From assembly GCF_010974825.1 (NCBI RefSeq), contig NZ_JAAILA010000011.1, positions 124,001-188,000 on the forward strand: a stretch of DNA of 64,000 nucleotides, in the 5' to 3' direction. Origin of the DNA: Aeromonas rivipollensis. Its GTDB lineage: Bacteria; Pseudomonadota; Gammaproteobacteria; Enterobacterales; Aeromonadaceae. Both the position numbers and the translations under genes were made by a program. Position 1 is the first letter of the stretch, and each line of letters begins with the position of its first letter. This document shows, piece by piece, positions 1 through 64,000 of this stretch. Under the pieces are notes generated by a model. The model was not told where the DNA came from, made no database searches, and saw only the letters and a program-made list of their open reading frames with translations.

Positions 1-1265
1 AGGATCTCGGGCTCTGGCAGGGGATGGGGCTGCTCGCCACCTCATTGCTCGGCACCGGGATCTTCGTGGTGCCGGCGACAGCGGCGTCGCTGGCGGGGGG
101 CGCGTCGCTGTGGGCCTGGGTGCTGCTCATCGTACTGGTACTGCCCATCGCCTTCACCTTCGCCCGCCTCGGTCGCCGCTACCCCCATGCGGGCGGGGCG
201 CCGCACCTCATCGGGCTCGCCTTTGGCAACGGCGCCGAGCGCTTCTCCGCCTTCCTGTTTCTGGCGGTGCTGCCGGTGGGGCTGCCCGCCGCCCTCACCA
301 TAGCCGCCGGTTTCTGGCACGCCCTGTTCGACATGGGGGAGTGGACCCTGTGGGCCATCCAGCTGCTGACCCTGCTTGGGGTCTTCCTGCTCGGCCTGCG
401 GGGGGCGCGTTCCTCCGGCAACCTGCAACTGCTGATTGCCCTGGCCATATTGGGGCTGACCCTGCTCATCTGGTTCAAGGGGGATCTCGGCTGGCGTGAC
501 GGGGCCCAGCCGCTGCCGACGGCCGCCGAATGGCCCGCCATGGGCACGGCGCTGGCGGTGATGTTCTGGTGCTTCGTGGGGCTGGAAGCCTTCGCCCACA
601 TGGGGGAGGAGTTCAAGCGACCGGAGCGGGACTATCCCCTGGCCCTGCTCGGCGGCGTCTTGCTGGCGGGGCTCATCTACTGGGTGCACTCCCTGGTGGT
701 GCTCAAATACGGTCTCTATGGGGACGAGGCGACCAATGCCACCGCCATTCCGGCCCTGCTCTCCCTGCTGTTCGGCCCTACCGCCAAGTGGCTGGTGGCG
801 GTGCTCGGCTACCTCTCCTGCTTTGCCAGCATCAACATCTACCTGCAAGGGTTTGCGCGCCTTATCTGGAGCATGGCGCGGGAGGGCAAGCTGCCCGCCT
901 CCCTCTCCCGCCTCTCGGCCCGTGGTGCGCCCCTCAATGCCCTGTGCTGGGTGCTCGCCATCTGTCTGGTCTCCATCACCTTGATCCTCTGGCTCAAGCT
1001 GCCGCTCGATGAGCTCATCCGCTACGCCAACGGCAACTTCGTGCTGGTCTATCTGCTCTGCATGGCGGCGGGCTGGCGTCTGCTTGGCGGCATGGGCAAG
1101 GGGCTGGCGGGGGTGAGCGTCTTGCTCTGCGCGGCCGTGCTGGTGGCGCTCGCCTCCCAGGTGCTCTATGCGGTGGTGCTGAGCGCGGGCTACGGCTGCT
1201 TCTCCCTGTGGCGGCGCAGACGCCGCCGCACTCTGGCCACCGACAACATCTGCACCATCAAGTAA
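1..1265 (+). CDS. yjeH: YjeH-type amino-acid exporter (5' truncated)
   Basis: This is an APC-superfamily inner-membrane transporter resembling E. coli YjeH, which exports L-methionine and branched-chain amino acids. The reading frame is open from base 3 to the window edge, and the residues before the first ATG (base 24) align with the YjeH N-terminus (DLGLWQGMGLLATS-like), so the true start lies outside the window and the ATG at 24 is internal. The remaining roughly 420 residues contain about a dozen hydrophobic segments, the early glycine-rich GTGIFVVPA helix break typical of APC proteins, and the conserved FWCFVGLEAFAHM segment. It ends in a short arginine-rich cytoplasmic tail. A bidirectional terminator follows. 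Substrate is inferred from the family. Confidence 0.85.
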   Translation, partial: DLGLWQGMGLLATSLLGTGIFVVPATAASLAGGASLWAWVLLIVLVLPIAFTFARLGRRYPHAGGAPHLIGLAFGNGAERFSAFLFLAVLPVGLPAALTIAAGFWHALFDMGEWTLWAIQLLTLLGVFLLGLRGARSSGNLQLLIALAILGLTLLIWFKGDLGWRDGAQPLPTAAEWPAMGTALAVMFWCFVGLEAFAHMGEEFKRPERDYPLALLGGVLLAGLIYWVHSLVVLKYGLYGDEATNATAIPALLSLLFGPTAKWLVAVLGYLSCFASINIYLQGFARLIWSMAREGKLPASLSRLSARGAPLNALCWVLAICLVSITLILWLKLPLDELIRYANGNFVLVYLLCMAAGWRLLGGMGKGLAGVSVLLCAAVLVALASQVLYAVVLSAGYGCFSLWRRRRRRTLATDNICTIK

Positions 1266-1273
1266 CCACCCAA

Positions 1274-1300
1274 AAGAAGCCCCGCAGTGCGGGGCTTTTT
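1274..1300. terminator. Bidirectional intrinsic terminator
   Basis: Nine-base-pair perfect GC-rich stem (1277-1285 with 1289-1297) and a 3-nt loop, followed by T5 on the plus strand and by a T-rich run on the minus strand. It separates the convergent yjeH-type gene and the GNAT gene. Confidence 0.85.
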
Positions 1301-1324
1301 ACTGGCTATCAGATGTGGTGGTGC

Positions 1325-1861
1325 TTAAAGGTCTGGCAGGTCGCTGCGCAGCAGGGCGTAGTGGCGAAGGGAGATGAAGCCATCCCCCTTCCACTCGCAC
1401 TCCCGCGCCGTGCCTTCGTAGCGAAAGCCGGCTCGCTCCAGCAGGCGGGCGGAGGAGAGGCTGGGCTCCTCCACTACCGCCAGCAGCCGGTGCAGCGCTG
1501 TGGTGCGGTAAGTGAGCGGGAGCCACAACCGCAGCGCCGCGCTCATTACCCCCTTGCCCCAGTGTTCGGGATAGAGCCAGTAGCCGATCTCGGCCCCTTT
1601 GTGCTGCGGGTCGGCATCGTGGTAGCCGATGGCTCCCAGCGGCTCTTTGGTGCGCGGATTGCGAATGAGGTGCCAGGCACCGCGGCCCGTGCGGGTCAGC
1701 TCGGCGTACCACTCCATCTGGGCCTGACATTCTGCCAAGCTGTCGTAGCTGATGCCGTAGTAGGCGATGACACGCGGATCCGACAGGCCACGATAGATGT
1801 GGGGCAGGTCGGCCTCGATGACGGGATCCAGCCTTATCTCTGGCGACGTAGTTGACGTCAT
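1325..1861 (-). CDS. GNAT N-acetyltransferase, RimJ/RimL type
   Basis: A 178-residue acetyltransferase of the Acetyltransf_3/RimJ-RimL group, which transfers acetyl from acetyl-CoA to protein N-termini or small amines. The acetyl-CoA loop is visible as GYWLYPEHWGKGVMSAAL, and the C-terminal SSARLLERAGF helix is typical of the family. The frame extends upstream to 1948, but the ATG at 1861 is preceded at 6 nt by AAGGAG, and homology also begins there. It lies 83 nt downstream of the ABC-F gene on the same strand, so it is probably read from that promoter. Joint location with an ABC-F gene makes a drug- or ribosome-protection role imaginable, but the substrate cannot be read from the sequence. 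Confidence 0.8.
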   Translation of the reverse strand: MTSTTSPEIRLDPVIEADLPHIYRGLSDPRVIAYYGISYDSLAECQAQMEWYAELTRTGRGAWHLIRNPRTKEPLGAIGYHDADPQHKGAEIGYWLYPEHWGKGVMSAALRLWLPLTYRTTALHRLLAVVEEPSLSSARLLERAGFRYEGTARECEWKGDGFISLRHYALLRSDLPDL

Positions 1862-1944
1862 GGGGGCTCCTTGCGGCCAGTCGTGGCTGGCCGCTTGTGT
1901 TGAGTCAAACAGGGGGGGATGGCCAAGGCGGTTCATTGCTGCGC

Positions 1945-3678
1945 TCATGATTCGACAAGCCCGAGCAAGCCGGCCAGCCTTGCCAGCTCATGGCGCCACT
2001 CCTGCTGCAGCCGCGGGGTCTGGTGCCTGGGCTTGCGGGCGAGATCGGCGGCCAGCAGGGCATCGAGCTCATACCAGCGGGCCAGCAGCGCCTCTTCGTC
2101 ATCCTCAGTGCAGGCAGTGGCCTGGCGGGAATCGTGCCCGGATGACTCCTCAGCCACCACTCTCTGCTGGTGGTCGATCAGCTCGGCATAGGCCCGCTCT
2201 GCACTGTGGGCCTCCTGGATGCGGCCGTCTCTGATCAGCCAGAAGCGGTTGCAGCTGCGCTCGATCAGATCCCGATCGTGGGAGACCAGCAAGACGCCCC
2301 CGGGGAAGGCATTCAAGGCCTCGGCCAGCTCCTCCTTGCCCGCCAGATCCAGGTGGTTGGTGGGTTCATCGAGCCAGAGCAGGTGGTGGCTCGCCAGGGA
2401 GAGGGCGAGAAACAGCAGCCTGGCCCGCTCCCCCCCGCTCAAGGCGTGCACCCGCTGGCCATGGCGGGAGTAGGGGAAGCCCGCGCGGATCAGGGCCTGG
2501 CGCAGTGTCACCTCCGGCAAGGGCGCCAGGGGATAGAGGGCGTCGCTCAGGGTGGCGTCGCCGTCCAGCTGCTGCAGGGACTGATCGTAGTAGGCGATGC
2601 TGGCGCCGGGGTGGCGATACCAGCCCTCACCCGGCCCTTGATCGCGCAGCTCGCCCCAGCACTGGCGCAGCAGGGAGGACTTGCCGGTGCCGTTGGCGCC
2701 GAGCAGAGCGACCCTGTCGCCGGCCCGCAACCAGAGATCCTCGGCCCGCAGCAGGGGCGGCAAGCCGGGGGCGGGGTGCACCTCCAGGGCTTCCAGTCGC
2801 AGCAGGGCATTGGCGGGCAGTGCCTGCCCGTGCAGCTCGAGGCGCCAGGGGGCTGGCGCCGCGACCTGGCTCTGCTCCTCCTGCAGGCGGGTGATGCGTT
2901 TTTCCATGGACTTGGCCTGGCGCACCAGCTTCTCGTTGTCATGCTCCCGCCCCCAGGTGGCGAGGCGCTTGCTGCTGGCGCTCAGGCGATCGATCTCCTT
3001 CTGCTCGTCGGCCCGGCGCAGGCGGGCCTGCTCGTCCTCCTCCGCCAGCGCCACCCTGGCCTGACTGCAGGGCAGGGCGAAACGATGGAGTCGTCCATCC
3101 CGCAGGATCAGGGTCTCGCGGGTCACCCGATCGAGCAGGCGGGCATCGTGGGAGACCAGCACCAGGGCGCCCCGCCAGCCCAGGAGGAACTGCTCCAGCC
3201 AGAGCAGTGCGGGCAGATCCAGGTGGTTGCTGGGTTCATCCAGCAGCAACAGGTTGGGTTGGCGCAGCAGGGCGCGGCCTAGCTGCAACCGGGTGTGCTG
3301 GCCGCCGCTCAGGGCGCTGACGGGGAGTTCGGCCTGCTCTTCGAGCTGCAGCTCGGTGAGCATCTTGTCCACCTGCCAGTCGGCGGCGGGATCACCCGCC
3401 AGGGCATCCTGCAGCACGGCGCGGGTGCCTAGCCCTTGCAGCCTTGGGGGCAGGTGCTGGGCCACGAACTCGCAGCGGCAGGGGGCGGCCTGCTGCACCC
3501 GTCCGTCATGGGGTTGCAGCTCACCGGCCAGCAGGGCGAGCAGTGTGCTCTTGCCGCAGCCATTGGCGCCAATCAGGCCCAGGCGATCGCCGCTCTGGAT
3601 GCCGAGATTTATGTGGTCAAACAAGGGGAGGTGTCCCGCAGTCATCTGCAGGGAGTGGGTACTCATCAGTGTCGTCAT
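1945..3678 (-). CDS. ABC-F family ATPase, possible ribosome protection factor
   Basis: A 577-residue soluble protein with two ABC cassettes and no membrane segments, the ABC-F layout. Cassette 1 has Walker A GANGCGKS at 37-44, LSGGQ at 123-127 and LLLLDEPSNHLD at 143-154. Cassette 2 has GANGTGKS at 327-334, LSGGE at 413-417 and LLWLDEPTNHLD at 433-444. Between them is a charged helical linker (about 205-285), the part that reaches the peptidyl-transferase centre in ABC-F proteins. A C-terminal charged tail follows residue 500. It does not closely match EttA, Uup, YheS or YbiT by length or linker as I recall them, so it may be an antibiotic-resistance-type ABC-F. The unusual leader with an upstream ORF (3788-3874) supports drug-responsive control. 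The ATG at 3678 is preferred over an internal ATG at 3666, which lacks a ribosome binding site. Confidence 0.85.
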   Translation of the reverse strand: MTTLMSTHSLQMTAGHLPLFDHINLGIQSGDRLGLIGANGCGKSTLLALLAGELQPHDGRVQQAAPCRCEFVAQHLPPRLQGLGTRAVLQDALAGDPAADWQVDKMLTELQLEEQAELPVSALSGGQHTRLQLGRALLRQPNLLLLDEPSNHLDLPALLWLEQFLLGWRGALVLVSHDARLLDRVTRETLILRDGRLHRFALPCSQARVALAEEDEQARLRRADEQKEIDRLSASSKRLATWGREHDNEKLVRQAKSMEKRITRLQEEQSQVAAPAPWRLELHGQALPANALLRLEALEVHPAPGLPPLLRAEDLWLRAGDRVALLGANGTGKSSLLRQCWGELRDQGPGEGWYRHPGASIAYYDQSLQQLDGDATLSDALYPLAPLPEVTLRQALIRAGFPYSRHGQRVHALSGGERARLLFLALSLASHHLLWLDEPTNHLDLAGKEELAEALNAFPGGVLLVSHDRDLIERSCNRFWLIRDGRIQEAHSAERAYAELIDHQQRVVAEESSGHDSRQATACTEDDEEALLARWYELDALLAADLARKPRHQTPRLQQEWRHELARLAGLLGLVES

Positions 3679-3686
3679 GCTCTTGC
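3679..3686 (-). promoter_or_regulatory. Attenuator arm at the ABC-F start codon
   Basis: The eight transcript bases GCAAGAGC lie directly before the ABC-F ATG and after its GAGAG ribosome binding site. They are exactly complementary to the GCTCTTGC transcribed from 3812-3819 inside the upstream ORF. Pairing would bury the ABC-F translation start. The pairing is seen in the sequence; the regulatory role is inferred. Confidence 0.5.
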
Positions 3687-3787
3687 TCTCTTAAATGGCG
3701 GGATCGGAAATCCCTGTCATCAGGAGCGCTGGCGACAACGGTCGAGAAAGGTCTCGGTGTGGAAGGAGTCGGCTTTGCTCGAACCCG

Positions 3788-3874
3788 CTATCGCAGCGCG
3801 ATGGTATGCAGGCAAGAGCGGGCGAATGTGCCGAACAGGCGAGCCGAGAACATCGGACACGCTTGGATAACCAT
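3788..3874 (-). CDS. Leader peptide ORF upstream of ABC-F gene (28 codons)
   Basis: This small frame starts with ATG at 3874, six nt after AAGGAGG, a perfect Shine-Dalgarno and the best in the region, and ends at TAG 3788-3790. It encodes a 28-residue, cysteine-containing, mildly basic and hydrophobic peptide (starts MVIQACPMFSARLF, ends HTIALR). Codons 19-21 (Arg-Ser-Cys) contain the GCTCTTGC that can pair with the ABC-F start region 130 nt downstream. Leader peptides with this position and geometry control erm, cat and several ABC-F resistance genes by drug-induced ribosome stalling. A ribosome stalled near codons 14-20 would mask the inhibitory arm. No homologue is known to me. Confidence 0.6.
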   Translation of the reverse strand: MVIQACPMFSARLFGTFARSCLHTIALR

Positions 3875-3906
3875 TTTTTACCTCCTTGTGTTTCGTTATG
3901 GTCAGG

Positions 3907-3942
3907 TGCGGCGATTATAGGCGTAGAAAAAATAGCCGTCTA
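3907..3942 (-). promoter_or_regulatory. Promoter of the ABC-F leader transcript
   Basis: On the minus strand a perfect -10 TATAAT (3914-3919) lies 17 bp from a -35-like TAGACG (3937-3942, 4 of 6 consensus). Initiation near 3907 would give an untranslated leader of about 230 nt before the ABC-F start and would place the 28-codon leader ORF about 33 nt from the 5' end. The 3679-4082 gap holds this leader and the pliI terminator and no other gene. Confidence 0.65.
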
Positions 3943-4015
3943 TCGGGGAATAGGGGGGATATCGGGCTGTTATGGGGGCATCTGGCAGTGAAAAGGGGTC
4001 TTCATCGTAGCCTCC

Positions 4016-4049
4016 GGCAAAACAAGAGCCCCGCAGGGCGGGGCTCTTG
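4016..4049 (-). terminator. Terminator of pliI
   Basis: Twelve-base-pair perfect stem (4023-4034 with 4038-4049), 3-nt loop, followed on the minus strand by TTTT. It lies just downstream of pliI and upstream of the ABC-F promoter. Confidence 0.85.
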
Positions 4050-4082
4050 AATCAGGTATGCGGGTGCATCAGATGAGAGGGA

Positions 4083-4520
4083 TCAGTCGCGGGGGGTCTT
4101 GAGCGCCTGGATCACATCGTCACTGGGGGCCAGCCCCTCCACGTGGTTGAAGCTCTCCAGCCCCTCCTGCGCATTGATGGTGAAGGCGTCGGCGCTCTGG
4201 TAGCTGCCGCTGCCGGCGCTCTCGACCAGGACGATGAGCTCGGGCTGCTTGTCACCGTTGAGATCCAGCAGTTTGAGCGCCTTGATGCTGCCATCGCGAG
4301 GCATCACCTTGCCGTCGATGAACTGATCCAGGGGAAACTCGGGGTTGGCGCCTGAGTAGAGGCGCACGTCGTAGCTGCCGGTGGAGGCGGGCTCGCCGCG
4401 CCCCTCGCTGACTGTGAGCACCTGGCCCGTAGGCAGCGTCAGCTGCTGGAAGAATCCCTCCGCCGCCTGGCTGGTCAGGGGCAGGCTGAGCAGGCCGAGA
4501 GTAATGAGTAAGGCTTTCAT
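4083..4520 (-). CDS. pliI: Periplasmic inhibitor of I-type lysozyme (PliI)
   Basis: A 145-residue secreted protein that I recognise as PliI, the periplasmic inhibitor of invertebrate-type lysozymes first described from Aeromonas hydrophila. It binds and blocks the host enzyme's active site. A signal peptide (MKALLITLGLLSLPLTSQAA) is followed by the mature start EGFFQQLTLPTGQVLTV. The inhibitory loop is visible as ESAGSGSYQSADAF, holding the SGxY motif shared by lysozyme inhibitors, and a LLDLNGDKQPEL segment precedes it. The frame extends upstream to 4706, but the ATG at 4520 starts exactly at the signal peptide. An MliC-type inhibitor of C-type lysozyme is also encoded in this window at 38798. 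Confidence 0.8.
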   Translation of the reverse strand: MKALLITLGLLSLPLTSQAAEGFFQQLTLPTGQVLTVSEGRGEPASTGSYDVRLYSGANPEFPLDQFIDGKVMPRDGSIKALKLLDLNGDKQPELIVLVESAGSGSYQSADAFTINAQEGLESFNHVEGLAPSDDVIQALKTPRD

Positions 4521-4635
4521 GGATGTGACCCTTGTTGCTGCTTGTGATGCGGTGTCAGTGGGCAGGGGCCTGGCCCCCGCCTTGTCTGTGGCCGACCAGG
4601 GGCTGGCGCTTGGCCAGCCCCTGTCGATCCCCTGT

Positions 4636-6666
4636 TTACCATATCTTGACCCGTTTGGCCGGGTCCAGATAGAGCTTGTCACCCGGCTGTATGTTGAACG
4701 CCTCATAGAAGGCGGGGATGTTCGGCACCACGCCGTTGACCCTGTACTCGGGAGGGGAGTGGGGATCCGAGGCGAGCAGCATCTGCATCAGCTCGGGGCG
4801 ATACATGCCCTTCCATACCTGGGCCCAGCCGAGGAAGAAGCGCTGCTCGCCGGTGAAGCCGTCCAGCACAGGGGCTTCCTTGCCATCCAGCGACAGCAGG
4901 TAGGCCTTGTGGGCTATGGTGAGGCCACCGAGATCGCCTATGTTCTCCCCCAGGGTGAACTGGCCGTTGACGTACTGCCCCTTGATGGGCTCGAAGCGGT
5001 TGTACTGGGCCACCAGCCGGCTGGTTCGGAAGCGGAACTCCTTGAGATCCTGGGGCGTCCACCAGTCGCGCATCACGCCATCACCGTCGGATCTGGCCCC
5101 CTGATCGTCGAAACCGTGACCCATCTCGTGGCCTATCACCCCGCCGATGGCGCCGTAGTTCACAGCGTCGTCCGCGCTCATGTCGAAGAAGGGGGGTTGC
5201 AAAATGGCGGCCGGGAAGACGATCTCGTTGTTGCTCGCGTTGTAGTAGGCGTTCACCGTCTGGGGCGACATGTGCCACTCGTCCCTGTCCACCGGCTTGC
5301 CGAGGCGGGCCAGGCTGTCGGCATATTCGAAGGCGCGGGCGCGCTGCAGGTTGCCCACCAGGTCATCGGCGCGGATCTCGATGGCGCTGTAGTCCTTCCA
5401 CTTGTCCGGATAGCCTATCTTGGGCCTGAACTTGGCGAGCTTGGCCAGGGCCTGGGTCTTGGTGGCCGGCGACATCCAGTCCAGCTCCTGGATGCTCTGG
5501 CCGTAGGCGGTGCGCAGGTTCTCCACCAGCTGCTCCATGCGTGCCTTGGCCTCTGGCGGGAAGTAGCGCTCCACATAGAGCTTGCCCACCGCCTCCCCCA
5601 GGTTGTTGTCCAGTACCCCGAGGGCACGCTCCCAGGGGGCGCGCTGCTTGGGCGTGCCGCTCAAGGTGGTGCCGAAGAAGGCGAAGTTCTGGGCGTCGGT
5701 CTGGCTGTCGAGGTAGGGGGCGAAATCGGTGATGAGCTGCCACTTGAGGTAGGCCTGCCAGTCGCCCATGGGGGTCTGCTTCATCACCTCGTCCAGGGCC
5801 GTCAGGTAGCTCGGCTGGCCTATGATGAGGCTCTGCTGGCCGCTCAGGCCGGCCTGATCCAGATAGCTGTTCCAGTCGATGCTGGGGGCGAGGCGCGTGA
5901 GCTCGCCGATGGGGGCCTTGTTGTAGTTCTTCTGCCGATCCCGCAGGACGACGTTGTCCCACTGGATCTGGGCGAGCCGGGTCTCGAGGGCCAGGATGCG
6001 CTTGGCCTTGGCCCCCGCATCCGCCTCGCCGAAGCGGCTCAGCATGCCGGCGATATGTTGCTCGTATTTCTGCCGCAGCGCCTGGCTGGCGGCATCCTGC
6101 TTGAGGTAGTAGTCCCTGTCCGGCAGGCCGAGCCCGGATTGATAGAGGTAGACCGCATAGCTGTCCGGCGCCTTGGCGTCCGCATCTATCCAGAAGCCGA
6201 AGGGGGCGCGGCCCCCCAGCTTGCCGGCACGGGCGAAGGCCTGGGCCAGACCCTGCTTGTCATGGATCTGATCGATGTCGCCAAGCATGGGCAGCAGGGG
6301 CGTGGTGCCCCTGGCGTTGCGGGTCTGCTGATCCAGATAGCTTCGGTAGAGGTCGTGGATCTGCTGGGCCGGGGTGCCGGTGGCGGCCTTGCCGTCCAGC
6401 CCCTCCACCAGCACCCGCACGTCTGCCAGGGACTTGTCCCGCAGCAGGTAGAAGGCGCCGTCGGCGGGCCTGTCATCCGGGATCTTGGCGGTGGCCAGCC
6501 AGTGGCCGTTCACGTAGCGGAAGAAGTCGTCACCGGGCTTGACCCGGGTGTCCATGTTGGCCAGCGCGAGGCCGGAGTGCTTGTCTGCCTGGTCCGGCCC
6601 CTGACTGCAACCGGCCAGCAAGGCCAGCCCGATGAGGGCGGCCAGTATGCTTTTCTTATTGTTCAT
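4636..6666 (-). CDS. pepO: M13-family zinc metallopeptidase lipoprotein (PepO-like)
   Basis: A 676-residue neprilysin/endothelin-converting-enzyme family (M13) endopeptidase, probably anchored in the envelope as a lipoprotein. The N-terminus MNNKKSILAALIGLALLAGC carries a lipobox (LAGC), which fixes the ATG at 6666 although the frame opens further upstream. The zinc site GHEMGHGFDD supplies two histidines and the catalytic glutamate, and GENIGDLGG downstream supplies the third ligand. The usual large N-terminal M13 lid domain precedes them, and length fits the family. Members cleave short peptides. The gene is divergent from tilS and separated from pliI by 115 nt. Role here (peptide processing or host peptides) is not readable. 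Confidence 0.88.
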   Translation of the reverse strand: MNNKKSILAALIGLALLAGCSQGPDQADKHSGLALANMDTRVKPGDDFFRYVNGHWLATAKIPDDRPADGAFYLLRDKSLADVRVLVEGLDGKAATGTPAQQIHDLYRSYLDQQTRNARGTTPLLPMLGDIDQIHDKQGLAQAFARAGKLGGRAPFGFWIDADAKAPDSYAVYLYQSGLGLPDRDYYLKQDAASQALRQKYEQHIAGMLSRFGEADAGAKAKRILALETRLAQIQWDNVVLRDRQKNYNKAPIGELTRLAPSIDWNSYLDQAGLSGQQSLIIGQPSYLTALDEVMKQTPMGDWQAYLKWQLITDFAPYLDSQTDAQNFAFFGTTLSGTPKQRAPWERALGVLDNNLGEAVGKLYVERYFPPEAKARMEQLVENLRTAYGQSIQELDWMSPATKTQALAKLAKFRPKIGYPDKWKDYSAIEIRADDLVGNLQRARAFEYADSLARLGKPVDRDEWHMSPQTVNAYYNASNNEIVFPAAILQPPFFDMSADDAVNYGAIGGVIGHEMGHGFDDQGARSDGDGVMRDWWTPQDLKEFRFRTSRLVAQYNRFEPIKGQYVNGQFTLGENIGDLGGLTIAHKAYLLSLDGKEAPVLDGFTGEQRFFLGWAQVWKGMYRPELMQMLLASDPHSPPEYRVNGVVPNIPAFYEAFNIQPGDKLYLDPAKRVKIW

Positions 6667-6793
6667 TGTCTTATTCCAATTAGGGTTACTCAGCGTCCCG
6701 GTCCAGGTCGGGAGGAGACTCACTCTAGCAGTCGGGTTAGCGCTTGATAAGCCCGACTCTGCTAAGATCGGCCTGGTCGTATAGGGGAAGCCT

Positions 6794-8131
6794 ATGATTT
6801 CTCGTGTTTATTCTCGTTTTTGTCAGACTCTGCCCGCGCCGGAAGGTTCCCGGGGCCTGCTGGTAGCCTTCAGTGGCGGGCTCGACTCCACCGTGCTGCT
6901 GGTGCTGGCGGCGCGTTTTGCCCAGGAGCAGGGCCTTGCCCTGCGTGCCCTGCACGTCCACCACGGCCTGAGCCCTCATGCCGACGACTGGGTGGCCCAT
7001 TGTGAAGGGGTGTGCCAGCAACTGGCGGTGCCCCTCATCATCCAGCGGGTGCAACTGCAACGGGGCAACGGCGACAGTCTGGAGGCCCAGGCGCGGGAGG
7101 CCCGCTACCAGCGTCTCGCCGCCTGCCTGGAGGAGGGGGAGTGGCTGCTCACCGCCCATCATCAGGACGATCAGCTGGAGACCCTGCTGCTGGCGCTCAA
7201 GCGGGGCGCCGGATTGCGGGGGCTGGCGGGCATGGTACCGAACCAGCCCTTTGCCGGCGGCCGCTTGCTGCGCCCGCTGCTCGAGGTCAGCCGGGCCGAG
7301 CTGGCGGCGCTGGCGGAGACCCTGCCCTATGGCTGGGTGGAGGATGAGAGCAACCTGGATGTGAGCTACGATCGCAACTTCCTGCGCCAGCAGCTCATTC
7401 CCCAGCTCAAGGCGCGCTGGCCCGCCATGGCCCAGACGGCGGCGCGCAGCATGGCCCTGTGCGCCGAGCAGGAGGCCCTGATCAGCGAGCTGGCGGAGGC
7501 GGACTGGCAACAGGCCGGGGAGGGGGAGGCGCTGCGCATCGAGGCGCTGCAGCCGCTCTCCCCGGTACGGCGCAACAACCTGCTGCGCCACTGGATCCGT
7601 CGCCAGGGGGGAGAGATGCCGTCCAGGGAGCTGCTGGGGCTGCTCTGGCAGGAGGTGGCGCTGGCGCGGGAAGACGCCAACCCCAGGCTGAGCCTGCAGG
7701 GGCTGGAGTGCCGCCGCTTTCAGGGGCGACTCCACCTGGTGCCGCCCGGCCTTGCCCCCCGTGAGGAGGTGTTGCCCATCCGGGTGGGGGAGACGCTCCG
7801 CCTGCCGGACGGACTGGGGGCCTTCAGGCTGCTGTCATCGGATGGGGGGGAAGGGCTGCGCCCGCCACGGGAGGACGAGCCCCTGTCGGTGCGTTTTCAG
7901 GTGGCGTCCGGCGTCATGCTCAAGCCGGTGGGGCGGGTTGGCAGCCGGCGCCTGAAAAAGTTGCTGCAAGAGTACGGGGTGCCCTCCTGGCAACGGGGGC
8001 GTATTCCCATCCTCTATTACGGGGAGCAGGTGGCGCTGGTGGCCGGACTCTTCGTCTGCGACGGATTTCTGGCGCCCGAGGGGGGCATCAAGGGAGACTG
8101 GCGGCGAGCCGTCGCCCCGGCTCGTGACTGA
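6794..8131 (+). CDS. tilS: tRNA(Ile)-lysidine synthase TilS
   Basis: A 445-residue enzyme that attaches lysine to C34 of the tRNA-Ile CAU anticodon using ATP, changing both its codon and amino-acid identity; it is essential. The N-type ATP pyrophosphatase PP-loop SGGLDS is at 27-32, followed by HVHHGLSPHADDW and the TAHHQDDQLETLLLALKRG segment that contacts ATP and tRNA. The substrate-binding and C-terminal TilS domains follow, the latter with VGRVGSRRLKKLLQE near residue 380. Length matches the long enterobacterial form. The start has GGGGAAG 5 nt upstream. Confidence 0.95.
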   Translation: MISRVYSRFCQTLPAPEGSRGLLVAFSGGLDSTVLLVLAARFAQEQGLALRALHVHHGLSPHADDWVAHCEGVCQQLAVPLIIQRVQLQRGNGDSLEAQAREARYQRLAACLEEGEWLLTAHHQDDQLETLLLALKRGAGLRGLAGMVPNQPFAGGRLLRPLLEVSRAELAALAETLPYGWVEDESNLDVSYDRNFLRQQLIPQLKARWPAMAQTAARSMALCAEQEALISELAEADWQQAGEGEALRIEALQPLSPVRRNNLLRHWIRRQGGEMPSRELLGLLWQEVALAREDANPRLSLQGLECRRFQGRLHLVPPGLAPREEVLPIRVGETLRLPDGLGAFRLLSSDGGEGLRPPREDEPLSVRFQVASGVMLKPVGRVGSRRLKKLLQEYGVPSWQRGRIPILYYGEQVALVAGLFVCDGFLAPEGGIKGDWRRAVAPARD

Positions 8132-8158
8132 ACGCCGCCGCGATGTCGCCAGGCCGCC

Positions 8159-9061
8159 CTATTCGGACGGCCCTGTCACGCCGGCCTTCTTGCGGGCGTA
8201 GAGGTGGGCATCCGCCGTGGCATAGAGGCGCTGCACGTCCATGCCCGAGTGCCAGCTGGCGGCCCCCAGGCTGCAGCCCACCGAGAAGGCGCTGAGCTCC
8301 TTGTGGCTGTGCAGCACATGTTGCAGCCGCAGCCAGACCGGGCGCCAGGCCTCGGGATCGGCGGGTTGCAGCAGCAGGGCGAACTCGTCGCCGCCGAGGC
8401 GAAACGCCTGATCCGTGCCGCGAATGCAGCCCTGCAGCAGTTGGGCGAAGCGGCTCAGCACCAGATCCCCCACCGGATGACCCCAGGTGTCATTGACCTG
8501 TTTGAAGCGGTCGAGATCCAGCAGCACCAGCACCAGACCGTGGGGCTCCCGGCAGTGTTGCTCCACCGCCCGGCCAATGGCCTCGTCGAAATAGGAGCGG
8601 TTGCCAAGCCCGGTCAGGTGATCGAGCCGCACCTGCTGCTCCAGCCGGCTCAGCCGCAGATAGAGCGGCAGGGGCAGGCAGAACAGCTGGTGATATTGCC
8701 CCAGCTGCCGCCGCTGGCCGTCGCTCAGGGGCTGCTCCAGCTCGTATTGCAGCTGTCCGAGCAACTGCTCGTGCTGGCCGCGCAGCTCGAAGCGGTAGCT
8801 ATGCAGCACCTGCCGGGCCTGGGGGGCGTGGGCGATGAGGCTGTGGGGCTGACCGCAGTCGAGGTGGAGCGTGTGGATCCGGACAATCTTTGCCACCCGC
8901 TCGGCAAAGATTGCCAGCAGGGCGTCAAGATCCCGTTGCCTCAGCAGCTCCTGAAGCTGCTGATAAGTATCCTGCCCGGTCAGCGGCGTGAGCCGCTCCA
9001 TCTGCTGTACCCACTGCTCTATGCCATGTCCGAAGCCGTTCAAAGACGATGTGTTTTCCAC
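8159..9061 (-). CDS. Diguanylate cyclase (GGDEF) with I-site
   Basis: A 300-residue cytosolic diguanylate cyclase making c-di-GMP from two GTP. The C-terminal half carries DHLTGLGNR, the LLDLDRFKQVNDTWGH metal/substrate segment, and RLGGDEFALLL. An RGTD motif lies five residues before GGDEF, the canonical RxxD inhibitory site, so product feedback is expected. The N-terminal 130 residues are helical and Gln/Leu-rich with no recognised sensor domain; a globin-like or PAS sensor is not obvious. The start is GTG at 9061, 8 nt after TAAGG. The tilS gene converges on it with only 27 nt between. Confidence 0.85.
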   Translation of the reverse strand: MENTSSLNGFGHGIEQWVQQMERLTPLTGQDTYQQLQELLRQRDLDALLAIFAERVAKIVRIHTLHLDCGQPHSLIAHAPQARQVLHSYRFELRGQHEQLLGQLQYELEQPLSDGQRRQLGQYHQLFCLPLPLYLRLSRLEQQVRLDHLTGLGNRSYFDEAIGRAVEQHCREPHGLVLVLLDLDRFKQVNDTWGHPVGDLVLSRFAQLLQGCIRGTDQAFRLGGDEFALLLQPADPEAWRPVWLRLQHVLHSHKELSAFSVGCSLGAASWHSGMDVQRLYATADAHLYARKKAGVTGPSE

Positions 9062-9314
9062 GTTGCAGCCTTACACCTCTCCACTCATTGACCGGTTTCT
9101 TGCAATCCCCGTGCCCAAAATATGTTCGATGGAAAACAAAGGGGCTGGCTAGGCTTAGCAACATGAAATGGGAGGGCAAACAACCCCGTGCGCCGCTGGC
9201 CGCGCGTCAACATCAAGGGCGGGGTCCTGCCCCGCTGCGACGATGATCGGAGGGTGCCAGGGGCCTGAGGCGCAGCGTCTTAGGGCCATGGGGACAGATA
9301 AGAGGGAGGGATGT

Positions 9315-11267
9315 GTGTACGCCGATGTGTTGATCCTGCTGCTCTCCGCCGTTCTGCTGGTGGCCATCTTCCGACGCCTGGGCCAGCCGGTGATCCTCGC
9401 CTATCTGTTCGTCGGCATGCTGCTCGGCCCCCATGGGGCGGCCATCGTCACCGGGCAGGCCATGATGCAGACCATAGGGGAGCTCGGCATCGTCTTCCTG
9501 ATGTTCTCCCTCGGGCTAGAATTCTCGCTGCCGCGCCTGCTCGCCATGCGCAAGCTGGTGCTGGGGGTCGGCGGTCTGCAGGTGCTGCTCACCTCATTGC
9601 TGTTCTTCTGGCTCGGCTGGTGGTGGGGCCTGAGTCTCCCCCAGGCGCTGGTGGTATCCGGCACCCTGGCGCTCTCCTCCACCGCCGTGGTGATCAAGCA
9701 GCTCGGGGAGTTGCAGCAACTCCATACCCGGCGTGCCCAGCTCGGGGTGAGCGTCTTGCTGTTTCAGGATCTGGCGGTGGTGCCGCTCTTGGTGATGATC
9801 CCCATACTGGCCAGCCCCGAGGTGCAGGGCAGCGCCCTGCTGGCGGAGGTGGCCTGGGCCTCCCTCAAGGGGCTGTTCGCCCTGATCGTCCTGCTCGCGG
9901 TGGGAAAGTGGCTGCTGCCCATGGTGTTTCACGAGGTGGCCCGGGCGCGCTCCGACGAGCTGTTCGTGCTCAGCACCCTGCTGGTGGCCCTGCTGGCGGC
10001 GTCGCTGACCCAGTGGATGGGGCTTTCCATGGCACTCGGGGCCTTCCTGGCCGGCATGATGCTGGGGGAGTCCCACTACCGCCATCAGCTGGAAGTGGAC
10101 ATCAAGCCGTTTCGGGACGTGCTGCTGGGGCTCTTCTTCATCACCATAGGCATGACCATGGAGTGGGCGCTGGTGGCGAACGCCTGGTGGCAGGTGCTGC
10201 TCTGCGTGCTCGGGCTCATCCTGTGCAAGTCGCTGCTGGTGCTGCTGGCGGGCCGGCTGATGGGGGAGCGCAAGCGCGATGCCATGGCGGCCGGCATCAT
10301 GCTGAGCCAGGTCGGCGAGTTCGGCTTCGTGCTGCTGGCGCTGGCGAGCCACCATGGCCTGCTCGGTCACGAGATGGTCTCCCTGCTCATCGGTATCGGC
10401 GTCATCACCATTTCTCTCACCCCCTGGCTGGTGCAGCGGGCCCTGGGGCTGGCCCACTCCCTCACCGACGCTACCCTGCTGTCCCGCGCCGGGGTCGCCC
10501 AGTCGGGGCTCAGCAAGCACCAGCATGTCATCATCGCCGGCTTCGGGCGCACCGGGCAGACCTGCGCCCGCTTTCTCAAGTTAGAGGAGATCCCCTTTCT
10601 CGCGCTGGATCTCGATCCCGAGCGGGTGAGCGAGGCCAAGCTGGCGGGGGAGCAGGTGGCGTTCGGCGATGCCAGCCGGCGCGACATCCTGCTGGCGGCC
10701 GGCCTGATGCGGGCCCGCCTGGTGATCATCACCTTCGACGATCGCAAGCGGGTCGATGCCATGTTGATGCAGATCCGGGCGCTGGCGGGGGATCTCAAGG
10801 TGCTGGTGCGAACCCGGGACGACAGCTTCCTCGAGCACTACAAGCAGGCCGGGGCCTTCGAGGTGATCCCCGAATCCCAGGAGGGGGCCCTGATGCTGGT
10901 CTCCCACCTGCTGGTCAACTGCGACATCCCCATAGGCCGGGTGATCCGGCGCATGGAGCACGAGCGCAGCAGTCAGTACCGCTTCCTGCACGGCTTCTAC
11001 TGGGGAGATCAGAGTGCGGGCAACCTGGAGACGGATCAGTTACTGGAGCGGCTGCACCCCGTGCTGCTGCACGATCAGGCCTGGGCTGTGGGGCGCCGGG
11101 TGCGGGAACTGCCCCTGGGGGAGGTGCGCATCAAGGCGGTGCATCGCGGGGAGCGCAGCCTGGAGCCTAAGGCCGATCTGAGGCTGGTGGCGGGTGATCG
11201 GCTGGTGCTCTTTGGGACGGCCGTGGCCATGGAGCAGGCGGAGCAGCGCCTGCTGGAGGGGCACTAG
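9315..11267 (+). CDS. CPA2 monovalent cation:proton antiporter (KefB/YbaL type)
   Basis: A roughly 650-residue membrane protein of the CPA2 family. It has about 12 transmembrane segments (residues 1-390), with the conserved FLMFSLGLEFS, LFQDLAVVPLL and LSQVGEFGFVLL motifs. A cytosolic TrkA-N/RCK domain follows, with the nucleotide-binding loop GFGRTGQ near residue 408, then a TrkA-C domain to the end. Such proteins exchange K+ or Na+ for H+ under control of nucleotide or glutathione adducts. I prefer the GTG at 9315, which follows GGGAGGG and starts at the first helix; an in-frame ATG at 9288 would add nine polar residues. The 253 nt before it hold no gene I can support. Confidence 0.85.
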   Translation: MYADVLILLLSAVLLVAIFRRLGQPVILAYLFVGMLLGPHGAAIVTGQAMMQTIGELGIVFLMFSLGLEFSLPRLLAMRKLVLGVGGLQVLLTSLLFFWLGWWWGLSLPQALVVSGTLALSSTAVVIKQLGELQQLHTRRAQLGVSVLLFQDLAVVPLLVMIPILASPEVQGSALLAEVAWASLKGLFALIVLLAVGKWLLPMVFHEVARARSDELFVLSTLLVALLAASLTQWMGLSMALGAFLAGMMLGESHYRHQLEVDIKPFRDVLLGLFFITIGMTMEWALVANAWWQVLLCVLGLILCKSLLVLLAGRLMGERKRDAMAAGIMLSQVGEFGFVLLALASHHGLLGHEMVSLLIGIGVITISLTPWLVQRALGLAHSLTDATLLSRAGVAQSGLSKHQHVIIAGFGRTGQTCARFLKLEEIPFLALDLDPERVSEAKLAGEQVAFGDASRRDILLAAGLMRARLVIITFDDRKRVDAMLMQIRALAGDLKVLVRTRDDSFLEHYKQAGAFEVIPESQEGALMLVSHLLVNCDIPIGRVIRRMEHERSSQYRFLHGFYWGDQSAGNLETDQLLERLHPVLLHDQAWAVGRRVRELPLGEVRIKAVHRGERSLEPKADLRLVAGDRLVLFGTAVAMEQAEQRLLEGH

Positions 11268-11331
11268 GCTGTGCCCTCAACATGCTCAGGGGCCCTTGCC
11301 CGGGCGGCGCCCCTGGTGGAAGCAAGCCTGT

Positions 11332-12477
11332 TCAGGCCTCCTCGCGGATCCGCTCTTCGATGTCGAGGAAGGACTCGATGCGCTGGCGCTGATCCAGCGC
11401 ATCCTGATACCCCAGCCTTATCAGCTGCTGACAGTAACCCGGGTGAAACATCAGGAAGCTGGCCAGGCTGCTGCTCTCCTGGCCGTTCACCCCCAGCACC
11501 CGCAGCAGGCGGCGTAACTGGGTCGGCAGCTTGGGCAGGTAGTCGAGGGCGATAAGATCCAGATCCTGGCTCGGCCTGATGACGCAGGTCTCCACCTGGC
11601 GCAGCTTCAGGCGGCTGCGCTCCCGCGCCGGGATCAGCGACAGGGTCTGGTTTATGCGCCCCAGCCGCTCCAGATCCGAATTGAGGGTGTCGGAGAAGAC
11701 GGTGTTGAGCAGGTGGCTGGCGATGTTGGAGCTGGTCAGGTGATCCTGACGGGGGGCCGCGCTCCCCTGATGGGGGGAGTCCAGGGTCACCAGCAGGATC
11801 CGCTCCGCCCCCAGGTGAATGGCGGGGCTCAAGGGGCTCAGTTGGTGGATGGAGCCGTCACCGTAGAAGCGCTCGCCGATGCGGGTGGCCGGAAAGACGA
11901 AGGGCAGGGCCGCCGAGGCCATCAGGTGATCCGAGGTGAGCAGGGTGCGCAGGCCGCGCCGCCTGGCCCGCTCCCAGGGCAGGTGTTCGGCCCGCCCCTG
12001 GAAGAAGGTGGTGGAGAGGCCGTCGTCATAGTCGGAGGCGGTGATGGCGATGGCCTCCAGACTGCCGTAGAGGATGTTGTCATCGATGCGGTGATAGTCG
12101 ATGAGCTGATCCAGCAGGCGGCGCAGGGGGGCGTTGTCGAACAGGTGGAAGGCGCGGTTGCTCTGGGGGCTGATGAGACCGGCCGAGCCCTGATACAGGG
12201 TGCGCCACAGCAGCTGGCAGGGGCGGAAGTCGAAGATGTGATGGGTCTCGAAACGGCGCCAGACCCACTCCAGCTTGCGGACCCCCAGGTGAAAACAGGA
12301 GGCGTAGCACGCCAGTGCCGTGATGTTGAGGGCCCCCGCCGAGGTGCCGCACAGTATGGGGAAGGGGATGCCGAGGTTGCGGGGATAAAGCTCGGCCACT
12401 GCCTTGAGTACGCCGACCTGATAGGCGGCGCGAGCACCACCACCGGTGAGCAGAAGAGCTGTATTGGGTCTGGCCAT
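11332..12477 (-). CDS. Patatin-like phospholipase
   Basis: A 381-residue patatin-family lipid acyl hydrolase. The glycine-rich oxyanion-hole motif GGGARA is at 12-17, the nucleophile elbow GTSAG at 44-48 (Ser46), and the catalytic aspartate lies in YGDGSIHQ near residue 203, completing the Ser-Asp dyad. There is no signal peptide, so it is predicted cytosolic or membrane-associated. The C-terminal 120 residues are a helical extension seen in bacterial DUF3336-lacking patatins. It stands alone: the antiporter gene converges on it and the hydrolase gene behind it is separated by 122 nt and a terminator. Substrate lipid is unknown. Confidence 0.85.
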   Translation of the reverse strand: MARPNTALLLTGGGARAAYQVGVLKAVAELYPRNLGIPFPILCGTSAGALNITALACYASCFHLGVRKLEWVWRRFETHHIFDFRPCQLLWRTLYQGSAGLISPQSNRAFHLFDNAPLRRLLDQLIDYHRIDDNILYGSLEAIAITASDYDDGLSTTFFQGRAEHLPWERARRRGLRTLLTSDHLMASAALPFVFPATRIGERFYGDGSIHQLSPLSPAIHLGAERILLVTLDSPHQGSAAPRQDHLTSSNIASHLLNTVFSDTLNSDLERLGRINQTLSLIPARERSRLKLRQVETCVIRPSQDLDLIALDYLPKLPTQLRRLLRVLGVNGQESSSLASFLMFHPGYCQQLIRLGYQDALDQRQRIESFLDIEERIREEA

Positions 12478-12551
12478 GATGGTGCGCCTTATTGTGATTG
12501 CAAGGGCGGGTTGCCACCGCGCAATTTAACTATAAGACGTTGTATCCCGGA

Positions 12552-12584
12552 TAAAAATGGGCCGCCTCATCATTTTTTGAGGCG
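12552..12584 (-). terminator. Terminator of the TetR-hydrolase unit
   Basis: A 7-bp stem (563-569 with 578-584 of the 12 kb block) is followed on the minus strand by a GGCCC spacer and ATTTTTA. The spacer makes it weaker than the other terminators in this window. Confidence 0.5.
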
Positions 12585-12599
12585 ACCGGTGCGGCGGGA

Positions 12600-13457
12600 T
12601 CAGGCCGTGCCTCTGGGCTGGGTCAGCTGATCGAAGGCGGCGAAAACAGGCGGGCTTGCCAGGATGCGGCCATGGCCGAGCCCACGGGTACTCACCAGCC
12701 GGGTACGGCCGTCCTCTGCCGCCCGCAACGAGTCTCTATGGGGGGCAAACCTGTCCTCCTCGTCATGGACGATGAGGGCATGGCCGGCGCGATTGGCGAG
12801 CCGGCCGAGGGGGTCCACAGTGCTCAAGGGATGCTGGTATTCGTGCTCGATCTCCTTGACCACGGCATCGAACAGCCGGATGGAGTAGCCGGAGCGGGCC
12901 ACCATGCCATAGAGCTGGGGTACGTAGTCGAGCACGGGGGAGATGAGCAGCAGCGGCAGCGCGTCTAGGGCGGGGTGGCGGCTGCTGAGGGTGACGGCGC
13001 CCCCCATGCTGTGGGTGATGACCCCCTGAACCGGGCCGACGCGGGCGAGGATCTCGTCGAAGGCACACACGAAGCGGGGCAGGTGGCCCGTGCTGCCTTC
13101 GCTCTGGCCGTGGGCGGGGTGATCATAGGCCAGCGCCGTGAAGCCCTGGGCGGCGATATGGCTCATCAGCGGGTAGAACTGGCTGGCACTGCCTGACCAG
13201 CCGTGCATCAGCAGCCAGACCGGTCCCTGGCCGAGGCGATAGCTCATCAGGGTGCCCTCGCCGGTGTGGATGGCCTGCTGCACCAGCCCGGCGGGGGCGG
13301 CGACCTCACGGGTGGGGCGCTGCGGGGTGAGCAGCAACTTGCTGGCGGTGCGTTTGGCGTGGGACGGGGCCAGCGCGTGGTGCAACCGGGTGCCAAGCCC
13401 CAGCAGCAACTTGCTCGGGCTGACGCGGCGGGTGTTGAAATAGATCTTGCTGCTCAT
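12600..13457 (-). CDS. Alpha/beta-fold hydrolase
   Basis: A 285-residue serine hydrolase of the alpha/beta fold. The oxyanion motif HGWSG is near residue 85, the nucleophile elbow THSMGGA near 150, an acidic residue in IVHDEEDRF near 235 and the histidine in GLGHGRI near 262, a complete Ser-Asp-His triad. No signal peptide is seen. Two ATGs two codons apart are available; the inner one (13457) has ACAGG 7 nt upstream and is preferred. The gene follows tetR by 71 nt on the same strand, and a TetR-type operator-like sequence recurs in that gap, so it is probably the regulated partner. Substrate (an ester or lipid) is unknown. Confidence 0.8.
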   Translation of the reverse strand: MSSKIYFNTRRVSPSKLLLGLGTRLHHALAPSHAKRTASKLLLTPQRPTREVAAPAGLVQQAIHTGEGTLMSYRLGQGPVWLLMHGWSGSASQFYPLMSHIAAQGFTALAYDHPAHGQSEGSTGHLPRFVCAFDEILARVGPVQGVITHSMGGAVTLSSRHPALDALPLLLISPVLDYVPQLYGMVARSGYSIRLFDAVVKEIEHEYQHPLSTVDPLGRLANRAGHALIVHDEEDRFAPHRDSLRAAEDGRTRLVSTRGLGHGRILASPPVFAAFDQLTQPRGTA

Positions 13458-13479
13458 GGTCATCCTGTGGTTTTTATGT

Positions 13480-13494
13480 GCGAACGGTCGTGCT
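13480..13494. promoter_or_regulatory. Second TetR-type operator copy before the hydrolase gene
   Basis: CGAACGGTCGTGCT matches 11 of 14 bases of the operator-like palindrome upstream of tetR (14142-14155), including the full TCGTGCT half. It lies 23 nt before the hydrolase start. Confidence 0.4.
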
Positions 13495-13528
13495 TTTTTA
13501 TCTGTTTTTAAAAAGAAGAGGCAAAATC

Positions 13529-14110
13529 TCAGCGCCAGCTGGTCAGCAGATCTTCCACCTCGGGCCAGAAGTGGCGGCCCGGATCCTGACACAAGTCCAG
13601 CGCGTTGAACACCTGATCTCCCAGATAGAGGCCATAGAGCCGGTAGACGGCGCGCCAGGGATCCAGGTTCCCGCGCCACTCTCCCTTCTCCTGGCCCTGC
13701 ACCACCTGGCGAGCCAGGTAGTCGAGCCAGAAGCGCACCAGCTGGCGGGCTGCCTGCTGCACCTCCCCCTCCTGGGCCGAGGTCCAGGCGTCGAGGAACA
13801 TACAGCGTCCGGCAAAGCTCTGGTTCCAGGCCAGCCAGGCCCGCAGCAGGGCCAGCAGTTTCTCCTGCTGGGTGCCGTGCTGCTGCTGACGCACCGGCTG
13901 GATCACCCGCTCCCGGAACACCTCGGCGGAATGGGTGAGCACGGCGATCTGCAGGTTGTCGCGAGACTGGAAATGGGCGAACAGGCCGCTCTTGGACATC
14001 TCGCACGCACTGGCCAGCGAGCCTATGGTCAGGCTCTCCAGCCCCTGCTGGCTCGCCTGCTCGAAGGCTGTCTGCAAAATGTTGTCGCGGGTCAGGCGGC
14101 CCTTGCTCAT
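13529..14110 (-). CDS. TetR-family transcriptional regulator
   Basis: A 193-residue TetR-family repressor. The N-terminal helix-turn-helix is clear: RDNILQTAFEQASQQGLESL, then LTIGSLASACEMSKSGLFAHFQSRDNL, ending in the YFxSKExL-like recognition region. The remainder is a helical ligand-binding domain with a TetR_C-like tail. The ATG at 14110 has GGAGAG 7 nt upstream; the open frame continuing to 14305 is the shadow of the repeated regulator tail. It lies directly upstream of the alpha/beta hydrolase gene on the same strand and likely regulates itself and that gene through the two related operators. The ligand is unknown, perhaps a lipid-related compound. Confidence 0.88.
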   Translation of the reverse strand: MSKGRLTRDNILQTAFEQASQQGLESLTIGSLASACEMSKSGLFAHFQSRDNLQIAVLTHSAEVFRERVIQPVRQQQHGTQQEKLLALLRAWLAWNQSFAGRCMFLDAWTSAQEGEVQQAARQLVRFWLDYLARQVVQGQEKGEWRGNLDPWRAVYRLYGLYLGDQVFNALDLCQDPGRHFWPEVEDLLTSWR

Positions 14111-14141
14111 CGCACTCTCCTCTCTGGGTCCTGCAGCATAA

Positions 14142-14155
14142 AGTACGATCGTGCT
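14142..14155. promoter_or_regulatory. Palindromic operator upstream of tetR
   Basis: AGTACGATCGTGCT is a 14-bp palindrome with one mismatched base pair, 31 nt upstream of the tetR start. Its position and symmetry fit autoregulation by the TetR protein. Confidence 0.55.
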
Positions 14156-14188
14156 AATTGTCGAGCAACAAACCGTCGTTGTGGTGGA

Positions 14189-14300
14189 GACAAGGCGTTC
14201 AGTTGTCCTTGATGTCCATCTGCTGCAGGGCGATGACAGCCTGGGTGCGATTCTTGACGCCGAGTTTGCGGAAGGTGGGAGTGATATGGGCCCTGAGGGT
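14189..14300 (-). pseudogene. Tandem echo of the 3' end of the LuxR-type regulator gene
   Basis: This 112-bp block repeats 14301-14412 with 9 mismatches (about 92% identity). On the minus strand it reads as 33 codons matching the C-terminal recognition helix and tail of the adjacent response regulator, ending in the same IKDN but with TGA in place of TAA. It has no start codon or upstream promoter. Four codon changes alter residues and three are silent. It is a remnant gene tail, not a gene. Confidence 0.85.
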
Positions 14301-14310
14301 GACAAGGCGC

Positions 14311-14955
14311 TTAGTTGTCCTTGATGTCCATCTGCTGCAGGGCGATGACCGCCTGGGTGCGATTCTTGACGCCGAGTTTGCGGAAGATGGCGGTGATATG
14401 TGCCTTGATGGTGGCCTCGGAGACGTTGAGCTCCCAGGCGATCTGCTTGTTGAGACTGCCGTCCCGCAACATGATCAGCACCTTGTATTGCTGGGGGGTG
14501 AGGCTGGCCAGCTTGCTGGCAAAGTCGGGGCCATCCTCGGACTCGGGGTGAAGGGAGATCCCTTCCGGCACCCAGTTATCCCCCCCGATCACCGTATTGA
14601 GGGCGCTGACCAGCTCCTTCATGGGAACCGACTTGGGAATGAAGCCCAGGGCCCCGAGGCGCAGTACCTGCTGGATGATGGCGGCATCTTCCGAGGCGGA
14701 GACAACTACGATGGGCAGGTCCGGGTACTGGCCGCGCAGATAGGCCAGCCCCCCGAAGCCGTTGGCCCCCGGCATCTTGAGATCGAGCAGCAGCAGATCG
14801 ACTTCGGGGTGCTCCGCGAGCAGGTGGGTCAGGCTGTCGATGGAGTCGGCCTCCAGCAGCCTGGCCTCGTCGATGGCCATGTGCACCGCTTGATAGAGGG
14901 CGCCCCGAAACAGGGGGTGGTCATCTGCGATGACGATGGTAAATTGGCTGTCCAT
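14311..14955 (-). CDS. NarL/LuxR-type two-component response regulator
   Basis: A 214-residue response regulator. The receiver domain has the acidic pair in VIADDHP (residues 11-12), phospho-acceptor Asp58 in LLLLDLKMP, the Ser/Thr in VVVSASED and Lys in GFIPKSVP. A flexible acidic linker leads to a LuxR-type helix-turn-helix (about 148-205) with LTPQQYKVLIMLRDG, LNKQIAWELNVSEATIKAH and IFRKLGVKNRTQAV. No sensor kinase is adjacent, so the cognate partner is elsewhere. The 3' end is followed by a diverged tandem copy of its last 33 codons. The gene is divergent from the GST gene with 159 nt between. Confidence 0.9.
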   Translation of the reverse strand: MDSQFTIVIADDHPLFRGALYQAVHMAIDEARLLEADSIDSLTHLLAEHPEVDLLLLDLKMPGANGFGGLAYLRGQYPDLPIVVVSASEDAAIIQQVLRLGALGFIPKSVPMKELVSALNTVIGGDNWVPEGISLHPESEDGPDFASKLASLTPQQYKVLIMLRDGSLNKQIAWELNVSEATIKAHITAIFRKLGVKNRTQAVIALQQMDIKDN

Positions 14956-15114
14956 TGCTCACATTTTTGCTAACTGATTGTTTTGAAAAATCAAACTAGC
15001 ACTGCTCCCCAAGGGGGTCAAACTCGCAGGTGTGCAAATGTGAGGCGACCATGAGATGTCGTGCCCGCGGGGCCGATGCCGGGTCACGAACAACCCCAAC
15101 GCAGGAGGCAATAA

Positions 15115-15741
15115 ATGGGATCCTTGGTATTGACGGTAGGCACAGGTTCCACCTGGGCGATGCGGGCGTCGCTGGTGCTCGCCATGAGCGGGCTGGAGTG
15201 GCAGGAGCAGGTGTTCGATCTGGAGGATGCCAAGGCGTTGGCGCGGCTCAAGCGCACGGCGCCGGCCGGGCTGGTGCCCTGGCTGGATGACGGCGAGCTG
15301 CGGATCCACGACTCCCTCGCCATCGCCGAGTATCTTCACGAGCTGTGCCCGGCGCGCCACCTCTATCCGGTGGATAGGGCCGAGCGGGCATTGGCCCGCA
15401 GCCTCTGCGCCGAGCTGCACTCGGGTTTTGGCCAGATCCGCAGTCGCCTGCCCTTCTTCCTCGGCGCGCCGACCCAGAGCGAGCCCCCGGTGGAGACCCT
15501 GGGGGAGCTGGCCCGGCTGCAGACGCTCTGGTCCCAGGCGAGGGGGCCCTTCTACTTTGAGGAGGCGGGGATCCTCGATGCCTTCTATGCCGTGATGGCC
15601 TATCGGCTGGCGAGCTACGGCATAGACTTGCCCGGTCAGGCGGGGGCCTATCAGCAAGCCTTGCTGGCCTGGCCCCTGTGGCAGGAGACCCTGGTCAAGG
15701 CGCGGCTGCAGTGGCCGGCCATCGCCCGGCAGCCGGCATGA
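15115..15741 (+). CDS. Glutathione S-transferase family protein
   Basis: A 208-residue GST-like protein. The N-terminal thioredoxin-like domain has GTGSTWAMRASLVLAMSG in the place of the usual active-site region, a PAGLVPWLDDG cis-proline segment, and HDSLAIAEYL, the glutathione-contact Ser in the E/D-S motif. An all-helical C-terminal domain with AGILDAFYAVMAYRL follows. The ATG has GGAGG 6 nt upstream. Members conjugate glutathione or reduce glutathione adducts; substrate is not readable. It is a single-gene unit bounded by a strong terminator. Confidence 0.85.
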   Translation: MGSLVLTVGTGSTWAMRASLVLAMSGLEWQEQVFDLEDAKALARLKRTAPAGLVPWLDDGELRIHDSLAIAEYLHELCPARHLYPVDRAERALARSLCAELHSGFGQIRSRLPFFLGAPTQSEPPVETLGELARLQTLWSQARGPFYFEEAGILDAFYAVMAYRLASYGIDLPGQAGAYQQALLAWPLWQETLVKARLQWPAIARQPA

Positions 15742-15761
15742 GGTGAAGGGGCCTGTGCAAT

Positions 15762-15796
15762 GAGAGAGGGGAGCCACTGGCTCCCCTCTCGTTTGT
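15762..15796 (+). terminator. Terminator between GST gene and malS
   Basis: Twelve-base-pair perfect stem (15764-15775 with 15779-15790) with a 3-nt loop, followed by GTTTGT on the plus strand. It separates two convergent genes. Confidence 0.7.
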
Positions 15797-15811
15797 CTGG
15801 TGCGGGACCTG

Positions 15812-17935
15812 TTACGGCTGCCGACCGGCGAACACCACTACCACCTTGTCCTCCCCCTTCTCCCGCACGAAGCTGTAGGGAACATCGGACAGCTTCTTGT
15901 GGCTGCCTGCCGCCACCGCCGGATGGGCGGCGCGGAACTGGCCTAGCCTTTGCCAGTGCTTGACCAGCTCGGCCTTCTCGCCGCTCCCCAGATCCTGCCA
16001 GTTCATGTCGGATCGCACGCTCTGATCGAACACGCCGCCATCCTTGGCCAGACCCCGGCCAGACTCGTCCCCGTAGTAGAGCTGTATGCCCCCCGGCAGC
16101 AGCATGAAGCTGTTGGCGACTCTGCGTTGCAGCGGCACGTCCTGATAGTCGCCGAAGAACAGCTTGGTGTCGTGGGAGCTGATGTAGCTCAGCACGTTGA
16201 ACTCGGGATCCTGGTTGATGCGGCTGGCGTAGCTGGCATAGGTCGGCTCGGCACCGGCCATGCACTGGGCCTGGGGCAGGGCGAACTCCCGCTGATAGTC
16301 GAAGTTGATCAGGGAATCGAAGCCGTTCTGGTACCAGAAATCCTTGGCGACCCCGTGATCCCACACCTCGCCCACCATGTAGAAGGGCAGATCGTCGAGC
16401 GCCTTGTCCGGGTTGGCGGCCTTCCACTCCTTGAGCGCCGTAGTGCCCGCCTGCTTGAGCCTGGCCCAGACCGCGGGCTCCAGGTGCTTGACGGTGTCGG
16501 CCCGGAAGCCGTCGATGCCGAAGCGGCGTACCCAGTCGGTGTGCCAGGCGATGAGGTAATCGCTGACGCTTGCGTTGGGGAGCGCCTTGGCCCGGGTATC
16601 CTGCTTGGCGGTGAGCAGGGGTGGCAGCCCCACCGGCTTGGTGGACTCGGTCAGGAAGTCCGGCAGCCCCGCCACCGAGCCGGTGACGTCGTCGGTGCCG
16701 GGTTGCGGGTAGCCGGGCAGGCCGGCGCGCACCCAGTCAGGGCCCCACCATTTGCTCCACTCGCTCGATTGGTAGTCGATAAACTGGTTGTAGCCATGCC
16801 AGTTGAGGCCACCGCTCGGGCGCCACTGGTTCCAGGTGGTCGGCAACTTGCCGCTGTTCTGGGTGAGGTCGGTGAGCCCCAGATCCTGCAGATCCGCCAG
16901 GGTGGCGTAACCTGCGTGGTTCATCACCACGTCCAGGATGATCCGCATGCCGCGCTTGTGGGCCTCGTCCACCAGGGTCTTCAGGCTCTCCTCGTCGCCG
17001 TAGTTGGGATCTATCTTGGTGAAGTCGAGCGCCCAGTAGCCGTGGTAGGCGTAGAAGGGGAAGTTGCCCTGCTCGCCGCCGCCGATGAAGCCGTGCACCT
17101 GCTCCACCATGGGAGTGATCCAGATGGCATTCATGCCGAGGCTCTTGATGTAGTCGAGCTTCTCGGTCAGCCCCTTGAAGTCGCCGCCATGCCAGGTGGC
17201 GACCTCGTCCTGACCATCCTTCTGGCGGCCGAAGCTGTGATCGTTGGCGGGATCGCCGTTGTGGAAGCGGTCGGTCAGCAGGAAATAGACGCTCGCCTGA
17301 TCCCAGCTGAAGGGGGCCGCCTTGGCCGCCTTGACCGGTTCGAGCAGCAGCAGGCCGCCGCTCTCCTTGCTCGGGGTCAGGGTCAGCTTGCCCTGGGTGA
17401 CCACGGCCTCCTGTCTGGAGTAGGCATCCCGCAGCCGGGTGCCGTCGGGCCAGACTCCTTTCAGCGATACCGTCACCGGGCCACCATCCCAGGCGATACA
17501 GGGCTCTGTCGGGGGCTGGCGTTTGAACTCGCTCTTTTTGGTCGCCCGCAGCACCTTGAGGCTGGGGGTGTCCGGGTTGAAGGTGAACTCGTAGTCCCCC
17601 GCCAGCATCACCCTCAGGTTGAAGCTTGCCCCCTTGCTGCACTTGTCCATGGGTTGGGCTGTGCCGAAGGGGAGCGCTTTGACCTCGGTCGGCCCGAAGC
17701 TGGTGCCGCAGCTGTTGCCGGCATCGGCGATGCGGATCTGGTGGCTGCCCTTGTCCAGCTTGTGGGTCAGGGTGATGGTGCCCTTGTCCAGCGTCAGCGC
17801 CTCGGCCACCGGTTTGCCATCCACATAGAGATGCACCTCGGGGGCGGCCAGCGCCTGACCGACGAACAGTGGCGTGGCCAGCAGGGCGAGCCACAGGGAG
17901 GAGGGGCGGAGATCGAAACGAGGCGAGGGACGCAT
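15812..17935 (-). CDS. malS: Periplasmic alpha-amylase MalS
   Basis: A 707-residue GH13 alpha-amylase that aligns along its length with E. coli MalS, a periplasmic enzyme that trims maltodextrins from their reducing ends. An N-terminal signal peptide ends at ALAAPEVHL. A beta-rich N-terminal domain of about 230 residues with a carbohydrate-binding character precedes the barrel. GH13 regions are clear: DVVMNHAGY, GFRADTVKH (nucleophile Asp), MVGEVWDHG (acid/base Glu) and ISSHDTKLF (transition-state Asp). The C-terminal EDKVVVVFAGRQP matches MalS. The ATG at 17935 has AAGGA 7 nt upstream. It stands alone; no malT-type box is evident. A weak CRP-like TGTGA-N6-TTCAA lies upstream near 18020. Confidence 0.9.
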   Translation of the reverse strand: MRPSPRFDLRPSSLWLALLATPLFVGQALAAPEVHLYVDGKPVAEALTLDKGTITLTHKLDKGSHQIRIADAGNSCGTSFGPTEVKALPFGTAQPMDKCSKGASFNLRVMLAGDYEFTFNPDTPSLKVLRATKKSEFKRQPPTEPCIAWDGGPVTVSLKGVWPDGTRLRDAYSRQEAVVTQGKLTLTPSKESGGLLLLEPVKAAKAAPFSWDQASVYFLLTDRFHNGDPANDHSFGRQKDGQDEVATWHGGDFKGLTEKLDYIKSLGMNAIWITPMVEQVHGFIGGGEQGNFPFYAYHGYWALDFTKIDPNYGDEESLKTLVDEAHKRGMRIILDVVMNHAGYATLADLQDLGLTDLTQNSGKLPTTWNQWRPSGGLNWHGYNQFIDYQSSEWSKWWGPDWVRAGLPGYPQPGTDDVTGSVAGLPDFLTESTKPVGLPPLLTAKQDTRAKALPNASVSDYLIAWHTDWVRRFGIDGFRADTVKHLEPAVWARLKQAGTTALKEWKAANPDKALDDLPFYMVGEVWDHGVAKDFWYQNGFDSLINFDYQREFALPQAQCMAGAEPTYASYASRINQDPEFNVLSYISSHDTKLFFGDYQDVPLQRRVANSFMLLPGGIQLYYGDESGRGLAKDGGVFDQSVRSDMNWQDLGSGEKAELVKHWQRLGQFRAAHPAVAAGSHKKLSDVPYSFVREKGEDKVVVVFAGRQP

Positions 17936-18086
17936 AGGCCATTCCTTGAGCTGAGTGGGGTCCGTTGAGGCACTCATTCTAGGGGGCGCAGGGCCGGGGT
18001 TGGACCGGTAAAACACCGATTTGTGACGTCAGTTCAAATGGTTACGTTTTCAAGAATGGAAAAGTGTGAAGCGGGTGTCGCGGCCA

Positions 18087-18117
18087 TAAAAAATGCCGGT
18101 CGATGGACCGGCATTTT
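18087..18117 (-). terminator. Terminator of the gtr operon
   Basis: Twelve-base-pair perfect stem (18090-18101 with 18106-18117) with a 4-nt loop, followed by T6 on the minus strand, 35 nt after the last gene of the glycosylation operon. Confidence 0.85.
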
Positions 18118-18151
18118 CAGGTGGGGCTGTTCGCCTGCAGGCGAGCGTTCG

Positions 18152-19318
18152 TCAGACGGTAAAGAACTTGAAGTTGACGAAGGCCACCGCGATGAAGGAG
18201 GCGACCATGCCGCTGATGCAGAGCACCGCAGGGCGGATGGCGGGCCAGCGATGGGCCAGCAGCACTATGGCCAGCAGAGTCGGGTAGAGGCCGAACATGT
18301 AGCGGGGCATGGCGTTGAGCCCTGTCATCAGCGGTATGGTGCAGCAGATGAACATCAGGGTCGCCTCGGCCCAGCGCTTCTGGCTGAACAGGTAGCCGTT
18401 CAGGCACCAGCCGAAGATCACCATGATGGAGAGGTAGGCCTTGCGACCGCCCAGCTCGAAGCCGCTCAGCCACCAGTCCAGGGGGCTGTCCATGTAGCGA
18501 CCCCAGGCGACCTGGATGTGCTTGAAGGCGAGCGCATCACCGGTCAGATGGTAGAGGTAGACCATGTAGGAGAAGAGGCCGAGGGGGATGAGCCAGAGGG
18601 TGAACACCACCTTGAAGGCCCGCTCGGTGAAGCGGAAGAACTCGCGCCAGCCATAGGCCTGCAGCGCCAGGATCAGCACGGGGAACACCATCATGACCCC
18701 CAGGTTGCGGGTCCCTGAGATGAAGATGCCGAGGAAGGCGACCATCAGCCACTGCTCGCGGTAGGCGAACAGGAACATGCCCAGCATCAGCGCCATGAAC
18801 ATGGGTTCCGTGTAGCCGGAGACGAAGTAGGCGGAGAAGGGGGAGAAGGCCAGCAGCCAGACCCCGAAGCGGGCGGTGTCGTCCCCCAGCTTGAGCTGGC
18901 GCAGCACCAGCAGCATCAGCGGCAGGCTGATGAAGAAGGCGATGTTGGCCACCAGCATCAGGCCGATCAGGCTCTCCATGTTGAGCAGGCTGGAGAGACC
19001 GCCGGCGAGCATGGGGTAGAGCGGCATGAAGGCCCAGTTCGCCGCGTTGCCCTTGCTCAGCCAGCGCGGGTAGAGGTCGTAGCCGTTCTCTATGATGCGC
19101 TGGAACCAGACGCAGTCGAACTGGCAGTAGGCTTGCAGCGGGCCTATGTCGGGGGCGCCGTAGAGCTGGACACCAAAATAGCCCATGCCGTACAGGGCCA
19201 CCCGGCTCAGCACGAAGGCGGCGATGATCATCAGCCAGTCGCGGCTGCTGATGCGCAGTGACGGGCGATAGGGGAGTGCATCCCCGGCGAGGGGAGGAGT
19301 ATTGGTCATGTCATTCAT
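18152..19318 (-). CDS. Multi-pass GT-C glycosyltransferase, PIG-V-like
   Basis: A 388-residue protein with about nine transmembrane segments and a periplasmic loop after the first helix containing QFDCVWFQRIIENGYD, the acidic motif position expected in GT-C enzymes that use polyprenyl-phosphate sugars. Overall it resembles bacterial PIG-V/mannosyltransferase-type proteins. It begins within a TGATG overlap with the end of the GtrA-like gene, so translation is coupled. In Gtr systems the third gene encodes the specific transferase that moves the flipped sugar onto its acceptor, and this protein fits that role. The acceptor (O-antigen, lipid A, a glycan or a protein) cannot be told. Confidence 0.75.
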   Translation of the reverse strand: MNDMTNTPPLAGDALPYRPSLRISSRDWLMIIAAFVLSRVALYGMGYFGVQLYGAPDIGPLQAYCQFDCVWFQRIIENGYDLYPRWLSKGNAANWAFMPLYPMLAGGLSSLLNMESLIGLMLVANIAFFISLPLMLLVLRQLKLGDDTARFGVWLLAFSPFSAYFVSGYTEPMFMALMLGMFLFAYREQWLMVAFLGIFISGTRNLGVMMVFPVLILALQAYGWREFFRFTERAFKVVFTLWLIPLGLFSYMVYLYHLTGDALAFKHIQVAWGRYMDSPLDWWLSGFELGGRKAYLSIMVIFGWCLNGYLFSQKRWAEATLMFICCTIPLMTGLNAMPRYMFGLYPTLLAIVLLAHRWPAIRPAVLCISGMVASFIAVAFVNFKFFTV

Positions 19319-19689
19319 CAGGCAAAAACCCAGACGCGAGAGAGTATGTAGGTGAGTACGGTAACGGTCAGGGTGGCAATCACCACCGGCAGCAGTCCGG
19401 AGAGACCCGCAAACAGCAGGCCGCTCAGGATGAGGTTACGCACCGCCAGGGAGAAGAGGGCGACCAGCAGAAACTTGCTGGCGGCACCTTGCTTCTGGAA
19501 GGTGATGTAGCGATGGCCGAAAAACGAGAACCAGAACGCGATGGCAAAGGCCAGGGTCGTGACCAGATGTTCCGAGATGGCGGGCCAGGTGTGGAACAGG
19601 GCGATGGAGGTGCCCAGATCGACGAGGGTAGCTCCCCCGCCGACAAAACCGAAGCGAACCAGCCGCCAGAATTCCTCGCGGGAGATCAT
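19318..19689 (-). CDS. gtrA: GtrA-family flippase
   Basis: A 123-residue protein with four transmembrane helices and the GtrA signature FVGGGATLVDLG near the N-terminus and FWFSFFGHRYITFQKQ in the middle. GtrA proteins are thought to flip undecaprenyl-phosphate-linked monosaccharides across the inner membrane. The start overlaps the end of the gtrB-like gene by ATGA, and the stop overlaps the next start. All three make a tightly coupled unit. Confidence 0.85.
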   Translation of the reverse strand: MISREEFWRLVRFGFVGGGATLVDLGTSIALFHTWPAISEHLVTTLAFAIAFWFSFFGHRYITFQKQGAASKFLLVALFSLAVRNLILSGLLFAGLSGLLPVVIATLTVTVLTYILSRVWVFA

Positions 19690-20723
19690 TGGGATGCCGG
19701 CTCCTGCTTGTCCGCATCCTGCGCTTTTTCACTCTGGGTTGCCGCCGCATCCGGCTGCTTGCCCGCGTCCTGCTGGGCATACTGGCCGTAGATCCCCTCG
19801 ATGAGGTAGACGGGGCGCTGCTTCACTTCCACGAACATGCGGCCTATGTACTCGCCTATGATGCCGAGAGACAGCAGCTGAATGCCTCCGAGGAACAGCA
19901 TCACCGACATCAGGGAGGCGTAGCCCGGCACGTCTATGCCGAAGAAGAGCACCTGGGTGATGATCTTGAGGATATAGAGGAAGGCGATGAAGGAGACGCC
20001 AACCCCCACGTAGCTCCAGACCCGCAGCGGCCAGCTGGAGAAGCTCATCAGGCCGTCGAGGGCGAAGTTCCACAGCTTCCAGTAGTTGAACTTGGTCTCG
20101 CCGGCGTGGCGGGCGGGACGCTCGTAGGGGACGCCGACGGCACGGAAACCGGCCCAGGCGAAGAGCCCCTTCATGAAGCGGTTGCGCTCCGGCAGTTGCT
20201 TGAGGGCCTCGACCACCTTGCGATCGATGAGTCGGAAGTCACCGGCGTTCTCCGGCAGCTTGGTGCTGGTGGAGAGGGCGTTGAAGAAGCGGTAGAAGCC
20301 GCCGGCGGTGAGGCGCTTCATCGGGGTGTCGGCGCTGCGATCGACCCGGATGCCGTAGACGGTGTCGTAGTCACCTGTCTGCCACAGCTTGACGAACTCC
20401 AGGATGAGGGAGGGGGGATCTTGCAGATCCACGTCCATGGGGACCATGGCATCGCCCTTGGCCTGATGCAGGCCTGCGGTCATGGCCGCTTCCTTGCCGA
20501 AGTTGCGGGCCAGGTTGACCAGGGTCACGCGCGGGTCGCGGGCGATGGCCTGCTCGACCACTTCGCGGGTGCGGTCGCGGCTGCCGTCGTTGACGAACAC
20601 GATTTCAAGCCGGTCTTTGAGGGGGGCCAGTTCGGCATCTATCGCGCTGATGAAGGCGTCTATGCTCTCTTCCTCGTTGTAAACGGGAACGACCAGAGAG
20701 AGTCGAAAATCGGCACGGGACAT
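19686..20723 (-). CDS. gtrB: GtrB-type undecaprenyl-phosphate glycosyltransferase
   Basis: A 345-residue GT2 enzyme that loads a sugar from a nucleotide donor onto undecaprenyl phosphate. The catalytic domain shows VVPVYNEEESI, VFVNDGSRDRT, NFGKEAAMTAGL and DVDLQDPP (metal-binding DxD-type), followed by ERNRFMKGLFAW. Two C-terminal transmembrane helices (about 230-310) match the DPMS/GtrB architecture. The last 35 residues are a Gln/Ala/Lys-rich tail, longer than usual. It is the second gene of the operon, 56 nt after the membrane protein gene. Sugar identity (glucose, mannose or amino sugar) is not readable. Confidence 0.87.
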   Translation of the reverse strand: MSRADFRLSLVVPVYNEEESIDAFISAIDAELAPLKDRLEIVFVNDGSRDRTREVVEQAIARDPRVTLVNLARNFGKEAAMTAGLHQAKGDAMVPMDVDLQDPPSLILEFVKLWQTGDYDTVYGIRVDRSADTPMKRLTAGGFYRFFNALSTSTKLPENAGDFRLIDRKVVEALKQLPERNRFMKGLFAWAGFRAVGVPYERPARHAGETKFNYWKLWNFALDGLMSFSSWPLRVWSYVGVGVSFIAFLYILKIITQVLFFGIDVPGYASLMSVMLFLGGIQLLSLGIIGEYIGRMFVEVKQRPVYLIEGIYGQYAQQDAGKQPDAAATQSEKAQDADKQEPASQ

Positions 20724-20779
20724 GGGAACTTCCTTATTGAAAGAATTATTTTATAAGACGACTGCTGGGAACTTCAGCT

Positions 20780-21325
20780 TCACTGAGCGACGGTCAGACG
20801 TACCGACTGGACGTTGAGCGGTGTCGGAGCGGAGAGCGCCAGGAAGTTGGGATGCTTGGGATCGGCCGTCAGGGAGTCGCCCGGCAGGTTGAGCCGGATC
20901 TCGTTGATGCCCGCCTTGGCCAGCTTGACCGTGGTGGTGAAATCATGACCCAGGGCCACCTTGAGCAGGGTACCTGCTTCCGGGCTGTTGATCCTGGCCT
21001 GGATGGTGAGCTGCTCAGGTTGCGCCTGCTGCTTGGGCAGCACGAAATAGAGGCCTCCCTTGCCACTGAGCTGGGTGCCTTCGGCACTGGGCTTCTTGGC
21101 CCAGCCTTCGCTCGAGAGGAAGCGGCTCGGTTTGGTCAGGTTGAGCTCGTTGCCCGGCTGGTAAGTCATGCTGGAGTTGTGCTCCCAGAAGCGGGTCTTG
21201 CCTTCCAGGTAATAGAGCTTGTAAGCCAGGCTCACGTTGGGGTGAGCGGCCAGGTAGAGGGTGTAAAGGTAAAAACCGCTCAATGCCAGTATGGCAGCCA
21301 GAAAACCGAACTTTTTGTAGGTCAT
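20780..21325 (-). CDS. Membrane-anchored periplasmic protein of the gtr operon
   Basis: A 181-residue protein I do not recognise. It has one N-terminal transmembrane anchor (FLAAILALSGFYLYTLYLAA), then a soluble, probably periplasmic beta-rich domain with VSLAYKLYYLEGKTRFWEHN near the front. It is the first gene of the four-gene glycosylation operon. The ATG at 21325 is preferred because the anchor follows at once; GAGTGAG lies 6 nt upstream. Its place suggests a role with the Gtr transferase, such as acceptor positioning, but nothing in the sequence proves this. The region behind it is AT-rich and likely carries the operon promoter. Confidence 0.65.
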   Translation of the reverse strand: MTYKKFGFLAAILALSGFYLYTLYLAAHPNVSLAYKLYYLEGKTRFWEHNSSMTYQPGNELNLTKPSRFLSSEGWAKKPSAEGTQLSGKGGLYFVLPKQQAQPEQLTIQARINSPEAGTLLKVALGHDFTTTVKLAKAGINEIRLNLPGDSLTADPKHPNFLALSAPTPLNVQSVRLTVAQ

Positions 21326-21635
21326 ATTACTCACTCGACGCCCGACGGATAGGTAGGCTGGATTCGCGCATATGCTAATCCAATTGCAAAAAAAGCATAG
21401 TGGATCACAAAAATAAATTTGCTCACATATTAACCCCCAATGCCCCTGCAGACCAAGGGACTTTGGGGTCGTGCGCATCCTGCCTTTGCGGTGGGCTTGC
21501 AGCATGGCCTGGGGCCCTGTCCTGCCCATGGCCTCATCAGGCAAATGGCTGATATTGCGCATTGCTGTGGCAGGATCTGTCGCCATTTTGCTTCGGCAGA
21601 ATTAAGATGGGCCGTCCCGCCGTCAAGGATGACTC
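21326..21635. other. Divergent intergenic region, gtr operon / solute-binding protein
   Basis: About 310 nt without a supportable gene. The gtr-proximal 110 nt are distinctly AT-rich with A and T runs and isolated TGTGA half-sites, a likely promoter for the gtr operon, but I cannot fix -10/-35 elements with confidence. The rest is ordinary GC-rich sequence. AAGGA 8 nt before 21636 is the ribosome binding site of the next gene. Confidence 0.4.
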
Positions 21636-22400
21636 ATGAGACTGCTTCTGTGCCTGCTCTGCTGCCTGCCCCTTCACTCGCTGTTGGCCCAACCGCTCTG
21701 TACTTCTCCCCTGCGCGTCGGTTTCGACGACTGGCCCCCTTATCACTATTACCAGCAGGAGAACGGCCACCGTGAGCTGCGCGGCTTCGCGGTCGACTAT
21801 CTCAACGCCGTCTCGGCCAGGCTGGGCTGTCGTCTCGTCTATCTGGAGCGTCCCTGGAAGCGGGGGCTGCACGATCTGGAGCAGGGCCGGCTGGACATCG
21901 CCATGGAAGCCTATTTCGTTGAAGACAGGGCGCGCTATGCCTGGTTCTCCGACGCCTACAACCCGGGGCGCACGGCACTCTGGGTACGCAAGTCCGGTGA
22001 CAAGGGGGAGCAGGATCTGGCGAGCTGGCTGGCCAGGGGCAACAGGCTGGGGGTGACCAGGGACTACAACTATGGCCCCGAGATAGCCCGTCTGCTGCAG
22101 CGCTACCGCGCCCAGGTGAGCGAGGTCAATGACGTGCAAAACTATCGCAAGCTGCAGCTGGGACGGATAGACGGATTTCTTGGGGATATTCTGGCCACTC
22201 CCTGGGGTCTGAAGAGAGAGGGGCTGGCAGAGGAGGTCGTCCCCCATATCATGGGGGTCTATGAGACGCCGACCTTCTTCATGCTGAGCAAGAAGACCTT
22301 GTCGGGGGAGTTTGTGCAGCGTTTCAACCAGGCGCTCGAGGCCGTTGGCAAGAGCGAGGAGCATGCGCTCATCTGGCGCCGTTACCTGCCCGCCCGCTAG
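21636..22400 (+). CDS. Periplasmic solute-binding protein, SBP_bac_3 type
   Basis: A 254-residue secreted protein of the amino-acid binding family 3. A short signal peptide (MRLLLCLLCCLPLHSLLAQ) is followed by LRVGFDDWPPYHYY, the typical first strand and ligand-loop region, and LERPWKRGLHDLEQGRLDIAM, the classic lobe-1 helix. No permease or ATPase gene is adjacent, so it could be an orphan binding protein or a sensor-like protein of the kind common in Vibrio and Aeromonas. Ligand is unknown. Confidence 0.8.
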   Translation: MRLLLCLLCCLPLHSLLAQPLCTSPLRVGFDDWPPYHYYQQENGHRELRGFAVDYLNAVSARLGCRLVYLERPWKRGLHDLEQGRLDIAMEAYFVEDRARYAWFSDAYNPGRTALWVRKSGDKGEQDLASWLARGNRLGVTRDYNYGPEIARLLQRYRAQVSEVNDVQNYRKLQLGRIDGFLGDILATPWGLKREGLAEEVVPHIMGVYETPTFFMLSKKTLSGEFVQRFNQALEAVGKSEEHALIWRRYLPAR

Positions 22401-22491
22401 CAAAGTCGCCAGCATTCACGCATCATGGGCACCTGACCGTGGCGCCTGACAGGCCGAAGTGAACCGATATGAGGTAAGCGTGGTAAGAAGC

Positions 22492-23973
22492 ATGGGTAAG
22501 AAGTATTGGTTGGCATTGGCAAACCTTATCTGGCTGGGCTGCTGGCCGGCGGGCATGGTCCACGCCAGCACAGAACAGATGGTGGTGGCCAGTCCCAGCA
22601 TCCAGCATGACTGGTATCAGAACAGCACCGCAGAGCAGGCGCGCCATGAGCTCGAACTGCAGCTGCAGGAGGCGGTGCTTGCCCAGCTGCACCCGGATTT
22701 CTACCGGCTCTGGCAGCAGTTGCAGAAGACTCCGGCCGACAGGCGCGGTGCCCTCTATGACGAAGCCTTCGGCAAGCTGGCGCGTTTCCAGCAAGCCTGG
22801 CGCGCCATGGATCTGGTCGCCCGCGAGCAGATGCAGACCCTCAAGCTGGACCTGACCAAGCCCCTGGCCCACGAGCCTCTGGGTGACAACCTGCTAGATC
22901 AGGTCAAGCAGCTCAGGCCCCAGGTCGCCGAATACGAGGCCGTGCGCGACGAAGTGCGCAAGCTACTGGCCATGCCCATGGCCAAGCATTGGCCGACCCT
23001 GGACATGCCGACCCTGCGAGCCGGGGAGAGCGCCACCGAGCTCGGGCAGATCCGCTCCATCCTCAACGAGCTGGGGGATGGTGCCCCCACCCATCAGGAC
23101 AGCCTCTACGACGCGGACACCGAGCAGGCCATCAAGCAGTTCCAGCGCCGCCACGGCCTGACCGCCGACGGCATCATAGGCCGCCAGACCCGTTCCTGGC
23201 TCAATACCGGGCCGCAAGTGCGTGCCAGCCTGCTGCTGCGCAACCTGTGGCGACGGGACCTGGTGGATCACCTCGCCGGCCGCTACGTGCTGGTCAACAT
23301 CCCGGATTACCGCCTGAGCGTGGTGGAGTCCGGCAGCGAGGTCTTCACCAGTCGGGTCATCGTCGGCAAGGAGCAGCGGGCCACCCCCATCCTCGCCAGC
23401 GAGATCCGCTCCATAGTGCTCAACCCCGCCTGGCATGTGCCGCGCTCCATCCTGAGCAAGGACATTCTGCCCAAGCTGGGTCGGGATCCCGCCTATCTGG
23501 ATCGCGAGCAGTTCGAGGTGATCGACGGCGAGGGCAACCCGGTGCAGTTCAGCGAGGATGGCTGGCACCATGCGCTGGCGTCCGGCTTCCCTTACCGGTT
23601 GCGGCAAAAGCCGGGGGATCACAATGCCCTGGGGCGCTACAAGTTCTATCTGCCGAACAACGACGCCATCTACCTGCACTCGACGCCGCGCAAGGCCTTG
23701 TTCGAGCAGGGGGCGCGCGCCTTCAGCTCCGGCTGCATCCGGGTCGAGCACGCGGACGATCTGGCCGAGCTGCTGCTCGCCGATTCCCGCTATCAGCCGG
23801 ACAAGGTCGCCAGCATACTGAAAGAGACCCAGACCAAGTGGCTGCCGTTGACCACACCTATCCCTGTCTTCACCGTCTACTGGAGCAGCTGGATCGACGA
23901 AGAGGGGCGCCAGCAACTGCGCAATGACATTTACGGATTCGATCGAGTGAGCTTCCAGAGCCGCTTGCTGTGA
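22492..23973 (+). CDS. ldtD: L,D-transpeptidase, LdtD/YcbB type
   Basis: A roughly 493-residue periplasmic L,D-transpeptidase that forms 3-3 crosslinks in peptidoglycan. A signal peptide (KKYWLALANLIWLGCWPAGM) leads to a long helical domain, a PG_binding_1 domain near 210-235 (LYDADTEQAIKQFQRRHGL) and a YkuD catalytic domain with HSTPRKALFEQGARAFSSGC, whose Cys near residue 415 is the nucleophile. It is shorter than E. coli LdtD (615). The ATG at 22492 starts at the signal peptide but has a poor ribosome binding site; a GTG at 22459 is an alternative. The mepK homologue follows, as ycbB-ycbK do in E. coli. Confidence 0.85.
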   Translation: MGKKYWLALANLIWLGCWPAGMVHASTEQMVVASPSIQHDWYQNSTAEQARHELELQLQEAVLAQLHPDFYRLWQQLQKTPADRRGALYDEAFGKLARFQQAWRAMDLVAREQMQTLKLDLTKPLAHEPLGDNLLDQVKQLRPQVAEYEAVRDEVRKLLAMPMAKHWPTLDMPTLRAGESATELGQIRSILNELGDGAPTHQDSLYDADTEQAIKQFQRRHGLTADGIIGRQTRSWLNTGPQVRASLLLRNLWRRDLVDHLAGRYVLVNIPDYRLSVVESGSEVFTSRVIVGKEQRATPILASEIRSIVLNPAWHVPRSILSKDILPKLGRDPAYLDREQFEVIDGEGNPVQFSEDGWHHALASGFPYRLRQKPGDHNALGRYKFYLPNNDAIYLHSTPRKALFEQGARAFSSGCIRVEHADDLAELLLADSRYQPDKVASILKETQTKWLPLTTPIPVFTVYWSSWIDEEGRQQLRNDIYGFDRVSFQSRLL

Positions 23974-23990
23974 TCCCCGCCACAGAGTGA

Positions 23991-24017
23991 AGCGCCCGGC
24001 TCATGCCGGGCTTTTTC
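23991..24017 (+). terminator. Terminator of ldtD
   Basis: Seven-base-pair GC stem (23994-24000 with 24005-24011), 4-nt loop and T5 on the plus strand, so ldtD and mepK are probably separate transcripts. Confidence 0.75.
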
Positions 24018-24121
24018 ATGGGCGCTTGCGGTTTGACATGACTTTTACGGGCGGGTAGTTTCGGCCTCTGTATCATTTTCATTCACCACTGTTACTTCAC
24101 TCTGGAATGGACGGACAACGG

Positions 24122-24667
24122 ATGCTGGAACAAGAGATAAGCCGACGCCGTCTGCTGCTGGGGGCCGGTTGCCTGATGGGGGCCAGCCTGCTGTCGTTCC
24201 CGGCCGTGGCGAGCCGCAGCACGACAGGGCGTGAACTCAGCTTCTTCAACCTCAATACCGGCGAGCGGGTCAACGCCAGCTATTGGGAGAATGGCCGCTA
24301 TCTGAACGATGGCCTGGCGGAGCTCAACCATATCTTCCGCGACTATCGCCGCAACGAAGTGTTCAATATCGACAGGAAGCTGTTCGATCAGCTGTTTCTG
24401 CTGCAGCACAAGCTGGGCCGCAAGGGGGAAATTCAGCTCATCTCGGGCTATCGCTCCCCGGCCACCAATCGCCAGAAGCGCCAGCGCAGCCGTGGGGTCG
24501 CCAAACACAGCTACCACACCCTGGGGCAGGCGGTGGATGTGCGCATCCCCGGCGTGCAGCTGGCGCACCTGCGCAAGGCGGCCCTGAGCCTCAAGGTCGG
24601 CGGCGTGGGTTACTACCCCTCCGACAACTTCGTCCACCTCGATACCGGGCCGGTACGGAGCTGGTAA
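24122..24667 (+). CDS. mepK: Murein endopeptidase MepK (YcbK, DUF882)
   Basis: A 181-186-residue M15-like zinc endopeptidase homologous to E. coli MepK, which cleaves 3-3 crosslinks during cell-wall growth. The N-terminus has a twin-arginine signal (SRRRLLLGAG). Shared blocks are RDYRRNEVFNIDRKLFDQL, IQLISGYRSPATN, RSRGVAKHSYHTLGQAVDVR (zinc His and Asp) and GGVGYYPSDNFVHLDTGP (third ligand). The start may be ATG 24122 or ATG 24107; both precede the Tat motif. It acts on the bonds the upstream L,D-transpeptidase makes, so the pair balances synthesis and cleavage. Confidence 0.92.
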   Translation: MLEQEISRRRLLLGAGCLMGASLLSFPAVASRSTTGRELSFFNLNTGERVNASYWENGRYLNDGLAELNHIFRDYRRNEVFNIDRKLFDQLFLLQHKLGRKGEIQLISGYRSPATNRQKRQRSRGVAKHSYHTLGQAVDVRIPGVQLAHLRKAALSLKVGGVGYYPSDNFVHLDTGPVRSW

Positions 24668-24728
24668 CGGGTTGGCACAGGGTGGCCCCGAGCTGCTAGG
24701 CTCTGGACACTATCCAGAGGAGAGACAG

Positions 24729-24980
24729 ATGAAGCATATTTTGCTTGGTGGGCTGATCGCCCTGCTGCTGACCGGGTGCAGCAAGCTGAACCGGGAAAAC
24801 TACGACAAGCTGAAGATGGGGATCACCTATGCCGAGGCGAGCGCCATCTTGGGCAAGGCGGAGCGTTGCGACGATGCGCTCGGCACCACCAGCTGTGTCT
24901 GGGGTGGGGACGGCAAGAACATCAAGATCCGTTTCATCGCCGACAAGGCCACCTTCTTCAGTTCGGAAGGGATCAACTGA
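24729..24980 (+). CDS. Small SmpA/DUF3862-like lipoprotein
   Basis: An 83-residue predicted lipoprotein: MKHILLGGLIALLLTGC gives a lipobox ending in Cys. The mature part, with YDKLKMGITYAEASAILGK and a cysteine pair around DALGTTSC, has the compact alpha-beta look of the DUF3862/BLIP-like family, where KxxxGMTxxEVxxxLG motifs are typical. GAGGAGAGA lies just upstream of the start, ruling out the longer frame from 24672. Function is unknown. Confidence 0.75.
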   Translation: MKHILLGGLIALLLTGCSKLNRENYDKLKMGITYAEASAILGKAERCDDALGTTSCVWGGDGKNIKIRFIADKATFFSSEGIN

Positions 24981-25002
24981 GTCAGGTTTTCACTGTCATC
25001 AG

Positions 25003-25036
25003 CAACAAAAAAGCGCCATCCGGCGCTTTTTTGTTG
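25003..25036. terminator. Bidirectional terminator
   Basis: Fifteen-base-pair perfect stem (25003-25017 with 25022-25036) with A6/T6 flanks on both strands, placed between the convergent lipoprotein gene and the TRIC-like gene. Confidence 0.9.
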
Positions 25037-25073
25037 CGTGCAATCCAGCCAATCCGGCCAGAAACTGGCGCGC

Positions 25074-25688
25074 TCAATGGGTGGCGTACTGGTAATTGAA
25101 GGTGGGGAGTCCCCACTTGAAGCGCACCGCCAGCAGCCGCAGCACGAAGCCGATGCCGATGGCCCCGAAGGCGGCCCAGTCATTGGGCAGGCCCTGATCC
25201 AGCGCCAAGCAGTAGAGGGCGGCCGTCACCAGGGAGACGGCGGCGTAGAGCTCGCGCTTGAACACCAGCGGGATGCGCTGGCACAGGAGATCCCGCAGCA
25301 CGCCGCCAAAGACGCCTGTCACCACCGCCATGATGCAGGCGATGCCGGCCCCGTGCCCCATCTCGAGCGCCCGGGCCGCACCAAAGATGGAGAAGACCAC
25401 CAGCCCCAGGGCATCGAGCGCCAGGAACAGCTTGCCGAGATAGCGCATCAGCGGGGCAGAGATGACCCCCACCATGGCCGCCCCGGCTACCAGCACCACG
25501 TATTCGGGGTGCTCCACCCAGAGCAGGGGATAGTGGCCCAGCAGCACATCCCGGATGGTGCCTCCCCCTATGGCCGTCGCCGAGGCGATGATGACGACAC
25601 CAAACAGATCCATCCGCCGCCGGCCCGCCGCCAGCGCGCCAGTCATCCCTTCGGCCACCAGGCCGAGCAAGAAGAGTGCATGTAACAT
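25074..25688 (-). CDS. TRIC-family (YadS/YicG, UPF0126) membrane protein
   Basis: A 204-residue inner-membrane protein with seven predicted helices in two inverted repeats of three. Each repeat carries the family glycine motif: [11 protein letters not shown] in the first and [10 protein letters not shown] in the second. Prokaryotic TRIC-type proteins form trimeric monovalent cation channels; some family members have been linked to glycine uptake. It is a single gene between terminators or promoters, with no context that decides between these roles. Confidence 0.85.
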
Positions 25689-25822
25689 GAGTTATCCCAG
25701 GGTGCGAGAAAGGCCCGCATCCTAACAAGCCTGGTCTGGCACGACAAGCACTCTCACCTTTGCATTAGATTAAGTAATGAAAAGGGGGCCCATGCCCCCG
25801 TTTTTGGTTATGACTGCGCGGC

Positions 25823-26587
25823 TTAGCGGCGGAGCTGCTCGCTGCGATACTGATCCACCCACATGGCGGTGGCGCCACAGATGGCGACCGGCATCACGAA
25901 CAGATTGACCACGGGAATGGCGGAGAAGAGGGTGACCAGGGCACCGAAGCTCAGGCACTTGCCGCGGCGCTGCTTCAAGGCATCGCGCATTGTGATGAAG
26001 CTTATCTTGTGGTTGTCGAACGGATAGTCGATGTACTGAATTGCCATCATCCAGGCGCTGAACAGGAACCAGAGCACAGGGGCCAGGGTCTGGCCCACCA
26101 CGGGAATGAGGAACAGGATCAGGCAGCCGATGGCCTTGGGCAGATAGTACTTCAGCTTGGTCCACTCCCGGCTGAAGGTGCGCGGCACATCCTTGACCAC
26201 GTCCAGCATGCCGGTGTCGCTCACCGCCTCGCCGGTGAGGATCTGCTCCACCTTCTCCGCCAGCAGGCCGTTGAAGGGGGCCGCTATCCAGTTGATCACC
26301 GAGCTGAAGATGAAGGAGAACACCACCAGTATGGTGATGAGGGCGATGGGCCACAGCAGATAGTCGAGCCAGGAGAGCCAGGCCGGGATCTGTTGGTGCA
26401 GCCAGGCGAACAGGCCGTCGAGTTGCAGCAGCAGGGCATAGAAGGCGCCGGCGAACAGCACGAAGTTGACCAGCAGGGGGATCAGCACGAAGGTGCGGAT
26501 GCCCGGCTGGCGGATGAGGGAGAAGCCGCGCAGGAAGTAGTCTGCGCCGCTGACCGAATCTTTGACCATGTGAGGGGATTGGCTCAT
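25823..26587 (-). CDS. cysZ: Sulfate transporter CysZ
   Basis: A 254-residue inner-membrane protein of the CysZ family, which imports sulfate for cysteine synthesis. Typical features are the N-terminal [21 protein letters not shown], hydrophobic helix pairs, and the [20 protein letters not shown] segment near the C-terminus. The ATG at 26587 is preferred over one at 26623 because family homology begins there. It is divergent from smc; in E. coli cysZ sits beside zipA-ligA, so the neighbourhood is conserved with smc between. Confidence 0.9.
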
Positions 26588-26697
26588 CTGAGATCCATCA
26601 ATGAAGGGGTAGGGTGCCAGCATATTACAAACAAGCCTCCAATTTGGTAAAGTCGCCTGCCCGCCTCCTCTTTATTTCGCTACCCACATAGGCCGCC

Positions 26698-29600
26698 ATG
26701 CGTCTGAAACTGATCAAACTCGCCGGCTTCAAGTCGTTCGTCGAGCCGACCCGCATCGAACTGTCGGCCGACATGACCGCAGTGGTGGGCCCCAATGGCT
26801 GCGGCAAATCCAACGTCATCGACGCGGTGCGCTGGGTGCTGGGGGAGAGCTCGGCCCGTCACCTGCGCGGCGAGAACATGACGGACGTCATCTTCAACGG
26901 CTCCATCAACCGCAGCCCCCATGGCCGCGCCTCGGTGGAGCTGGTGTTCGACAATCCCCACAACCGGGTGCCCGGTGAATTTGGCCGTTATACCGAGATC
27001 TCGGTGCGCCGCGAGGTGCTGCGGGACGGCTCCAACCACTATCAGATCAACGGCCAGAAGTGCCGCCGCAAGGACGTGACCGATCTCTTCCTCGGCACCG
27101 GCCTGGGCCCGCGCAGCTACGCCATCATAGAGCAGGGAACCGTCAGCCGGCTGGTGGAGTCGCGCCCGGCGGACCTCAAGCTCTTCATGGAGGAGGCGGC
27201 GGGGGTCTCCCGCTACAAGGAGCGGCGCCGGGAGACGGAGCAGCGCATCCGCCACACCCAGGAGAACCTGGAGCGCCTCGGCGACATTCGTGGCGAGCTG
27301 GGCTCCCGCCTCGAGCACCTCAAATCCCAGGCCGAAACCGCCGAGCGCTACAAGCAGCTCAAGGGCCGCTCGCGCGCCGCAAGGGCCGAACTCATCGGCT
27401 CCGAGCTGTGGGCGCTGGAGACTCGCCTCGGCGAAGCCAAAAGCGAGCTGGCCCAGGCCGAGCAGGCGCTGGCGGCGCTCGATGCCAAGCGCACCGCGGA
27501 CGAGGGGCGTCACGTCACCCTGTCGGTGGCCCGCCAGGAGGCCCAGGCCGAGCAGGCGAGTCGCCAGCAGCAGATCTTCCTCGGTGGCCAGGCCATCGCC
27601 CGCCTCGAGCAACAGCAGCTTCACCAGACCGAGCTTGGTCGCGACTGGCAGGTGCGGCGTCAGGCCCTCGGCGAGCGCATCGACGGCATCAAGGCCCAGC
27701 TGGCCAGCCAGCAGGAGCAGCAGGCCGAGGGCGTCCTCCAGGGAGAGGTGGAGTCGGCGCGCCTCGAGCAGTGTGAGCAGTTACTCGCCGATCAGCAGGC
27801 CGTTCGCCTCGCGGCCGGCGAGCGGCTGGAACTGGCCCGCCAATGCCAGCAGCAGTGGCAGCAGCAGCTCGGCCAGGCACAGGGCAGGCTCAACCAGACC
27901 CGCACCCAGGTGAATGGCCTGCAGGAGCTGCAGGCCAAGACCCGGCTGGCACGACTCAAGCTGGCGGATGAACAGGCCGGCCCCCTCGGCGGGGAAGGTG
28001 AGAGTCTGCAACCCGCGCTGGATGCCCTGTCGGCCGAGCTGGAGCTCTCCCGGGCCCGCCACGGGGAGCTGGAGGCGCAATGGCAGGCCAGCGTGGCCAG
28101 CCACGAGGCTCTCAAGGGAGAGCGGGATCGGCAGGGCGGCCTGCTGCGCGAGCTCGGCGCCCGCCTCACCACTCTTAATCAGATGCTGGGGGAGCAGATG
28201 CTGGGCGCCACCCTGGCGGATCGGCTGCAGGTCGCCCCCGAGTGGGCCCAGGCGCTGGACAAGGTGCTCGGGCGCTGGCTCACCGCCCAGCCGGGGGACC
28301 AATGCAACCTCGAGCAGGGCGGGCTCTGGATAGGCCCGGCTCACCCAGCGGTGCCCGGCACCCTGGCGGCCCGGCTCGAGGGGGAGCACATCCCCGCCTT
28401 CCTCAACGTCATCTGGCTGGCCGATGACAGGGAGGCTGCCCTGGCCCGCCAGTCATCCCTCTTGGCCGGTGAGTCTGTGCTGACCCCGGCGGGGGAGTGG
28501 TTTGGCCCGAACTGGGCCGATCTCGGCCAGGGGGGCGCCCTCGGCACCCTGGCGCTGCTCGGTGAACGTGAGCGGTTACACACCGAACTGACTGCAGGGG
28601 AGCAGGCGCTGGTTCAGCTGGATGCCCAGTTGAAGGCAGCAGATGCCGATCGTGCCCATTTGCACAGCGCCTGTGAGGCGAGCCAGCGCACCCTGCGCGA
28701 GCAGGAGCAGCAATGGCAGCAACTGCGGGAAGCCTGGAGCCTGCAGCAGGGTCAGCGTCAGGAGCGGCTGCTGCGCCTCGGCCAGCTTGGGGAAGAGCTG
28801 ATCCGGCTGGACAAGGAGCAGGCCGAGGAGGCCGAGCGACTGGCCGCGGCCCAGCAGCGGCTCGAGTTGGAAGAGGCGCACCTTGCCGAGCTGCAGGAGC
28901 AGGGAGAGCCCCTTGCCGAGGCACTCTTGCTGGCCCAGGAAGGGGTCACAGGTGCCGAGCGGGCGCTGGAGGAGGCGCGTGCGCGCCGGGAGCAGCAGCA
29001 GGCAAGCTGCCAGCGCTGGCAACTGGCGCAGCAAAATCTGGCGCAGCTCATCGCCCTGCGCGAGCAGGAGCTGGCCCGGCTCGGGCTGGAACTGGCCGAG
29101 CTCAAAGGGCCGGACGCACAGGCGGTGCAGGACATCTCGCCCCTGCTGGCGGAGCAACGCAACCTGGAGGCGCAGCAGCTGGCCTGTCATCAGCGGCTCG
29201 CCGAGCTGGAGCGTCAGCTGACCGAGCTGGAGCAGGCCAGAAGCGCCGACCACAAGCAGCTGGTGACCCTGCAGGAGAAGCTGGCTCAGCTCAGACTGGA
29301 GCGGGAGCGCAACCTGACCCGGCGACAGGGACTGCACGAGCAGTTCGAAGAGCTGGGAGTGCGCCTGGTGGATCTCGATCAGGCCGTGCTGATCGCCGCC
29401 GATCGCGGCAAGTTGCGCCAGGAGATCCAGACCCTGGAGACACAGGTGGAGGCACTTGGCGCTATCAACCTGGCGGCGCTGGAGGAGTATGAAGAGGCGA
29501 AAACCCGCGCAAGCTACCTGGAAAACCAGTGCCAGGATCTGGAGCAGGCGCTGGAAACCTTGAGCCAAGCCATTAAAAGAATTGATAAAGAAACACAAAT

Positions 29601-30072
29601 ACGCTTCCGCGACACTTTCGATAAGGTCAACGAAGATTTAAAATCCCTGTTCCCGAAAGTGTTCGGCGGGGGGAGTGCCTGGCTTGAGCTGACCTCGGAC
29701 GATCTTTTGGAAGCCGGAGTGAACATCATGGCAAGACCTCCGGGCAAGAAGAATGCTACCATTGCCCTGCTTTCCGGGGGGGAGAAGGCGCTAACCGCCC
29801 TTGCGCTGGTTTTTGCCATCTTCAGACTCAATCCAGCACCCTTCTGTCTGCTGGATGAGGTGGATGCACCGCTCGATGAAGTGAACGTGGGTCGCTTCTG
29901 TTCTCTTGTCAAAGAGATGTCGAGCACAGTACAGTTCGTTTACATCAGTCATAATAAGGTCTCCATGGAGATGGCCGAGCAGCTGATAGGCGTCACGATG
30001 CAAGAGCCCGGGGTTTCTCGTATCGTGTCGGTTGACATCGGTGAAGCCGTCGCTTTGGCTGAGCAAAACTAG
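26698..30072 (+). CDS. smc: Chromosome partition protein SMC
   Basis: An 1124-residue SMC ATPase that organises and segregates chromosomes. The N-terminal head has FKSFVEPT and Walker A GPNGCGKSN at 31-39. Two long Gln/Glu/Leu-rich coiled coils flank a hinge around 500-620 with GTLAARL and GGALGTLALL. The C-terminal head has LLSGGEKALTALAL (signature) and LLDEVDAPLD (Walker B). It is slightly shorter than the usual 1150-1190. The 3' third of the head switches to a noticeably lower GC and different codon use near 29560. It is followed 15 nt later by zipA, suggesting one transcript. SMC, not MukB, sits at this locus. Confidence 0.95.
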   Translation: MRLKLIKLAGFKSFVEPTRIELSADMTAVVGPNGCGKSNVIDAVRWVLGESSARHLRGENMTDVIFNGSINRSPHGRASVELVFDNPHNRVPGEFGRYTEISVRREVLRDGSNHYQINGQKCRRKDVTDLFLGTGLGPRSYAIIEQGTVSRLVESRPADLKLFMEEAAGVSRYKERRRETEQRIRHTQENLERLGDIRGELGSRLEHLKSQAETAERYKQLKGRSRAARAELIGSELWALETRLGEAKSELAQAEQALAALDAKRTADEGRHVTLSVARQEAQAEQASRQQQIFLGGQAIARLEQQQLHQTELGRDWQVRRQALGERIDGIKAQLASQQEQQAEGVLQGEVESARLEQCEQLLADQQAVRLAAGERLELARQCQQQWQQQLGQAQGRLNQTRTQVNGLQELQAKTRLARLKLADEQAGPLGGEGESLQPALDALSAELELSRARHGELEAQWQASVASHEALKGERDRQGGLLRELGARLTTLNQMLGEQMLGATLADRLQVAPEWAQALDKVLGRWLTAQPGDQCNLEQGGLWIGPAHPAVPGTLAARLEGEHIPAFLNVIWLADDREAALARQSSLLAGESVLTPAGEWFGPNWADLGQGGALGTLALLGERERLHTELTAGEQALVQLDAQLKAADADRAHLHSACEASQRTLREQEQQWQQLREAWSLQQGQRQERLLRLGQLGEELIRLDKEQAEEAERLAAAQQRLELEEAHLAELQEQGEPLAEALLLAQEGVTGAERALEEARARREQQQASCQRWQLAQQNLAQLIALREQELARLGLELAELKGPDAQAVQDISPLLAEQRNLEAQQLACHQRLAELERQLTELEQARSADHKQLVTLQEKLAQLRLERERNLTRRQGLHEQFEELGVRLVDLDQAVLIAADRGKLRQEIQTLETQVEALGAINLAALEEYEEAKTRASYLENQCQDLEQALETLSQAIKRIDKETQIRFRDTFDKVNEDLKSLFPKVFGGGSAWLELTSDDLLEAGVNIMARPPGKKNATIALLSGGEKALTALALVFAIFRLNPAPFCLLDEVDAPLDEVNVGRFCSLVKEMSSTVQFVYISHNKVSMEMAEQLIGVTMQEPGVSRIVSVDIGEAVALAEQN

Positions 30073-30087
30073 AAAGAGAAGCAGCTA

Positions 30088-31215
30088 ATGCAGGAATTGC
30101 GTTACATCTTGGTTGCCCTGGGCGGTATTGCCATTGCGGCATTGCTCATTCACGGGTTGTGGAGCAACAGAAAGAACCGTCAGGCACCGATCAAGGAAAA
30201 ACCCCTGGGTCGGATGGAATCCAAGTCACGGGATCGTGACAGCGATGCGTTTGACAGCGATGGCATTGGCCAGGTGCGCGTGGTCAGCGGTGGCCGTCGT
30301 GCCGAGCCCAAGCTGCGCAGCGACGAGACCCATCAGTCGGAACCCCGCCGTGCCGCCACAGTGCCCGCCTTCGATGACGACGAGGATGACGAGCTGCCGC
30401 CGCCCGTGGTTCGCAAGCCAGCCCCTCGTCCGGTGACGCCGCCGCCCGTCTATGAAGAAGAAGACGAGTATGAGGAGCCGAGCGCCGAGCCTGTGGAAGA
30501 GGTGCCTGCCGCGCCGGTACGCAAGCCTGCCCAGGTGATCCGCCGTACCCCGGTGCACCGCTCCCGCCCCCAGCGCGAACCCATGATGCAGCCACTGGAC
30601 GACGAGCCGCTGGTGGAGCCTGCCTACGCCCAGGCGCCGACCTTCGGTGCCCGCGAGCCCGCGCCGCAGCCGCAAGCCCGCTATACCCAGCCCGTGTCTG
30701 CGTATGAAGAGCCCGATTATGATGACGAGCCCGCCTACGAAGAGCCGGTCCAGGTGGCCGAGCCCGTCCAGGAGCTGCCGCCGGTCGAGAAGATCTGGCA
30801 GGACGTCTATGTCATCAACCTGATGGCCCGTCCTGGTCACGATCTGCAAGGGGCTACCCTGCTCTCCTCCCTGCTGGCGCTGGGCTTCAAGTTTGGCGAG
30901 ATGGACATCTTCCACCGCCATGAAGATCTCAACGGCAAGGGTGAAGTGCTCTTCTCCATGATCAACATGGTCAAGCCGGGCACCTTCAATCCCTACCGCA
31001 TGGAGCAGTTCAGCACCCCAGGTGTGTCCCTCTTCATGCAACTGCCCCTGCGCAGCAACGCGGCCTTTGCGTTCGAGCACATGTTGCAGGCGGCGGATCA
31101 GCTGGCGAGCGATCTCGATGCCATGCTGACCGATGCCTCGCGCAGCCCGCTGAGCGACGACGACATTGCCCGTTATCGCCATGAGCTGGCGGCCTACGAG
31201 GCCAGCCGCGACTGA
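30088..31215 (+). CDS. zipA: Cell division protein ZipA
   Basis: A 375-residue membrane tether for FtsZ at the division site. It has an N-terminal transmembrane helix (LRYILVALGGIAIAALLIHG) with the N-terminus outside, a long Pro/Glu/Arg-rich charged linker (about 40-235), and a C-terminal FtsZ-binding domain (about 240-370) with DVYVINLMARPGHDLQG, LLALGFKFGEMDIFHRH and MVKPGTFNPYRM. The linker is longer than in E. coli (328 residues total). It lies between smc and ligA. Confidence 0.95.
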   Translation: MQELRYILVALGGIAIAALLIHGLWSNRKNRQAPIKEKPLGRMESKSRDRDSDAFDSDGIGQVRVVSGGRRAEPKLRSDETHQSEPRRAATVPAFDDDEDDELPPPVVRKPAPRPVTPPPVYEEEDEYEEPSAEPVEEVPAAPVRKPAQVIRRTPVHRSRPQREPMMQPLDDEPLVEPAYAQAPTFGAREPAPQPQARYTQPVSAYEEPDYDDEPAYEEPVQVAEPVQELPPVEKIWQDVYVINLMARPGHDLQGATLLSSLLALGFKFGEMDIFHRHEDLNGKGEVLFSMINMVKPGTFNPYRMEQFSTPGVSLFMQLPLRSNAAFAFEHMLQAADQLASDLDAMLTDASRSPLSDDDIARYRHELAAYEASRD

Positions 31216-31234
31216 TGTGCCGTGGGGCTTCAGC

Positions 31235-33321
<2,087 letters not shown>

Positions 33322-33341
33322 GTCGGCAGGCGCACAATAAA

Positions 33342-33372
33342 ACAGACCCGGCCAGATGGCCGGGTCTGTCGT
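33342..33372. terminator. Bidirectional terminator after ligA
   Basis: Twelve-base-pair perfect stem (33342-33353 with 33358-33369) with a 4-nt loop and A/T-rich flanks, between the convergent ligA and binding-protein genes. Confidence 0.8.
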
Positions 33373-33380
33373 TTTCGGGC

Positions 33381-34355
33381 TCAGTCGACATAGGTCACCC
33401 GCCCCTGCCATCTTGATGGCGCCTCAAGCTGCCAGCGTGCCAGCTCGCTCTTGCTGAACAGGTATTCGCCACGCTGGGCGGCGCGGGGTGAAAGAGCCTG
33501 TGGCGCCGTGCCCGCCAGTATGGCATTGGCCAGCTCGGCCGCCTTCTCCCCCTGGGTGTGGCCATCGAGCACCAGGCCGCCTATGGTGCGGTGCGGCCCC
33601 ACCGCAAACTCCCAGAAACCGAACAGGGGCACAGGGCTGTTGGCGCTGGTCCAGGCCAGCACCTGCTGCTCGCTCACATGCAGCCCCTGCTCGTCCGTGA
33701 GGGTGTGATAGAGGCCGAGGAAGATAGCTTCATAGCCGTTCTGCCGACTGGCGAGCACCACCTCCTGCCAGCGCCGGTAGTCATCGATCTGCTGGTTGTT
33801 GACCCTGGTCTGGCCGACCCGCTGCTCGTCGGGGGTCGTGAACTCATCCTCGATGGCGGTGCGCGACACCTCGCTCGCATCGAACAGCACCAGCGCCTTG
33901 CCCAGCCCCCCCATCAGCTGGCTCATCTCGCTGATGTTGCGCTTGAGCAGAGGCCGCTCCAGCACGCCTGTGATCTGGGGATGGCCGACCAGTCCCTTGG
34001 GGCGGGGATTCTCGTTCATGCCGAGAAACACCACTGGGGTGCCCAGGGCGGCGATGGGGCGGGCGAGGGCATTGATGGCGTTGTCATCGCCGAGCACCAC
34101 CAGGGCCGGCTTGCGCGCCTGATAGGCCGCCATCCCCTGGCTGACGAGCTGCTCCCGGGTCTGGTGAGGCTGGCGCTTGGTATCCAGGTAGAAGTGGCTG
34201 ATGTGGTGCTCGCCCTTGAGGTGCTTCTTCAGGCCGGCGCTGTAGCTCTGATCCCACAGATTGGCCTGATGGTAGCTGCTGATCACCAGGATCTCGGCGG
34301 CCATCAACTGGAGCGGGAAAAGGGCTAGCAAGAGCAACACCTTGGTCACGTTCAT
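33381..34355 (-). CDS. ABC_sub_bind-type periplasmic binding protein
   Basis: A 324-residue secreted protein of the PF04392-like sugar/aromatic binding-protein fold. The signal peptide is NVTKVLLLLALFPLQLMAAE; the mature part shows ILVISSYHQANLWDQSYSAG, LVVLGDDNAINALARP and VPVVFLGMNEN-like strands typical of type I periplasmic binding proteins. No transporter genes lie beside it. Similar orphan proteins often sit with sensor kinases or diguanylate cyclases, so it may be a sensory binding protein. The start is uncertain between 34355 and 34382; the former begins at the signal peptide. Confidence 0.7.
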   Translation of the reverse strand: MNVTKVLLLLALFPLQLMAAEILVISSYHQANLWDQSYSAGLKKHLKGEHHISHFYLDTKRQPHQTREQLVSQGMAAYQARKPALVVLGDDNAINALARPIAALGTPVVFLGMNENPRPKGLVGHPQITGVLERPLLKRNISEMSQLMGGLGKALVLFDASEVSRTAIEDEFTTPDEQRVGQTRVNNQQIDDYRRWQEVVLASRQNGYEAIFLGLYHTLTDEQGLHVSEQQVLAWTSANSPVPLFGFWEFAVGPHRTIGGLVLDGHTQGEKAAELANAILAGTAPQALSPRAAQRGEYLFSKSELARWQLEAPSRWQGRVTYVD

Positions 34356-34586
34356 CTTCCATTGGCAGGACACTGCACCCATTATGTGCGTTCCGGCTCC
34401 TTGATGCCTTAGTCAATTGTTGTCAGATGGTGCCATTCTTTCTTGGCACCCCTCATCGGGCGCCAGCCCGCACCCCGTCTGGGATGCACAGAAACAGCCT
34501 CTTTTGGCGCTGGTTGTGAACTGCGCCACTCCTTCCAAAACCTGTCCTGGATCAAGAAACGGGCAATCGCTTTGGGGCCTAATAGC

Positions 34587-34602
34587 TACCACATATAGGG
34601 GT
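34587..34602. promoter_or_regulatory. NrdR-like box 1
   Basis: TACCACATATAGGGGT resembles the NrdR consensus acaCwAtATaTwGtgt in its central ACATATAG core. It is weaker than box 2. Confidence 0.45.
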
Positions 34603-34616
34603 TAGCATAAAAAAAA

Positions 34617-34632
34617 TACCCATATATAGTGT
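34617..34632. promoter_or_regulatory. NrdR-like box 2
   Basis: TACCCATATATAGTGT matches the NrdR consensus well, with core CATATATAGTGT. It is 31 bp from box 1, three helical turns, the usual spacing of paired NrdR boxes upstream of ribonucleotide reductase genes. Confidence 0.6.
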
Positions 34633-34787
34633 TATCAAGCTGTGCATAAGTCGTCTTCCTCTCAGCGTCAGCCCTGGCCTCTCAGGCCTCGGCTGAATGC
34701 ATGTGCGCCGGGGATAGGGTGTGGAGAAGGGGACTCAACAAGGGTGAGCCCAGGGTGGCTGCCAGGCCTTTAATGCGGGGAAAATCG

Positions 34788-36905
34788 ATGAAACCGGTAG
34801 TGATCAAACGTGATGGATGTCGCGCACCATTCAATGGCCAGCTGATCGCCGAGGCGGTGAGCCGGGCGGCGGAAGCGGTCAATCAGGCCAATCCGGCGCT
34901 GGCCGAGCGTATCTCAAGTGCGGTCAGTCAGGAGCTGGAAGGGCGGGGTGAGGTGGATATCCACGAGATCCAGAACCGGGTCGAGAACCACCTGATGGCT
35001 TCCGACGACAAGGCCATCGCCCGCGCCTACATCGAGTACCGTCACGACCGGGATCAGGCCCGCGAGGCCCGCGGCCGGCTGGCCCAGGAGATCCGTGGCC
35101 TGGTGGAGCAGACCAACGCGGCCCTGCTCAACGAGAACGCCAACAAGGACTCCAAGGTGATCCCGACCCAGCGCGACCTGCTGGCGGGCATAGTCGCCAA
35201 GCACTACGCCATCAGCCACATGCTGCCCCGCGAGGTGGTGCAGGCCCACGAGAGCGGCGATCTGCACTTCCACGATCTCGACTACTCCCCCTTCTTCCCC
35301 ATGTTCAACTGCATGCTGATTGACTTGCAGGGGATGCTGACCCACGGCTTCAAGATGGGCAATGCGGAGATAGATACCCCCAAATCCATCAGCACGGCCA
35401 CCGCCGTGACCGCCCAGATCATCGCCCAGGTGGCGAGCCACATCTATGGCGGCACCACCATCAACCGCATCGACGAGGTGCTGGCACCCTATGTGACCAT
35501 CAGCTGGCAGAAGCACCGTGAAGTGGCCGAGGAGTGGGGTATTGCCGATGTGGACGCCTATGCCATGGCCCGTACCGAGAAGGAGTGCTACGACGCCTTC
35601 CAGTCCCTGGAGTACGAGGTCAACACCCTGCACACCGCCAACGGCCAGACCCCCTTCGTTACTTTCGGTTTCGGCCTAGGTGACAGTTGGGAGTCGCGGA
35701 TGATCCAGGGGGCCATCCTCGGCAACCGCATCGCCGGCCTTGGCAAGAACAAGAAGACCGCCGTCTTCCCGAAACTGGTGTTCGCCATCAAGGATGGCCT
35801 CAACCACAAGCCGGGGGATCCCAACTACGACATCAAGCAGCTGGCGCTGGAGTGTGCCTCCAAGCGGATGTACCCGGACATACTCAACCATGACCAGGTA
35901 GTGAAGGTGACCGGCTCCTTCAAGACCCCCATGGGCTGCCGCTCCTTCCTCGGCGCTTATGAGGAGAATGGCGAGCTCATTCATGAAGGGCGCAACAACA
36001 TAGGGGTGGTCAGCCTCAACCTGCCGCGCATCGCCCTCAAATCCCGTGACGAGGCGGATTTCTGGGACAAGCTGGATGCGGCCCTGCGAGTGGCCAAGCA
36101 GGCGCTGATGTACCGCATCGAGCGACTGGATGGCGTCAAGGCGCGGGTCGCCCCCATCCTCTATATGGAAGGTGCCTGCGGCGTGCGGCTCAAGGCCGAC
36201 GACAACGTCAGCGAGATCTTTAAAAATGGCCGCGCTTCCATTTCCCTGGGCTATATCGGGGTGCACGAGACCATCAACGCCCTGTTCGGCACGCAGACTC
36301 ATCTGTTCGATAGCGATGTGCTGCGGGAGAAGGCCATCGCCATCATAGCGCGGCTCAAGGCGGCCACCGACGAGTGGAAGGAGGAGACAGGCTACGGCTT
36401 CAGCCTCTACTCCACCCCGAGCGAGAACCTCTGCACCCGCTTCTGTCGCATCGACGCCAAGGAGTTCGGCGTGGTGGCCGGGGTGACCGACAAGGGTTAC
36501 TACACCAACAGCTTCCACCTCGATGTGGAGAAGCAGGTCAACCCCTACGACAAGCTGGAATTCGAGGCGCCCTATCCGCCCATCGCCAGCGGCGGCTTCA
36601 TCTGCTACGGCGAGTACCCCAACATCCAGCACAATCTGGAAGCGCTCGAGAACGTCTGGGACTACAGCTATGACAAGGTGCCCTACTACGGCACCAACAC
36701 CCCCATAGACGAGTGCTACGACTGCGGCTTCACCGGCGAGTTCGAGTGTACCTCCAAGGGCTTTACCTGCCCCCGCTGCGGCAACCACGACCCCGCCAAG
36801 GTGTCGGTGACCCGCCGTGTCTGCGGCTACCTCGGCAGCCCGGATGCGCGCCCCTTCAACGCGGGCAAGCAGGAAGAGGTCAAGCGCCGGGTCAAGCATA
36901 TGTAA
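34788..36905 (+). CDS. nrdD: Anaerobic ribonucleoside-triphosphate reductase NrdD
   Basis: A 705-residue class III reductase making dNTPs without oxygen by a glycyl radical, with NrdG as activase. The N-terminal ATP-cone (VIKRDGCRAPFNGQLIAEAV) gives allosteric control. The body is nearly collinear with E. coli NrdD, including LNENANKDSKVIPTQRDLL and HDLDYSPFFPMFNCML. The C-terminal zinc site has CYDCGF and CPRCG, and the radical glycine lies in RRVCGYLGSPDARPFN. The ATG at 34788 has GGGGA 6-7 nt upstream, and homology starts there. Paired NrdR-like boxes lie upstream. A possible FNR half-site (ATCAA, 34551) is too degenerate to call. Confidence 0.97.
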   Translation: MKPVVIKRDGCRAPFNGQLIAEAVSRAAEAVNQANPALAERISSAVSQELEGRGEVDIHEIQNRVENHLMASDDKAIARAYIEYRHDRDQAREARGRLAQEIRGLVEQTNAALLNENANKDSKVIPTQRDLLAGIVAKHYAISHMLPREVVQAHESGDLHFHDLDYSPFFPMFNCMLIDLQGMLTHGFKMGNAEIDTPKSISTATAVTAQIIAQVASHIYGGTTINRIDEVLAPYVTISWQKHREVAEEWGIADVDAYAMARTEKECYDAFQSLEYEVNTLHTANGQTPFVTFGFGLGDSWESRMIQGAILGNRIAGLGKNKKTAVFPKLVFAIKDGLNHKPGDPNYDIKQLALECASKRMYPDILNHDQVVKVTGSFKTPMGCRSFLGAYEENGELIHEGRNNIGVVSLNLPRIALKSRDEADFWDKLDAALRVAKQALMYRIERLDGVKARVAPILYMEGACGVRLKADDNVSEIFKNGRASISLGYIGVHETINALFGTQTHLFDSDVLREKAIAIIARLKAATDEWKEETGYGFSLYSTPSENLCTRFCRIDAKEFGVVAGVTDKGYYTNSFHLDVEKQVNPYDKLEFEAPYPPIASGGFICYGEYPNIQHNLEALENVWDYSYDKVPYYGTNTPIDECYDCGFTGEFECTSKGFTCPRCGNHDPAKVSVTRRVCGYLGSPDARPFNAGKQEEVKRRVKHM

Positions 36906-36912
36906 ATCGCTA

Positions 36913-36939
36913 AAGACTCCCTGTGATACAGGGAGTCTT
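36913..36939 (+). terminator. Hairpin between nrdD and the orphan gene
   Basis: Eleven-base-pair perfect stem (36913-36923 with 36929-36939) with a 5-nt loop, followed by ACTTT. The T-run is short, so it may be an attenuator, RNA-stability or processing element and not a full terminator. Confidence 0.5.
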
Positions 36940-36959
36940 ACTTTATGAAGGTTGAGCTC

Positions 36960-37241
36960 ATGTTTCTAAAACCGATGTCGGAAAAAATGCTGAGGCAATG
37001 GGTAGCGCGAGACACTTGGCATGAAGCGCATATTAATGACACCCAATTTTTCTATCGTTTTATTCATGCCTATGTGTCAGAGCATGGCTACGCACTAGAT
37101 GAAGAATTGCTGCGGGATAAGATCTTGTTCATGTTGAACCGGAGTGAAGATCAGTATTTCCAGACACTTGCTAGTGAAAGAGTCCGTTTTATGAGTGATC
37201 TGCTGGAATACCTCAAATACACCCAGAACCTTCAATCATGA
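36960..37241 (+). CDS. Small orphan protein inserted between nrdD and nrdG
   Basis: A 93-residue (98 if started at 36945) protein I do not recognise. It is charged and predicted mostly helical, with TWHEAHINDTQFFYRFIHAY in the middle and ERVRFMSDLLEYLKYTQNL at the end; no cysteines, signal or membrane segment. The ATG at 36960 has AAGG 8 nt upstream. The stop overlaps the nrdG start by ATGA, so translation is coupled. GC is about 44%, far below the flanking genes, with rare-for-this-genome codons, signs of transfer. In enterics nrdD and nrdG are adjacent with no such gene. A helper of NrdD/NrdG or an unrelated cargo gene are both possible. Confidence 0.65.
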   Translation: MFLKPMSEKMLRQWVARDTWHEAHINDTQFFYRFIHAYVSEHGYALDEELLRDKILFMLNRSEDQYFQTLASERVRFMSDLLEYLKYTQNLQS

Positions 37242-37753
37242 ATTATCACCAATACTACCCGGTCGATGTGGTGAACGGCCCCGGCACCCGGGCCACCCTG
37301 TTCGTGTCGGGCTGCGAGCACCAGTGTCCGGGTTGCTACAACCAGAGCACCTGGCGCCTCGATGGGGGCAAGCCGTTTGATGAGGCGATGAGCGATCGCA
37401 TCATTGGCGACCTCAACGACACGCGCATCAAACGGCGGGGTCTGTCGCTCTCGGGCGGCGATCCGCTCCACCCGGCCAACGTCCCCCAGGTGCTGGCGCT
37501 GGTGCAGCGGGTGCGGGCAGAGTGCCCCGGCAAGGACATCTGGTGCTGGACCGGCTATCTGCTTGGCGAGCTCAGCCCGGCCCAGCGCGAGCTGGTTTGC
37601 TTACTGAATGTGCTGGTGGATGGCAAGTTCGAGAAGGAGCTGGCCGACCCCGGCCTGCTCTGGCGCGGTAGCAGCAACCAGATCATCCACGATCTCAACG
37701 CCTGGCGTGAGCAGGAGTACAAAAGCCGGATCCCCTGCCAGCTGCTGGCGTGA
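37238..37753 (+). CDS. nrdG: Anaerobic NrdD-activating radical SAM enzyme NrdG
   Basis: A 171-residue radical-SAM activase that puts the glycyl radical on NrdD. The iron-sulfur motif is CEHQCPGCYN (CxxxCxxC) near residue 26, preceded by NGPGTRATLFVSG; GGDPL is the SAM-binding segment and IWCWTGYL follows. The C-terminus ends in SNQIIHDLNAWREQEYKSRI. Length is slightly above the E. coli protein (154). The gene is followed by an 87-nt diverged tandem copy of its own last 28 codons. Confidence 0.95.
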   Translation: MNYHQYYPVDVVNGPGTRATLFVSGCEHQCPGCYNQSTWRLDGGKPFDEAMSDRIIGDLNDTRIKRRGLSLSGGDPLHPANVPQVLALVQRVRAECPGKDIWCWTGYLLGELSPAQRELVCLLNVLVDGKFEKELADPGLLWRGSSNQIIHDLNAWREQEYKSRIPCQLLA

Positions 37754-37754
37754 C

Positions 37755-37841
37755 GATAGCGGCAACCAGATCATCCACGACCTCGACGCCTGGCGGGATC
37801 GGGAGCACAAGAGCCGGATCCCCTGCCAGCTGCTGGCCTGA
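37755..37841 (+). pseudogene. Tandem echo of the 3' end of nrdG
   Basis: This 87-nt block repeats 37667-37753 at an offset of 88 nt with 10 mismatches (about 89% identity). It reads as the same C-terminal peptide including the stop, GNQIIHDLDAWRDREHKSRI against SNQIIHDLNAWREQEYKSRI. Differences are silent or conservative (N/D, E/D, Q/R, Y/H), as between orthologues. It has no start and lies out of frame with nrdG. Confidence 0.88.
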
Positions 37842-38003
37842 TGATTGCGCTTCCTGGGTGCGCCGACCTCCGTCAGCTGAACCCTGGCTCAATCCCGGGT
37901 GAGAAAGGCGCGAAAGGTGTCCGCTGTGGTTTGCAGTTGTGGGCAAGGCTGTTTATGGTTAGCCCATCCGAATCACATGACATCTTTCATGAGGAACCAT
38001 GAG

Positions 38004-38174
38004 ATGAACAATCTGCTCAAGATCCTGCTGGCCATCTTCCTGCCGCCGGTCTGTGCCTTTATCCAGGTGGGCTTAAGCCTGCACTTCTTCATCAACATAG
38101 TGCTGACCCTGCTCGGCGGCCTGCCCGGCATGGTCCACGCGCTCTGGCTGGTGGTCAGCGACAAGCGCGCCTGA
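38004..38174 (+). CDS. Pmp3/YqaE-family small membrane protein
   Basis: A 56-residue UPF0057 protein with two transmembrane helices: LLKILLAIFLPPVCAFIQVG and HFFINIVLTLLGGLPGMVHA. The LPP and LGGLPGMVHALW motifs are diagnostic. Members affect membrane potential and stress tolerance. GAGGAA lies 7 nt upstream of the ATG at 38004. A terminator follows. Confidence 0.88.
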   Translation: MNNLLKILLAIFLPPVCAFIQVGLSLHFFINIVLTLLGGLPGMVHALWLVVSDKRA

Positions 38175-38189
38175 GTCATTCCCTTGCAG

Positions 38190-38219
38190 CAGAGGCCAAC
38201 CTTCGGGTTGGCCTTTTTA
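38190..38219 (+). terminator. Terminator of the Pmp3-like gene
   Basis: Eight-base-pair stem (38193-38200 with 38207-38214), stable CTTCGG loop and T5. Confidence 0.85.
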
Positions 38220-38339
38220 TTGCCTGCGAGACTCGCCCGCCAGATGGGGGATTCCTGAATGAGGCTGATTGGTTGACACTGCCCCCTGGTCAAGCCGACC
38301 GTTCAAGGAGCCGAGCGGTCACAGGACAAGGAGTGTTGC

Positions 38340-38735
38340 ATGGGTTTGAAGATAGTGCTGCTGGGGGCCGCCCTGATGCTGGGTGGCTGCGCCAGCCCCA
38401 GTCCCACCGTGAAGCTGAATCAGCCCCCACGGGAGGTCTCCGAGGAGGAGCTGTGTCTCTACTGGGTGCAGGAAGGGGAGGTGACGCAGTTCAACCTGCC
38501 CCTCAAACGGCCTATGAAGGCGCCGGTTGAAGGGTTTGTGGATATTCGCTACCTCATCGACTCCAACGGCAATCTGTTCAGCCCCGAGATACTGGCGGCG
38601 GAGCCGGCTGGGATGCTGGAGCTGGCCGCCCTGACGGCACTGTCAAAGATGCGCTATCGGGTCGCCGAGCAGAATCCGGAGGCTATCCCCGTCCAGGTGG
38701 TGCAACGCTTCCGGCTCAAGGGGCAGCCCCAATGA
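38340..38735 (+). CDS. Lipoprotein with TonB-C-like domain
   Basis: A 131-residue predicted lipoprotein. MGLKIVLLGAALMLGGC is a lipoprotein signal with lipobox LGGC. The mature part contains PVEGFVDIRYLIDSNGNLFS, AALTALSKMRYR and VQVVQRFRLK, the pattern of a TonB C-terminal domain (GxVxxxFxIxxdGxv...AAxxAxxkwrf). Lacking a transmembrane energy-coupling part, it is probably not a true TonB but a stand-alone domain protein of unknown role. AAGGAG lies 8 nt upstream. Confidence 0.75.
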   Translation: MGLKIVLLGAALMLGGCASPSPTVKLNQPPREVSEEELCLYWVQEGEVTQFNLPLKRPMKAPVEGFVDIRYLIDSNGNLFSPEILAAEPAGMLELAALTALSKMRYRVAEQNPEAIPVQVVQRFRLKGQPQ

Positions 38736-38770
38736 CAAAGACCCCGGCCTTGGCCGGGGTCTTTGTCATT
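38731..38770. terminator. Bidirectional terminator
   Basis: Nineteen-base-pair perfect stem (38731-38749 with 38752-38770) with a 2-base separation; it includes the stop codon of the TonB-C-like gene. It serves that gene and convergent mliC. Confidence 0.85.
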
Positions 38771-38797
38771 GTGCGGGGGAGCTGTTGCTGTCGGGGC

Positions 38798-39157
38798 TTA
38801 TTGCTCCTTGCAGTCGTTGTAGCGGCTCTGCCACTCCCCGGCTTCATCGCGCATCTCCATGAAGCCTTCCTTTCCCTTGTTCCACCAGACCACCTCGTGA
38901 TCGTCGGTGTAGCGGGCCCCGGAGGCGGAGACCGCCTGAGGCAGGGTGTAGTCCTTGCCATCGGGCAGGGAGAGCTTGACGAAGTTCAGGCTCTCGTCCG
39001 AGAGGGAGAAGTAGCGCACCTGCACCTTCTGGTTCTGCTCGCACAGATAGGTGACAGGATCGCCCCCCGTGACTCCCAGCTTGCCAGCGCCCAGATCGCA
39101 GCCGCTCAGCAGGGTCAGGGTACCCAGACCCAGTAGTGCCAAATTGGCCTGTTTCAT
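38798..39157 (-). CDS. mliC: MliC-family lysozyme inhibitor lipoprotein
   Basis: A 119-residue membrane-bound inhibitor of C-type lysozyme. The signal MKQANLALLGLGTLTLLSGC carries a lipobox. The mature domain has VTYLCEQNQKVQVRYFS, the opening MliC strand pair with its conserved cysteine, and the inhibitory loop AVSASGARYTDDHEVVWWNK holding the SGxRY motif that inserts in the lysozyme active site. A second cysteine near the C-terminus pairs with the first. With pliI in the same window, the organism covers both C- and I-type lysozymes. Confidence 0.9.
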   Translation of the reverse strand: MKQANLALLGLGTLTLLSGCDLGAGKLGVTGGDPVTYLCEQNQKVQVRYFSLSDESLNFVKLSLPDGKDYTLPQAVSASGARYTDDHEVVWWNKGKEGFMEMRDEAGEWQSRYNDCKEQ

Positions 39158-39266
39158 GTTGTCTCCTTAATCGGCGTCATATGGCATTGAGCCTAACAGT
39201 TTGGGCCAGCGTCGCAATCTTGATGAGTGCTGGCCGCGTCGGTAAGTGTCCGGATGCATCTATGAG

Positions 39267-40139
39267 TCAGGCCGGTACGGGCTGGCGGATGTCCGGTGTG
39301 GCGAGGGGGCACATCATGGCGCGCTCCAGTATATCCAGGATGTCGCTGTCTATGGTCTCGTCAAACTTGCGGGCGAACAGGTGCTCGCTTTGCTGCAGGG
39401 CGTCTGCGTCATCCACCGTGTAGTCGCGCGGGCGCAGCTTGATGTCACCCATGGGGATCCAGTCGATGGCGCGTTTGTCATCGTTGACTATCTGGCCCTG
39501 ATAGCTGGTGTTCATGATCACCGTCTGGAAGAAGCCCTCGTCGGCGATCAGGGTGTGGCGGTAGAAGGCCTTGAAGCGATCGACCTCGGGGCTGTGGCTG
39601 ACGAACTCGCAGAAGGCCCGGCTCAGTATCATCCACTGGTTGCCAATGTAGGGGGTCACATCGTCCAGATAGGGGCGGGTCTTCACCGGCTCGCACAGCA
39701 GCTCCTGGGCGGTTTCGGTCACATAGTGATCGATGCGGTGCAGGGTGTCGGGCCTGTGCTGGCGCTGATCCGCGACCTTGAGGAAATCCTTGCCCCTGTG
39801 CTCGCGCAGGAAGTCGTGAATATCGCGCTGGGATCGCAGCGGGAAGTCCTGGGCGCTCAGGTTGATGAAGAACTCCCACTCCTGGTTCTGCTCCAGCAGC
39901 GCCGCTATGCCGCGCAGCTCCGCATCCACCAGGCTGTAACCGCCCCAGAGCGCATTCTTGCTGGGCAGCATGGCGGCGTTGGGGTAATCGGCCAGAAAGT
40001 CGGCTATCTCCTGCTGCAGCTCGGGGCCAGAGCGCTTGTCCACGTGGATCAGGTAGTGGTTACTGTGGTGGTAAATCGCCTTGAACAGGCGTTTGAACTG
40101 ATCGGGATAGCGATGAACCAGAATGAGGTAGGCAATCAT
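39267..40139 (-). CDS. Core-2/I-branching-type glycosyltransferase (GT14-like)
   Basis: A 290-residue soluble protein resembling the Core-2/I-branching beta-1,6-N-acetylglucosaminyltransferase family (PF02485). Features are MIAYLILVHRYPDQFKRLF, HYLIHVDKRSG, WGGYSLVDAELRGIAALLEQ, FFINLSAQDFPLRSQ and a late DEGFFQTVIMN, all family landmarks. The ATG at 40139 has AGGA 9 nt upstream and begins exactly at the domain. It stands alone, so the acceptor (possibly capsule or LPS) is unknown. Bacterial members are often part of surface glycan loci; this one is not. Confidence 0.85.
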   Translation of the reverse strand: MIAYLILVHRYPDQFKRLFKAIYHHSNHYLIHVDKRSGPELQQEIADFLADYPNAAMLPSKNALWGGYSLVDAELRGIAALLEQNQEWEFFINLSAQDFPLRSQRDIHDFLREHRGKDFLKVADQRQHRPDTLHRIDHYVTETAQELLCEPVKTRPYLDDVTPYIGNQWMILSRAFCEFVSHSPEVDRFKAFYRHTLIADEGFFQTVIMNTSYQGQIVNDDKRAIDWIPMGDIKLRPRDYTVDDADALQQSEHLFARKFDETIDSDILDILERAMMCPLATPDIRQPVPA

Positions 40140-40624
40140 GTCTATGTGTCCTGTGTGGGCGGCAGGGCGGCGCCAACCAGAACACAGCCTCAGGCCGCAG
40201 GCTTGATGCTGGTTCTCGTGGAATGGCCGCTGTCGCAGAAAATGGGTGGATGCAAGTAACAACAGTGAGAGCCGGCTGCGACAGGGAGGGATGCGCCTTA
40301 TGGCATCGGGTCGATACAGCGGGTCTGGCGACATCAGGTTGAGGGTGAGAGGTGGGCAAGGGCTGCCCTGGCTGGCGACTCTTTTGCATGACAAGCCTGT
40401 CATCAGGTGCAGAGCGCAATCGGCCGGTGAGTGAGGGGCCACAGTAGCACGGTTCCGGCCAGGTTCGGCATTTATCGCCAGCGCTGCAAAATCGTCACTC
40501 AATAGAGCCAAGATCTGCTCTCCATATTCACCGCAGTCTCATAGGCCAGCACCTTTGCCACAAAAAAACGCCCCGCAGGGTTGCGGGGCGAAAGACAGCA
40601 CATCCTTGGCCATTGGAAAGGGGA
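40140..40624. other. Intergenic region without a recognised gene
   Basis: About 485 nt between the glycosyltransferase start and the end of the efflux operon. It holds the operon's terminator (40562-40590) and presumably the glycosyltransferase promoter. Open frames through it lack ribosome binding sites and codon character. I see nothing else. Confidence 0.5.
40562..40590 (-). terminator. Terminator of the slyA-hlyD-DUF2955 operon
   Basis: Nine-base-pair stem (40569-40577 with 40582-40590), 4-nt loop and T7 on the minus strand. Confidence 0.88.
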
Positions 40625-41662
40625 TCAATAACCGAAGCGGGTCGCCTCGAAACGGTTGAGCAGACGGTGGATCAGATAACAGGCCAGCAGGGTGGCGACG
40701 ATGGCGAACATGATGCTGCTCACCCGGTAGAGGGCGCTGAACACCAGATCGTTGCCCGGGGTCAGGTACTGGCCAAACAGTATGCCGAGGGTGGTGAGGG
40801 CGCCGAAGCCGACCCCGGAGCCGCTCGCCTCCTTCACATGGGCATGGCTGAACAACATGGCCCCGAGCCAGAGCAGGGGAGTGACCAGCAGCAGCAGACC
40901 AGACCAGTCATAGAGCACCAGCTGGCCCAGGATGCCGAAACTCACCCCCAGCAATGTGCCCATGGCGCGCTTGCGGGCGTAGCTCAGGGCCCCGTCCCAG
41001 TGCATGGGGAAGAGCACCAGCAGGGTGGTCGCCTGGGCGGACATGGAGTCGCGCAGGTCGAACAGCTGGAATACCAGGAACGACAGGGTGGCGATGCTGG
41101 CACCTAGCAGGGCCTCGTGGCGCATTCGGTGGGGCGCCTTGGGAGAGGGGGCGGGGGCGGGCCGCGCCTCCACATCCGGGATCAGGGCCGTCATCAGGTA
41201 GGCGATGAGCACCGACATTATGCTGGCCCAGAGGTTGCTGAAGATGAGATCGTTCAGATCTGTCCCGGGATAGCTGGCAAAGTGCAGCATGATGCTGAGG
41301 CTGAGCACGCCGTTGGCGCCAAACAGGAAGAGGCTGCCCCGGGACATGGCGGCGAAGCGGTAGAGGAACAGCAAAAAGACCAGGGGGGTCATCAGCCCGG
41401 GATGACTGCCGAACAGGCCGCCCAGCAGGCCGACCTCCAGCCCGCACATGGCGGCGGAGGCGATAAGCTGGCGGGCGGCGTGGCCGTTCATCACCGGGAT
41501 CATGCCGAGCAGCAATACCGGGGTGACGGTGAAGAAGACCCCGTTGCTCCAGCCGAAGATCTTGCACAGTACAAACCCCAGGGTGCAGCCGAAGGCGATG
41601 CGCAGACACTGGCGCAGCTCGTTGGCGGTGAGGGGTCTGTGCCACAGGTTCATGGTCGTCAT
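40625..41662 (-). CDS. DUF2955/FUSC-like inner-membrane efflux component
   Basis: A 345-residue inner-membrane protein of the DUF2955 group related to aromatic-acid/fusaric-acid exporters. It has two sets of about five transmembrane helices, the usual duplicated FUSC layout, with RIAFGCTLGFVLCKIFGWSN near the start and a cytosolic link around 180-200. Its start follows the hlyD stop by one base (TGA G ATG), so translation is coupled. With the HlyD-type adaptor it should form an efflux pump like YdhJ-YdhK near E. coli slyA. Substrate is unknown. Confidence 0.8.
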   Translation of the reverse strand: MTTMNLWHRPLTANELRQCLRIAFGCTLGFVLCKIFGWSNGVFFTVTPVLLLGMIPVMNGHAARQLIASAAMCGLEVGLLGGLFGSHPGLMTPLVFLLFLYRFAAMSRGSLFLFGANGVLSLSIMLHFASYPGTDLNDLIFSNLWASIMSVLIAYLMTALIPDVEARPAPAPSPKAPHRMRHEALLGASIATLSFLVFQLFDLRDSMSAQATTLLVLFPMHWDGALSYARKRAMGTLLGVSFGILGQLVLYDWSGLLLLVTPLLWLGAMLFSHAHVKEASGSGVGFGALTTLGILFGQYLTPGNDLVFSALYRVSSIMFAIVATLLACYLIHRLLNRFEATRFGY

Positions 41663-41663
41663 C

Positions 41664-42719
41664 TCAGTAGATGTAGTGCAGCAGGCTGAGCAGGCGGATC
41701 TGGCCGCGGGCAAAGAGCGCGCTCAGAGCGTTGTCCGGCAGCAGCTGGACGGTGGCGCGGGCCCCGGCCGGCAGATGGGCGGGCAACTGATCCAGGGTCA
41801 GGTGCAGGCGCAAGCGCTGGGCATCCCGCACCCAGCGATCGGACTCGATGGGGTTGGCCAAGAGGCCGTTGGCGTCGAACTGGCCGGCGCTGACCCCGGC
41901 GTCCAGGCTGGCGACCCGGGCCGGATAGAGGCGGCCGGGCTCGCCGTCGAAGGCGACCAGCGCGCGGCTCTGCGGGGTGATGTTACGCAGGCTCTTCTCG
42001 CGAAAATCGGCGATCACATCCACCTGCTCCGAGACCAGGGCCAGCAGGGGAGAGCCCGCCGTGGCCACGCTGCCGGGCTTGAGCTGCAAGTTGGTGATGA
42101 TGCCATCCTGGCTCGCATGGACCTGGCTGTAGGTGAGGTTGAGCTCGGCCTGGGCGAGGCGGTTGCGCGCCTGGCGCAGCAGCAGGTTGTCATCGCCGGC
42201 CAGGCCACGGTTGACGCGAGCCTGCTCCATGCGGGCCTGGCTGGCCAGCAGGTTGGCTCGGGCGGTGCGGGCGGCGCTGTCGGCATCATCTTTCTGCTGC
42301 TCAGACACCATGTGGCGGCGATAGAGGGTATCGATGCGCTCGGCCTCCCGCTGTTTCTGGGCGGTCTGGGTCTGCAGCGAGCTGAAATCGGCGGCGGCGG
42401 CGTTCAGGGTCGCATCCAGCTGGCGATTCTGTTGCTCGGCCTGATCCAGGGCGAGTCTGGCCTGCTCGACAGCAAGCTCGAAGGGGGCCGGATCCAGCAC
42501 GAACAGCAGATCCCCCTGTTTGACGTGCTGGTTGTTCACCACGGCAACCTCGACCACCTTGCCGCTGACCTGGGGCGCCATCTTGGTGACGACCCGGGTG
42601 GCCATGGCCTGGGGGGTGAGGGGCATCTTGATGTCGGCCAGCAGGAAGTAGCCGAACACCAGGATGAAGCAGGCCATGGCCCACTTGATCCAGCGTTTGA
42701 ATTGTTGATCCGGGGTCAT
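41664..42719 (-). CDS. HlyD/EmrA-family membrane fusion protein
   Basis: A 351-residue periplasmic adaptor with one N-terminal transmembrane helix (WIKWAMACFILVFGYFLLAD), a split biotinyl-lipoyl domain (MAPQVSGKVVEVAV...QDGIITNLQLKPGSVA), a long coiled-coil hairpin (about 85-190) and beta-barrel domains. It links the DUF2955 inner-membrane protein with an outer-membrane channel encoded elsewhere. GAGAG precedes the ATG, which lies one base after the slyA stop codon, so the three genes form a tight operon. Confidence 0.88.
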   Translation of the reverse strand: MTPDQQFKRWIKWAMACFILVFGYFLLADIKMPLTPQAMATRVVTKMAPQVSGKVVEVAVVNNQHVKQGDLLFVLDPAPFELAVEQARLALDQAEQQNRQLDATLNAAAADFSSLQTQTAQKQREAERIDTLYRRHMVSEQQKDDADSAARTARANLLASQARMEQARVNRGLAGDDNLLLRQARNRLAQAELNLTYSQVHASQDGIITNLQLKPGSVATAGSPLLALVSEQVDVIADFREKSLRNITPQSRALVAFDGEPGRLYPARVASLDAGVSAGQFDANGLLANPIESDRWVRDAQRLRLHLTLDQLPAHLPAGARATVQLLPDNALSALFARGQIRLLSLLHYIY

Positions 42720-42720
42720 C

Positions 42721-43194
42721 TTATTCTCTCTCTTCATGCTGGGCACCGATCTTGCCGAGGGCATTGGCGGAGATGCGGTGCACTATCTCTTCAAACTGGG
42801 CCAGCTCCTGCTGGCTGATGCCTGCCAGCAGATCCCGGCGGACCTCCATGATGCGATCCTCGATCTTGTCGAGCAGCGCCTTGCCGGCCGGGGTCAGGGT
42901 GACGATGCGGGCGCGCTTGTCCTGGCTGCAGCAGTGGCGCTCGATCAGCGCCAGCTCTTCCAGCTGACCCAGGGTGCGCATCAGGGAGGGCAGCTCTATC
43001 TCCAGCGCCTCGGCCAGGGTCTTCTGGCTGAGGTGGCCGCCGAGGCGGCTCAGCTTCCAGAGCGCGGTCCAGCGCGGATGGGTCAAGCCCAAGGGGGCCA
43101 GCTCGATATCGGCCACGGTGCGCCACAACCGATGCAGTCGCCCCAGCTGTTCGGCGAGGGAGAGCTCGCGCAACATCTCCAGATCCTTTTTCAT
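42721..43194 (-). CDS. slyA: SlyA/MarR-family transcriptional regulator
   Basis: A 157-residue winged-helix regulator. The first half resembles SlyA: LAEQLGRLHRLWRTVADIEL, LGLTHPRWTALWKLSRLGGH, then the recognition region LAEALEIELPSLMRTLGQLE and the wing DKRARIVTLTPAGKALL. MarR/SlyA proteins bind palindromes and are released by aromatic ligands. Two near-consensus SlyA boxes flank its own promoter. The downstream efflux genes fit a model in which the pump substrate is the inducer. Confidence 0.88.
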   Translation of the reverse strand: MKKDLEMLRELSLAEQLGRLHRLWRTVADIELAPLGLTHPRWTALWKLSRLGGHLSQKTLAEALEIELPSLMRTLGQLEELALIERHCCSQDKRARIVTLTPAGKALLDKIEDRIMEVRRDLLAGISQQELAQFEEIVHRISANALGKIGAQHEERE

Positions 43195-43212
43195 GGCAGA
43201 TACCTCACATAC

Positions 43213-43224
43213 TTAGCCTGCTAA
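43213..43224. promoter_or_regulatory. SlyA-like operator 1
   Basis: TTAGCCTGCTAA differs from the SlyA consensus TTAGCAAGCTAA only at the two central bases. It lies 18 nt before the slyA start, just downstream of the -10. Confidence 0.65.
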
Positions 43225-43226
43225 GC

Positions 43227-43254
43227 ATTATATTTATTTCGCAGGCTAAGTAAA
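43227..43254 (-). promoter_or_regulatory. slyA promoter
   Basis: On the minus strand a perfect -10 TATAAT (43227-43232) is 16 bp from TTTACT (43249-43254, 4 of 6 for -35). The two SlyA-like boxes overlap or border it, so autorepression is expected. Confidence 0.6.
43238..43249. promoter_or_regulatory. SlyA-like operator 2
   Basis: TTCGCAGGCTAA is, in reverse complement, TTAGCCTGCGAA, an 11 of 12 match to operator 1. It occupies the spacer and -35 edge. Together the two boxes form an 11-bp perfect inverted repeat (43211-43221 with 43241-43251). Confidence 0.6.
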
Positions 43255-43276
43255 GCGTGATTCAGCTCACATTCAG
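43255..43276. promoter_or_regulatory. CRP-like site upstream of the malate module
   Basis: CGTGA-N6-TCACA (43256-43271) has perfect GTGA/TCAC halves of the CRP consensus with correct spacing. It is about 140 nt before the 2-hydroxycarboxylate transporter start and also beside the slyA promoter, so either gene could be the target. Confidence 0.5.
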
Positions 43277-43411
43277 TTTCGGGGCTGGGGGCGCGGGGAG
43301 GGCAATGGTGCTTAAGGTTTCAATGTTTTTATATGGCTTTGCAGGCCCGCTAACCGACAGCACAGGAGGGGATACGTAGAGTGGCGCCACACCACAAGCT
43401 GGAGCATAACA

Positions 43412-44722
43412 ATGAAAAACCTCTCTACCCCCGCAGTACAGATGAAGGGCGCCTGGAGCGACCAGCAGATCGCCGGCATGCCCATGATGATCTTCCTTGG
43501 GCTCGCCACCTGCGTCCTCTACGCCGGCTGGAACGGCTCCCTGCCGCTCGGCATGGTCGGCGCCCTGGCGCTGATGTTCGTGCTCGGCACCCTGCTGAGC
43601 GAGCTGGGCGAGCGGATCCCCCCCATACGGGAATACCTGGGGGGCGGCACCATACTCGCCATCTTCGGCGGCGCCGCGCTGTTCGAGTACCGGATACTGC
43701 CGGTCGAGGCCGGTGAGGTGATAACCCGCTTCATGAAGGAGGGGGGCTTTCTGAACTTCTTCATCGCCAGCCTGGTGACCGGATCTGTGTTCGGCATGAG
43801 CGGCGCCCTGCTCAAAAACGCCGCCATGCGTTACCTGCCGGTGATCCTGGGGGGCGTGGCCCTGGCGCTGCTCAGCGTCGGCCTGGTCGGCTCCCTGATG
43901 GGATACGGCTTCAAGAATGCGGTGCTGCTCATCGGCCTGCCCATCATGGGTGGCGGCATGGGCGCCGGCGCCGTGCCCCTGGTGGAGATCCTCTCCGGCC
44001 CCTTGCAGATGTCCAGCGCCGATCTGCTGTCGCGCATGGTGCCCGCCGTGGTGATCGCCAACACCCTGGCCATACTGGTGGGCTCCCTGCTGGCACGCCT
44101 CGGTCGTCGTTACCCCTCCCTGACCGGTAACGGCAAGCTGATGGTCAAGGAAAACAGCCAGAGCGTCGCCGACGAGCAGGCCGAGGCGCCGACCCTGCAG
44201 AGCCTGGGTCTCGGGCTCTTCATCAGCTCCAGCATGTTCGTGCTGGGCTCCTTGCTCGGCAACTTCATCCCCATGCACCCCTTCGCCCTGATGATACTGG
44301 CGGTGGCCTTTATCAAGGTGAGTGGTGTATTGCCCCGTCGTTATGAACAGGCGGCCGCCGACTGGTATCAGTTCGTGGTGAGCAACCTCACCCCCTCCCT
44401 GCTGGTGGGCATAGGGGTGGCCTACACCAGCATCCCCGAGCTTATCGGCGCCTTCTCGGTCAACTACTTCATCATGGTGCTGACCACTGTGGTCGGCGGC
44501 GCCCTGGGGGCGGCCCTGGTGGGGCGCATGATAGGTTTTTATCCCATAGAGGCGGCCATCACCGGTGGCCTGTGCATGGCCAACATGGGCGGTACGGGCG
44601 ATGTGGCCGTGCTGTCGGCAGCCCAGCGCATGAAGCTGATGCCCTTCGCCCAGATCTCTTCTCGCCTCGGCGGGGCCGTGATGCTGATCCTGGCCACCGC
44701 CCTCATCTCTCTGCTCGCGTGA
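43412..44722 (+). CDS. 2-hydroxycarboxylate (malate/citrate) transporter, 2HCT family
   Basis: A 436-residue inner-membrane symporter of the 2HCT family (CitS, MaeN, CimH), which couples malate, citrate or lactate transport to Na+ or H+. About 11 transmembrane helices are seen. The two family re-entrant loop motifs are present: PIMGGGMGAGAVPLVE (GGxG in the first half) and LCMANMGGTGDVAVLS (second half). Pairing with malic enzyme and a DcuS/CitA-like kinase makes malate the likely substrate, as in Bacillus MaeN. Twenty-two nt separate it from malic enzyme. Confidence 0.88.
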   Translation: MKNLSTPAVQMKGAWSDQQIAGMPMMIFLGLATCVLYAGWNGSLPLGMVGALALMFVLGTLLSELGERIPPIREYLGGGTILAIFGGAALFEYRILPVEAGEVITRFMKEGGFLNFFIASLVTGSVFGMSGALLKNAAMRYLPVILGGVALALLSVGLVGSLMGYGFKNAVLLIGLPIMGGGMGAGAVPLVEILSGPLQMSSADLLSRMVPAVVIANTLAILVGSLLARLGRRYPSLTGNGKLMVKENSQSVADEQAEAPTLQSLGLGLFISSSMFVLGSLLGNFIPMHPFALMILAVAFIKVSGVLPRRYEQAAADWYQFVVSNLTPSLLVGIGVAYTSIPELIGAFSVNYFIMVLTTVVGGALGAALVGRMIGFYPIEAAITGGLCMANMGGTGDVAVLSAAQRMKLMPFAQISSRLGGAVMLILATALISLLA

Positions 44723-44744
44723 CGACCGGATACAGGAAAACGAC

Positions 44745-46295
44745 ATGAACGACATCATGATGGGCACCAGCCTGCCCTATGCCGAACGCAAGCGTCAGGG
44801 GCTGATGGGGCGCATGCCCCACAAGGAGGAGTCCCTCTCCCAGCAGCGCCGCCGCATCTACCGCCTGGTCTCGGCCATGCAAAGCCCCTTCGATCAGCAC
44901 CTGCTGCTGCGCCAGTTGCAGGAGGACAACCCTGTGCTGTTTTACGATCTGGTGCGCCACCACCTGCCGGAGCTGCTGCCCATCATCTACACCCCAGTGG
45001 TGGGGGAAGCCTGCCAGCGCCACAGCGATCTCTACCTGCGCAGCCACGGTCTCTACCTCTCCTGGCACGACAGGGACGAGCTGGACGCCATCTTCACTGC
45101 GGTGGAGCAGGAGGTGGACGTCATCGTCATCTCCGACGGGGAGCGGGTGCTGGGGCTCGGCGATCTCGGCATAGGCGGCATGGGGATCTGCATCGGCAAG
45201 CTGGCGCTCTACAGCGCCGCCGGTGGCATCAACCCGGCCCGCACCCTGCCCCTGTGCGTGGACGTGGGCACCAACAATCCGGCCCTGCTGGAGGATGACT
45301 CCTACCTCGGCTGGCAGGCCCCGCGCATCGACGGCGAGACCTACTACCACTTCATGGACAAGGTAGTGGCGGCCATCCATAAACGCTGGCCCCAGGTGGT
45401 GCTGCAGTTCGAGGACTTTGCCGGCAAGCATGCCGCCAACCTGCTGGCCCGCTACCGGAACGAGCTCTGCATGTTCAACGACGACATCCAGGGCACGGCG
45501 GCGGTCGCCTCCGCCTGCGTGCTGGCGGGGTTGCAACAGGCGGGAAGCACCCTTGCCGACACGCCGGTGCTCATCGTCGGCGCGGGCTCGGCGGGCTGCG
45601 GCATCGCCGCCATGCTGGCCCGGCTGGCGGGCAGTCCAGAGCGGGTGCAGTTGTTCGATCAGGACGGCCTGGTCTGCCTGGACAGGGCCAACCTGACCCC
45701 CTCCCAGCAGCCCTTCGCCCGCCCGGCAGAGGAGGTCTGTGGCTCCCTGCCCGAGCTCATCGCCCGGCTGCGCCCCGGGGTGCTGATCGGGGTGAGCGGC
45801 CAGGGCGGCCTCTTCACCGAGCAGGTGCTTGGTGCCATGGGGGAGGCGTGCGAGCGCCCCGTCATACTGCCGCTCTCCAACCCGACCCGCAGCGCCGAGG
45901 CGACCCCGGAACAGGTGTGGCGGGCCACGGGCGGGCGCGCCCTGCTCGCCACCGGCAGCCCCTTCGCCCCGGTCGAGGTAGGGGGGGAGATGCGGGTGGT
46001 CTCCCAGTGCAACAACGTCTATGTCTTCCCGGGCATCGGCCTCGGTGCCTGCGCGGTCAAGGCGCGCCGCATCAGCGATGGCATGTTGCTGGCCGCGGTG
46101 CGGGCTGTGGGTGCCTATCCGCTGGTGACGGGTCGGCTGCTGCCCCCTATCGAACAGGTGGGAGAGGTGGCCCGTGCGGTCGCCAGGGCCGTGGCCCTGA
46201 CCGCCCGCGAGGAGGGGTTGGCGGATTTTGACGGTGATCCCGCGCCGCTCATTGACCAGACCTGGTGGCGCCCGCACTATTGGTCCGCCTCCTGA
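44745..46295 (+). CDS. maeA: NAD-dependent malic enzyme
   Basis: A 516-residue malic enzyme converting malate to pyruvate and CO2. It has LPIIYTPVVGEACQ (catalytic Tyr), ISDGERVLGLGDLGIGGMGI, the metal site in QFEDFAGKHAANLL plus MFNDDIQGTAAV, and the Rossmann loop VLIVGAGSAGCGIA. It is the SfcA/MaeA form but shorter than the E. coli enzyme (565), lacking part of the N- and C-termini. AGGA precedes the start by 9 nt. It is the metabolic partner of the 2HCT transporter, letting imported malate feed pyruvate. Confidence 0.93.
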   Translation: MNDIMMGTSLPYAERKRQGLMGRMPHKEESLSQQRRRIYRLVSAMQSPFDQHLLLRQLQEDNPVLFYDLVRHHLPELLPIIYTPVVGEACQRHSDLYLRSHGLYLSWHDRDELDAIFTAVEQEVDVIVISDGERVLGLGDLGIGGMGICIGKLALYSAAGGINPARTLPLCVDVGTNNPALLEDDSYLGWQAPRIDGETYYHFMDKVVAAIHKRWPQVVLQFEDFAGKHAANLLARYRNELCMFNDDIQGTAAVASACVLAGLQQAGSTLADTPVLIVGAGSAGCGIAAMLARLAGSPERVQLFDQDGLVCLDRANLTPSQQPFARPAEEVCGSLPELIARLRPGVLIGVSGQGGLFTEQVLGAMGEACERPVILPLSNPTRSAEATPEQVWRATGGRALLATGSPFAPVEVGGEMRVVSQCNNVYVFPGIGLGACAVKARRISDGMLLAAVRAVGAYPLVTGRLLPPIEQVGEVARAVARAVALTAREEGLADFDGDPAPLIDQTWWRPHYWSAS

Positions 46296-46312
46296 GCTTG
46301 CAAGGTTAATCG

Positions 46313-47878
46313 ATGAAACTGCGTCACCAACTGGTCACCCTCTCCCTCGGGCTGTCACTGCTGCTGATCCTGATCCTGGGTGGGCTGCTCGCCCTCTTCA
46401 TCCGCCACCTGCTGGAGAGCAACCTGGAGGAGAAGGGGAGCGATCTGGCCCGGGTGCTGGCGGCGGACAGCCGGGTGGTGCAGGCCCTGCAGCAGGGCAA
46501 TGATCCCGGCCTGCGGGACTATGTACAGGGGATCTGCAGCCGCACCGATGCCGCCTATATGGTGGTGACGGACGAGCACGCCCGCCGCCTGAGCCACCCC
46601 TCCCCCGAGCTGGTCGGTGCGACCTTCCGTGGCGAGGACATCTGGCCGGCGATCCAGGAGAGGCGCAGTTACTGCTCCAGGGATAAAGGCACGCTCGGCC
46701 CGGCCATCCGCTGCTTCTCGCCTGTGATCGGGGCGGACGGGCGCGCCATAGGCGCGGTGGCGGTGGGCTATCTGATGCGGACTGTGGAGGGCATCTATCT
46801 GGAGCGGATAGCCCTGCTCATCAGCGCCATCGGCGCCGTGCTGGGCTGCGGCCTGCTGCTGGCGCTCTGGTTGCAGCACCGGCTGCGGCGCACTCTGCTG
46901 GATCTGGAGCCGGAGACCATAGTCAACCGCTTCGCCCAGCAGGATCTGGTGCTGGAGGGCATCTCGGAGGGGATAGTGGCCCTCGATGGCAACCATCGCA
47001 TCAAGATGCTCAATAGCGCGGCCTTCTACCAGCTACGGCTACCGGGCACCGGCCGCCACGCCCTGCTGGGGCAATCCCTGGCCGAACTGGCCCCCAGCCT
47101 GTTGCCCGCCCTGAACCAGCAGGGGGGGGTGAACTTCACCGTGCAGGGGGAGGCGTTCGTCGGTCACTGGCAGGATCTCAGCGGCCGCGAGCCGGGCCGC
47201 ATGCTGATCTTCAGCCGACCGGATGGCACCGGCAGCCTCGGCATGCAGGTGACTCACCTGCGCCAGTATGCCGAGATGCTGCGGATCCAGACCCACGAGT
47301 TCGCCAACAAGCTGAGCAGCCTCTCCGGCCTGCTGCAGCTCGGCCATGTGGATCAGGCGGTGGAACTGATCCAGCAGGAGAACGAGGCCTGCCAGACCAT
47401 GCTGCAGGATCTGCTGCGCTCCATCGAGAACAAGCCGGTGGCCGGCCTTATCCTCGGCAAGTTCAGCCGGGCGCGGGAGCTGGGAGTCGAGCTGGTGCTG
47501 GATCCCGGCTCGGCCCTCGGGGAGTACCCGGCCGAGGTGTCGGCGGATCTCATCACCTGCATCGGCAACCTGCTGGACAACGGCATCAGGGCCGCCTGGG
47601 CGAACCGCCAGCGGTGCGTGCCCCGGGTGCTCATCTCGGTGGATGACTTCGGGCGTCGGCTGGTGATCGAGGTGGAGGACAGCGGCGAGGGGGTGGACGA
47701 GGCGCTGGCGGATCACCTGTTCGACTATGGGATCAGTCGCCAGACCGGCGATCATGGCGTAGGTCTCTTCCTGGTCAAGAAGACGGTGGCCCGCCGTGGG
47801 GGTGTGATAGAATGGCGCCGCACCGCCGAGCAGACCACCTTGTTCGGTATCTATTTGAATAAAAACCAATTGGTGTGA
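46313..47878 (+). CDS. DcuS/CitA/MalK-type sensor histidine kinase
   Basis: A 521-residue membrane kinase for di- or tricarboxylates. It has an N-terminal helix (SLGLSLLLILILGGLLALFI), a periplasmic PAS-like sensor (about 35-160), a second helix (IALLISAIGAVLGCGLLLAL), a cytosolic PAS domain (about 205-300), and a kinase core. The phospho-acceptor His (about 327) lies in QTHEFANKLSSLSGLLQLG, the signature of this subfamily. The ATPase has LLDNGIRAA (N box), DSGEGV (G1) and HGVGLFLVK (G2). It begins 17 nt after malic enzyme and most likely senses malate to control this operon. Confidence 0.92.
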   Translation: MKLRHQLVTLSLGLSLLLILILGGLLALFIRHLLESNLEEKGSDLARVLAADSRVVQALQQGNDPGLRDYVQGICSRTDAAYMVVTDEHARRLSHPSPELVGATFRGEDIWPAIQERRSYCSRDKGTLGPAIRCFSPVIGADGRAIGAVAVGYLMRTVEGIYLERIALLISAIGAVLGCGLLLALWLQHRLRRTLLDLEPETIVNRFAQQDLVLEGISEGIVALDGNHRIKMLNSAAFYQLRLPGTGRHALLGQSLAELAPSLLPALNQQGGVNFTVQGEAFVGHWQDLSGREPGRMLIFSRPDGTGSLGMQVTHLRQYAEMLRIQTHEFANKLSSLSGLLQLGHVDQAVELIQQENEACQTMLQDLLRSIENKPVAGLILGKFSRARELGVELVLDPGSALGEYPAEVSADLITCIGNLLDNGIRAAWANRQRCVPRVLISVDDFGRRLVIEVEDSGEGVDEALADHLFDYGISRQTGDHGVGLFLVKKTVARRGGVIEWRRTAEQTTLFGIYLNKNQLV

Positions 47879-47881
47879 GTC

Positions 47882-48574
47882 ATGAAGCCAATTTTCACTC
47901 TTGTTATCGAGGACGACGAGCGGATCGGCGCCATCCTGGCGGAGCTTATCTCCTCGACCCCGGGCTACTCCCTGCTGGGGCGGGCCGAGAGCCTGGCCCA
48001 GGCCGATCTCATGATGCGTGCCACCGAACCCCAGTTGCTGGTGGTGGACATCTCCCTGCCGGACGGCTCGGGTCTTGAGTGGGTGAACCGGCTGCGCAGC
48101 CACAATCGGGAGGTCTTCGTGGTCATGGTGACCGCCTCCTGCGACGTGGAGACCATACAGCAGGCCCTGAATCTCGGGGTGCAGGACTACATCATCAAGC
48201 CGCTGCGGCTGTTTCGCATCCAGCAGAGTCTGGACGAGATCCTGACCCTGCATCGCCGCCTGTGCGAGCGCGGCCTGCTGGAGCAGAGCGATCTCGATCG
48301 CCTGATGGGCAAGGGACGGATTCAGCCGAGGGAGGTGCGCGACACCCCCAAGGGCATAGACGCCATCACCTTGCGCCAGGTGCTGGAGCTGCTGGCGGGG
48401 GAGCCGGACACCGCCTTCTCCACCGATACGGTGGCGCTGCGCCTGTCACTCAGCCGCACAACGGCGCGCCGCTACCTGGAGTTTCTGGAGTCCGAAGACA
48501 AGCTGGACGTGGATCTCAACTACGGCCAGCGCGGTCGCCCCGAGCGGCGCTACCACTGGCGGAGGAGCAGCTGA
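47882..48574 (+). CDS. DcuR/CitB-type response regulator
   Basis: A 230-residue regulator with a receiver domain (IEDDERIG; phospho-acceptor Asp56 in LLVVDISLP; Thr in MVTASCD; Lys in YIIKPLR) and a C-terminal helix-turn-helix of the CitB/DcuR kind (FSTDTVALRLSLSRTTARRY). It starts 3 nt after the kinase stop, so the pair is co-translated. Likely targets are the transporter and malic enzyme promoters. A strong terminator ends the module. Confidence 0.92.
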   Translation: MKPIFTLVIEDDERIGAILAELISSTPGYSLLGRAESLAQADLMMRATEPQLLVVDISLPDGSGLEWVNRLRSHNREVFVVMVTASCDVETIQQALNLGVQDYIIKPLRLFRIQQSLDEILTLHRRLCERGLLEQSDLDRLMGKGRIQPREVRDTPKGIDAITLRQVLELLAGEPDTAFSTDTVALRLSLSRTTARRYLEFLESEDKLDVDLNYGQRGRPERRYHWRRSS

Positions 48575-48592
48575 GGCCGTTCTAACCCGCTG

Positions 48593-48627
48593 ATGAAAGA
48601 AGGGAGCCCGAGGCTCCCTTCTTTCAT
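48593..48627. terminator. Bidirectional terminator
   Basis: Sixteen-base-pair perfect stem (48593-48608 with 48612-48627) and 3-nt loop between the convergent regulator and EamA-type genes. Confidence 0.88.
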
Positions 48628-48651
48628 TGCGCAGCAACGGCGTTCGCCGGC

Positions 48652-49539
48652 TTATGCCCCTTCCACCAGAGCGGGGCGTGCCCTCGGCTTGAACTGGGAG
48701 ATCATGACGCCGGTCAGGATCAGGCCGCCGCCTATCAGGTGATGGCCATGGATGGGCTCCCCCAGGGAGATGACGGCGATCAGCGCCGTGCACAGGGGCA
48801 TCAGGTTCATGAACACAGAGGTGCGCTCCGCCCCCATGGCGGCGAGGCCGCGCATCCAGCAGTAGGCCGCCAGCAGGGAGGAGGCGAGCCCGGCGAACAG
48901 CACCAGACCCCAGCCTTCGGCGGGCACCGCCAGGGAGTCAGCACTCAGGGCGACCGGGATCAGCAGCAGCACCGCCAGCAGGATCTGCAGATAGAGGTTG
49001 AGCCAGGGGCCGAACGGCAGTTGCCAGCGGCGGATCAGCAGGCCATAGAGCGCATAGCTGGCGGAGCCGAGCAGCATGAGGCCGTCCCCCGGATTGATAC
49101 CGTCGTGCAGCAGGGCCAGGGGGTTGCCCTGACCCAGCAGCCAGAGCACCCCGAACAGGGAGAGGCTCATGCCGAGCAGCGCCTGCTTGCCCGGACGTTG
49201 GCCGAAGAAGAGGGCGCTCTGCAGCAGGGTCAGCAGCGGTATGAGGGAGCCGATGACCCCCATGTTGGTGGCCGAGGTGCTGTGGGCGGCGTAGTAGGCC
49301 AGGCACTGGTAGAGCACCATGCCAAGGGCCGCCAGCACCAGCAGCTTGCCGAGCCAGGGACGGATCTCGGCGCGGCGGCGCCACAGCTGCGGCAGGCAGA
49401 AGGGGGAGACCGCCAGGGCGGCGATCACCCAGCGGTAGAAGGAGATGGCGGCGGGATCCAGCACGCCGGCGGCGGCCTTGGAGACCACGGTATTGGCGGC
49501 CCAGATCAGGATGGCGAGCAGGGGGAAGAGAAAGGGCAT
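48652..49539 (-). CDS. EamA-family DMT exporter
   Basis: A 295-residue drug/metabolite transporter with ten predicted helices in two EamA repeats; FPLLAILIWAANTVVSKAAA opens the first, and GDGLMLLGSASYALYGLLIR the second. Members export amino acids or small metabolites. The ATG at 49539 has AAGGAG 7 nt upstream; an open frame continuing far upstream is antisense to the AraC gene. It is divergent from the AraC-type regulator, its likely controller. Substrate unknown. Confidence 0.88.
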   Translation of the reverse strand: MPFLFPLLAILIWAANTVVSKAAAGVLDPAAISFYRWVIAALAVSPFCLPQLWRRRAEIRPWLGKLLVLAALGMVLYQCLAYYAAHSTSATNMGVIGSLIPLLTLLQSALFFGQRPGKQALLGMSLSLFGVLWLLGQGNPLALLHDGINPGDGLMLLGSASYALYGLLIRRWQLPFGPWLNLYLQILLAVLLLIPVALSADSLAVPAEGWGLVLFAGLASSLLAAYCWMRGLAAMGAERTSVFMNLMPLCTALIAVISLGEPIHGHHLIGGGLILTGVMISQFKPRARPALVEGA

Positions 49540-49635
49540 AGGCACTCCTTGATACGATGACGAGAGTCTAGCCTTGTCTTGAACGATGCAAGTAGCGTAA
49601 ATAAGACATGTCATAACCGCTTTGGGACAATCTTC

Positions 49636-50430
49636 ATGGGCAGCCTCACCCTGGCCGAGCAGGATCGCCTGCTGGCCGACCCCAACCCCCTCTATTTTCG
49701 CTACCGCCAGATCCAGGGGGGCAACGCCTGCGCCGAGCATACCCACCCCTGGGGCCAGCTCAGCCTCATCAGCCTGGGGGTCATGGTGGTGGAGGTCGGG
49801 GGGGAGCGGTTGGTGGCGCCGGCCGACTACCTCATCTGGGTGCCGGCCAACCTGCCCCACAGCGCCTTCAACGAGCAGACCCTGGACTACACCTCCATCT
49901 ACGTGAGCCACGCGCTGGCCCCGCGCCTGCCAAGGGAACCCCAGTTGCTGGAATTGACCCCCTTGCTGCGGGCCCTGCTGGAGGATTTTACCCAGCGCCG
50001 GGTCGGCCATCTGGAGGACGAGTGGGACGCGCGCCAGGGGGCGCTCTTCATCGAGAAGCTGGCCCGCACCCGCTGCCAGCCGAGCTACCTGCCCCAGAGT
50101 CGCGACCGCCTGCTGGCCCCGCTGCTGGCCGCTCTGCACGCGGCCCCCGAGGACAACCGCACCCTGGCCGAATGGGCCAAGGTCTTGCACAGCACCGAGC
50201 GCACCCTGGCGCGGCGCTGCCAGAAGGAGCTGGGCATGAGCCTGGGCCAGTGGCGCACCCGGCTGCGCATGGTCAAGGCGCTGGACTGGCTGCGGGGGGA
50301 GATGCCGGTGCAGGAGATAGCCTGGCGCCTCGGTTACACCTCGACCTCGGCCTTTATCGCCATGTTCCAGCGTGAGCAGGGATGCGCCCCCCAGCGTTAT
50401 CGCCAGCAACTGGGCCAGCCAGGGGGCTGA
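49636..50430 (+). CDS. AraC-family transcriptional regulator
   Basis: A 264-residue regulator with an N-terminal cupin-like sensor domain (about 1-120: HTHPWGQLSLISLGVMVVEV, PADYLIWVPANLPHSA) and a C-terminal AraC HTH pair (about 165-260: LAEWAKVLHSTERTLARRCQ, IAWRLGYTSTSAFIAMFQRE). The frame extends upstream to a TTG, but the ATG at 49636 starts the domain. It is divergent from the EamA exporter, about 96 nt apart, a common regulator-exporter layout. Confidence 0.87.
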   Translation: MGSLTLAEQDRLLADPNPLYFRYRQIQGGNACAEHTHPWGQLSLISLGVMVVEVGGERLVAPADYLIWVPANLPHSAFNEQTLDYTSIYVSHALAPRLPREPQLLELTPLLRALLEDFTQRRVGHLEDEWDARQGALFIEKLARTRCQPSYLPQSRDRLLAPLLAALHAAPEDNRTLAEWAKVLHSTERTLARRCQKELGMSLGQWRTRLRMVKALDWLRGEMPVQEIAWRLGYTSTSAFIAMFQREQGCAPQRYRQQLGQPGG

Positions 50431-50444
50431 TGAGCCTGGTGGAA

Positions 50445-50475
50445 AAAGAGAGGGCGCCCATGGGCGCCCTTGTCA
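50445..50475 (-). terminator. Terminator of the aldehyde dehydrogenase gene
   Basis: A 20-bp perfect palindrome (50451-50470) followed on the minus strand by CTCTTTTTCC. It also lies at the end of the convergent AraC gene. Confidence 0.75.
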
Positions 50476-50490
50476 TCAGGGGTGGCAGGA

Positions 50491-52008
50491 TCAGAAGAAG
50501 CCGAGGGGGTTGATGTCGTGGCTCACCAGCAGGTTCTTGGTGTTCTGGTAGTGATCCAGCATCATCTTGTGGGTCTCGCGGCCTATGCCTGACTTCTTGT
50601 AGCCGCCGAAGGCGGCGTGGGCCGGGTAGGCGTGGTAGCAGTTGACCCAGACCCGGCCAGCCTGGATGCCGCGCCCCATGCGCCAGGCCAGGTTGCTGTC
50701 CCGGGTCCAGAGACCCGCCCCCAGGCCATACTGGGTGTCGTTGGCGATGGCCAGGGCATCCGCCTCGTCCTTGAAGGTGGTGACCCCGAGGGCCGGCCCG
50801 AAGATCTCCTCCTGGAACACCCGCATCTTGTTCTGGCCCGAGAAGATGGTGGGCTGGATGTAGAAGCCCCCCTCAAGGCCGCTCACTTTGGCCGGGCCGC
50901 CGCCTATCAGCATCTTGGCCCCCTCGCCGCGGCCTATCTCCATGTAGCTCAGTATCTTGTCAAACTGCTCCCGGGACGCCTGGGCGCCCACCTGGGTGGC
51001 GGTGTCCAGGGGGTTGCCCTGCACTATGGTGCGGGCGCGGGCCAGCACCCTGTCCATGAAGTCGTCATAGATGCTGGCCTGCACCAGGGCGCGGGAGGGG
51101 CAGGTGCACACCTCCCCCTGGTTGAAGAAGGTCATCAGCATGCCTTCCACCGCCTTGTCGATGTAGTTGCTCTCGTGCTGCATCACGTCGGCGAAGTAGA
51201 TGTTGGGGGACTTGCCGCCGAGCTCGACGGTGGAGGGGATCAGCTTGTCGGCGGCGCAGCGCAGTATATGGGCGCCGACTTCGGTCGAACCGGTAAAGGC
51301 CAGCTTCTGGATCCTGTCGCTGGTGGCCAGCGCCTGACCCGCCTCGGCGCCGAAGCCATTGACCACGTTGACCACGCCGGGAGGCAGTATGTCCTTGATG
51401 AGATCCATCATCAGCATGATGGTGACCGGGGTCTGCTCGGCGGGCTTGAGCACGCTGCAGCAGCCGGCCGCCAGCACGGGGGCCAGCTTCCAGGCTGCCA
51501 TCAACAGCGGGAAGTTCCAGGGGATGATCTGGCCGACCACGCCTATGGGCTCCTTGAAGTGGTAGCTGACGGTGTGCTGATCCAGCTCGGCGGCCGAGCC
51601 CTCCTGGGCACGGATGCAGCCGGCGAAGTAGCGGAAATGATCCACCACCAGTGGCAGGTCGGCGGCCAGGGTCTCGCGCACCGCCTTGCCGTTCTCCCAG
51701 GTCTCGGCGACGGCGAGCACCTCTATGTTCTGCTCGATGCGATCGGCGATGCGCAGCAGCAGGTTGCTGCGCTCGGTGACGCTGGTCTTGCTCCAGCTGG
51801 CAAAGGCCTTGTGGGCGGCATCCAGCGCCAGCTCGATGTCGGCGGCGTCGGATCTGGCCACCTCGCAGAACACCCGGCCATCCACCGGCGAGACGTTCTC
51901 GAAATAGCGGCCAGCGCGGGGGGCCACCCAGTCGCCACCGATGAAGTTGTCGTAACGGGACTTGAAGCTGACCAGGGCGCCTGCCTGACCGGGAGCGGTG
52001 TAAATCAT
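50491..52008 (-). CDS. aldB: Aldehyde dehydrogenase AldB/ExaC/AcoD type
   Basis: A 505-residue NAD(P)-dependent dehydrogenase oxidising acetaldehyde and similar aldehydes. Motifs: [16 protein letters not shown] near the front, [30 protein letters not shown] (cofactor loop), [13 protein letters not shown] (general-base Glu) and [16 protein letters not shown] (nucleophile Cys). The AldB/ExaC subgroup ends in DINPLGFF, as seen. A sigma-54 promoter lies upstream and an AcoR-type activator is divergent, so it is probably induced by alcohols, aldehydes or acetoin. Confidence 0.93.
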
Positions 52009-52065
52009 CTCATCATCCTTATGTGTGTGGTCCTGACCGGCCCGGGGCCGGTGACCAGCTGCTAT

Positions 52066-52081
52066 CGCAAGGGCCGTGCCA
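52066..52081 (-). promoter_or_regulatory. Sigma-54 promoter of the aldehyde dehydrogenase gene
   Basis: On the minus strand TGGCACG-GCCC-TTGCG matches the -24/-12 consensus TGGCACG-N4-TTGCW at every position but the last, 58 nt before the start codon. Confidence 0.85.
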
Positions 52082-52178
52082 GAGGGTCTGACCAGAGCGA
52101 CGAAAGTTAATAAAACGTTATCAAACGGGATGCGGCGGCGTATCTTGATTAACCAGTGACCCCGGTCGTGGCGATGAG

Positions 52179-52228
52179 ACTGTGCCGTTTCTGGACAGTG
52201 GTCGTGACACTGTGCCCTTTGTGAACAG
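52179..52228. promoter_or_regulatory. Paired upstream activator sites (AcoR-type)
   Basis: Two repeats 30 bp apart, ACTGTGCC plus GTTTCTGGACAG (52179-52198) and ACTGTGCC plus CTTTGTGAACAG (52209-52228). Each has TGT-N11-ACA symmetry, and each is preceded by GTCGTG. They lie 100-150 bp upstream of the sigma-54 promoter, the usual enhancer position. Confidence 0.55.
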
Positions 52229-52250
52229 GAGGCGTGATGAGCGAGTTACC
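52220..52250 (+). repeat. Tandem copy of the acoR-like gene start (copy 1)
   Basis: Thirty-one nt including ribosome binding site, ATG and the codons for SELP recur exactly at 52282-52312, offset 62. Sequence beyond is similar but diverged (PQSSPGP against PQSIPSPSP). See the short frame 52237-52299. Confidence 0.9.
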
Positions 52251-52299
52251 CCAATCCAGCCCCGGCCCTATTCATGTTCTGTGTGAACAGGAGGCGTGA
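52237..52299 (+). CDS. Upstream 20-codon frame formed by the duplicated gene start
   Basis: The first copy of the start region has the same AGGAGG and ATG as the real gene. Its frame ([20 protein letters not shown]) stops at TGA 52297-52299, overlapping the real ATG as TGATG. It would be translated and could couple to the activator gene. It is probably a by-product of duplication and not a protein of its own. Confidence 0.45.
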
Positions 52300-53966
52300 T
52301 GAGCGAGTTACCTCAGTCAATTCCCAGTCCCAGTCCCAGCCCGATCCAGCGCTCCTGGCAACGTTGCCTGCATCAGGGCTTACTGCGCCAGCAGAGCGCC
52401 GAGCTGGATCTGCTGCCCCAGGGGGAGCTGTCGGCACGCCAGGAGCAGCACAGAACCCTTATCACCTGCTTCCAGCGCTTCGTGTTGCCGCTGTTTGCCC
52501 AGTTGCTGGCGGGCAGGCCCTGTCGCCTGCTGCTGTGTGACGGTGAGGGGGCCATTTTGGCCGCCAGCGGTGACGATGGCTTCGCCCGCCACGCCGAGCG
52601 GATCTTCTTGCGCAGCGGTGCCCGCTGGGGGGAGGCGAGCAAGGGCACCAATGCCATAGGCACAGCGCTCGCCGAGCAGAGCGAGGTGCAGGTGCTGGGG
52701 GCCCAGCACTTCTTCGCCCAGCACAGCTTCCTCAGTTGCAGCGCCTGCCCCCTGCTCGGGCCGGACGGGCAACTGCTCGGGGTGCTCGACATCTCCACCG
52801 ATGCGGCCCACCACGACGGCGACATGCTGGGCACTGTGCGGCTCCTGGCGATGACCCTGGAAAACGCCCTGCTGGCGCGTCAGCCGGGCTGGCTGGTGGA
52901 TCTGGAGCCCCAGAGTCTCTGGTCCGCCCGCCTGCTGCTGGGGGAGGGGGGCGAGCTGCTCGGGGCCAACCGGGCAGGACGGCTCTGGCTCGGCCAGCAC
53001 CCGTTTGACGGCAAGCAGCTGCTGCGGGATCGCCGCGGCCTGCGGCTGGAGCCCGAACCTGTGGTGATTCAAACCGAAAACCAGCCCCAGCCAGCCGTTA
53101 CCGCCGGGGTGCCCCTCAAGATGCTGAAGCGGGGCATCTCCCTGCTCATCGAGGGGGAGACCGGCAGCGGCAAGGAGCACCTGGTGCGTGCCCTGCACAG
53201 TCAGTCGAGCCGACGGGACAAGCCCCTGGTATGCGTCAACTGCGGCGCCCTGCCCGCCGAGCTGGTGGAGGCCGAGCTGTTTGGCTATGTGGGCGGGGCC
53301 TTCAGCGGCGCCCGCAGCCAGGGTAGCCAGGGTTATCTGCGCGCCGCCCACGGCGGCATCCTGATGCTGGACGAGATCGGCGAGCTGCCGCTCCCGGCCC
53401 AGACCCGGCTGCTGCGGGTGTTGCAGGAGCGCGCCGTCACCCCGGTCGGCAGCCACAGACCCGAGCCGGTGGACTTCTGGCTGGTCAGCGCCAGCCACCG
53501 GGATCTGGCGGCCATGGTGCAGGACGGTGGCTTTCGCGAAGATCTCTATTACCGCATCTGTGGCTGGCGCCAGCAGCTTGCGCCGCTGCGGGCCTGGCCC
53601 CAGGGCGAGCGCCTGGGGGTGATCCGGCGCCTGCTCTCGGAGATGGACCCGGCCCTGCAACTGACGCCGCAGGCGGAGCGGCAACTGCTGGCCCATCCCC
53701 TGCCCGGCAACGTGCGCCAGCTCAAGCAGGCGCTGGAGGTGGCCTGCGTGCTGGCGGAAGGGCAGGGCTGGATTGAACCCGCCCACCTGCATCTGCCCGA
53801 GGTGGCCGCCATGCCGGCTCCCCGGGGCGTCACCACCTTGCGCGAACAGAGCCGGCTGCGGGTGCAGCAGACCCTGACGGAGTGTGGCGGCAACGTGAGC
53901 GAGGCGGCGCGCCGCCTTGGCATCAGCCGCACCACCCTCTACCGGGCGCTGCGGGAAGAGGGATAG
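52299..53966 (+). CDS. AcoR-type sigma-54-dependent activator
   Basis: A 555-residue enhancer-binding protein. A GAF-type sensor region spans about 60-190 (GEASKGTNAIGTALAEQ, CSACPLLGPDGQLLGVLDIS as in AcoR). The AAA+ domain (about 265-450) has Walker A GETGSGKEH and Walker B GGILMLDEIGEL. The sigma-54 contact loop reads GAFSGA, with Ser in place of the usual Thr of GAFTGA. A Fis-type helix-turn-helix ends the protein (NVSEAARRLGISRTTLYRAL). The ATG at 52299 has AGGAGG 5 nt upstream. It is divergent from the sigma-54-driven aldehyde dehydrogenase, its evident target. Confidence 0.9.
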   Translation: MSELPQSIPSPSPSPIQRSWQRCLHQGLLRQQSAELDLLPQGELSARQEQHRTLITCFQRFVLPLFAQLLAGRPCRLLLCDGEGAILAASGDDGFARHAERIFLRSGARWGEASKGTNAIGTALAEQSEVQVLGAQHFFAQHSFLSCSACPLLGPDGQLLGVLDISTDAAHHDGDMLGTVRLLAMTLENALLARQPGWLVDLEPQSLWSARLLLGEGGELLGANRAGRLWLGQHPFDGKQLLRDRRGLRLEPEPVVIQTENQPQPAVTAGVPLKMLKRGISLLIEGETGSGKEHLVRALHSQSSRRDKPLVCVNCGALPAELVEAELFGYVGGAFSGARSQGSQGYLRAAHGGILMLDEIGELPLPAQTRLLRVLQERAVTPVGSHRPEPVDFWLVSASHRDLAAMVQDGGFREDLYYRICGWRQQLAPLRAWPQGERLGVIRRLLSEMDPALQLTPQAERQLLAHPLPGNVRQLKQALEVACVLAEGQGWIEPAHLHLPEVAAMPAPRGVTTLREQSRLRVQQTLTECGGNVSEAARRLGISRTTLYRALREEG

Positions 53967-54283
53967 GGGTGTTGCCGCACCGCTTGCTTGTGTAGACTGG
54001 GGCTCTGCGATGATTTTTCTTTATTTTTCCATGGCATGGAGCGCTCAGTGGTGAAAGGAATGATGACATCGGGAACCCGTTTCCCCAGGAGCTGGCGTCC
54101 GCCTCTTGCGGTGCAATGCCGACAGGATTCAGCCCGGCGGATGGCAGGCGACGCCCTGCACGCGGGCTGAGCCGACCAATGCCCCGGCGCCCATGAGGGC
54201 GCGTGTAATAACCTTGGATCTGGATCAGCACGGTGCAGAATTACAAGGTGTAGAGTAAAAGCTCTTTTTCAGGTGTGATCGCT
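53967..54283. other. Structured, gene-free leader region of the second diguanylate cyclase
   Basis: About 317 nt without a convincing gene. The middle is GC-rich with several potential stems (around CGGGAACCCG, GCCCGGCGG and GGCGCCCATGAGGGCG), and about five GGA triplets in AGGA-like context. A weak AGAG-N6-CTCT stem followed by T5 ends just before the ATG. This could be a structured 5' leader of the GGDEF gene or a small RNA. I could not match it to a known riboswitch class by eye. Confidence 0.35.
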
Positions 54284-55564
54284 ATGACCCCATCCTATTC
54301 CCGCGTGACCAATATGCTGTTCTGGAGCCTGCTGCTCGGCAGTCTGCTGGCCATCTTGGTGTTCGAGTTCGGGCCAGAGCGGCGGCTGGACATCCTGAGT
54401 CAGGCCAGCCTGGTCGCCAGGGCCCAGGATGATCGCGCCCATGGGGGCCAATCGGTCACCACGCTGATCCCTGGGGGCGACAAGCCCGCCATCGACTGCA
54501 AGCTGCGCGCGGGCCACAGCTCCCCCTTCTGTGAACTGATCCTGACCCTGTCAGCCCCCGAGTGGGGGCTGGATCTCTCCCACTTCAACGGCGTGCGGGT
54601 CAAGCTGAGGGCGGAGGGGAGCGAGCCGCAGAGCTGGCGCCTCTATCTGCGCAACTATGATCCCGCCTACTCGATAGCCGGAGACGAGATCTCCCACAAG
54701 TTCAACGAGGTGCTCTTTCGTCCCGACGATTACGGTCGCATCCAGGATGTCCCCCTCAAGGTGTTCGCCCCCAGCTCCTGGTGGGTGCAGCAGTACCGGA
54801 TCCCGCTGGCGCAGCAGGGGGCGGATCTGCACCATGTCTATGCCATCGAGCTTGCCACCGACGACAGGATGCAGCCGGGGGACTACAGGTTGATCCTGGA
54901 AAAGCTGGAGTTCTATGGCCGCTGGGGCAAGCCGGGGGACTTCTACCGCCAGCTGCTGCTGGGCTGGCTGATATACGGAATACTGCTGTTTCTGACCCAG
55001 TACCTGCTGATGGGAGACAAGCTGCGCAAGGCTCGCGAGGCGCGGCTGGCGGCGGAGGCGCTCAGCCAGAGCCTGTCCGAGCAGTACCGCCGCACCGAGG
55101 AGGAGGCCCGCTACGATCCCCTGACCGGGGCCCTCAACCGGCTCGGTGGCGAGAAGCTCTTGAGCGAACTGGGGGAGATGCCGCTCTCCTTCATCTATAT
55201 CGACATCGATCACTTCAAGGGGGTCAACGACACCCACGGTCACCCCATGGGGGACGAGGTGCTCAAGCACATGGTGAGCGAGCTGCTGCGCCATTGTGAC
55301 AGCCTGTGCCGCCTGGTGCGCTGGGGAGGAGAGGAGTTCGTGCTGGTCTGCCTGCACCATGAGCAGGCGAGGGCAGAGCGGCTGGCCGAGCGGCTGAGGG
55401 GGGGGCTGGAGGCCTACAGGGACTGGCCCCTCGGGCTCAGGATCACCGCCTCCTTCGGGGTGGCGGAGCGGCGCGGGGACTCCCTTGAGCTGACCCTCAA
55501 GCGAGCGGACGAGGCGCTCTATCAGGCCAAGGAACGGGGGCGCAACCGGGTCGAGGTGGGCTAG
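54284..55564 (+). CDS. Membrane diguanylate cyclase with periplasmic domain (GGEEF)
   Basis: A 426-residue protein. An N-terminal helix (MLFWSLLLGSLLAILVFEFG) and a second helix (LLLGWLIYGILLFLTQYLLM, about 225-245) bracket a periplasmic domain of about 190 residues that may bind a ligand; SWRLYLRNYDPAY and WWVQQYRIPLAQ are notable. A short coiled coil leads to the GGDEF domain with YDPLTGALNRLGG, YIDIDHFKGVNDTHGH and RWGGEEFVLV, an intact active site. No RxxD inhibitory motif lies five residues before GGEEF, unlike the first cyclase. The ATG at 54284 is preferred to GTG 54275. Confidence 0.85.
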   Translation: MTPSYSRVTNMLFWSLLLGSLLAILVFEFGPERRLDILSQASLVARAQDDRAHGGQSVTTLIPGGDKPAIDCKLRAGHSSPFCELILTLSAPEWGLDLSHFNGVRVKLRAEGSEPQSWRLYLRNYDPAYSIAGDEISHKFNEVLFRPDDYGRIQDVPLKVFAPSSWWVQQYRIPLAQQGADLHHVYAIELATDDRMQPGDYRLILEKLEFYGRWGKPGDFYRQLLLGWLIYGILLFLTQYLLMGDKLRKAREARLAAEALSQSLSEQYRRTEEEARYDPLTGALNRLGGEKLLSELGEMPLSFIYIDIDHFKGVNDTHGHPMGDEVLKHMVSELLRHCDSLCRLVRWGGEEFVLVCLHHEQARAERLAERLRGGLEAYRDWPLGLRITASFGVAERRGDSLELTLKRADEALYQAKERGRNRVEVG

Positions 55565-55695
55565 GGCGCAGGCTTGCCAACCGACTAAGGGCCTTGCCTT
55601 CGCTAAGGTGATTGCGGCTGGAGCCCCGGCCTCCCAGCCGTTATGATGCGCGCCAGCCGGGGCGCGGGCCCCCCTCTTCAGTCAAGGAGTTTCCC

Positions 55696-56106
55696 ATGTC
55701 CCAACACCTAGGTGCCCTGACCCTGCTGGTGGCCGACTACGATCAGGCCATTCGCTTTTTTACCGAGGGGCTCGGATTTGAGCTGCTGGAAGACACGCCC
55801 CTCGACGAGCCGGGCAAACCGGGCAAGCGCTGGGTGCGGGTCGCCCCGAAAGGTGCCCCAGGGTCGGCCCTGCTGCTGGCCCAGGCCGCCAATGCGCAGC
55901 AGCAGGCCGCCATCGGCCAGCAGGGGGGCGGCCGGGTCTTCCTGTTTCTCGAGACCGACGATTTCTGGGGTGACTACCAGCGCATGCAGGCCTACGGCGT
56001 GCATTTTTGTGAACAGCCCCGCCACGAGCCCTATGGCACTGTGGTGGTGTTCGAGGACATCAGTGGCAACCGCTGGGACCTGCTGCAACGCATTGCTGCC
56101 AACTGA
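55696..56106 (+). CDS. VOC-family (glyoxalase-like) protein
   Basis: A 136-residue vicinal-oxygen-chelate fold protein: LGALTLLVADYDQAIRFFTE opens the first beta-alpha-beta-beta-beta unit, GRVFLFLETDDF the second, and VVVFEDISGNRWDLLQ carries the C-terminal metal Glu region. AAGGAG lies 8 nt upstream. Substrate is unknown; methylglyoxal-type or antibiotic-binding functions both occur in the family. It lies just before phoB but is not Pho-regulated by any visible box. Confidence 0.85.
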   Translation: MSQHLGALTLLVADYDQAIRFFTEGLGFELLEDTPLDEPGKPGKRWVRVAPKGAPGSALLLAQAANAQQQAAIGQQGGGRVFLFLETDDFWGDYQRMQAYGVHFCEQPRHEPYGTVVVFEDISGNRWDLLQRIAAN

Positions 56107-56138
56107 ATCTGAAAACGTTTATCATCCCGCCTGTCATA

Positions 56139-56172
56139 AAGTCATAAAAGTGTCACAGAAAGTTCTAATAAT
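56139..56172 (+). promoter_or_regulatory. Pho box and -10 of phoBR
   Basis: AAGTCATAAAAGTGTCAC (56139-56156) matches 15 of 18 bases of the Pho box consensus; its two 7-bp units are 11 bp apart. A -10-like TAATAAT (56166-56172) starts 10 bp later, as expected for a PhoB-activated promoter. Confidence 0.75.
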
Positions 56173-56208
56173 TGGCGCACCCATCTTCACAGAGGAGAGA
56201 GAAGGGAT

Positions 56209-56898
56209 ATGGCTAAGCGAATTCTGGTGGTCGAGGACGAGGCACCAATCCGCGAGATGCTCTGCTTCGTGCTCGAGCAAAAAGGATATGAGACGGTTGA
56301 GGCAGAAGATTATGCCGATGGACTGGCGAAGGTGCGTGAACCTTACCCCGAGCTCATCGTACTGGACTGGATGATGCCAGGCGGCAGTGGCATCCAGTTC
56401 ATCAAGCAGCTCAAGCAGGACGAGGTGACCCGCCAGATCCCCGTGGTGATGCTGACCGCCCGTGGTGAGGAAGAGGACAAGGTGCGCGGCCTCGAGGCGG
56501 GCGCCGACGACTACATCACCAAGCCGTTCTCTCCCAAGGAGCTGACCGCCCGCTTGCATGCGGTGATGCGCCGGGTCTCCCCCACCTCGGTGGACGAGGT
56601 GATCGAGGTGCAGGGGCTCAAGCTGGACCCTGTCTCCCACAGGGTCAGCGCCGAGGAGAAGGCGCTGGACATGGGGCCGACCGAGTTCAAGCTGCTGCAC
56701 TTCTTCATGACCCATCCCGAGCGGGTCTACAGCCGCGAGCAACTGCTCAACAACGTCTGGGGTACCAATGTGTATGTGGAAGACAGGACGGTGGACGTGC
56801 ACATCCGTCGTCTGCGCAAGGCGATCGAAGAGACCGGGCACGACAGATTGATCCAGACGGTGCGTGGAGCCGGATACCGCTTCTCAACCCGTCTCTAG
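56209..56898 (+). CDS. phoB: Phosphate regulon response regulator PhoB
   Basis: A 229-residue OmpR-class regulator, full length. Receiver: VVEDEAPI (acidic cluster 9-11), phospho-acceptor Asp53 in VLDWMMPG, Thr in MLTARGEE and Lys in [11 protein letters not shown]. Winged-helix DNA-binding domain: [26 protein letters not shown] region and [13 protein letters not shown]. PhoB binds Pho boxes when phosphate is low; its own box is directly upstream, so it is autoactivated. phoR follows 8 nt later. Confidence 0.97.
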
Positions 56899-56906
56899 GG
56901 GATAAC

Positions 56907-58202
56907 ATGTTGCAACCTTACGCCTGGCGGCGACAGTTGTGGCGAATGGCGTTCTTCTACGCCCCCTTCGTCTTGGTAGGTTGGTTGATAGAACACCTCT
57001 CCCTCTGCCTGCTGGTGGCGACCGTGCTGCACCTGGGCTGGCACTACCGCTTCCAGAAGCGGCTGTCGGACTGGCTGTGGCACGATCGCAGCCTGGTGCC
57101 GCCCCATGGCAGCGGCAGTTGGGAATACATCTTCAATGGTATTTACAAGTTGCAGCAGCGCCACCGTGCCCGGCGCCGCGAGCTGGCGGGGCTCATCCGC
57201 CGGTTCCGGGAGGGGGCAGAGGCCCTGCCCGATGCCGCCGTGGTGTTTCGCACCGACGGCAGCATCCTCTGGTGCAACCGGCTGGCGGAGCAGTTGCTCG
57301 GTTTTCGCTGGCCCGAGGATGCCGGCCAGCACATCGGCAACCTCATCCGTCATCCCGGCTTCGTCGCCTACCTCGGCAAGGGGCAGTATGACGAGCCGTT
57401 CGAGATGAGCTCCCCCATCAACGAAGAGAAGTTTCTCGAGTTTCGCATCATGCCCTATGCCGAGGATCAGGCCATGCTGGTGGTGCGTGACGTGACCCGG
57501 CTGCGCAGCCTCGAGAAGACCCGCAAGCACTTCGTCTCCAACGTCTCCCACGAGCTGCGCACCCCGCTCACAGTGCTAAAGGGGTACCTGGAGATGACCG
57601 AGGAGCCGCCGCCCCCCGCCATGTGGGCCAAGGCGCACAGGGTGATGATGGAGCAGACCATTCGCATGGACAACCTGGTCAATCAGCTGCTCACCCTGTC
57701 GCGCATCGAGGCGGCCCCGACCGTGGATCTCTCCCATCTGGTGGACATGCCCGCCATGCTGGGGCTGCTGGAGCAGGAGGCGCGGGCCCTGTCGGGAGAG
57801 AGTGCCCATCAGATCGAGTTTCAGGTGCAGTCCAATCTGTTCGTGAAGGGGGACAGGGACCAGCTGCGCAGCGCCGTCTCCAACCTGGTCTACAACGCCA
57901 TTCACTACACCCCGGCCGGTCGCAAGATCACGGTGGAGTGGCGCAAGCAGGGGGCCATGGCGCTCTTTGTGGTGCAGGACCAGGGGGAGGGGATAGCCCC
58001 GGAGCACCTGGCGCGGCTCACCGAGCGCTTCTATCGGGTCGACAAGGCGAGATCCCGCCACACCGGCGGCTCCGGCCTTGGCCTCGCCATCGTCAAGCAT
58101 GCCCTGAGCCATCACGATGCCCAGCTCGAGATAGAGAGCCGGGTCGGCCAGGGCAGCCGTTTCAGCTTCCTCATTCCTGCCAGGATGGTGGTGGTAAAAT
58201 AG
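56907..58202 (+). CDS. phoR: Phosphate regulon sensor kinase PhoR
   Basis: A 431-residue membrane kinase of the phosphate regulon. It has a short N-terminal hydrophobic hairpin (MAFFYAPFVLVGWLIEHLSL...LLVATVLHLGW), a charged linker, a PAS domain (about 95-190 with PDAAVVFRTDGSILWCNRLA), and the kinase: phospho-acceptor His in VSNVSHELRTPLTVLKGYLE, N box LVYNAIHYTP, DQGEGI and GGSGLGLAIVKHAL. Length matches E. coli PhoR (431). It lacks a large periplasmic domain, as usual, and senses phosphate through the Pst transporter and PhoU. Confidence 0.97.
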   Translation: MLQPYAWRRQLWRMAFFYAPFVLVGWLIEHLSLCLLVATVLHLGWHYRFQKRLSDWLWHDRSLVPPHGSGSWEYIFNGIYKLQQRHRARRRELAGLIRRFREGAEALPDAAVVFRTDGSILWCNRLAEQLLGFRWPEDAGQHIGNLIRHPGFVAYLGKGQYDEPFEMSSPINEEKFLEFRIMPYAEDQAMLVVRDVTRLRSLEKTRKHFVSNVSHELRTPLTVLKGYLEMTEEPPPPAMWAKAHRVMMEQTIRMDNLVNQLLTLSRIEAAPTVDLSHLVDMPAMLGLLEQEARALSGESAHQIEFQVQSNLFVKGDRDQLRSAVSNLVYNAIHYTPAGRKITVEWRKQGAMALFVVQDQGEGIAPEHLARLTERFYRVDKARSRHTGGSGLGLAIVKHALSHHDAQLEIESRVGQGSRFSFLIPARMVVVK

Positions 58203-58229
58203 TCTTTATTGACAAATGGTTAGCAATAA

Positions 58230-58266
58230 AAAAGGGGGCGGCGAGAGCGGCCCCCTTGGCATTTTT
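58230..58266 (+). terminator. Probable terminator of phoBR
   Basis: Eight-base-pair stem (58232-58239 with 58250-58257) followed after GGCA by T5. Moderately strong. Confidence 0.6.
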
Positions 58267-58280
58267 GCCGCGCTGGGCCC

Positions 58281-58336
58281 ATGTCATCAAAGTGTCATAT
58301 AAATTCCATAAATTTGTCACTGCCAGGTCAGATACT
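58281..58336 (+). promoter_or_regulatory. Tandem Pho boxes and -10 of pstS
   Basis: Box 1 ATGTCATCAAAGTGTCAT (58281-58298) and box 2 ATTCCATAAATTTGTCAC (58303-58320) are 22 bp apart, exactly two 11-bp repeats. GATACT (58331-58336) starts 10 bp after box 2 and serves as -10. This is a classic strong PhoB-dependent promoter. Confidence 0.82.
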
Positions 58337-58384
58337 GGCGCCGTCTTAAGAACAGACCCAGCGTCACCTTGGGAAAGAGGGGAC

Positions 58385-58435
58385 GGATAAAACTCAACAA
58401 GCTGACTGACGCAGTCAGCTTGATCACCGCAAGAC
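58385..58435 (+). repeat. Decayed echo of the pstS start, with hairpin
   Basis: GGATAAAACTCAACAAGCTG (58385-58404) matches 18 of 20 bases of the pstS start region 58490-58509 at an offset of 105 nt, with ATA in place of the start ATG; weaker similarity continues about 30 nt. Within it an 11-bp perfect inverted repeat (58398-58408 with 58412-58422, 3-nt loop) forms a strong hairpin in the pstS leader. There is no T-run, so it is not a terminator. Confidence 0.6.
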
Positions 58436-58491
58436 AGTGTTAATCGGCGCCATGTATTGGCAATTGCCTTCTGTAACTTTGGAGAGATTGG

Positions 58492-59466
58492 ATGAAACTC
58501 AACAAACTGGCTGGTGTAATCGGATTCACCGCAGCAACCCTGTTTTCTGTCAGCGCCCTGGCTGCCGGTGTGGATAAAGATCTGCCGGATTACACCCCGA
58601 CCAGTGGCATCTCGGGCAACCTGTCCTCTGTGGGCTCGGACACCCTGGCCAACATGATGACCCTGTGGGCCGAAGAATTTAAGCGCGTCTACCCCAACGT
58701 CAACGTGCAGATCCAGGCCGCCGGCTCTTCCACTGCCCCGACCGCACTGACCGAGGGCGTCGCCCAGTTTGGCCCCATGAGCCGTGCCATGAAGGCCGGT
58801 GAAGAGGAAGCATTCGAGAAGCGCTACGGCTACAAGCCGACCGCCATCCGCGTCGCGGTCGATGCCCTGGCGGTGTTCGTGAACAAGGACAACCCCATCA
58901 AGGGGCTGACCATGGAGCAGGTTGACTCCGTCTTCTCCAGCACCCTCAAGTGCGGCGAAGCCAAGGCCGCCACCAAATGGTCCGATCTGGGTCTGGATGG
59001 CAACTGGTCCAGCAAGGACCTGCAACTGTTCGGTCGCAACTCGGTCTCCGGTACCTATGGCTACTTCAAGGAGCACGCCCTGTGCAACGGTGACTTCAAG
59101 AGCGGCGTGAACGAGCAGCCGGGCTCCGCCTCAGTGGTGCAATCCGTCTCCGCTTCCCTGAACGGCATAGGTTACTCCGGCATCGGCTACGTCACCTCGG
59201 GCGTGCGCGCCGTACCGCTCTCCAAGGATGGCAAGACCTTCGTTGAAGCGACCGCAGAGAACGCCTTGACCGGCAAATACCCGCTGTCGCGCTTCCTGTA
59301 CGTTTACGTGAACAAGGCTCCGAACAAGCCGCTCTCCCCGATGGAGCAAGAGTTTGTGAAGATGATGCTCTCCAAGGCCGGTCAGACCATAGTGGCGAAG
59401 GATGGCTATGTGCCGGTTCCCGCCAAGATTGTTCAGGCCGACCTGAAGAAGCTGGGTATCATGTAA
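58492..59466 (+). CDS. pstS: Phosphate-binding protein PstS
   Basis: A 324-residue periplasmic phosphate-binding protein of the long Pseudomonas/Vibrio type. The signal peptide ([20 protein letters not shown]) ends at AAG. Ligand-loop motifs are [37 protein letters not shown] and [21 protein letters not shown] lies 7 nt before the ATG. Tandem Pho boxes drive it. The transporter genes pstC, pstA, pstB and phoU are not downstream, so they must lie elsewhere, which is a split from the E. coli operon. Confidence 0.93.
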
Positions 59467-59497
59467 TCCCGCTTTCGCACTCTATACAGACGAGCCT

Positions 59498-59528
59498 CCA
59501 AAACGAGCCCAAGCGGGCTCGTTTTTAT
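59498..59528 (+). terminator. Terminator of pstS
   Basis: Nine-base-pair stem (59502-59510 with 59515-59523), 4-nt loop and T5 on the plus strand. It confirms a single-gene pstS transcript. Confidence 0.85.
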
Positions 59529-59631
59529 TTTGGCGTTGCGGGATCTTTTTGGTCGCATGGGGTGGCGCCTGGCTTGCACCGGACGGCGGCATTCCCGAGA
59601 ATAGGGCAACTTCACGGTAAAGGACCCTCTC

Positions 59632-60441
59632 ATGCGTGCATCTTCCCTGTCCAAATTCGGCCTGGCGGCCTTGTGTAGCGCCCTGCTGGCCAGTTGTGCC
59701 CAGTCGCCGACCGGCCGCAGCCAGATGCTGCTCTTCTCCCCCCAGCAGATGAACCAGTTGGGTGCCGACTCCTTCGAGCAGATGAAGAAGCAGGAGAAGG
59801 TAAGCAAGGATGCCAAGGTGAATGCCTATGTCTCCTGCGTGGCCAAGGCGGTCACCGCCCAGGTGCCTGCCAGCTATGGCATCACCAGCTGGGAGGTGGT
59901 GGTGTTTGACTCCAAGGAGGTCAACGCCTTCGCCCTGCCCGGGGGCAAGATTGGCGTCTACAGCGGCCTGCTCAAAGTCGCCAAGAATCAGGATCAGCTC
60001 GCCACCGTCATCGGCCACGAGCTGACCCACGTGCTGGCACAACACTCCAACGAACGTCTCTCCCGGGATCAGCTGACCGGCATAGGGCTGGCGGTGGCCG
60101 ATGCCGCCATCGGCAGCAGCCAGGGGGGCGGTGCCACCATGGCGGCGCTCGGGCTCGGGGTTCAGGTGGGGATCGCCCTGCCCTATGGCCGGGCTCAGGA
60201 GAGCGAGGCCGATAGGTTGGGGCTGGATCTGATGGCTCGCGCCGGCTTCAATCCGGCCGAGGCGATTCCCCTGTGGCAGAACATGAGTGCCGCCGCCGGG
60301 GGCAAGGCGCCGCCCCAGTTGCTCTCTACTCACCCGAGCGATGAGAACCGCATTACCGAGTTGCAGGCCCAACAGGCTCAGGCAGAGCCCCTGTATCGGC
60401 AGGCCCGTGCCGCTGGGTTGACTCCCCAGTGCAAGGCATAA
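59632..60441 (+). CDS. loiP: M48-family metalloprotease lipoprotein LoiP
   Basis: A 269-residue outer-membrane lipoprotein protease similar to E. coli LoiP (YggG), which acts in envelope protein quality control. The signal MRASSLSKFGLAALCSALLASC has a lipobox. The zinc site is IGHELTHVLAQH, the third ligand is in ESEADRLGLDLM, and STHPSDENRI is the usual C-terminal M48 motif. It overlaps the following GNAT gene by 13 nt. Confidence 0.92.
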   Translation: MRASSLSKFGLAALCSALLASCAQSPTGRSQMLLFSPQQMNQLGADSFEQMKKQEKVSKDAKVNAYVSCVAKAVTAQVPASYGITSWEVVVFDSKEVNAFALPGGKIGVYSGLLKVAKNQDQLATVIGHELTHVLAQHSNERLSRDQLTGIGLAVADAAIGSSQGGGATMAALGLGVQVGIALPYGRAQESEADRLGLDLMARAGFNPAEAIPLWQNMSAAAGGKAPPQLLSTHPSDENRITELQAQQAQAEPLYRQARAAGLTPQCKA

Positions 60442-60935
60442 CACTGCGTCTGGCCCGTCCCGCCGATGCTGCCGCCATGACGGTGATGCAGCGGGCCAGC
60501 TGGCTGGCGGCCTATGGCGGCGTGCTCGGTGAGGATCTGCTGGCCCAGCTGGCGGTCACCGAGCATCTGCAGATCTGGCGCCGCCGGCTCGCCGAGCCGG
60601 CCCCCATCCCCATGCTGCTCTGCCAGGACGAGGTCGTCATCGGCCTGCTCTATTGGCACCCTGTCCACGAGGAGGGGCTGATGACGGCGCGCATCCGGGC
60701 GCTCTATCTGCACCCGGATCACTGGCGTCGGGGCCATGGCAAGCGGCTGTGGCAGGCGGTGGCGGTGCAGATGCGCCGGGCCGGTTGCGAGTGCGTCAGG
60801 CTATGGCTGCTCGATGGCAATCACATCGGCGAGGGGTTCTACCTGCGCCGCGGCTTCGTGTTTGACGGCCAGGAGCGCACCCTGACGAGCCTGGGACAAC
60901 CCTGTCTGCAGCGGCAAATGTTCCGTTTGCTTTGA
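60429..60935 (+). CDS. GNAT N-acetyltransferase
   Basis: A 168-residue GNAT-fold enzyme beginning with GTG inside the end of loiP (13-nt overlap), which fits the domain start ITLRLARPADAAAM. The acetyl-CoA motif is IRALYLHPDHWRRGHGKRLWQAV, and VRLWLLDGNHIGEGFYLRRGF is motif B. Substrate unknown. The overlap suggests co-translation with loiP. Confidence 0.82.
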   Translation: MQGITLRLARPADAAAMTVMQRASWLAAYGGVLGEDLLAQLAVTEHLQIWRRRLAEPAPIPMLLCQDEVVIGLLYWHPVHEEGLMTARIRALYLHPDHWRRGHGKRLWQAVAVQMRRAGCECVRLWLLDGNHIGEGFYLRRGFVFDGQERTLTSLGQPCLQRQMFRLL

Positions 60936-60964
60936 GCTGGCTCCCGTTTTTCGCCCATGGTCAC

Positions 60965-60987
60965 TTTATTTTTTTTGCGAATTAATA
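60965..60987. promoter_or_regulatory. Possible NagC-like operator upstream of nagK
   Basis: Read on the minus strand the region is TTAATTCGC followed by an A-run and AATAA, resembling NagC operators such as that of nagB (TTAATTCG-N-CAAATTAA). It is about 60 nt before nagK. The A-run makes chance similarity possible. Confidence 0.3.
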
Positions 60988-61045
60988 CAATGTGCCCCAT
61001 CTGGACAGACTGAGGTGACCCGGTTCACCGGCAAGGGAGTGTGGC

Positions 61046-61948
61046 ATGTATTACGGATTTGATATTGGTGGCACCAAGGTTGCCTTCGCGGTGTATGACG
61101 GTGGCCTGAACCTCTGTCACGAAGAGCGCATGAGCACTCCCGGCAATGATTACGAGGGGCTGTTGCAGCTGATCCTGACGCGGGTCGAGGCGGCGGACGC
61201 CCGCTTCGGCGCGAAAGGCGCCGTCGGCATCGGGTTTCCCGGCATCATCAATCGCCTGGATGGGAGCATAGTGGCGGCAAACCTGCCCGCCATTCACGGT
61301 CGTCATCTGGGCGCGGATCTGGCCGCACGACTGGCACGCACCGTCAGCGTCGACAACGACGCCAACTGCTTCCTCTGGTCCGAAGTGCACCAGGGGGCCG
61401 CCGCCGAGGCCGAGAGTGCGCTGGGGGTGACCATTGGCACCGGCATAGGTGGCGCCGTCTATCTGGCGGGCAAGCTCATCCAGGGCCGCAACTGGCTGGC
61501 GGGGGAGATAGGCCATTACCCGCTGCCGGCCACCATATTGATGAAGTATCCCGACCTGCCCCGTCCCCGCTGCGGCTGCGGCCGCCTGGTCTGTTTCGAA
61601 ACCTATGCCTCGGGCACCGGCCTGGAGCGGCTCTATCACCACTTCAACGGCGAGCGCGCCAGTGGTCACCAGATAGTCGCCCGTGCCGAGGCCCGGGAAC
61701 CCGCGGCGCTCTCGGCCATCGACTGCTGGCTGGAGATCCTGGCCGCCGGGCTCGCCACCGCCATCTCGGTGATAGACCCCGAGGTGGTTGTGCTGGGGGG
61801 TGGCCTCAGCGGGCTGCCCGCCCTGTATGAAGAGCTGCCCAAGCGTCTGCCCGGCCACCTGCTGCCCGGCGTCGCCCTGCCGGCTATCCGCCAGGCCCGC
61901 TTCGGCGGCGCCGGTGGCGTGCGTGGCGCCGCCCTGCTGAATTTATGA
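61046..61948 (+). CDS. nagK: N-acetylglucosamine kinase NagK (ROK family)
   Basis: A 300-residue sugar kinase that salvages N-acetylglucosamine from cell-wall recycling as GlcNAc-6-phosphate. It has the ATP loop FDIGGTKVAFAV near residue 5, the sugar-binding NDANCFLWSE, GTGIGGAVYLAG, EIGHYPL (catalytic region), and the ROK zinc motif CGCGRLVCFETYASG. Length and motifs match E. coli NagK (303). cutC follows 41 nt later. Confidence 0.95.
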   Translation: MYYGFDIGGTKVAFAVYDGGLNLCHEERMSTPGNDYEGLLQLILTRVEAADARFGAKGAVGIGFPGIINRLDGSIVAANLPAIHGRHLGADLAARLARTVSVDNDANCFLWSEVHQGAAAEAESALGVTIGTGIGGAVYLAGKLIQGRNWLAGEIGHYPLPATILMKYPDLPRPRCGCGRLVCFETYASGTGLERLYHHFNGERASGHQIVARAEAREPAALSAIDCWLEILAAGLATAISVIDPEVVVLGGGLSGLPALYEELPKRLPGHLLPGVALPAIRQARFGGAGGVRGAALLNL

Positions 61949-61989
61949 GATCAGGCACTGGGTCTGATCTCCCCGGATAAGGAGTCATC

Positions 61990-62715
61990 ATGACCCGTCT
62001 TGAAATCTGCATCGACAACCTGGAATCCCTGTTCACCGCCCAGCAAGCCGGGGCGGATCGCATCGAGCTCTGCTCTGCGCTGGGGCTGGGCGGTCTCACC
62101 CCCTCCTATGGTTTCATGCAGCAGGTGGCGCGCCACGCCACCATTCCCGTCTACGCCATGATCCGCCCCCGTGCCGGGGATTTCTGCTTCAGTGCCGCCG
62201 AGTTCGAACTCATGTTGCTGGACATCGCCGCGGCCCGGGCAGCAGGCTTGCAAGGTGTGGTGGTGGGTCTGCTGGACGAGGGGGGCAGGGTGCCTGCCGC
62301 CCAGTTGCAACAACTGGTCGAGGCGGCCGGCCCCCTGGGGGTCACCTTCCATCGCGCCATCGATCTCAGCTCCAACTGGCGCGCCGATCTGGAGACCATA
62401 GTGGCGGCCGGCTGTGAGCGTATCCTGAGCTCCGGCCATGCCCCGACCGCCCTGGCGGGTCTGGAGACACTGCAGGCGATGCAACAGACCCTGGCGGGCC
62501 GCGCCAGCCTGATGCCAGGCGCCGGGGTCAATGCGGACAACGTGCGCACCATACTCGAGTTCACCGGGGTGAGCGAAGTACACATGTCCGGCATGGGCTG
62601 GCGCGGTGGCATGGTGCCCCACGGAGTGAACATGGGTACTTCGGACGATGGCCGGGTCAATATCACCGACGGCGCCAAGGTGGCAGCGGTGCGGGCCCTG
62701 CTGGATCGCGCCTGA
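61990..62715 (+). CDS. cutC: CutC-family protein
   Basis: A 241-residue TIM-barrel protein of the CutC family. Features include LEICIDNLESLFTAQQAGAD, ELCSALGLGGLTPS, VYAMIRPRAGDF, VVVGLLDEGGRV, VTFHRAIDL and RILSSGHAP; the C-terminus has VHMSGMGWRGGMVPHG. CutC was named for copper homeostasis in E. coli, but that role is disputed and its chemistry is unknown. Pairing with nagK hints at carbohydrate metabolism. GGAG lies 7 nt upstream. The gene is followed by a tandem copy of its last 36 codons. Confidence 0.93.
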   Translation: MTRLEICIDNLESLFTAQQAGADRIELCSALGLGGLTPSYGFMQQVARHATIPVYAMIRPRAGDFCFSAAEFELMLLDIAAARAAGLQGVVVGLLDEGGRVPAAQLQQLVEAAGPLGVTFHRAIDLSSNWRADLETIVAAGCERILSSGHAPTALAGLETLQAMQQTLAGRASLMPGAGVNADNVRTILEFTGVSEVHMSGMGWRGGMVPHGVNMGTSDDGRVNITDGAKVAAVRALLDRA

Positions 62716-62730
62716 GTCAGGGTGTGACCG

Positions 62731-62847
62731 GGCGGCATGGTGCCCCACGGCGTCAACATGGGCACTTCGGACGATGGCCGGGTCAATATCACAGACGGCG
62801 CCAAAGTTGCCGCGGTGCGGGCCCTGCTGGATCGCGCCTGAGTCAGC
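62731..62847 (+). pseudogene. Tandem echo of the 3' end of cutC
   Basis: This 117-bp block repeats 62605-62721 at an offset of 126 nt with 8 mismatches (93% identity). It reads in the corresponding frame as GGMVPHGVNMGTSDDGRVNI and on to the same stop. Every one of the 8 differences is at a third codon position and silent. No start or ribosome binding site is present. Confidence 0.92.
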
Positions 62848-62862
62848 CTGTGGTTGTCGTCG

Positions 62863-62907
62863 CCTCTCCCTTCTCCCCTTGCGGGAGAAGGGCCGGGGAT
62901 GAGGGGG
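62863..62907. repeat. Intergenic palindromic repeat
   Basis: CTCTCCC/TTCTCCCC followed by GGGAGAAGGG and a GGGGATGAGGG tail, with 10-bp arms (62868-62877 with 62883-62892) and a 5-nt loop. This resembles a family of short intergenic repeats widespread in gammaproteobacteria. The 62716-63020 gap holds the cutC echo, this repeat and the fklB promoter. Confidence 0.55.
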
Positions 62908-63020
62908 ATGTGAAGTCTCTCCCACAGGCGGGGAAATCAGGACGGCAGCCGGCAGCACCTCGCCAAAAAGTCTGATATTATCTCGACTCTTTTACTCTCA
63001 GGACCCGGAGCAACATCTCA

Positions 63021-63632
63021 ATGTCCCAATACGACTCTATCGAACAGAAGGCCAGCTATGGCATCGGCCGCAACATGGGTGATCAGCTGGCGCAGCAAGC
63101 CTTCGCCGGTCTGGATATCCCTGCCCTGCAACAAGGTCTGGCAGATGCCCTGAATGGCCTGGAGTTCGCGGTCAGCCGTGACGATATCAATGATGCCTTC
63201 CAGGTCATCACCGCCCGCATGCAGGAAGAGCAGGAAGCCGTTGCCAAGGCCGCCGCCGCCGATGGCGAAGCCTTCCTGGCCGACAACGCCAAGCGTGCCG
63301 ACGTGAAAGTGACCGACTCCGGTCTGCAATACGAAGTCATGGTAGAAGGCAAGGGCGCCGTGCCGGTGGCCGGTCAGTCCGTGCGCGTGCACTACCACGG
63401 TACCTTCACCCACGGTGGCGTGTTCGACAGCTCGGTCGCCCGCGGCCAGCCTGCCGAGTTCCCGGTCACTGGCGTCATCGCCGGTTGGGTGGAAGCGCTG
63501 CAGATGATGCCGGTTGGCTCCAAGTGGAAGCTCTACATTCCGCAGGATCTGGCCTACGGTGCCCGTGGCGCCGGCTCCATCCCGCCCTACTCCGCACTGG
63601 TATTCGAAGTGGAGCTGCTGGACATCCTGTGA
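63021..63632 (+). CDS. fklB: FKBP-type peptidyl-prolyl isomerase FklB
   Basis: A 203-residue FKBP-type cis-trans prolyl isomerase like E. coli FklB (206). The N-terminal dimerisation domain (about 1-85: ASYGIGRNMGDQLAQQAF) is followed by a linker and a FKBP domain with VRVHYHGTFTHGGVFDSS, VIAGWVEALQMMPVGSKW and IPPYSALVFEVELLDI. No signal peptide, so it is cytosolic. A strong terminator follows. Confidence 0.95.
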   Translation: MSQYDSIEQKASYGIGRNMGDQLAQQAFAGLDIPALQQGLADALNGLEFAVSRDDINDAFQVITARMQEEQEAVAKAAAADGEAFLADNAKRADVKVTDSGLQYEVMVEGKGAVPVAGQSVRVHYHGTFTHGGVFDSSVARGQPAEFPVTGVIAGWVEALQMMPVGSKWKLYIPQDLAYGARGAGSIPPYSALVFEVELLDIL

Positions 63633-63648
63633 TCCGGCTGGTGTGATG

Positions 63649-63682
63649 CAAACGGCGACCCCTGGGTCGCCGTTTGTTTTTG
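63649..63682 (+). terminator. Terminator of fklB
   Basis: Thirteen-base-pair stem (63649-63661 with 63664-63676) and T5 on the plus strand. Confidence 0.9.
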
Positions 63683-63777
63683 CGCGCCGCCACGCCCTGG
63701 TGGATGAGCCATGGTCTTCTCGGGAGATTTGGATATAGTCAGGACGTCGCACTCTCGGCCACCCAGGGAGACAGGCC

Positions 63778-64000
63778 ATGGCCGCCATCATAGAAGTCGT
63801 CGATCTCATCAAGCACTTTCCCGGTGTCAGGGCGGTGGACGGACTCAGCTTTACCATTCCCGCCGGTAGCTGTTTCGGCCTGCTCGGCCCGAACGGGGCG
63901 GGCAAGACCACCACCATAGAGCTGCTCGAGGGGATCCTCACCCCGGACAGCGGCCAGATCCTGTTTCATGGCGCCCCCCGCGGCCCCGACTATCGCTCCC
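63778..64000 (+). CDS. ABC transporter ATP-binding protein (3' truncated)
   Basis: The first 74 codons of an ABC ATPase, cut by the window end. It starts MAAIIEVVDLIKHFPGVRAV and has Walker A GPNGAGKTTT near residue 42, followed by EGILTPDSGQILFHG, the pattern of multidrug or ABC-2-type exporter ATPases (CcmA/NatA-like). AGGGAG lies 8 nt before the ATG. The permease is presumably beyond the window. Confidence 0.85.
   Translation, partial: MAAIIEVVDLIKHFPGVRAVDGLSFTIPAGSCFGLLGPNGAGKTTTIELLEGILTPDSGQILFHGAPRGPDYRS

What the first reader, a model, noticed from the sequence alone, without database searches (positions are those of the whole stretch)
3664..3942. Leader-peptide translational attenuator controlling an ABC-F gene
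The ABC-F gene has its own promoter with a perfect -10 and a roughly 230-nt leader. The leader holds a 28-codon ORF with the best Shine-Dalgarno in the area (AAGGAGG, 6 nt). Codons 19-21 of that ORF (GCTCTTGC) are exactly complementary to the GCAAGAGC lying between the ABC-F ribosome binding site and its ATG. A ribosome stalled just upstream of those codons would mask the inhibitory arm and open the start. Leader ORFs with this logic regulate erm, cat and Gram-positive ABC-F resistance genes; I know of none described for this Aeromonas locus. A GNAT gene downstream could be part of the same response.
Basis: partly seen in the sequence, partly recalled or inferred. Interest (0 to 1): 0.78.

Follow-up and report, generated by a model that had tools for sequence, protein, structure and literature searches.

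The report
Leader-peptide switch guarding ABC-F gene
A short, strongly conserved reading frame ahead of an Aeromonas ribosome-associated (ABC-F) gene is part of an RNA switch, also found ahead of the same gene in Klebsiella, Vibrio, Burkholderia and Chromobacterium, that probably turns the gene on when ribosomes stall, as drug-sensing leaders do.

Summary
The 28-codon uORF (3874-3788, - strand), its Shine-Dalgarno and the GCTCTTGC/GCAAGAGC complementarity are as described. An intact uORF lies ahead of an ABC-F relative at 169 of 174 fetched loci (some genomes counted twice) and at 6 of 6 fetched later: Aeromonas, Chromobacterium, Burkholderia, Klebsiella, Vibrio, Proteus and others. A covariance model finds the leader in 23 of 37 Aeromonas genomes, the same 23 with the ABC-F; all hits in two wider searches lie before this ABC-F. 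In Aeromonas the uORF evolves as protein (dN/dS 0.14 in frame, above 1 in other frames). Two mutually exclusive folds show compensatory changes. The computed energy to open the ABC-F start falls mainly with a ribosome around codons 14-23, not at the stop; weakly in Burkholderia/Chromobacterium and irregularly in the window's own leader. Best reading: an erm-type translational attenuator of a probable PAF1-subfamily ABC-F, a predicted, untested resistance factor (PMC6723617). Inducer, stall site and resistance are untested. A same-strand GNAT neighbour is essentially Aeromonas-specific (19 of 23).

The parts
3914..3942 (-). sigma-70-like promoter, TAGACG-17-TATAAT
   Evidence: -10 kept in 21 of 23 Aeromonas
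3881..3887 (-). Shine-Dalgarno of the uORF (AAGGAGG), 6 nt before its ATG
   Evidence: read; GGAG/AGGA/GAGG/AAGG within 16 nt was required of the uORFs counted
3788..3874 (-). uORF, 28 codons, MVIQACPMFSARLFGTFARSCLHTIALR
   Evidence: dN/dS 0.14 for codons 2-17 in Aeromonas
3812..3819 (-). arm A (1), GCTCTTGC, uORF codons 19-21; pairs with C, alternatively with B
3773..3799 (-). arm E-B (2): last uORF codons, stop codon and the following 15 nt
   Evidence: helix with D-F, covarying in the Beta, Ent and VibS groups; 23 expected pairs in free Aeromonas leaders
3726..3750 (-). arm D-F (3), CTTTCTCGACCGTTGTCGCCAGCGC; pairs with E-B, alternatively with C in the Ent group
3700..3714 (-). small hairpin GGGATTTCCGATCCC before the ABC-F start
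   Evidence: double changes at 4 of 5 aligned pairs, 72% of cells paired
3679..3692 (-). arm C (4) and presumed ribosome binding site of the ABC-F gene, AAGAGAGCAAGAGC
1945..3678 (-). ABC-F ATPase, 577 aa, the regulated gene; probable PAF1 subfamily
   Evidence: shorter arm region and linker of fixed length
1325..1948 (-). GNAT acetyltransferase (weak RimL-like match) overlapping the end of the ABC-F ORF; start codon uncertain; neighbour in Aeromonas only

Best explanation
A ribosome-mediated translational attenuator controls the ABC-F gene. In the free leader the end of the uORF and the stretch after it (arm 2) fold onto arm 3, while arm A inside the uORF (arm 1) pairs with the ABC-F ribosome binding site and start (arm 4) and keeps it shut; an alternative shut fold is 1:2 with 3:4. 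A ribosome that halts around codons 14-23 covers arm 1 but leaves arm 2 free to hold arm 3, so the ABC-F start opens. A ribosome at the stop codon covers part of arm 2 and leaves the start shut, so ordinary translation does not induce. Supported by computation: uORF conservation, protein-level selection on it in Aeromonas, both folds by covariation, the opening window by energy calculation, one-to-one association with the ABC-F. Inferred: that ribosomes actually stall there; that the trigger is a ribosome-targeting compound acting during elongation (macrolide- or phenicol/oxazolidinone-like rather than a start-codon inhibitor); that the nascent peptide with its [F/Y/L]-[G/S/A] motif helps the stall; and that the ABC-F then relieves it.
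For: uORF intact at 169 of 174 loci plus 6 of 6; 26, 27 or 28 codons in all 149 distinct leaders aligned. Aeromonas dN/dS for codons 2-17 is 0.137 in frame against 1.73 and 1.11 in the other frames (19 unique uORFs). F, Y or L at -15 in 146 of 149 peptides and G, S or A at -14 in 136 of 149, outside the arms named here. Fold 1:4+2:3: 86.9% of cells paired, 19 of 35 pairs with double changes; fold 1:2+3:4: 82.4%, 17 of 30; for both, the covariation score is reached by 0 of 500 shuffles and exceeds all slides (39 leaders). Cognate arms pair better than swapped ones within groups for A:C (Z -3.6 Beta, -8.5 Ent), A:B (-8.0 Ent) and EB:DF (-4.1, -6.5, -8.2 in Beta, Ent, VibS). Four separate A:B double changes with pairing kept on the ABC-F protein tree. 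Opening energy, ribosome on early codons against on arm A: 10.5 to 7.1 (Aer), 7.6 to 5.0 (Ent), 7.7 to 5.2 kcal/mol (VibS); 10.9, 9.3, 8.8 at the last sense codon before the stop; each of the three differences is reached by 1 of 36 shuffled controls (12 leaders per group). Leader found only with this ABC-F: 23 of 37, 31 of 295, 11 of 398 genomes.
Confidence: 0.78

Rival explanations
1. Transcription attenuation: a stalled ribosome prevents a terminator in the leader, as for msrD, rather than freeing the start codon.
For: Reported for msrD (PMC10314930 abstract), and abortive transcription termination is described for antibiotic-resistance ABC-Fs generally in the introduction of PMC10201436 (passage). 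A scan with lenient rules finds a terminator-like stem in 61 of 149 leaders, 37 of 70 in Ent, against 19% of shuffled ones.
Against: The tool's scan finds no terminator-like site in 3300-4100. Fewer than half of the leaders have any; the six examples printed have stems of 5-7 pairs at differing places, and 21 of the 61 lie within the uORF part. Rho-dependent termination after failed translation is not excluded and would add to the main model.
Confidence: 0.1
2. A stall at the uORF stop codon (conserved ..LR-stop), sensed as slow termination or relieved by the ABC-F itself, is the trigger.
For: L at -2 in 147 of 149 and R at -1 in 148 of 149 peptides; MsrD acts on its own stalled leader complex (PMC10314930 abstract).
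Against: A ribosome there covers part of arm 2 and leaves the opening energy about as high as in the free leader or higher in all four group means. The conserved end is also an RNA element: in L048, the one peptide ending in Q, the local hairpin keeps its pair by a double change. In two loci, L106 and L126, the end of the peptide is out of frame while the leader remains.
Confidence: 0.08
3. A ligand- or protein-binding RNA switch in which translation of the uORF does not matter.
For: The folds are strongly conserved and the last 11 codons evolve as RNA.
Against: Protein-level selection on codons 2-17 in Aeromonas, a Shine-Dalgarno-like site at each uORF counted, and frame-preserving length differences.
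Confidence: 0.05
4. Amino-acid starvation attenuator: scarcity of one charged tRNA stalls the ribosome on arm A.
For: Similar layout.
Against: No run of one amino acid in the opening window shared by the groups; the only invariant residue there, S at -9 (149 of 149), lies in arm A and is largely fixed by the pairing.
Confidence: 0.04

Closest known systems
ermC/ErmCL translational attenuator (recalled; ermCL is mentioned in the PMC12121999 passages)
   Same: Short leader ORF; stalled ribosome masks arm 1, arm 2 pairs with 3, arm 4 with the start site is freed.
   Different: Controls an ABC-F, not a methyltransferase; different, longer peptide; Gram-negative hosts; arm 2 contains the end and stop codon of the leader ORF; inducer unknown.
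toiL uORF of topAI-yjhQP, E. coli (PMC12121999, passages read)
   Same: Gram-negative uORF whose own sequence pairs with the downstream ribosome binding site; stalling opens it.
   Different: Controls a toxin-antitoxin operon; stalling anywhere in toiL is proposed to induce, here mainly codons 14-23.
MsrDL/msrD leader (PMC10314930, abstract and outline read)
   Same: Leader peptide controlling an ABC-F gene by ribosome stalling.
   Different: Works by transcription attenuation with a Rho-independent terminator, in Streptococcus; different peptide.
cplR leader, and uORFs of vmlR, vmlR2, lsaA (PMC10201436, abstract passage and passages read)
   Same: Conserved uORFs ahead of genome-encoded ABC-F resistance genes. 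For cplR the abstract speaks of translational attenuation, and the hairpin sequesters the Shine-Dalgarno, so this is the nearest ABC-F precedent.
   Different: Three- or four-residue uORFs in Gram-positives, thought to serve drugs acting just after initiation; in cplR the sequestering hairpin is also a terminator. Here 26-28 conserved codons, four arms, no terminator in the window.
PAF1 subfamily of ABC-F (PMC6723617, section 16 and passages read)
   Same: Reported from Vibrio, Enterobacter, Klebsiella, Serratia, Citrobacter but not Escherichia; predicted to be a resistance factor.
   Different: The words leader, uORF and attenuat do not occur in its main text; its sequences could not be compared here.

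Membership tests
erm-type translational attenuator | Translated leader ORF upstream of the regulated gene | tested here: met
   Intact at 169 of 174 and 6 of 6 loci; protein-level selection in Aeromonas; translation itself not observed
erm-type translational attenuator | Mutually exclusive arms, one of which sequesters the start site | tested here: met
   the 3:4 pairing is not supported in Aer and Beta
erm-type translational attenuator | Stalling on arm 1 frees the start site | tested here: inconclusive
   Energy calculation agrees in the group means of Aer, Ent, VibS; weak in Beta, irregular in L001
erm-type translational attenuator | Inducible ribosome stalling by a drug | not testable with these tools
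   Needs toeprinting or Ribo-seq
Transcription attenuator of the msrD type | Conserved intrinsic terminator before the gene | tested here: not met
   None in the window; lenient hits in 61 of 149 leaders
Antibiotic-resistance ABC-F (ARE) | Score above a curated ARE model | tested here: not met
   Best NCBIfam NF000355, 317.5 bits against cutoff 380; the named ARE models among the 25 of 187 families shown are far below their cutoffs
Antibiotic-resistance ABC-F (ARE) | Reduced arm and extended linker (common, not universal, per PMC6723617) | tested here: inconclusive
   First Walker A to SHD stretch, where the arm would lie, 139 aa in L001 against 169-177 in four other ABC-F ORFs of the genome; SHD to second Walker A 151 aa in 110 of 110 relatives that could be measured (of 113) against 140-143, an extension of about 10, not about 30
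Antibiotic-resistance ABC-F (ARE) | Confers resistance | not testable with these tools
   No phenotype data
PAF1 subfamily | Distribution: Vibrio, Klebsiella and others, absent from Escherichia, patchy in genera | tested here: met
   Klebsiella and Vibrio records; the Klebsiella gene with leader has no match in 20,395 E. coli records (blastn, E 1e-20); 23 of 37 Aeromonas genomes
PAF1 subfamily | Placement in the published tree | not tested
   Reference sequences and supplements were not available here

The most novel reading that the evidence does not exclude
A dedicated arrest peptide and four-arm RNA switch, kept one-to-one with the PAF1-like ABC-F across beta- and gammaproteobacteria, makes this an inducible intrinsic ribosome-protection system of Gram-negative bacteria, Klebsiella and Vibrio included. 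Its 26-28-codon sensor is read mainly at codons 14-23 and so discriminates elongation-phase, context-specific stalls from start-codon stalls, possibly for a natural ligand not yet known; the ABC-F clears the same stall and so shuts off its own synthesis.
Probability: 0.4. Interest if true: 0.85.

Novelty: new variant of a known kind. Interest (0 to 1): 0.74.

Why it matters
As far as I recall, drug-sensing leaders of ABC-F resistance genes are described mainly from Gram-positive bacteria. A conserved leader ahead of the predicted but untested PAF1-like ABC-F gives a reason, from its regulation, to think that this gene, carried by Klebsiella, Vibrio, Aeromonas, Proteus and Burkholderia, answers ribosome stalling. 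It also supplies a ready reporter: whatever induces the leader is likely to be what the ABC-F deals with. The 149 distinct leaders form a new candidate arrest-peptide family with a clear prediction about which stall positions count.

Tried and rejected
Unguided covariation screen over all column pairs with a tree-based null: no significant pair, because splits between groups dominate; replaced by tests of named helices and of cognate against swapped arms. RNAalifold on separate groups: folds the Aeromonas leader as 1:4 + 2:3 but gives partial folds elsewhere. Rfam at E up to 5 on 3600-4100: six weak hits, none at its gathering score and none over the leader (all beyond 3942). GNAT as part of the response: not supported outside Aeromonas (0 of 19 Beta, 0 of 42 Ent, 2 weak of 29 VibS, within 1500 bases downstream, same strand); in the Klebsiella locus a GNAT is annotated downstream on the other strand. 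ABC-F with no leader: two distant relatives, L183 and L184, 44% and 40% identical. Papers: ten searches, combining ABC-F, ABCF or PAF1 with leader peptide, attenuation, uORF, Vibrio, Klebsiella, Aeromonas or Gram-negative; no title or abstract start listed describes a leader of this gene. Lists were capped (15 of 241; 15 of 24), and the library is open-access only. Passages only were seen of PMC8632094, PMC10987492, PMC6429828 and PMC5776109: nothing on this leader. Structure prediction of the ABC-F never ran.

Rows dropped before counts: L106, L126, L162 (broken uORF frame) and L183, L184 (no leader) were left out of the 149-leader alignment; identical leaders were merged (many genome-contig loci repeat whole-genome loci). 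Three distant hits (L087-L089) were not used. The six loci came later and are in no alignment. The pair counts used 39 of the 149, chosen at under 80% identity. dN/dS used unique uORFs of the commonest length: 19, 17, 50, 27. One search used 52 of 70 Ent leaders in the group means. The tree used 113 of 149. The group names Aer, Beta, Ent and VibS are mine; VibS is defined by a sequence motif and most members are unnamed. L090, L139 and L141 were added by hand because their peptide ends differ from the search pattern.
Full report
What is there. On the minus strand of the window, an ABC-F ATPase (1945-3678, 577 aa) is preceded by a sigma-70-like promoter (3942-3914) and a leader of about 230 nt. 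The leader carries a 28-codon ORF, 3874-3788, with AAGGAGG six bases before its ATG. Its codons 19-21 contain GCTCTTGC (3819-3812), the exact complement of GCAAGAGC (3686-3679) next to the ABC-F ATG.

Is it more than chance. I collected ABC-F relatives from Aeromonas (23 of 37 genomes), the order (32 of 295), one other genus (56 of 177), one family (53 of 217) and another (4 of 12), named genome contigs (40 loci, of which 37 were used) and plasmid-collection records (38 matches; two fetched at first). These sets overlap. A draw of 369 genomes from the class gave only the window's own at E 1e-90. Of 174 loci inspected, repeats included, 169 carry an intact uORF of the same kind, 3 carry the leader with a broken uORF frame, and 2, distant ABC-Fs, have no leader. 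Six further named records fetched at the end, two Vibrio, Photobacterium, Rahnella, Pantoea and Proteus mirabilis, all have the leader and an intact uORF of 26-27 codons (6 of 6). Other named carriers are 18 Aeromonas species, Chromobacterium, a Pseudogulbenkiania MAG, Burkholderia, Paraburkholderia, Morganella morganii and Klebsiella pneumoniae. The leader is better conserved than silent sites of its gene: 93.5% against 72.2% (Aer), 80.6 against 56.4 (Beta), 73.2 against 43.2 (Ent), 73.4 against 35.0 (VibS), with upstream DNA at 40-60%.

The peptide. Within Aeromonas, codons 2-17 show dN/dS 0.137 in frame against 1.73 and 1.11 in the other frames. In the other groups the in-frame value is the lowest of the three but only 0.59-0.69. 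The last 11 codons behave as RNA, with in-frame values above 1. Uniting the groups are F, Y or L at -15 (146 of 149) and G, S or A at -14 (136 of 149), outside the arms named below, plus S at -9 (149 of 149) and R at -1 (148 of 149), which the RNA pairing largely fixes. Lengths are 26, 27 or 28 codons.

The RNA. Arm A (1) lies in the uORF; E-B (2) spans its last codons, stop and the following 15 nt; D-F (3) is 3750-3726; C (4) is the ABC-F ribosome binding site. Two exclusive folds were counted on 39 diverse leaders. For 1:4 + 2:3, 86.9% of cells are paired and 19 of 35 pairs have double changes. For 1:2 + 3:4, 82.4% and 17 of 30. Slid controls give 32-47% paired, and none of 500 shuffles reaches either covariation score. 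Both counts include a small hairpin shared by the folds, and the second also a local hairpin at the uORF end. The structures were drawn from these same sequences, which favours them over slid versions, and the C arm of the five Aer/Beta rows is out of register. Compared without column pairing, cognate arms pair better than swapped arms within groups for A:C in Beta and Ent, A:B in Ent, and EB:DF in Beta, Ent and VibS. Aeromonas is too uniform to test, A:C is weak in VibS, and D:C is favoured only in Ent and runs the other way in Beta and Aer. Between groups arm A and arm C change together: CTCTTG with CAAGAG in Aeromonas and Burkholderia, CTCAAG with CTTGAG in the enteric and Vibrio-like groups. 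On the ABC-F protein tree two A:B positions changed on both sides four separate times with pairing kept, twice on one side with pairing kept, and seven times without a standard pair there, mostly in the Aer/Beta branch.

Which ribosome position opens the start. With an assumed footprint held unpaired at each codon, the energy needed to open the ABC-F start drops mainly for P-site codons 14-24 (Ent), 13-23 (VibS) and, unevenly, 15-20 (Aer), and is back at or above the free value at the end of the uORF. Over the first six codons it falls by at most about 0.8 kcal/mol in any group mean. On 12 leaders per group, early codons against arm A: Aer 10.5 to 7.1, Ent 7.6 to 5.0, VibS 7.7 to 5.2, Beta 10.0 to 9.4 kcal/mol; with the upstream sequence shuffled the difference vanishes on average. 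In the window's own leader the profile is irregular and partly contrary (free 10.0; 7.7 at codon 12, 7.8 at 15, 12.5 at 17). If the window is right, inhibitors acting at the first codons should be poor inducers; PMC10201436 (passages) likewise links very short ABC-F uORFs to such drugs and says that macrolides, phenicols and oxazolidinones stall by context.

One leader, one gene. A covariance model of the leader, searched through whole genomes, hits 23 of 37 Aeromonas genomes, the same 23 with the ABC-F, once each. It hits 31 of 295 in the order, each at the ABC-F gene; the 32nd ABC-F genome has a distant 40% relative. It hits 11 of 398 in the phylum, each at an ABC-F locus already known. Genomes overlap between searches, and the order and phylum searches used stricter filters that lose weak matches. 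Rfam holds nothing over the leader.

What the gene is. Four other ABC-F ORFs were examined in the genome, so this is an additional one. It scores best against NCBI's 'ribosomal protection-like ABC-F' model but below its cutoff (317.5 against 380). Its first ABC domain is about 30 residues shorter where the arm would be, and its linker stretch is 151 residues in the 110 of 113 relatives that could be measured, about 10 longer than in those four ORFs. Its distribution, with no match to the Klebsiella gene in the E. coli collection, fits the PAF1 subfamily, which PMC6723617 predicts to be a resistance factor (section 16). I could not compare sequences with theirs, so PAF1 is probable, not shown; resistance is untested.

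Mechanism and standing. The best explanation is a translational attenuator working like ermC: shut when free or when a ribosome finishes the uORF, open when one halts near arm A. It works like the erm and toiL leaders; the nearest ABC-F precedent is cplR, whose leader also sequesters the Shine-Dalgarno but has a three-codon uORF and a terminator. No conserved terminator was found here. Inducer, stall and phenotype remain open, and ten paper searches in an open-access library listed no description of it.

Noticed in passing
L106, L126, L162 (upstream of the ABC-F): uORF frame broken beside an ABC-F match: in L106 and L126 only the C-terminal part is out of frame while the leader remains, in L162 the ORF ends early. 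Natural variants or draft errors; they fit a sensor whose working part lies before the last codons.
   Followed up: partly
L048 (uORF end): The only peptide of 149 ending in Q instead of R; the local hairpin around the stop keeps its pair by a double change.
   Followed up: yes
L183, L184: ABC-F relatives at 44% and 40% identity without this leader: the leader marks one clade of the wider group.
   Followed up: partly
window 1325-1948: GNAT gene (weak RimL-like match) overlapping the ABC-F end; same-strand relative downstream in 19 of 23 Aeromonas loci, 0 of 19 Beta, 0 of 42 Ent, and 2 of 29 VibS only as a weak 28% match.
   Followed up: yes
plasmid collection; L090, L091, L204: 38 records hold the ABC-F, among them a 50.6-kb Morganella plasmid (L090) with the leader and several GNAT genes nearby. 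Some records listed as plasmids are of chromosome size (Klebsiella 5.37 Mb, Proteus 4.08 Mb), so the count of true plasmids is lower.
   Followed up: partly
L065-L086 (Beta loci) against L001: The Aeromonas ABC-F is closer to those of Chromobacterium and Burkholderia (57-64% identity) than to those of other same-order genomes with the leader (about 46-54%), which suggests old horizontal transfer.
   Followed up: no
window 4022-4050: GC-rich inverted repeat AAGAGCCCCGCCCTGCGGGGCTCTT (- strand) upstream of the ABC-F promoter; it looks like a terminator, although the scan did not flag it.
   Followed up: no
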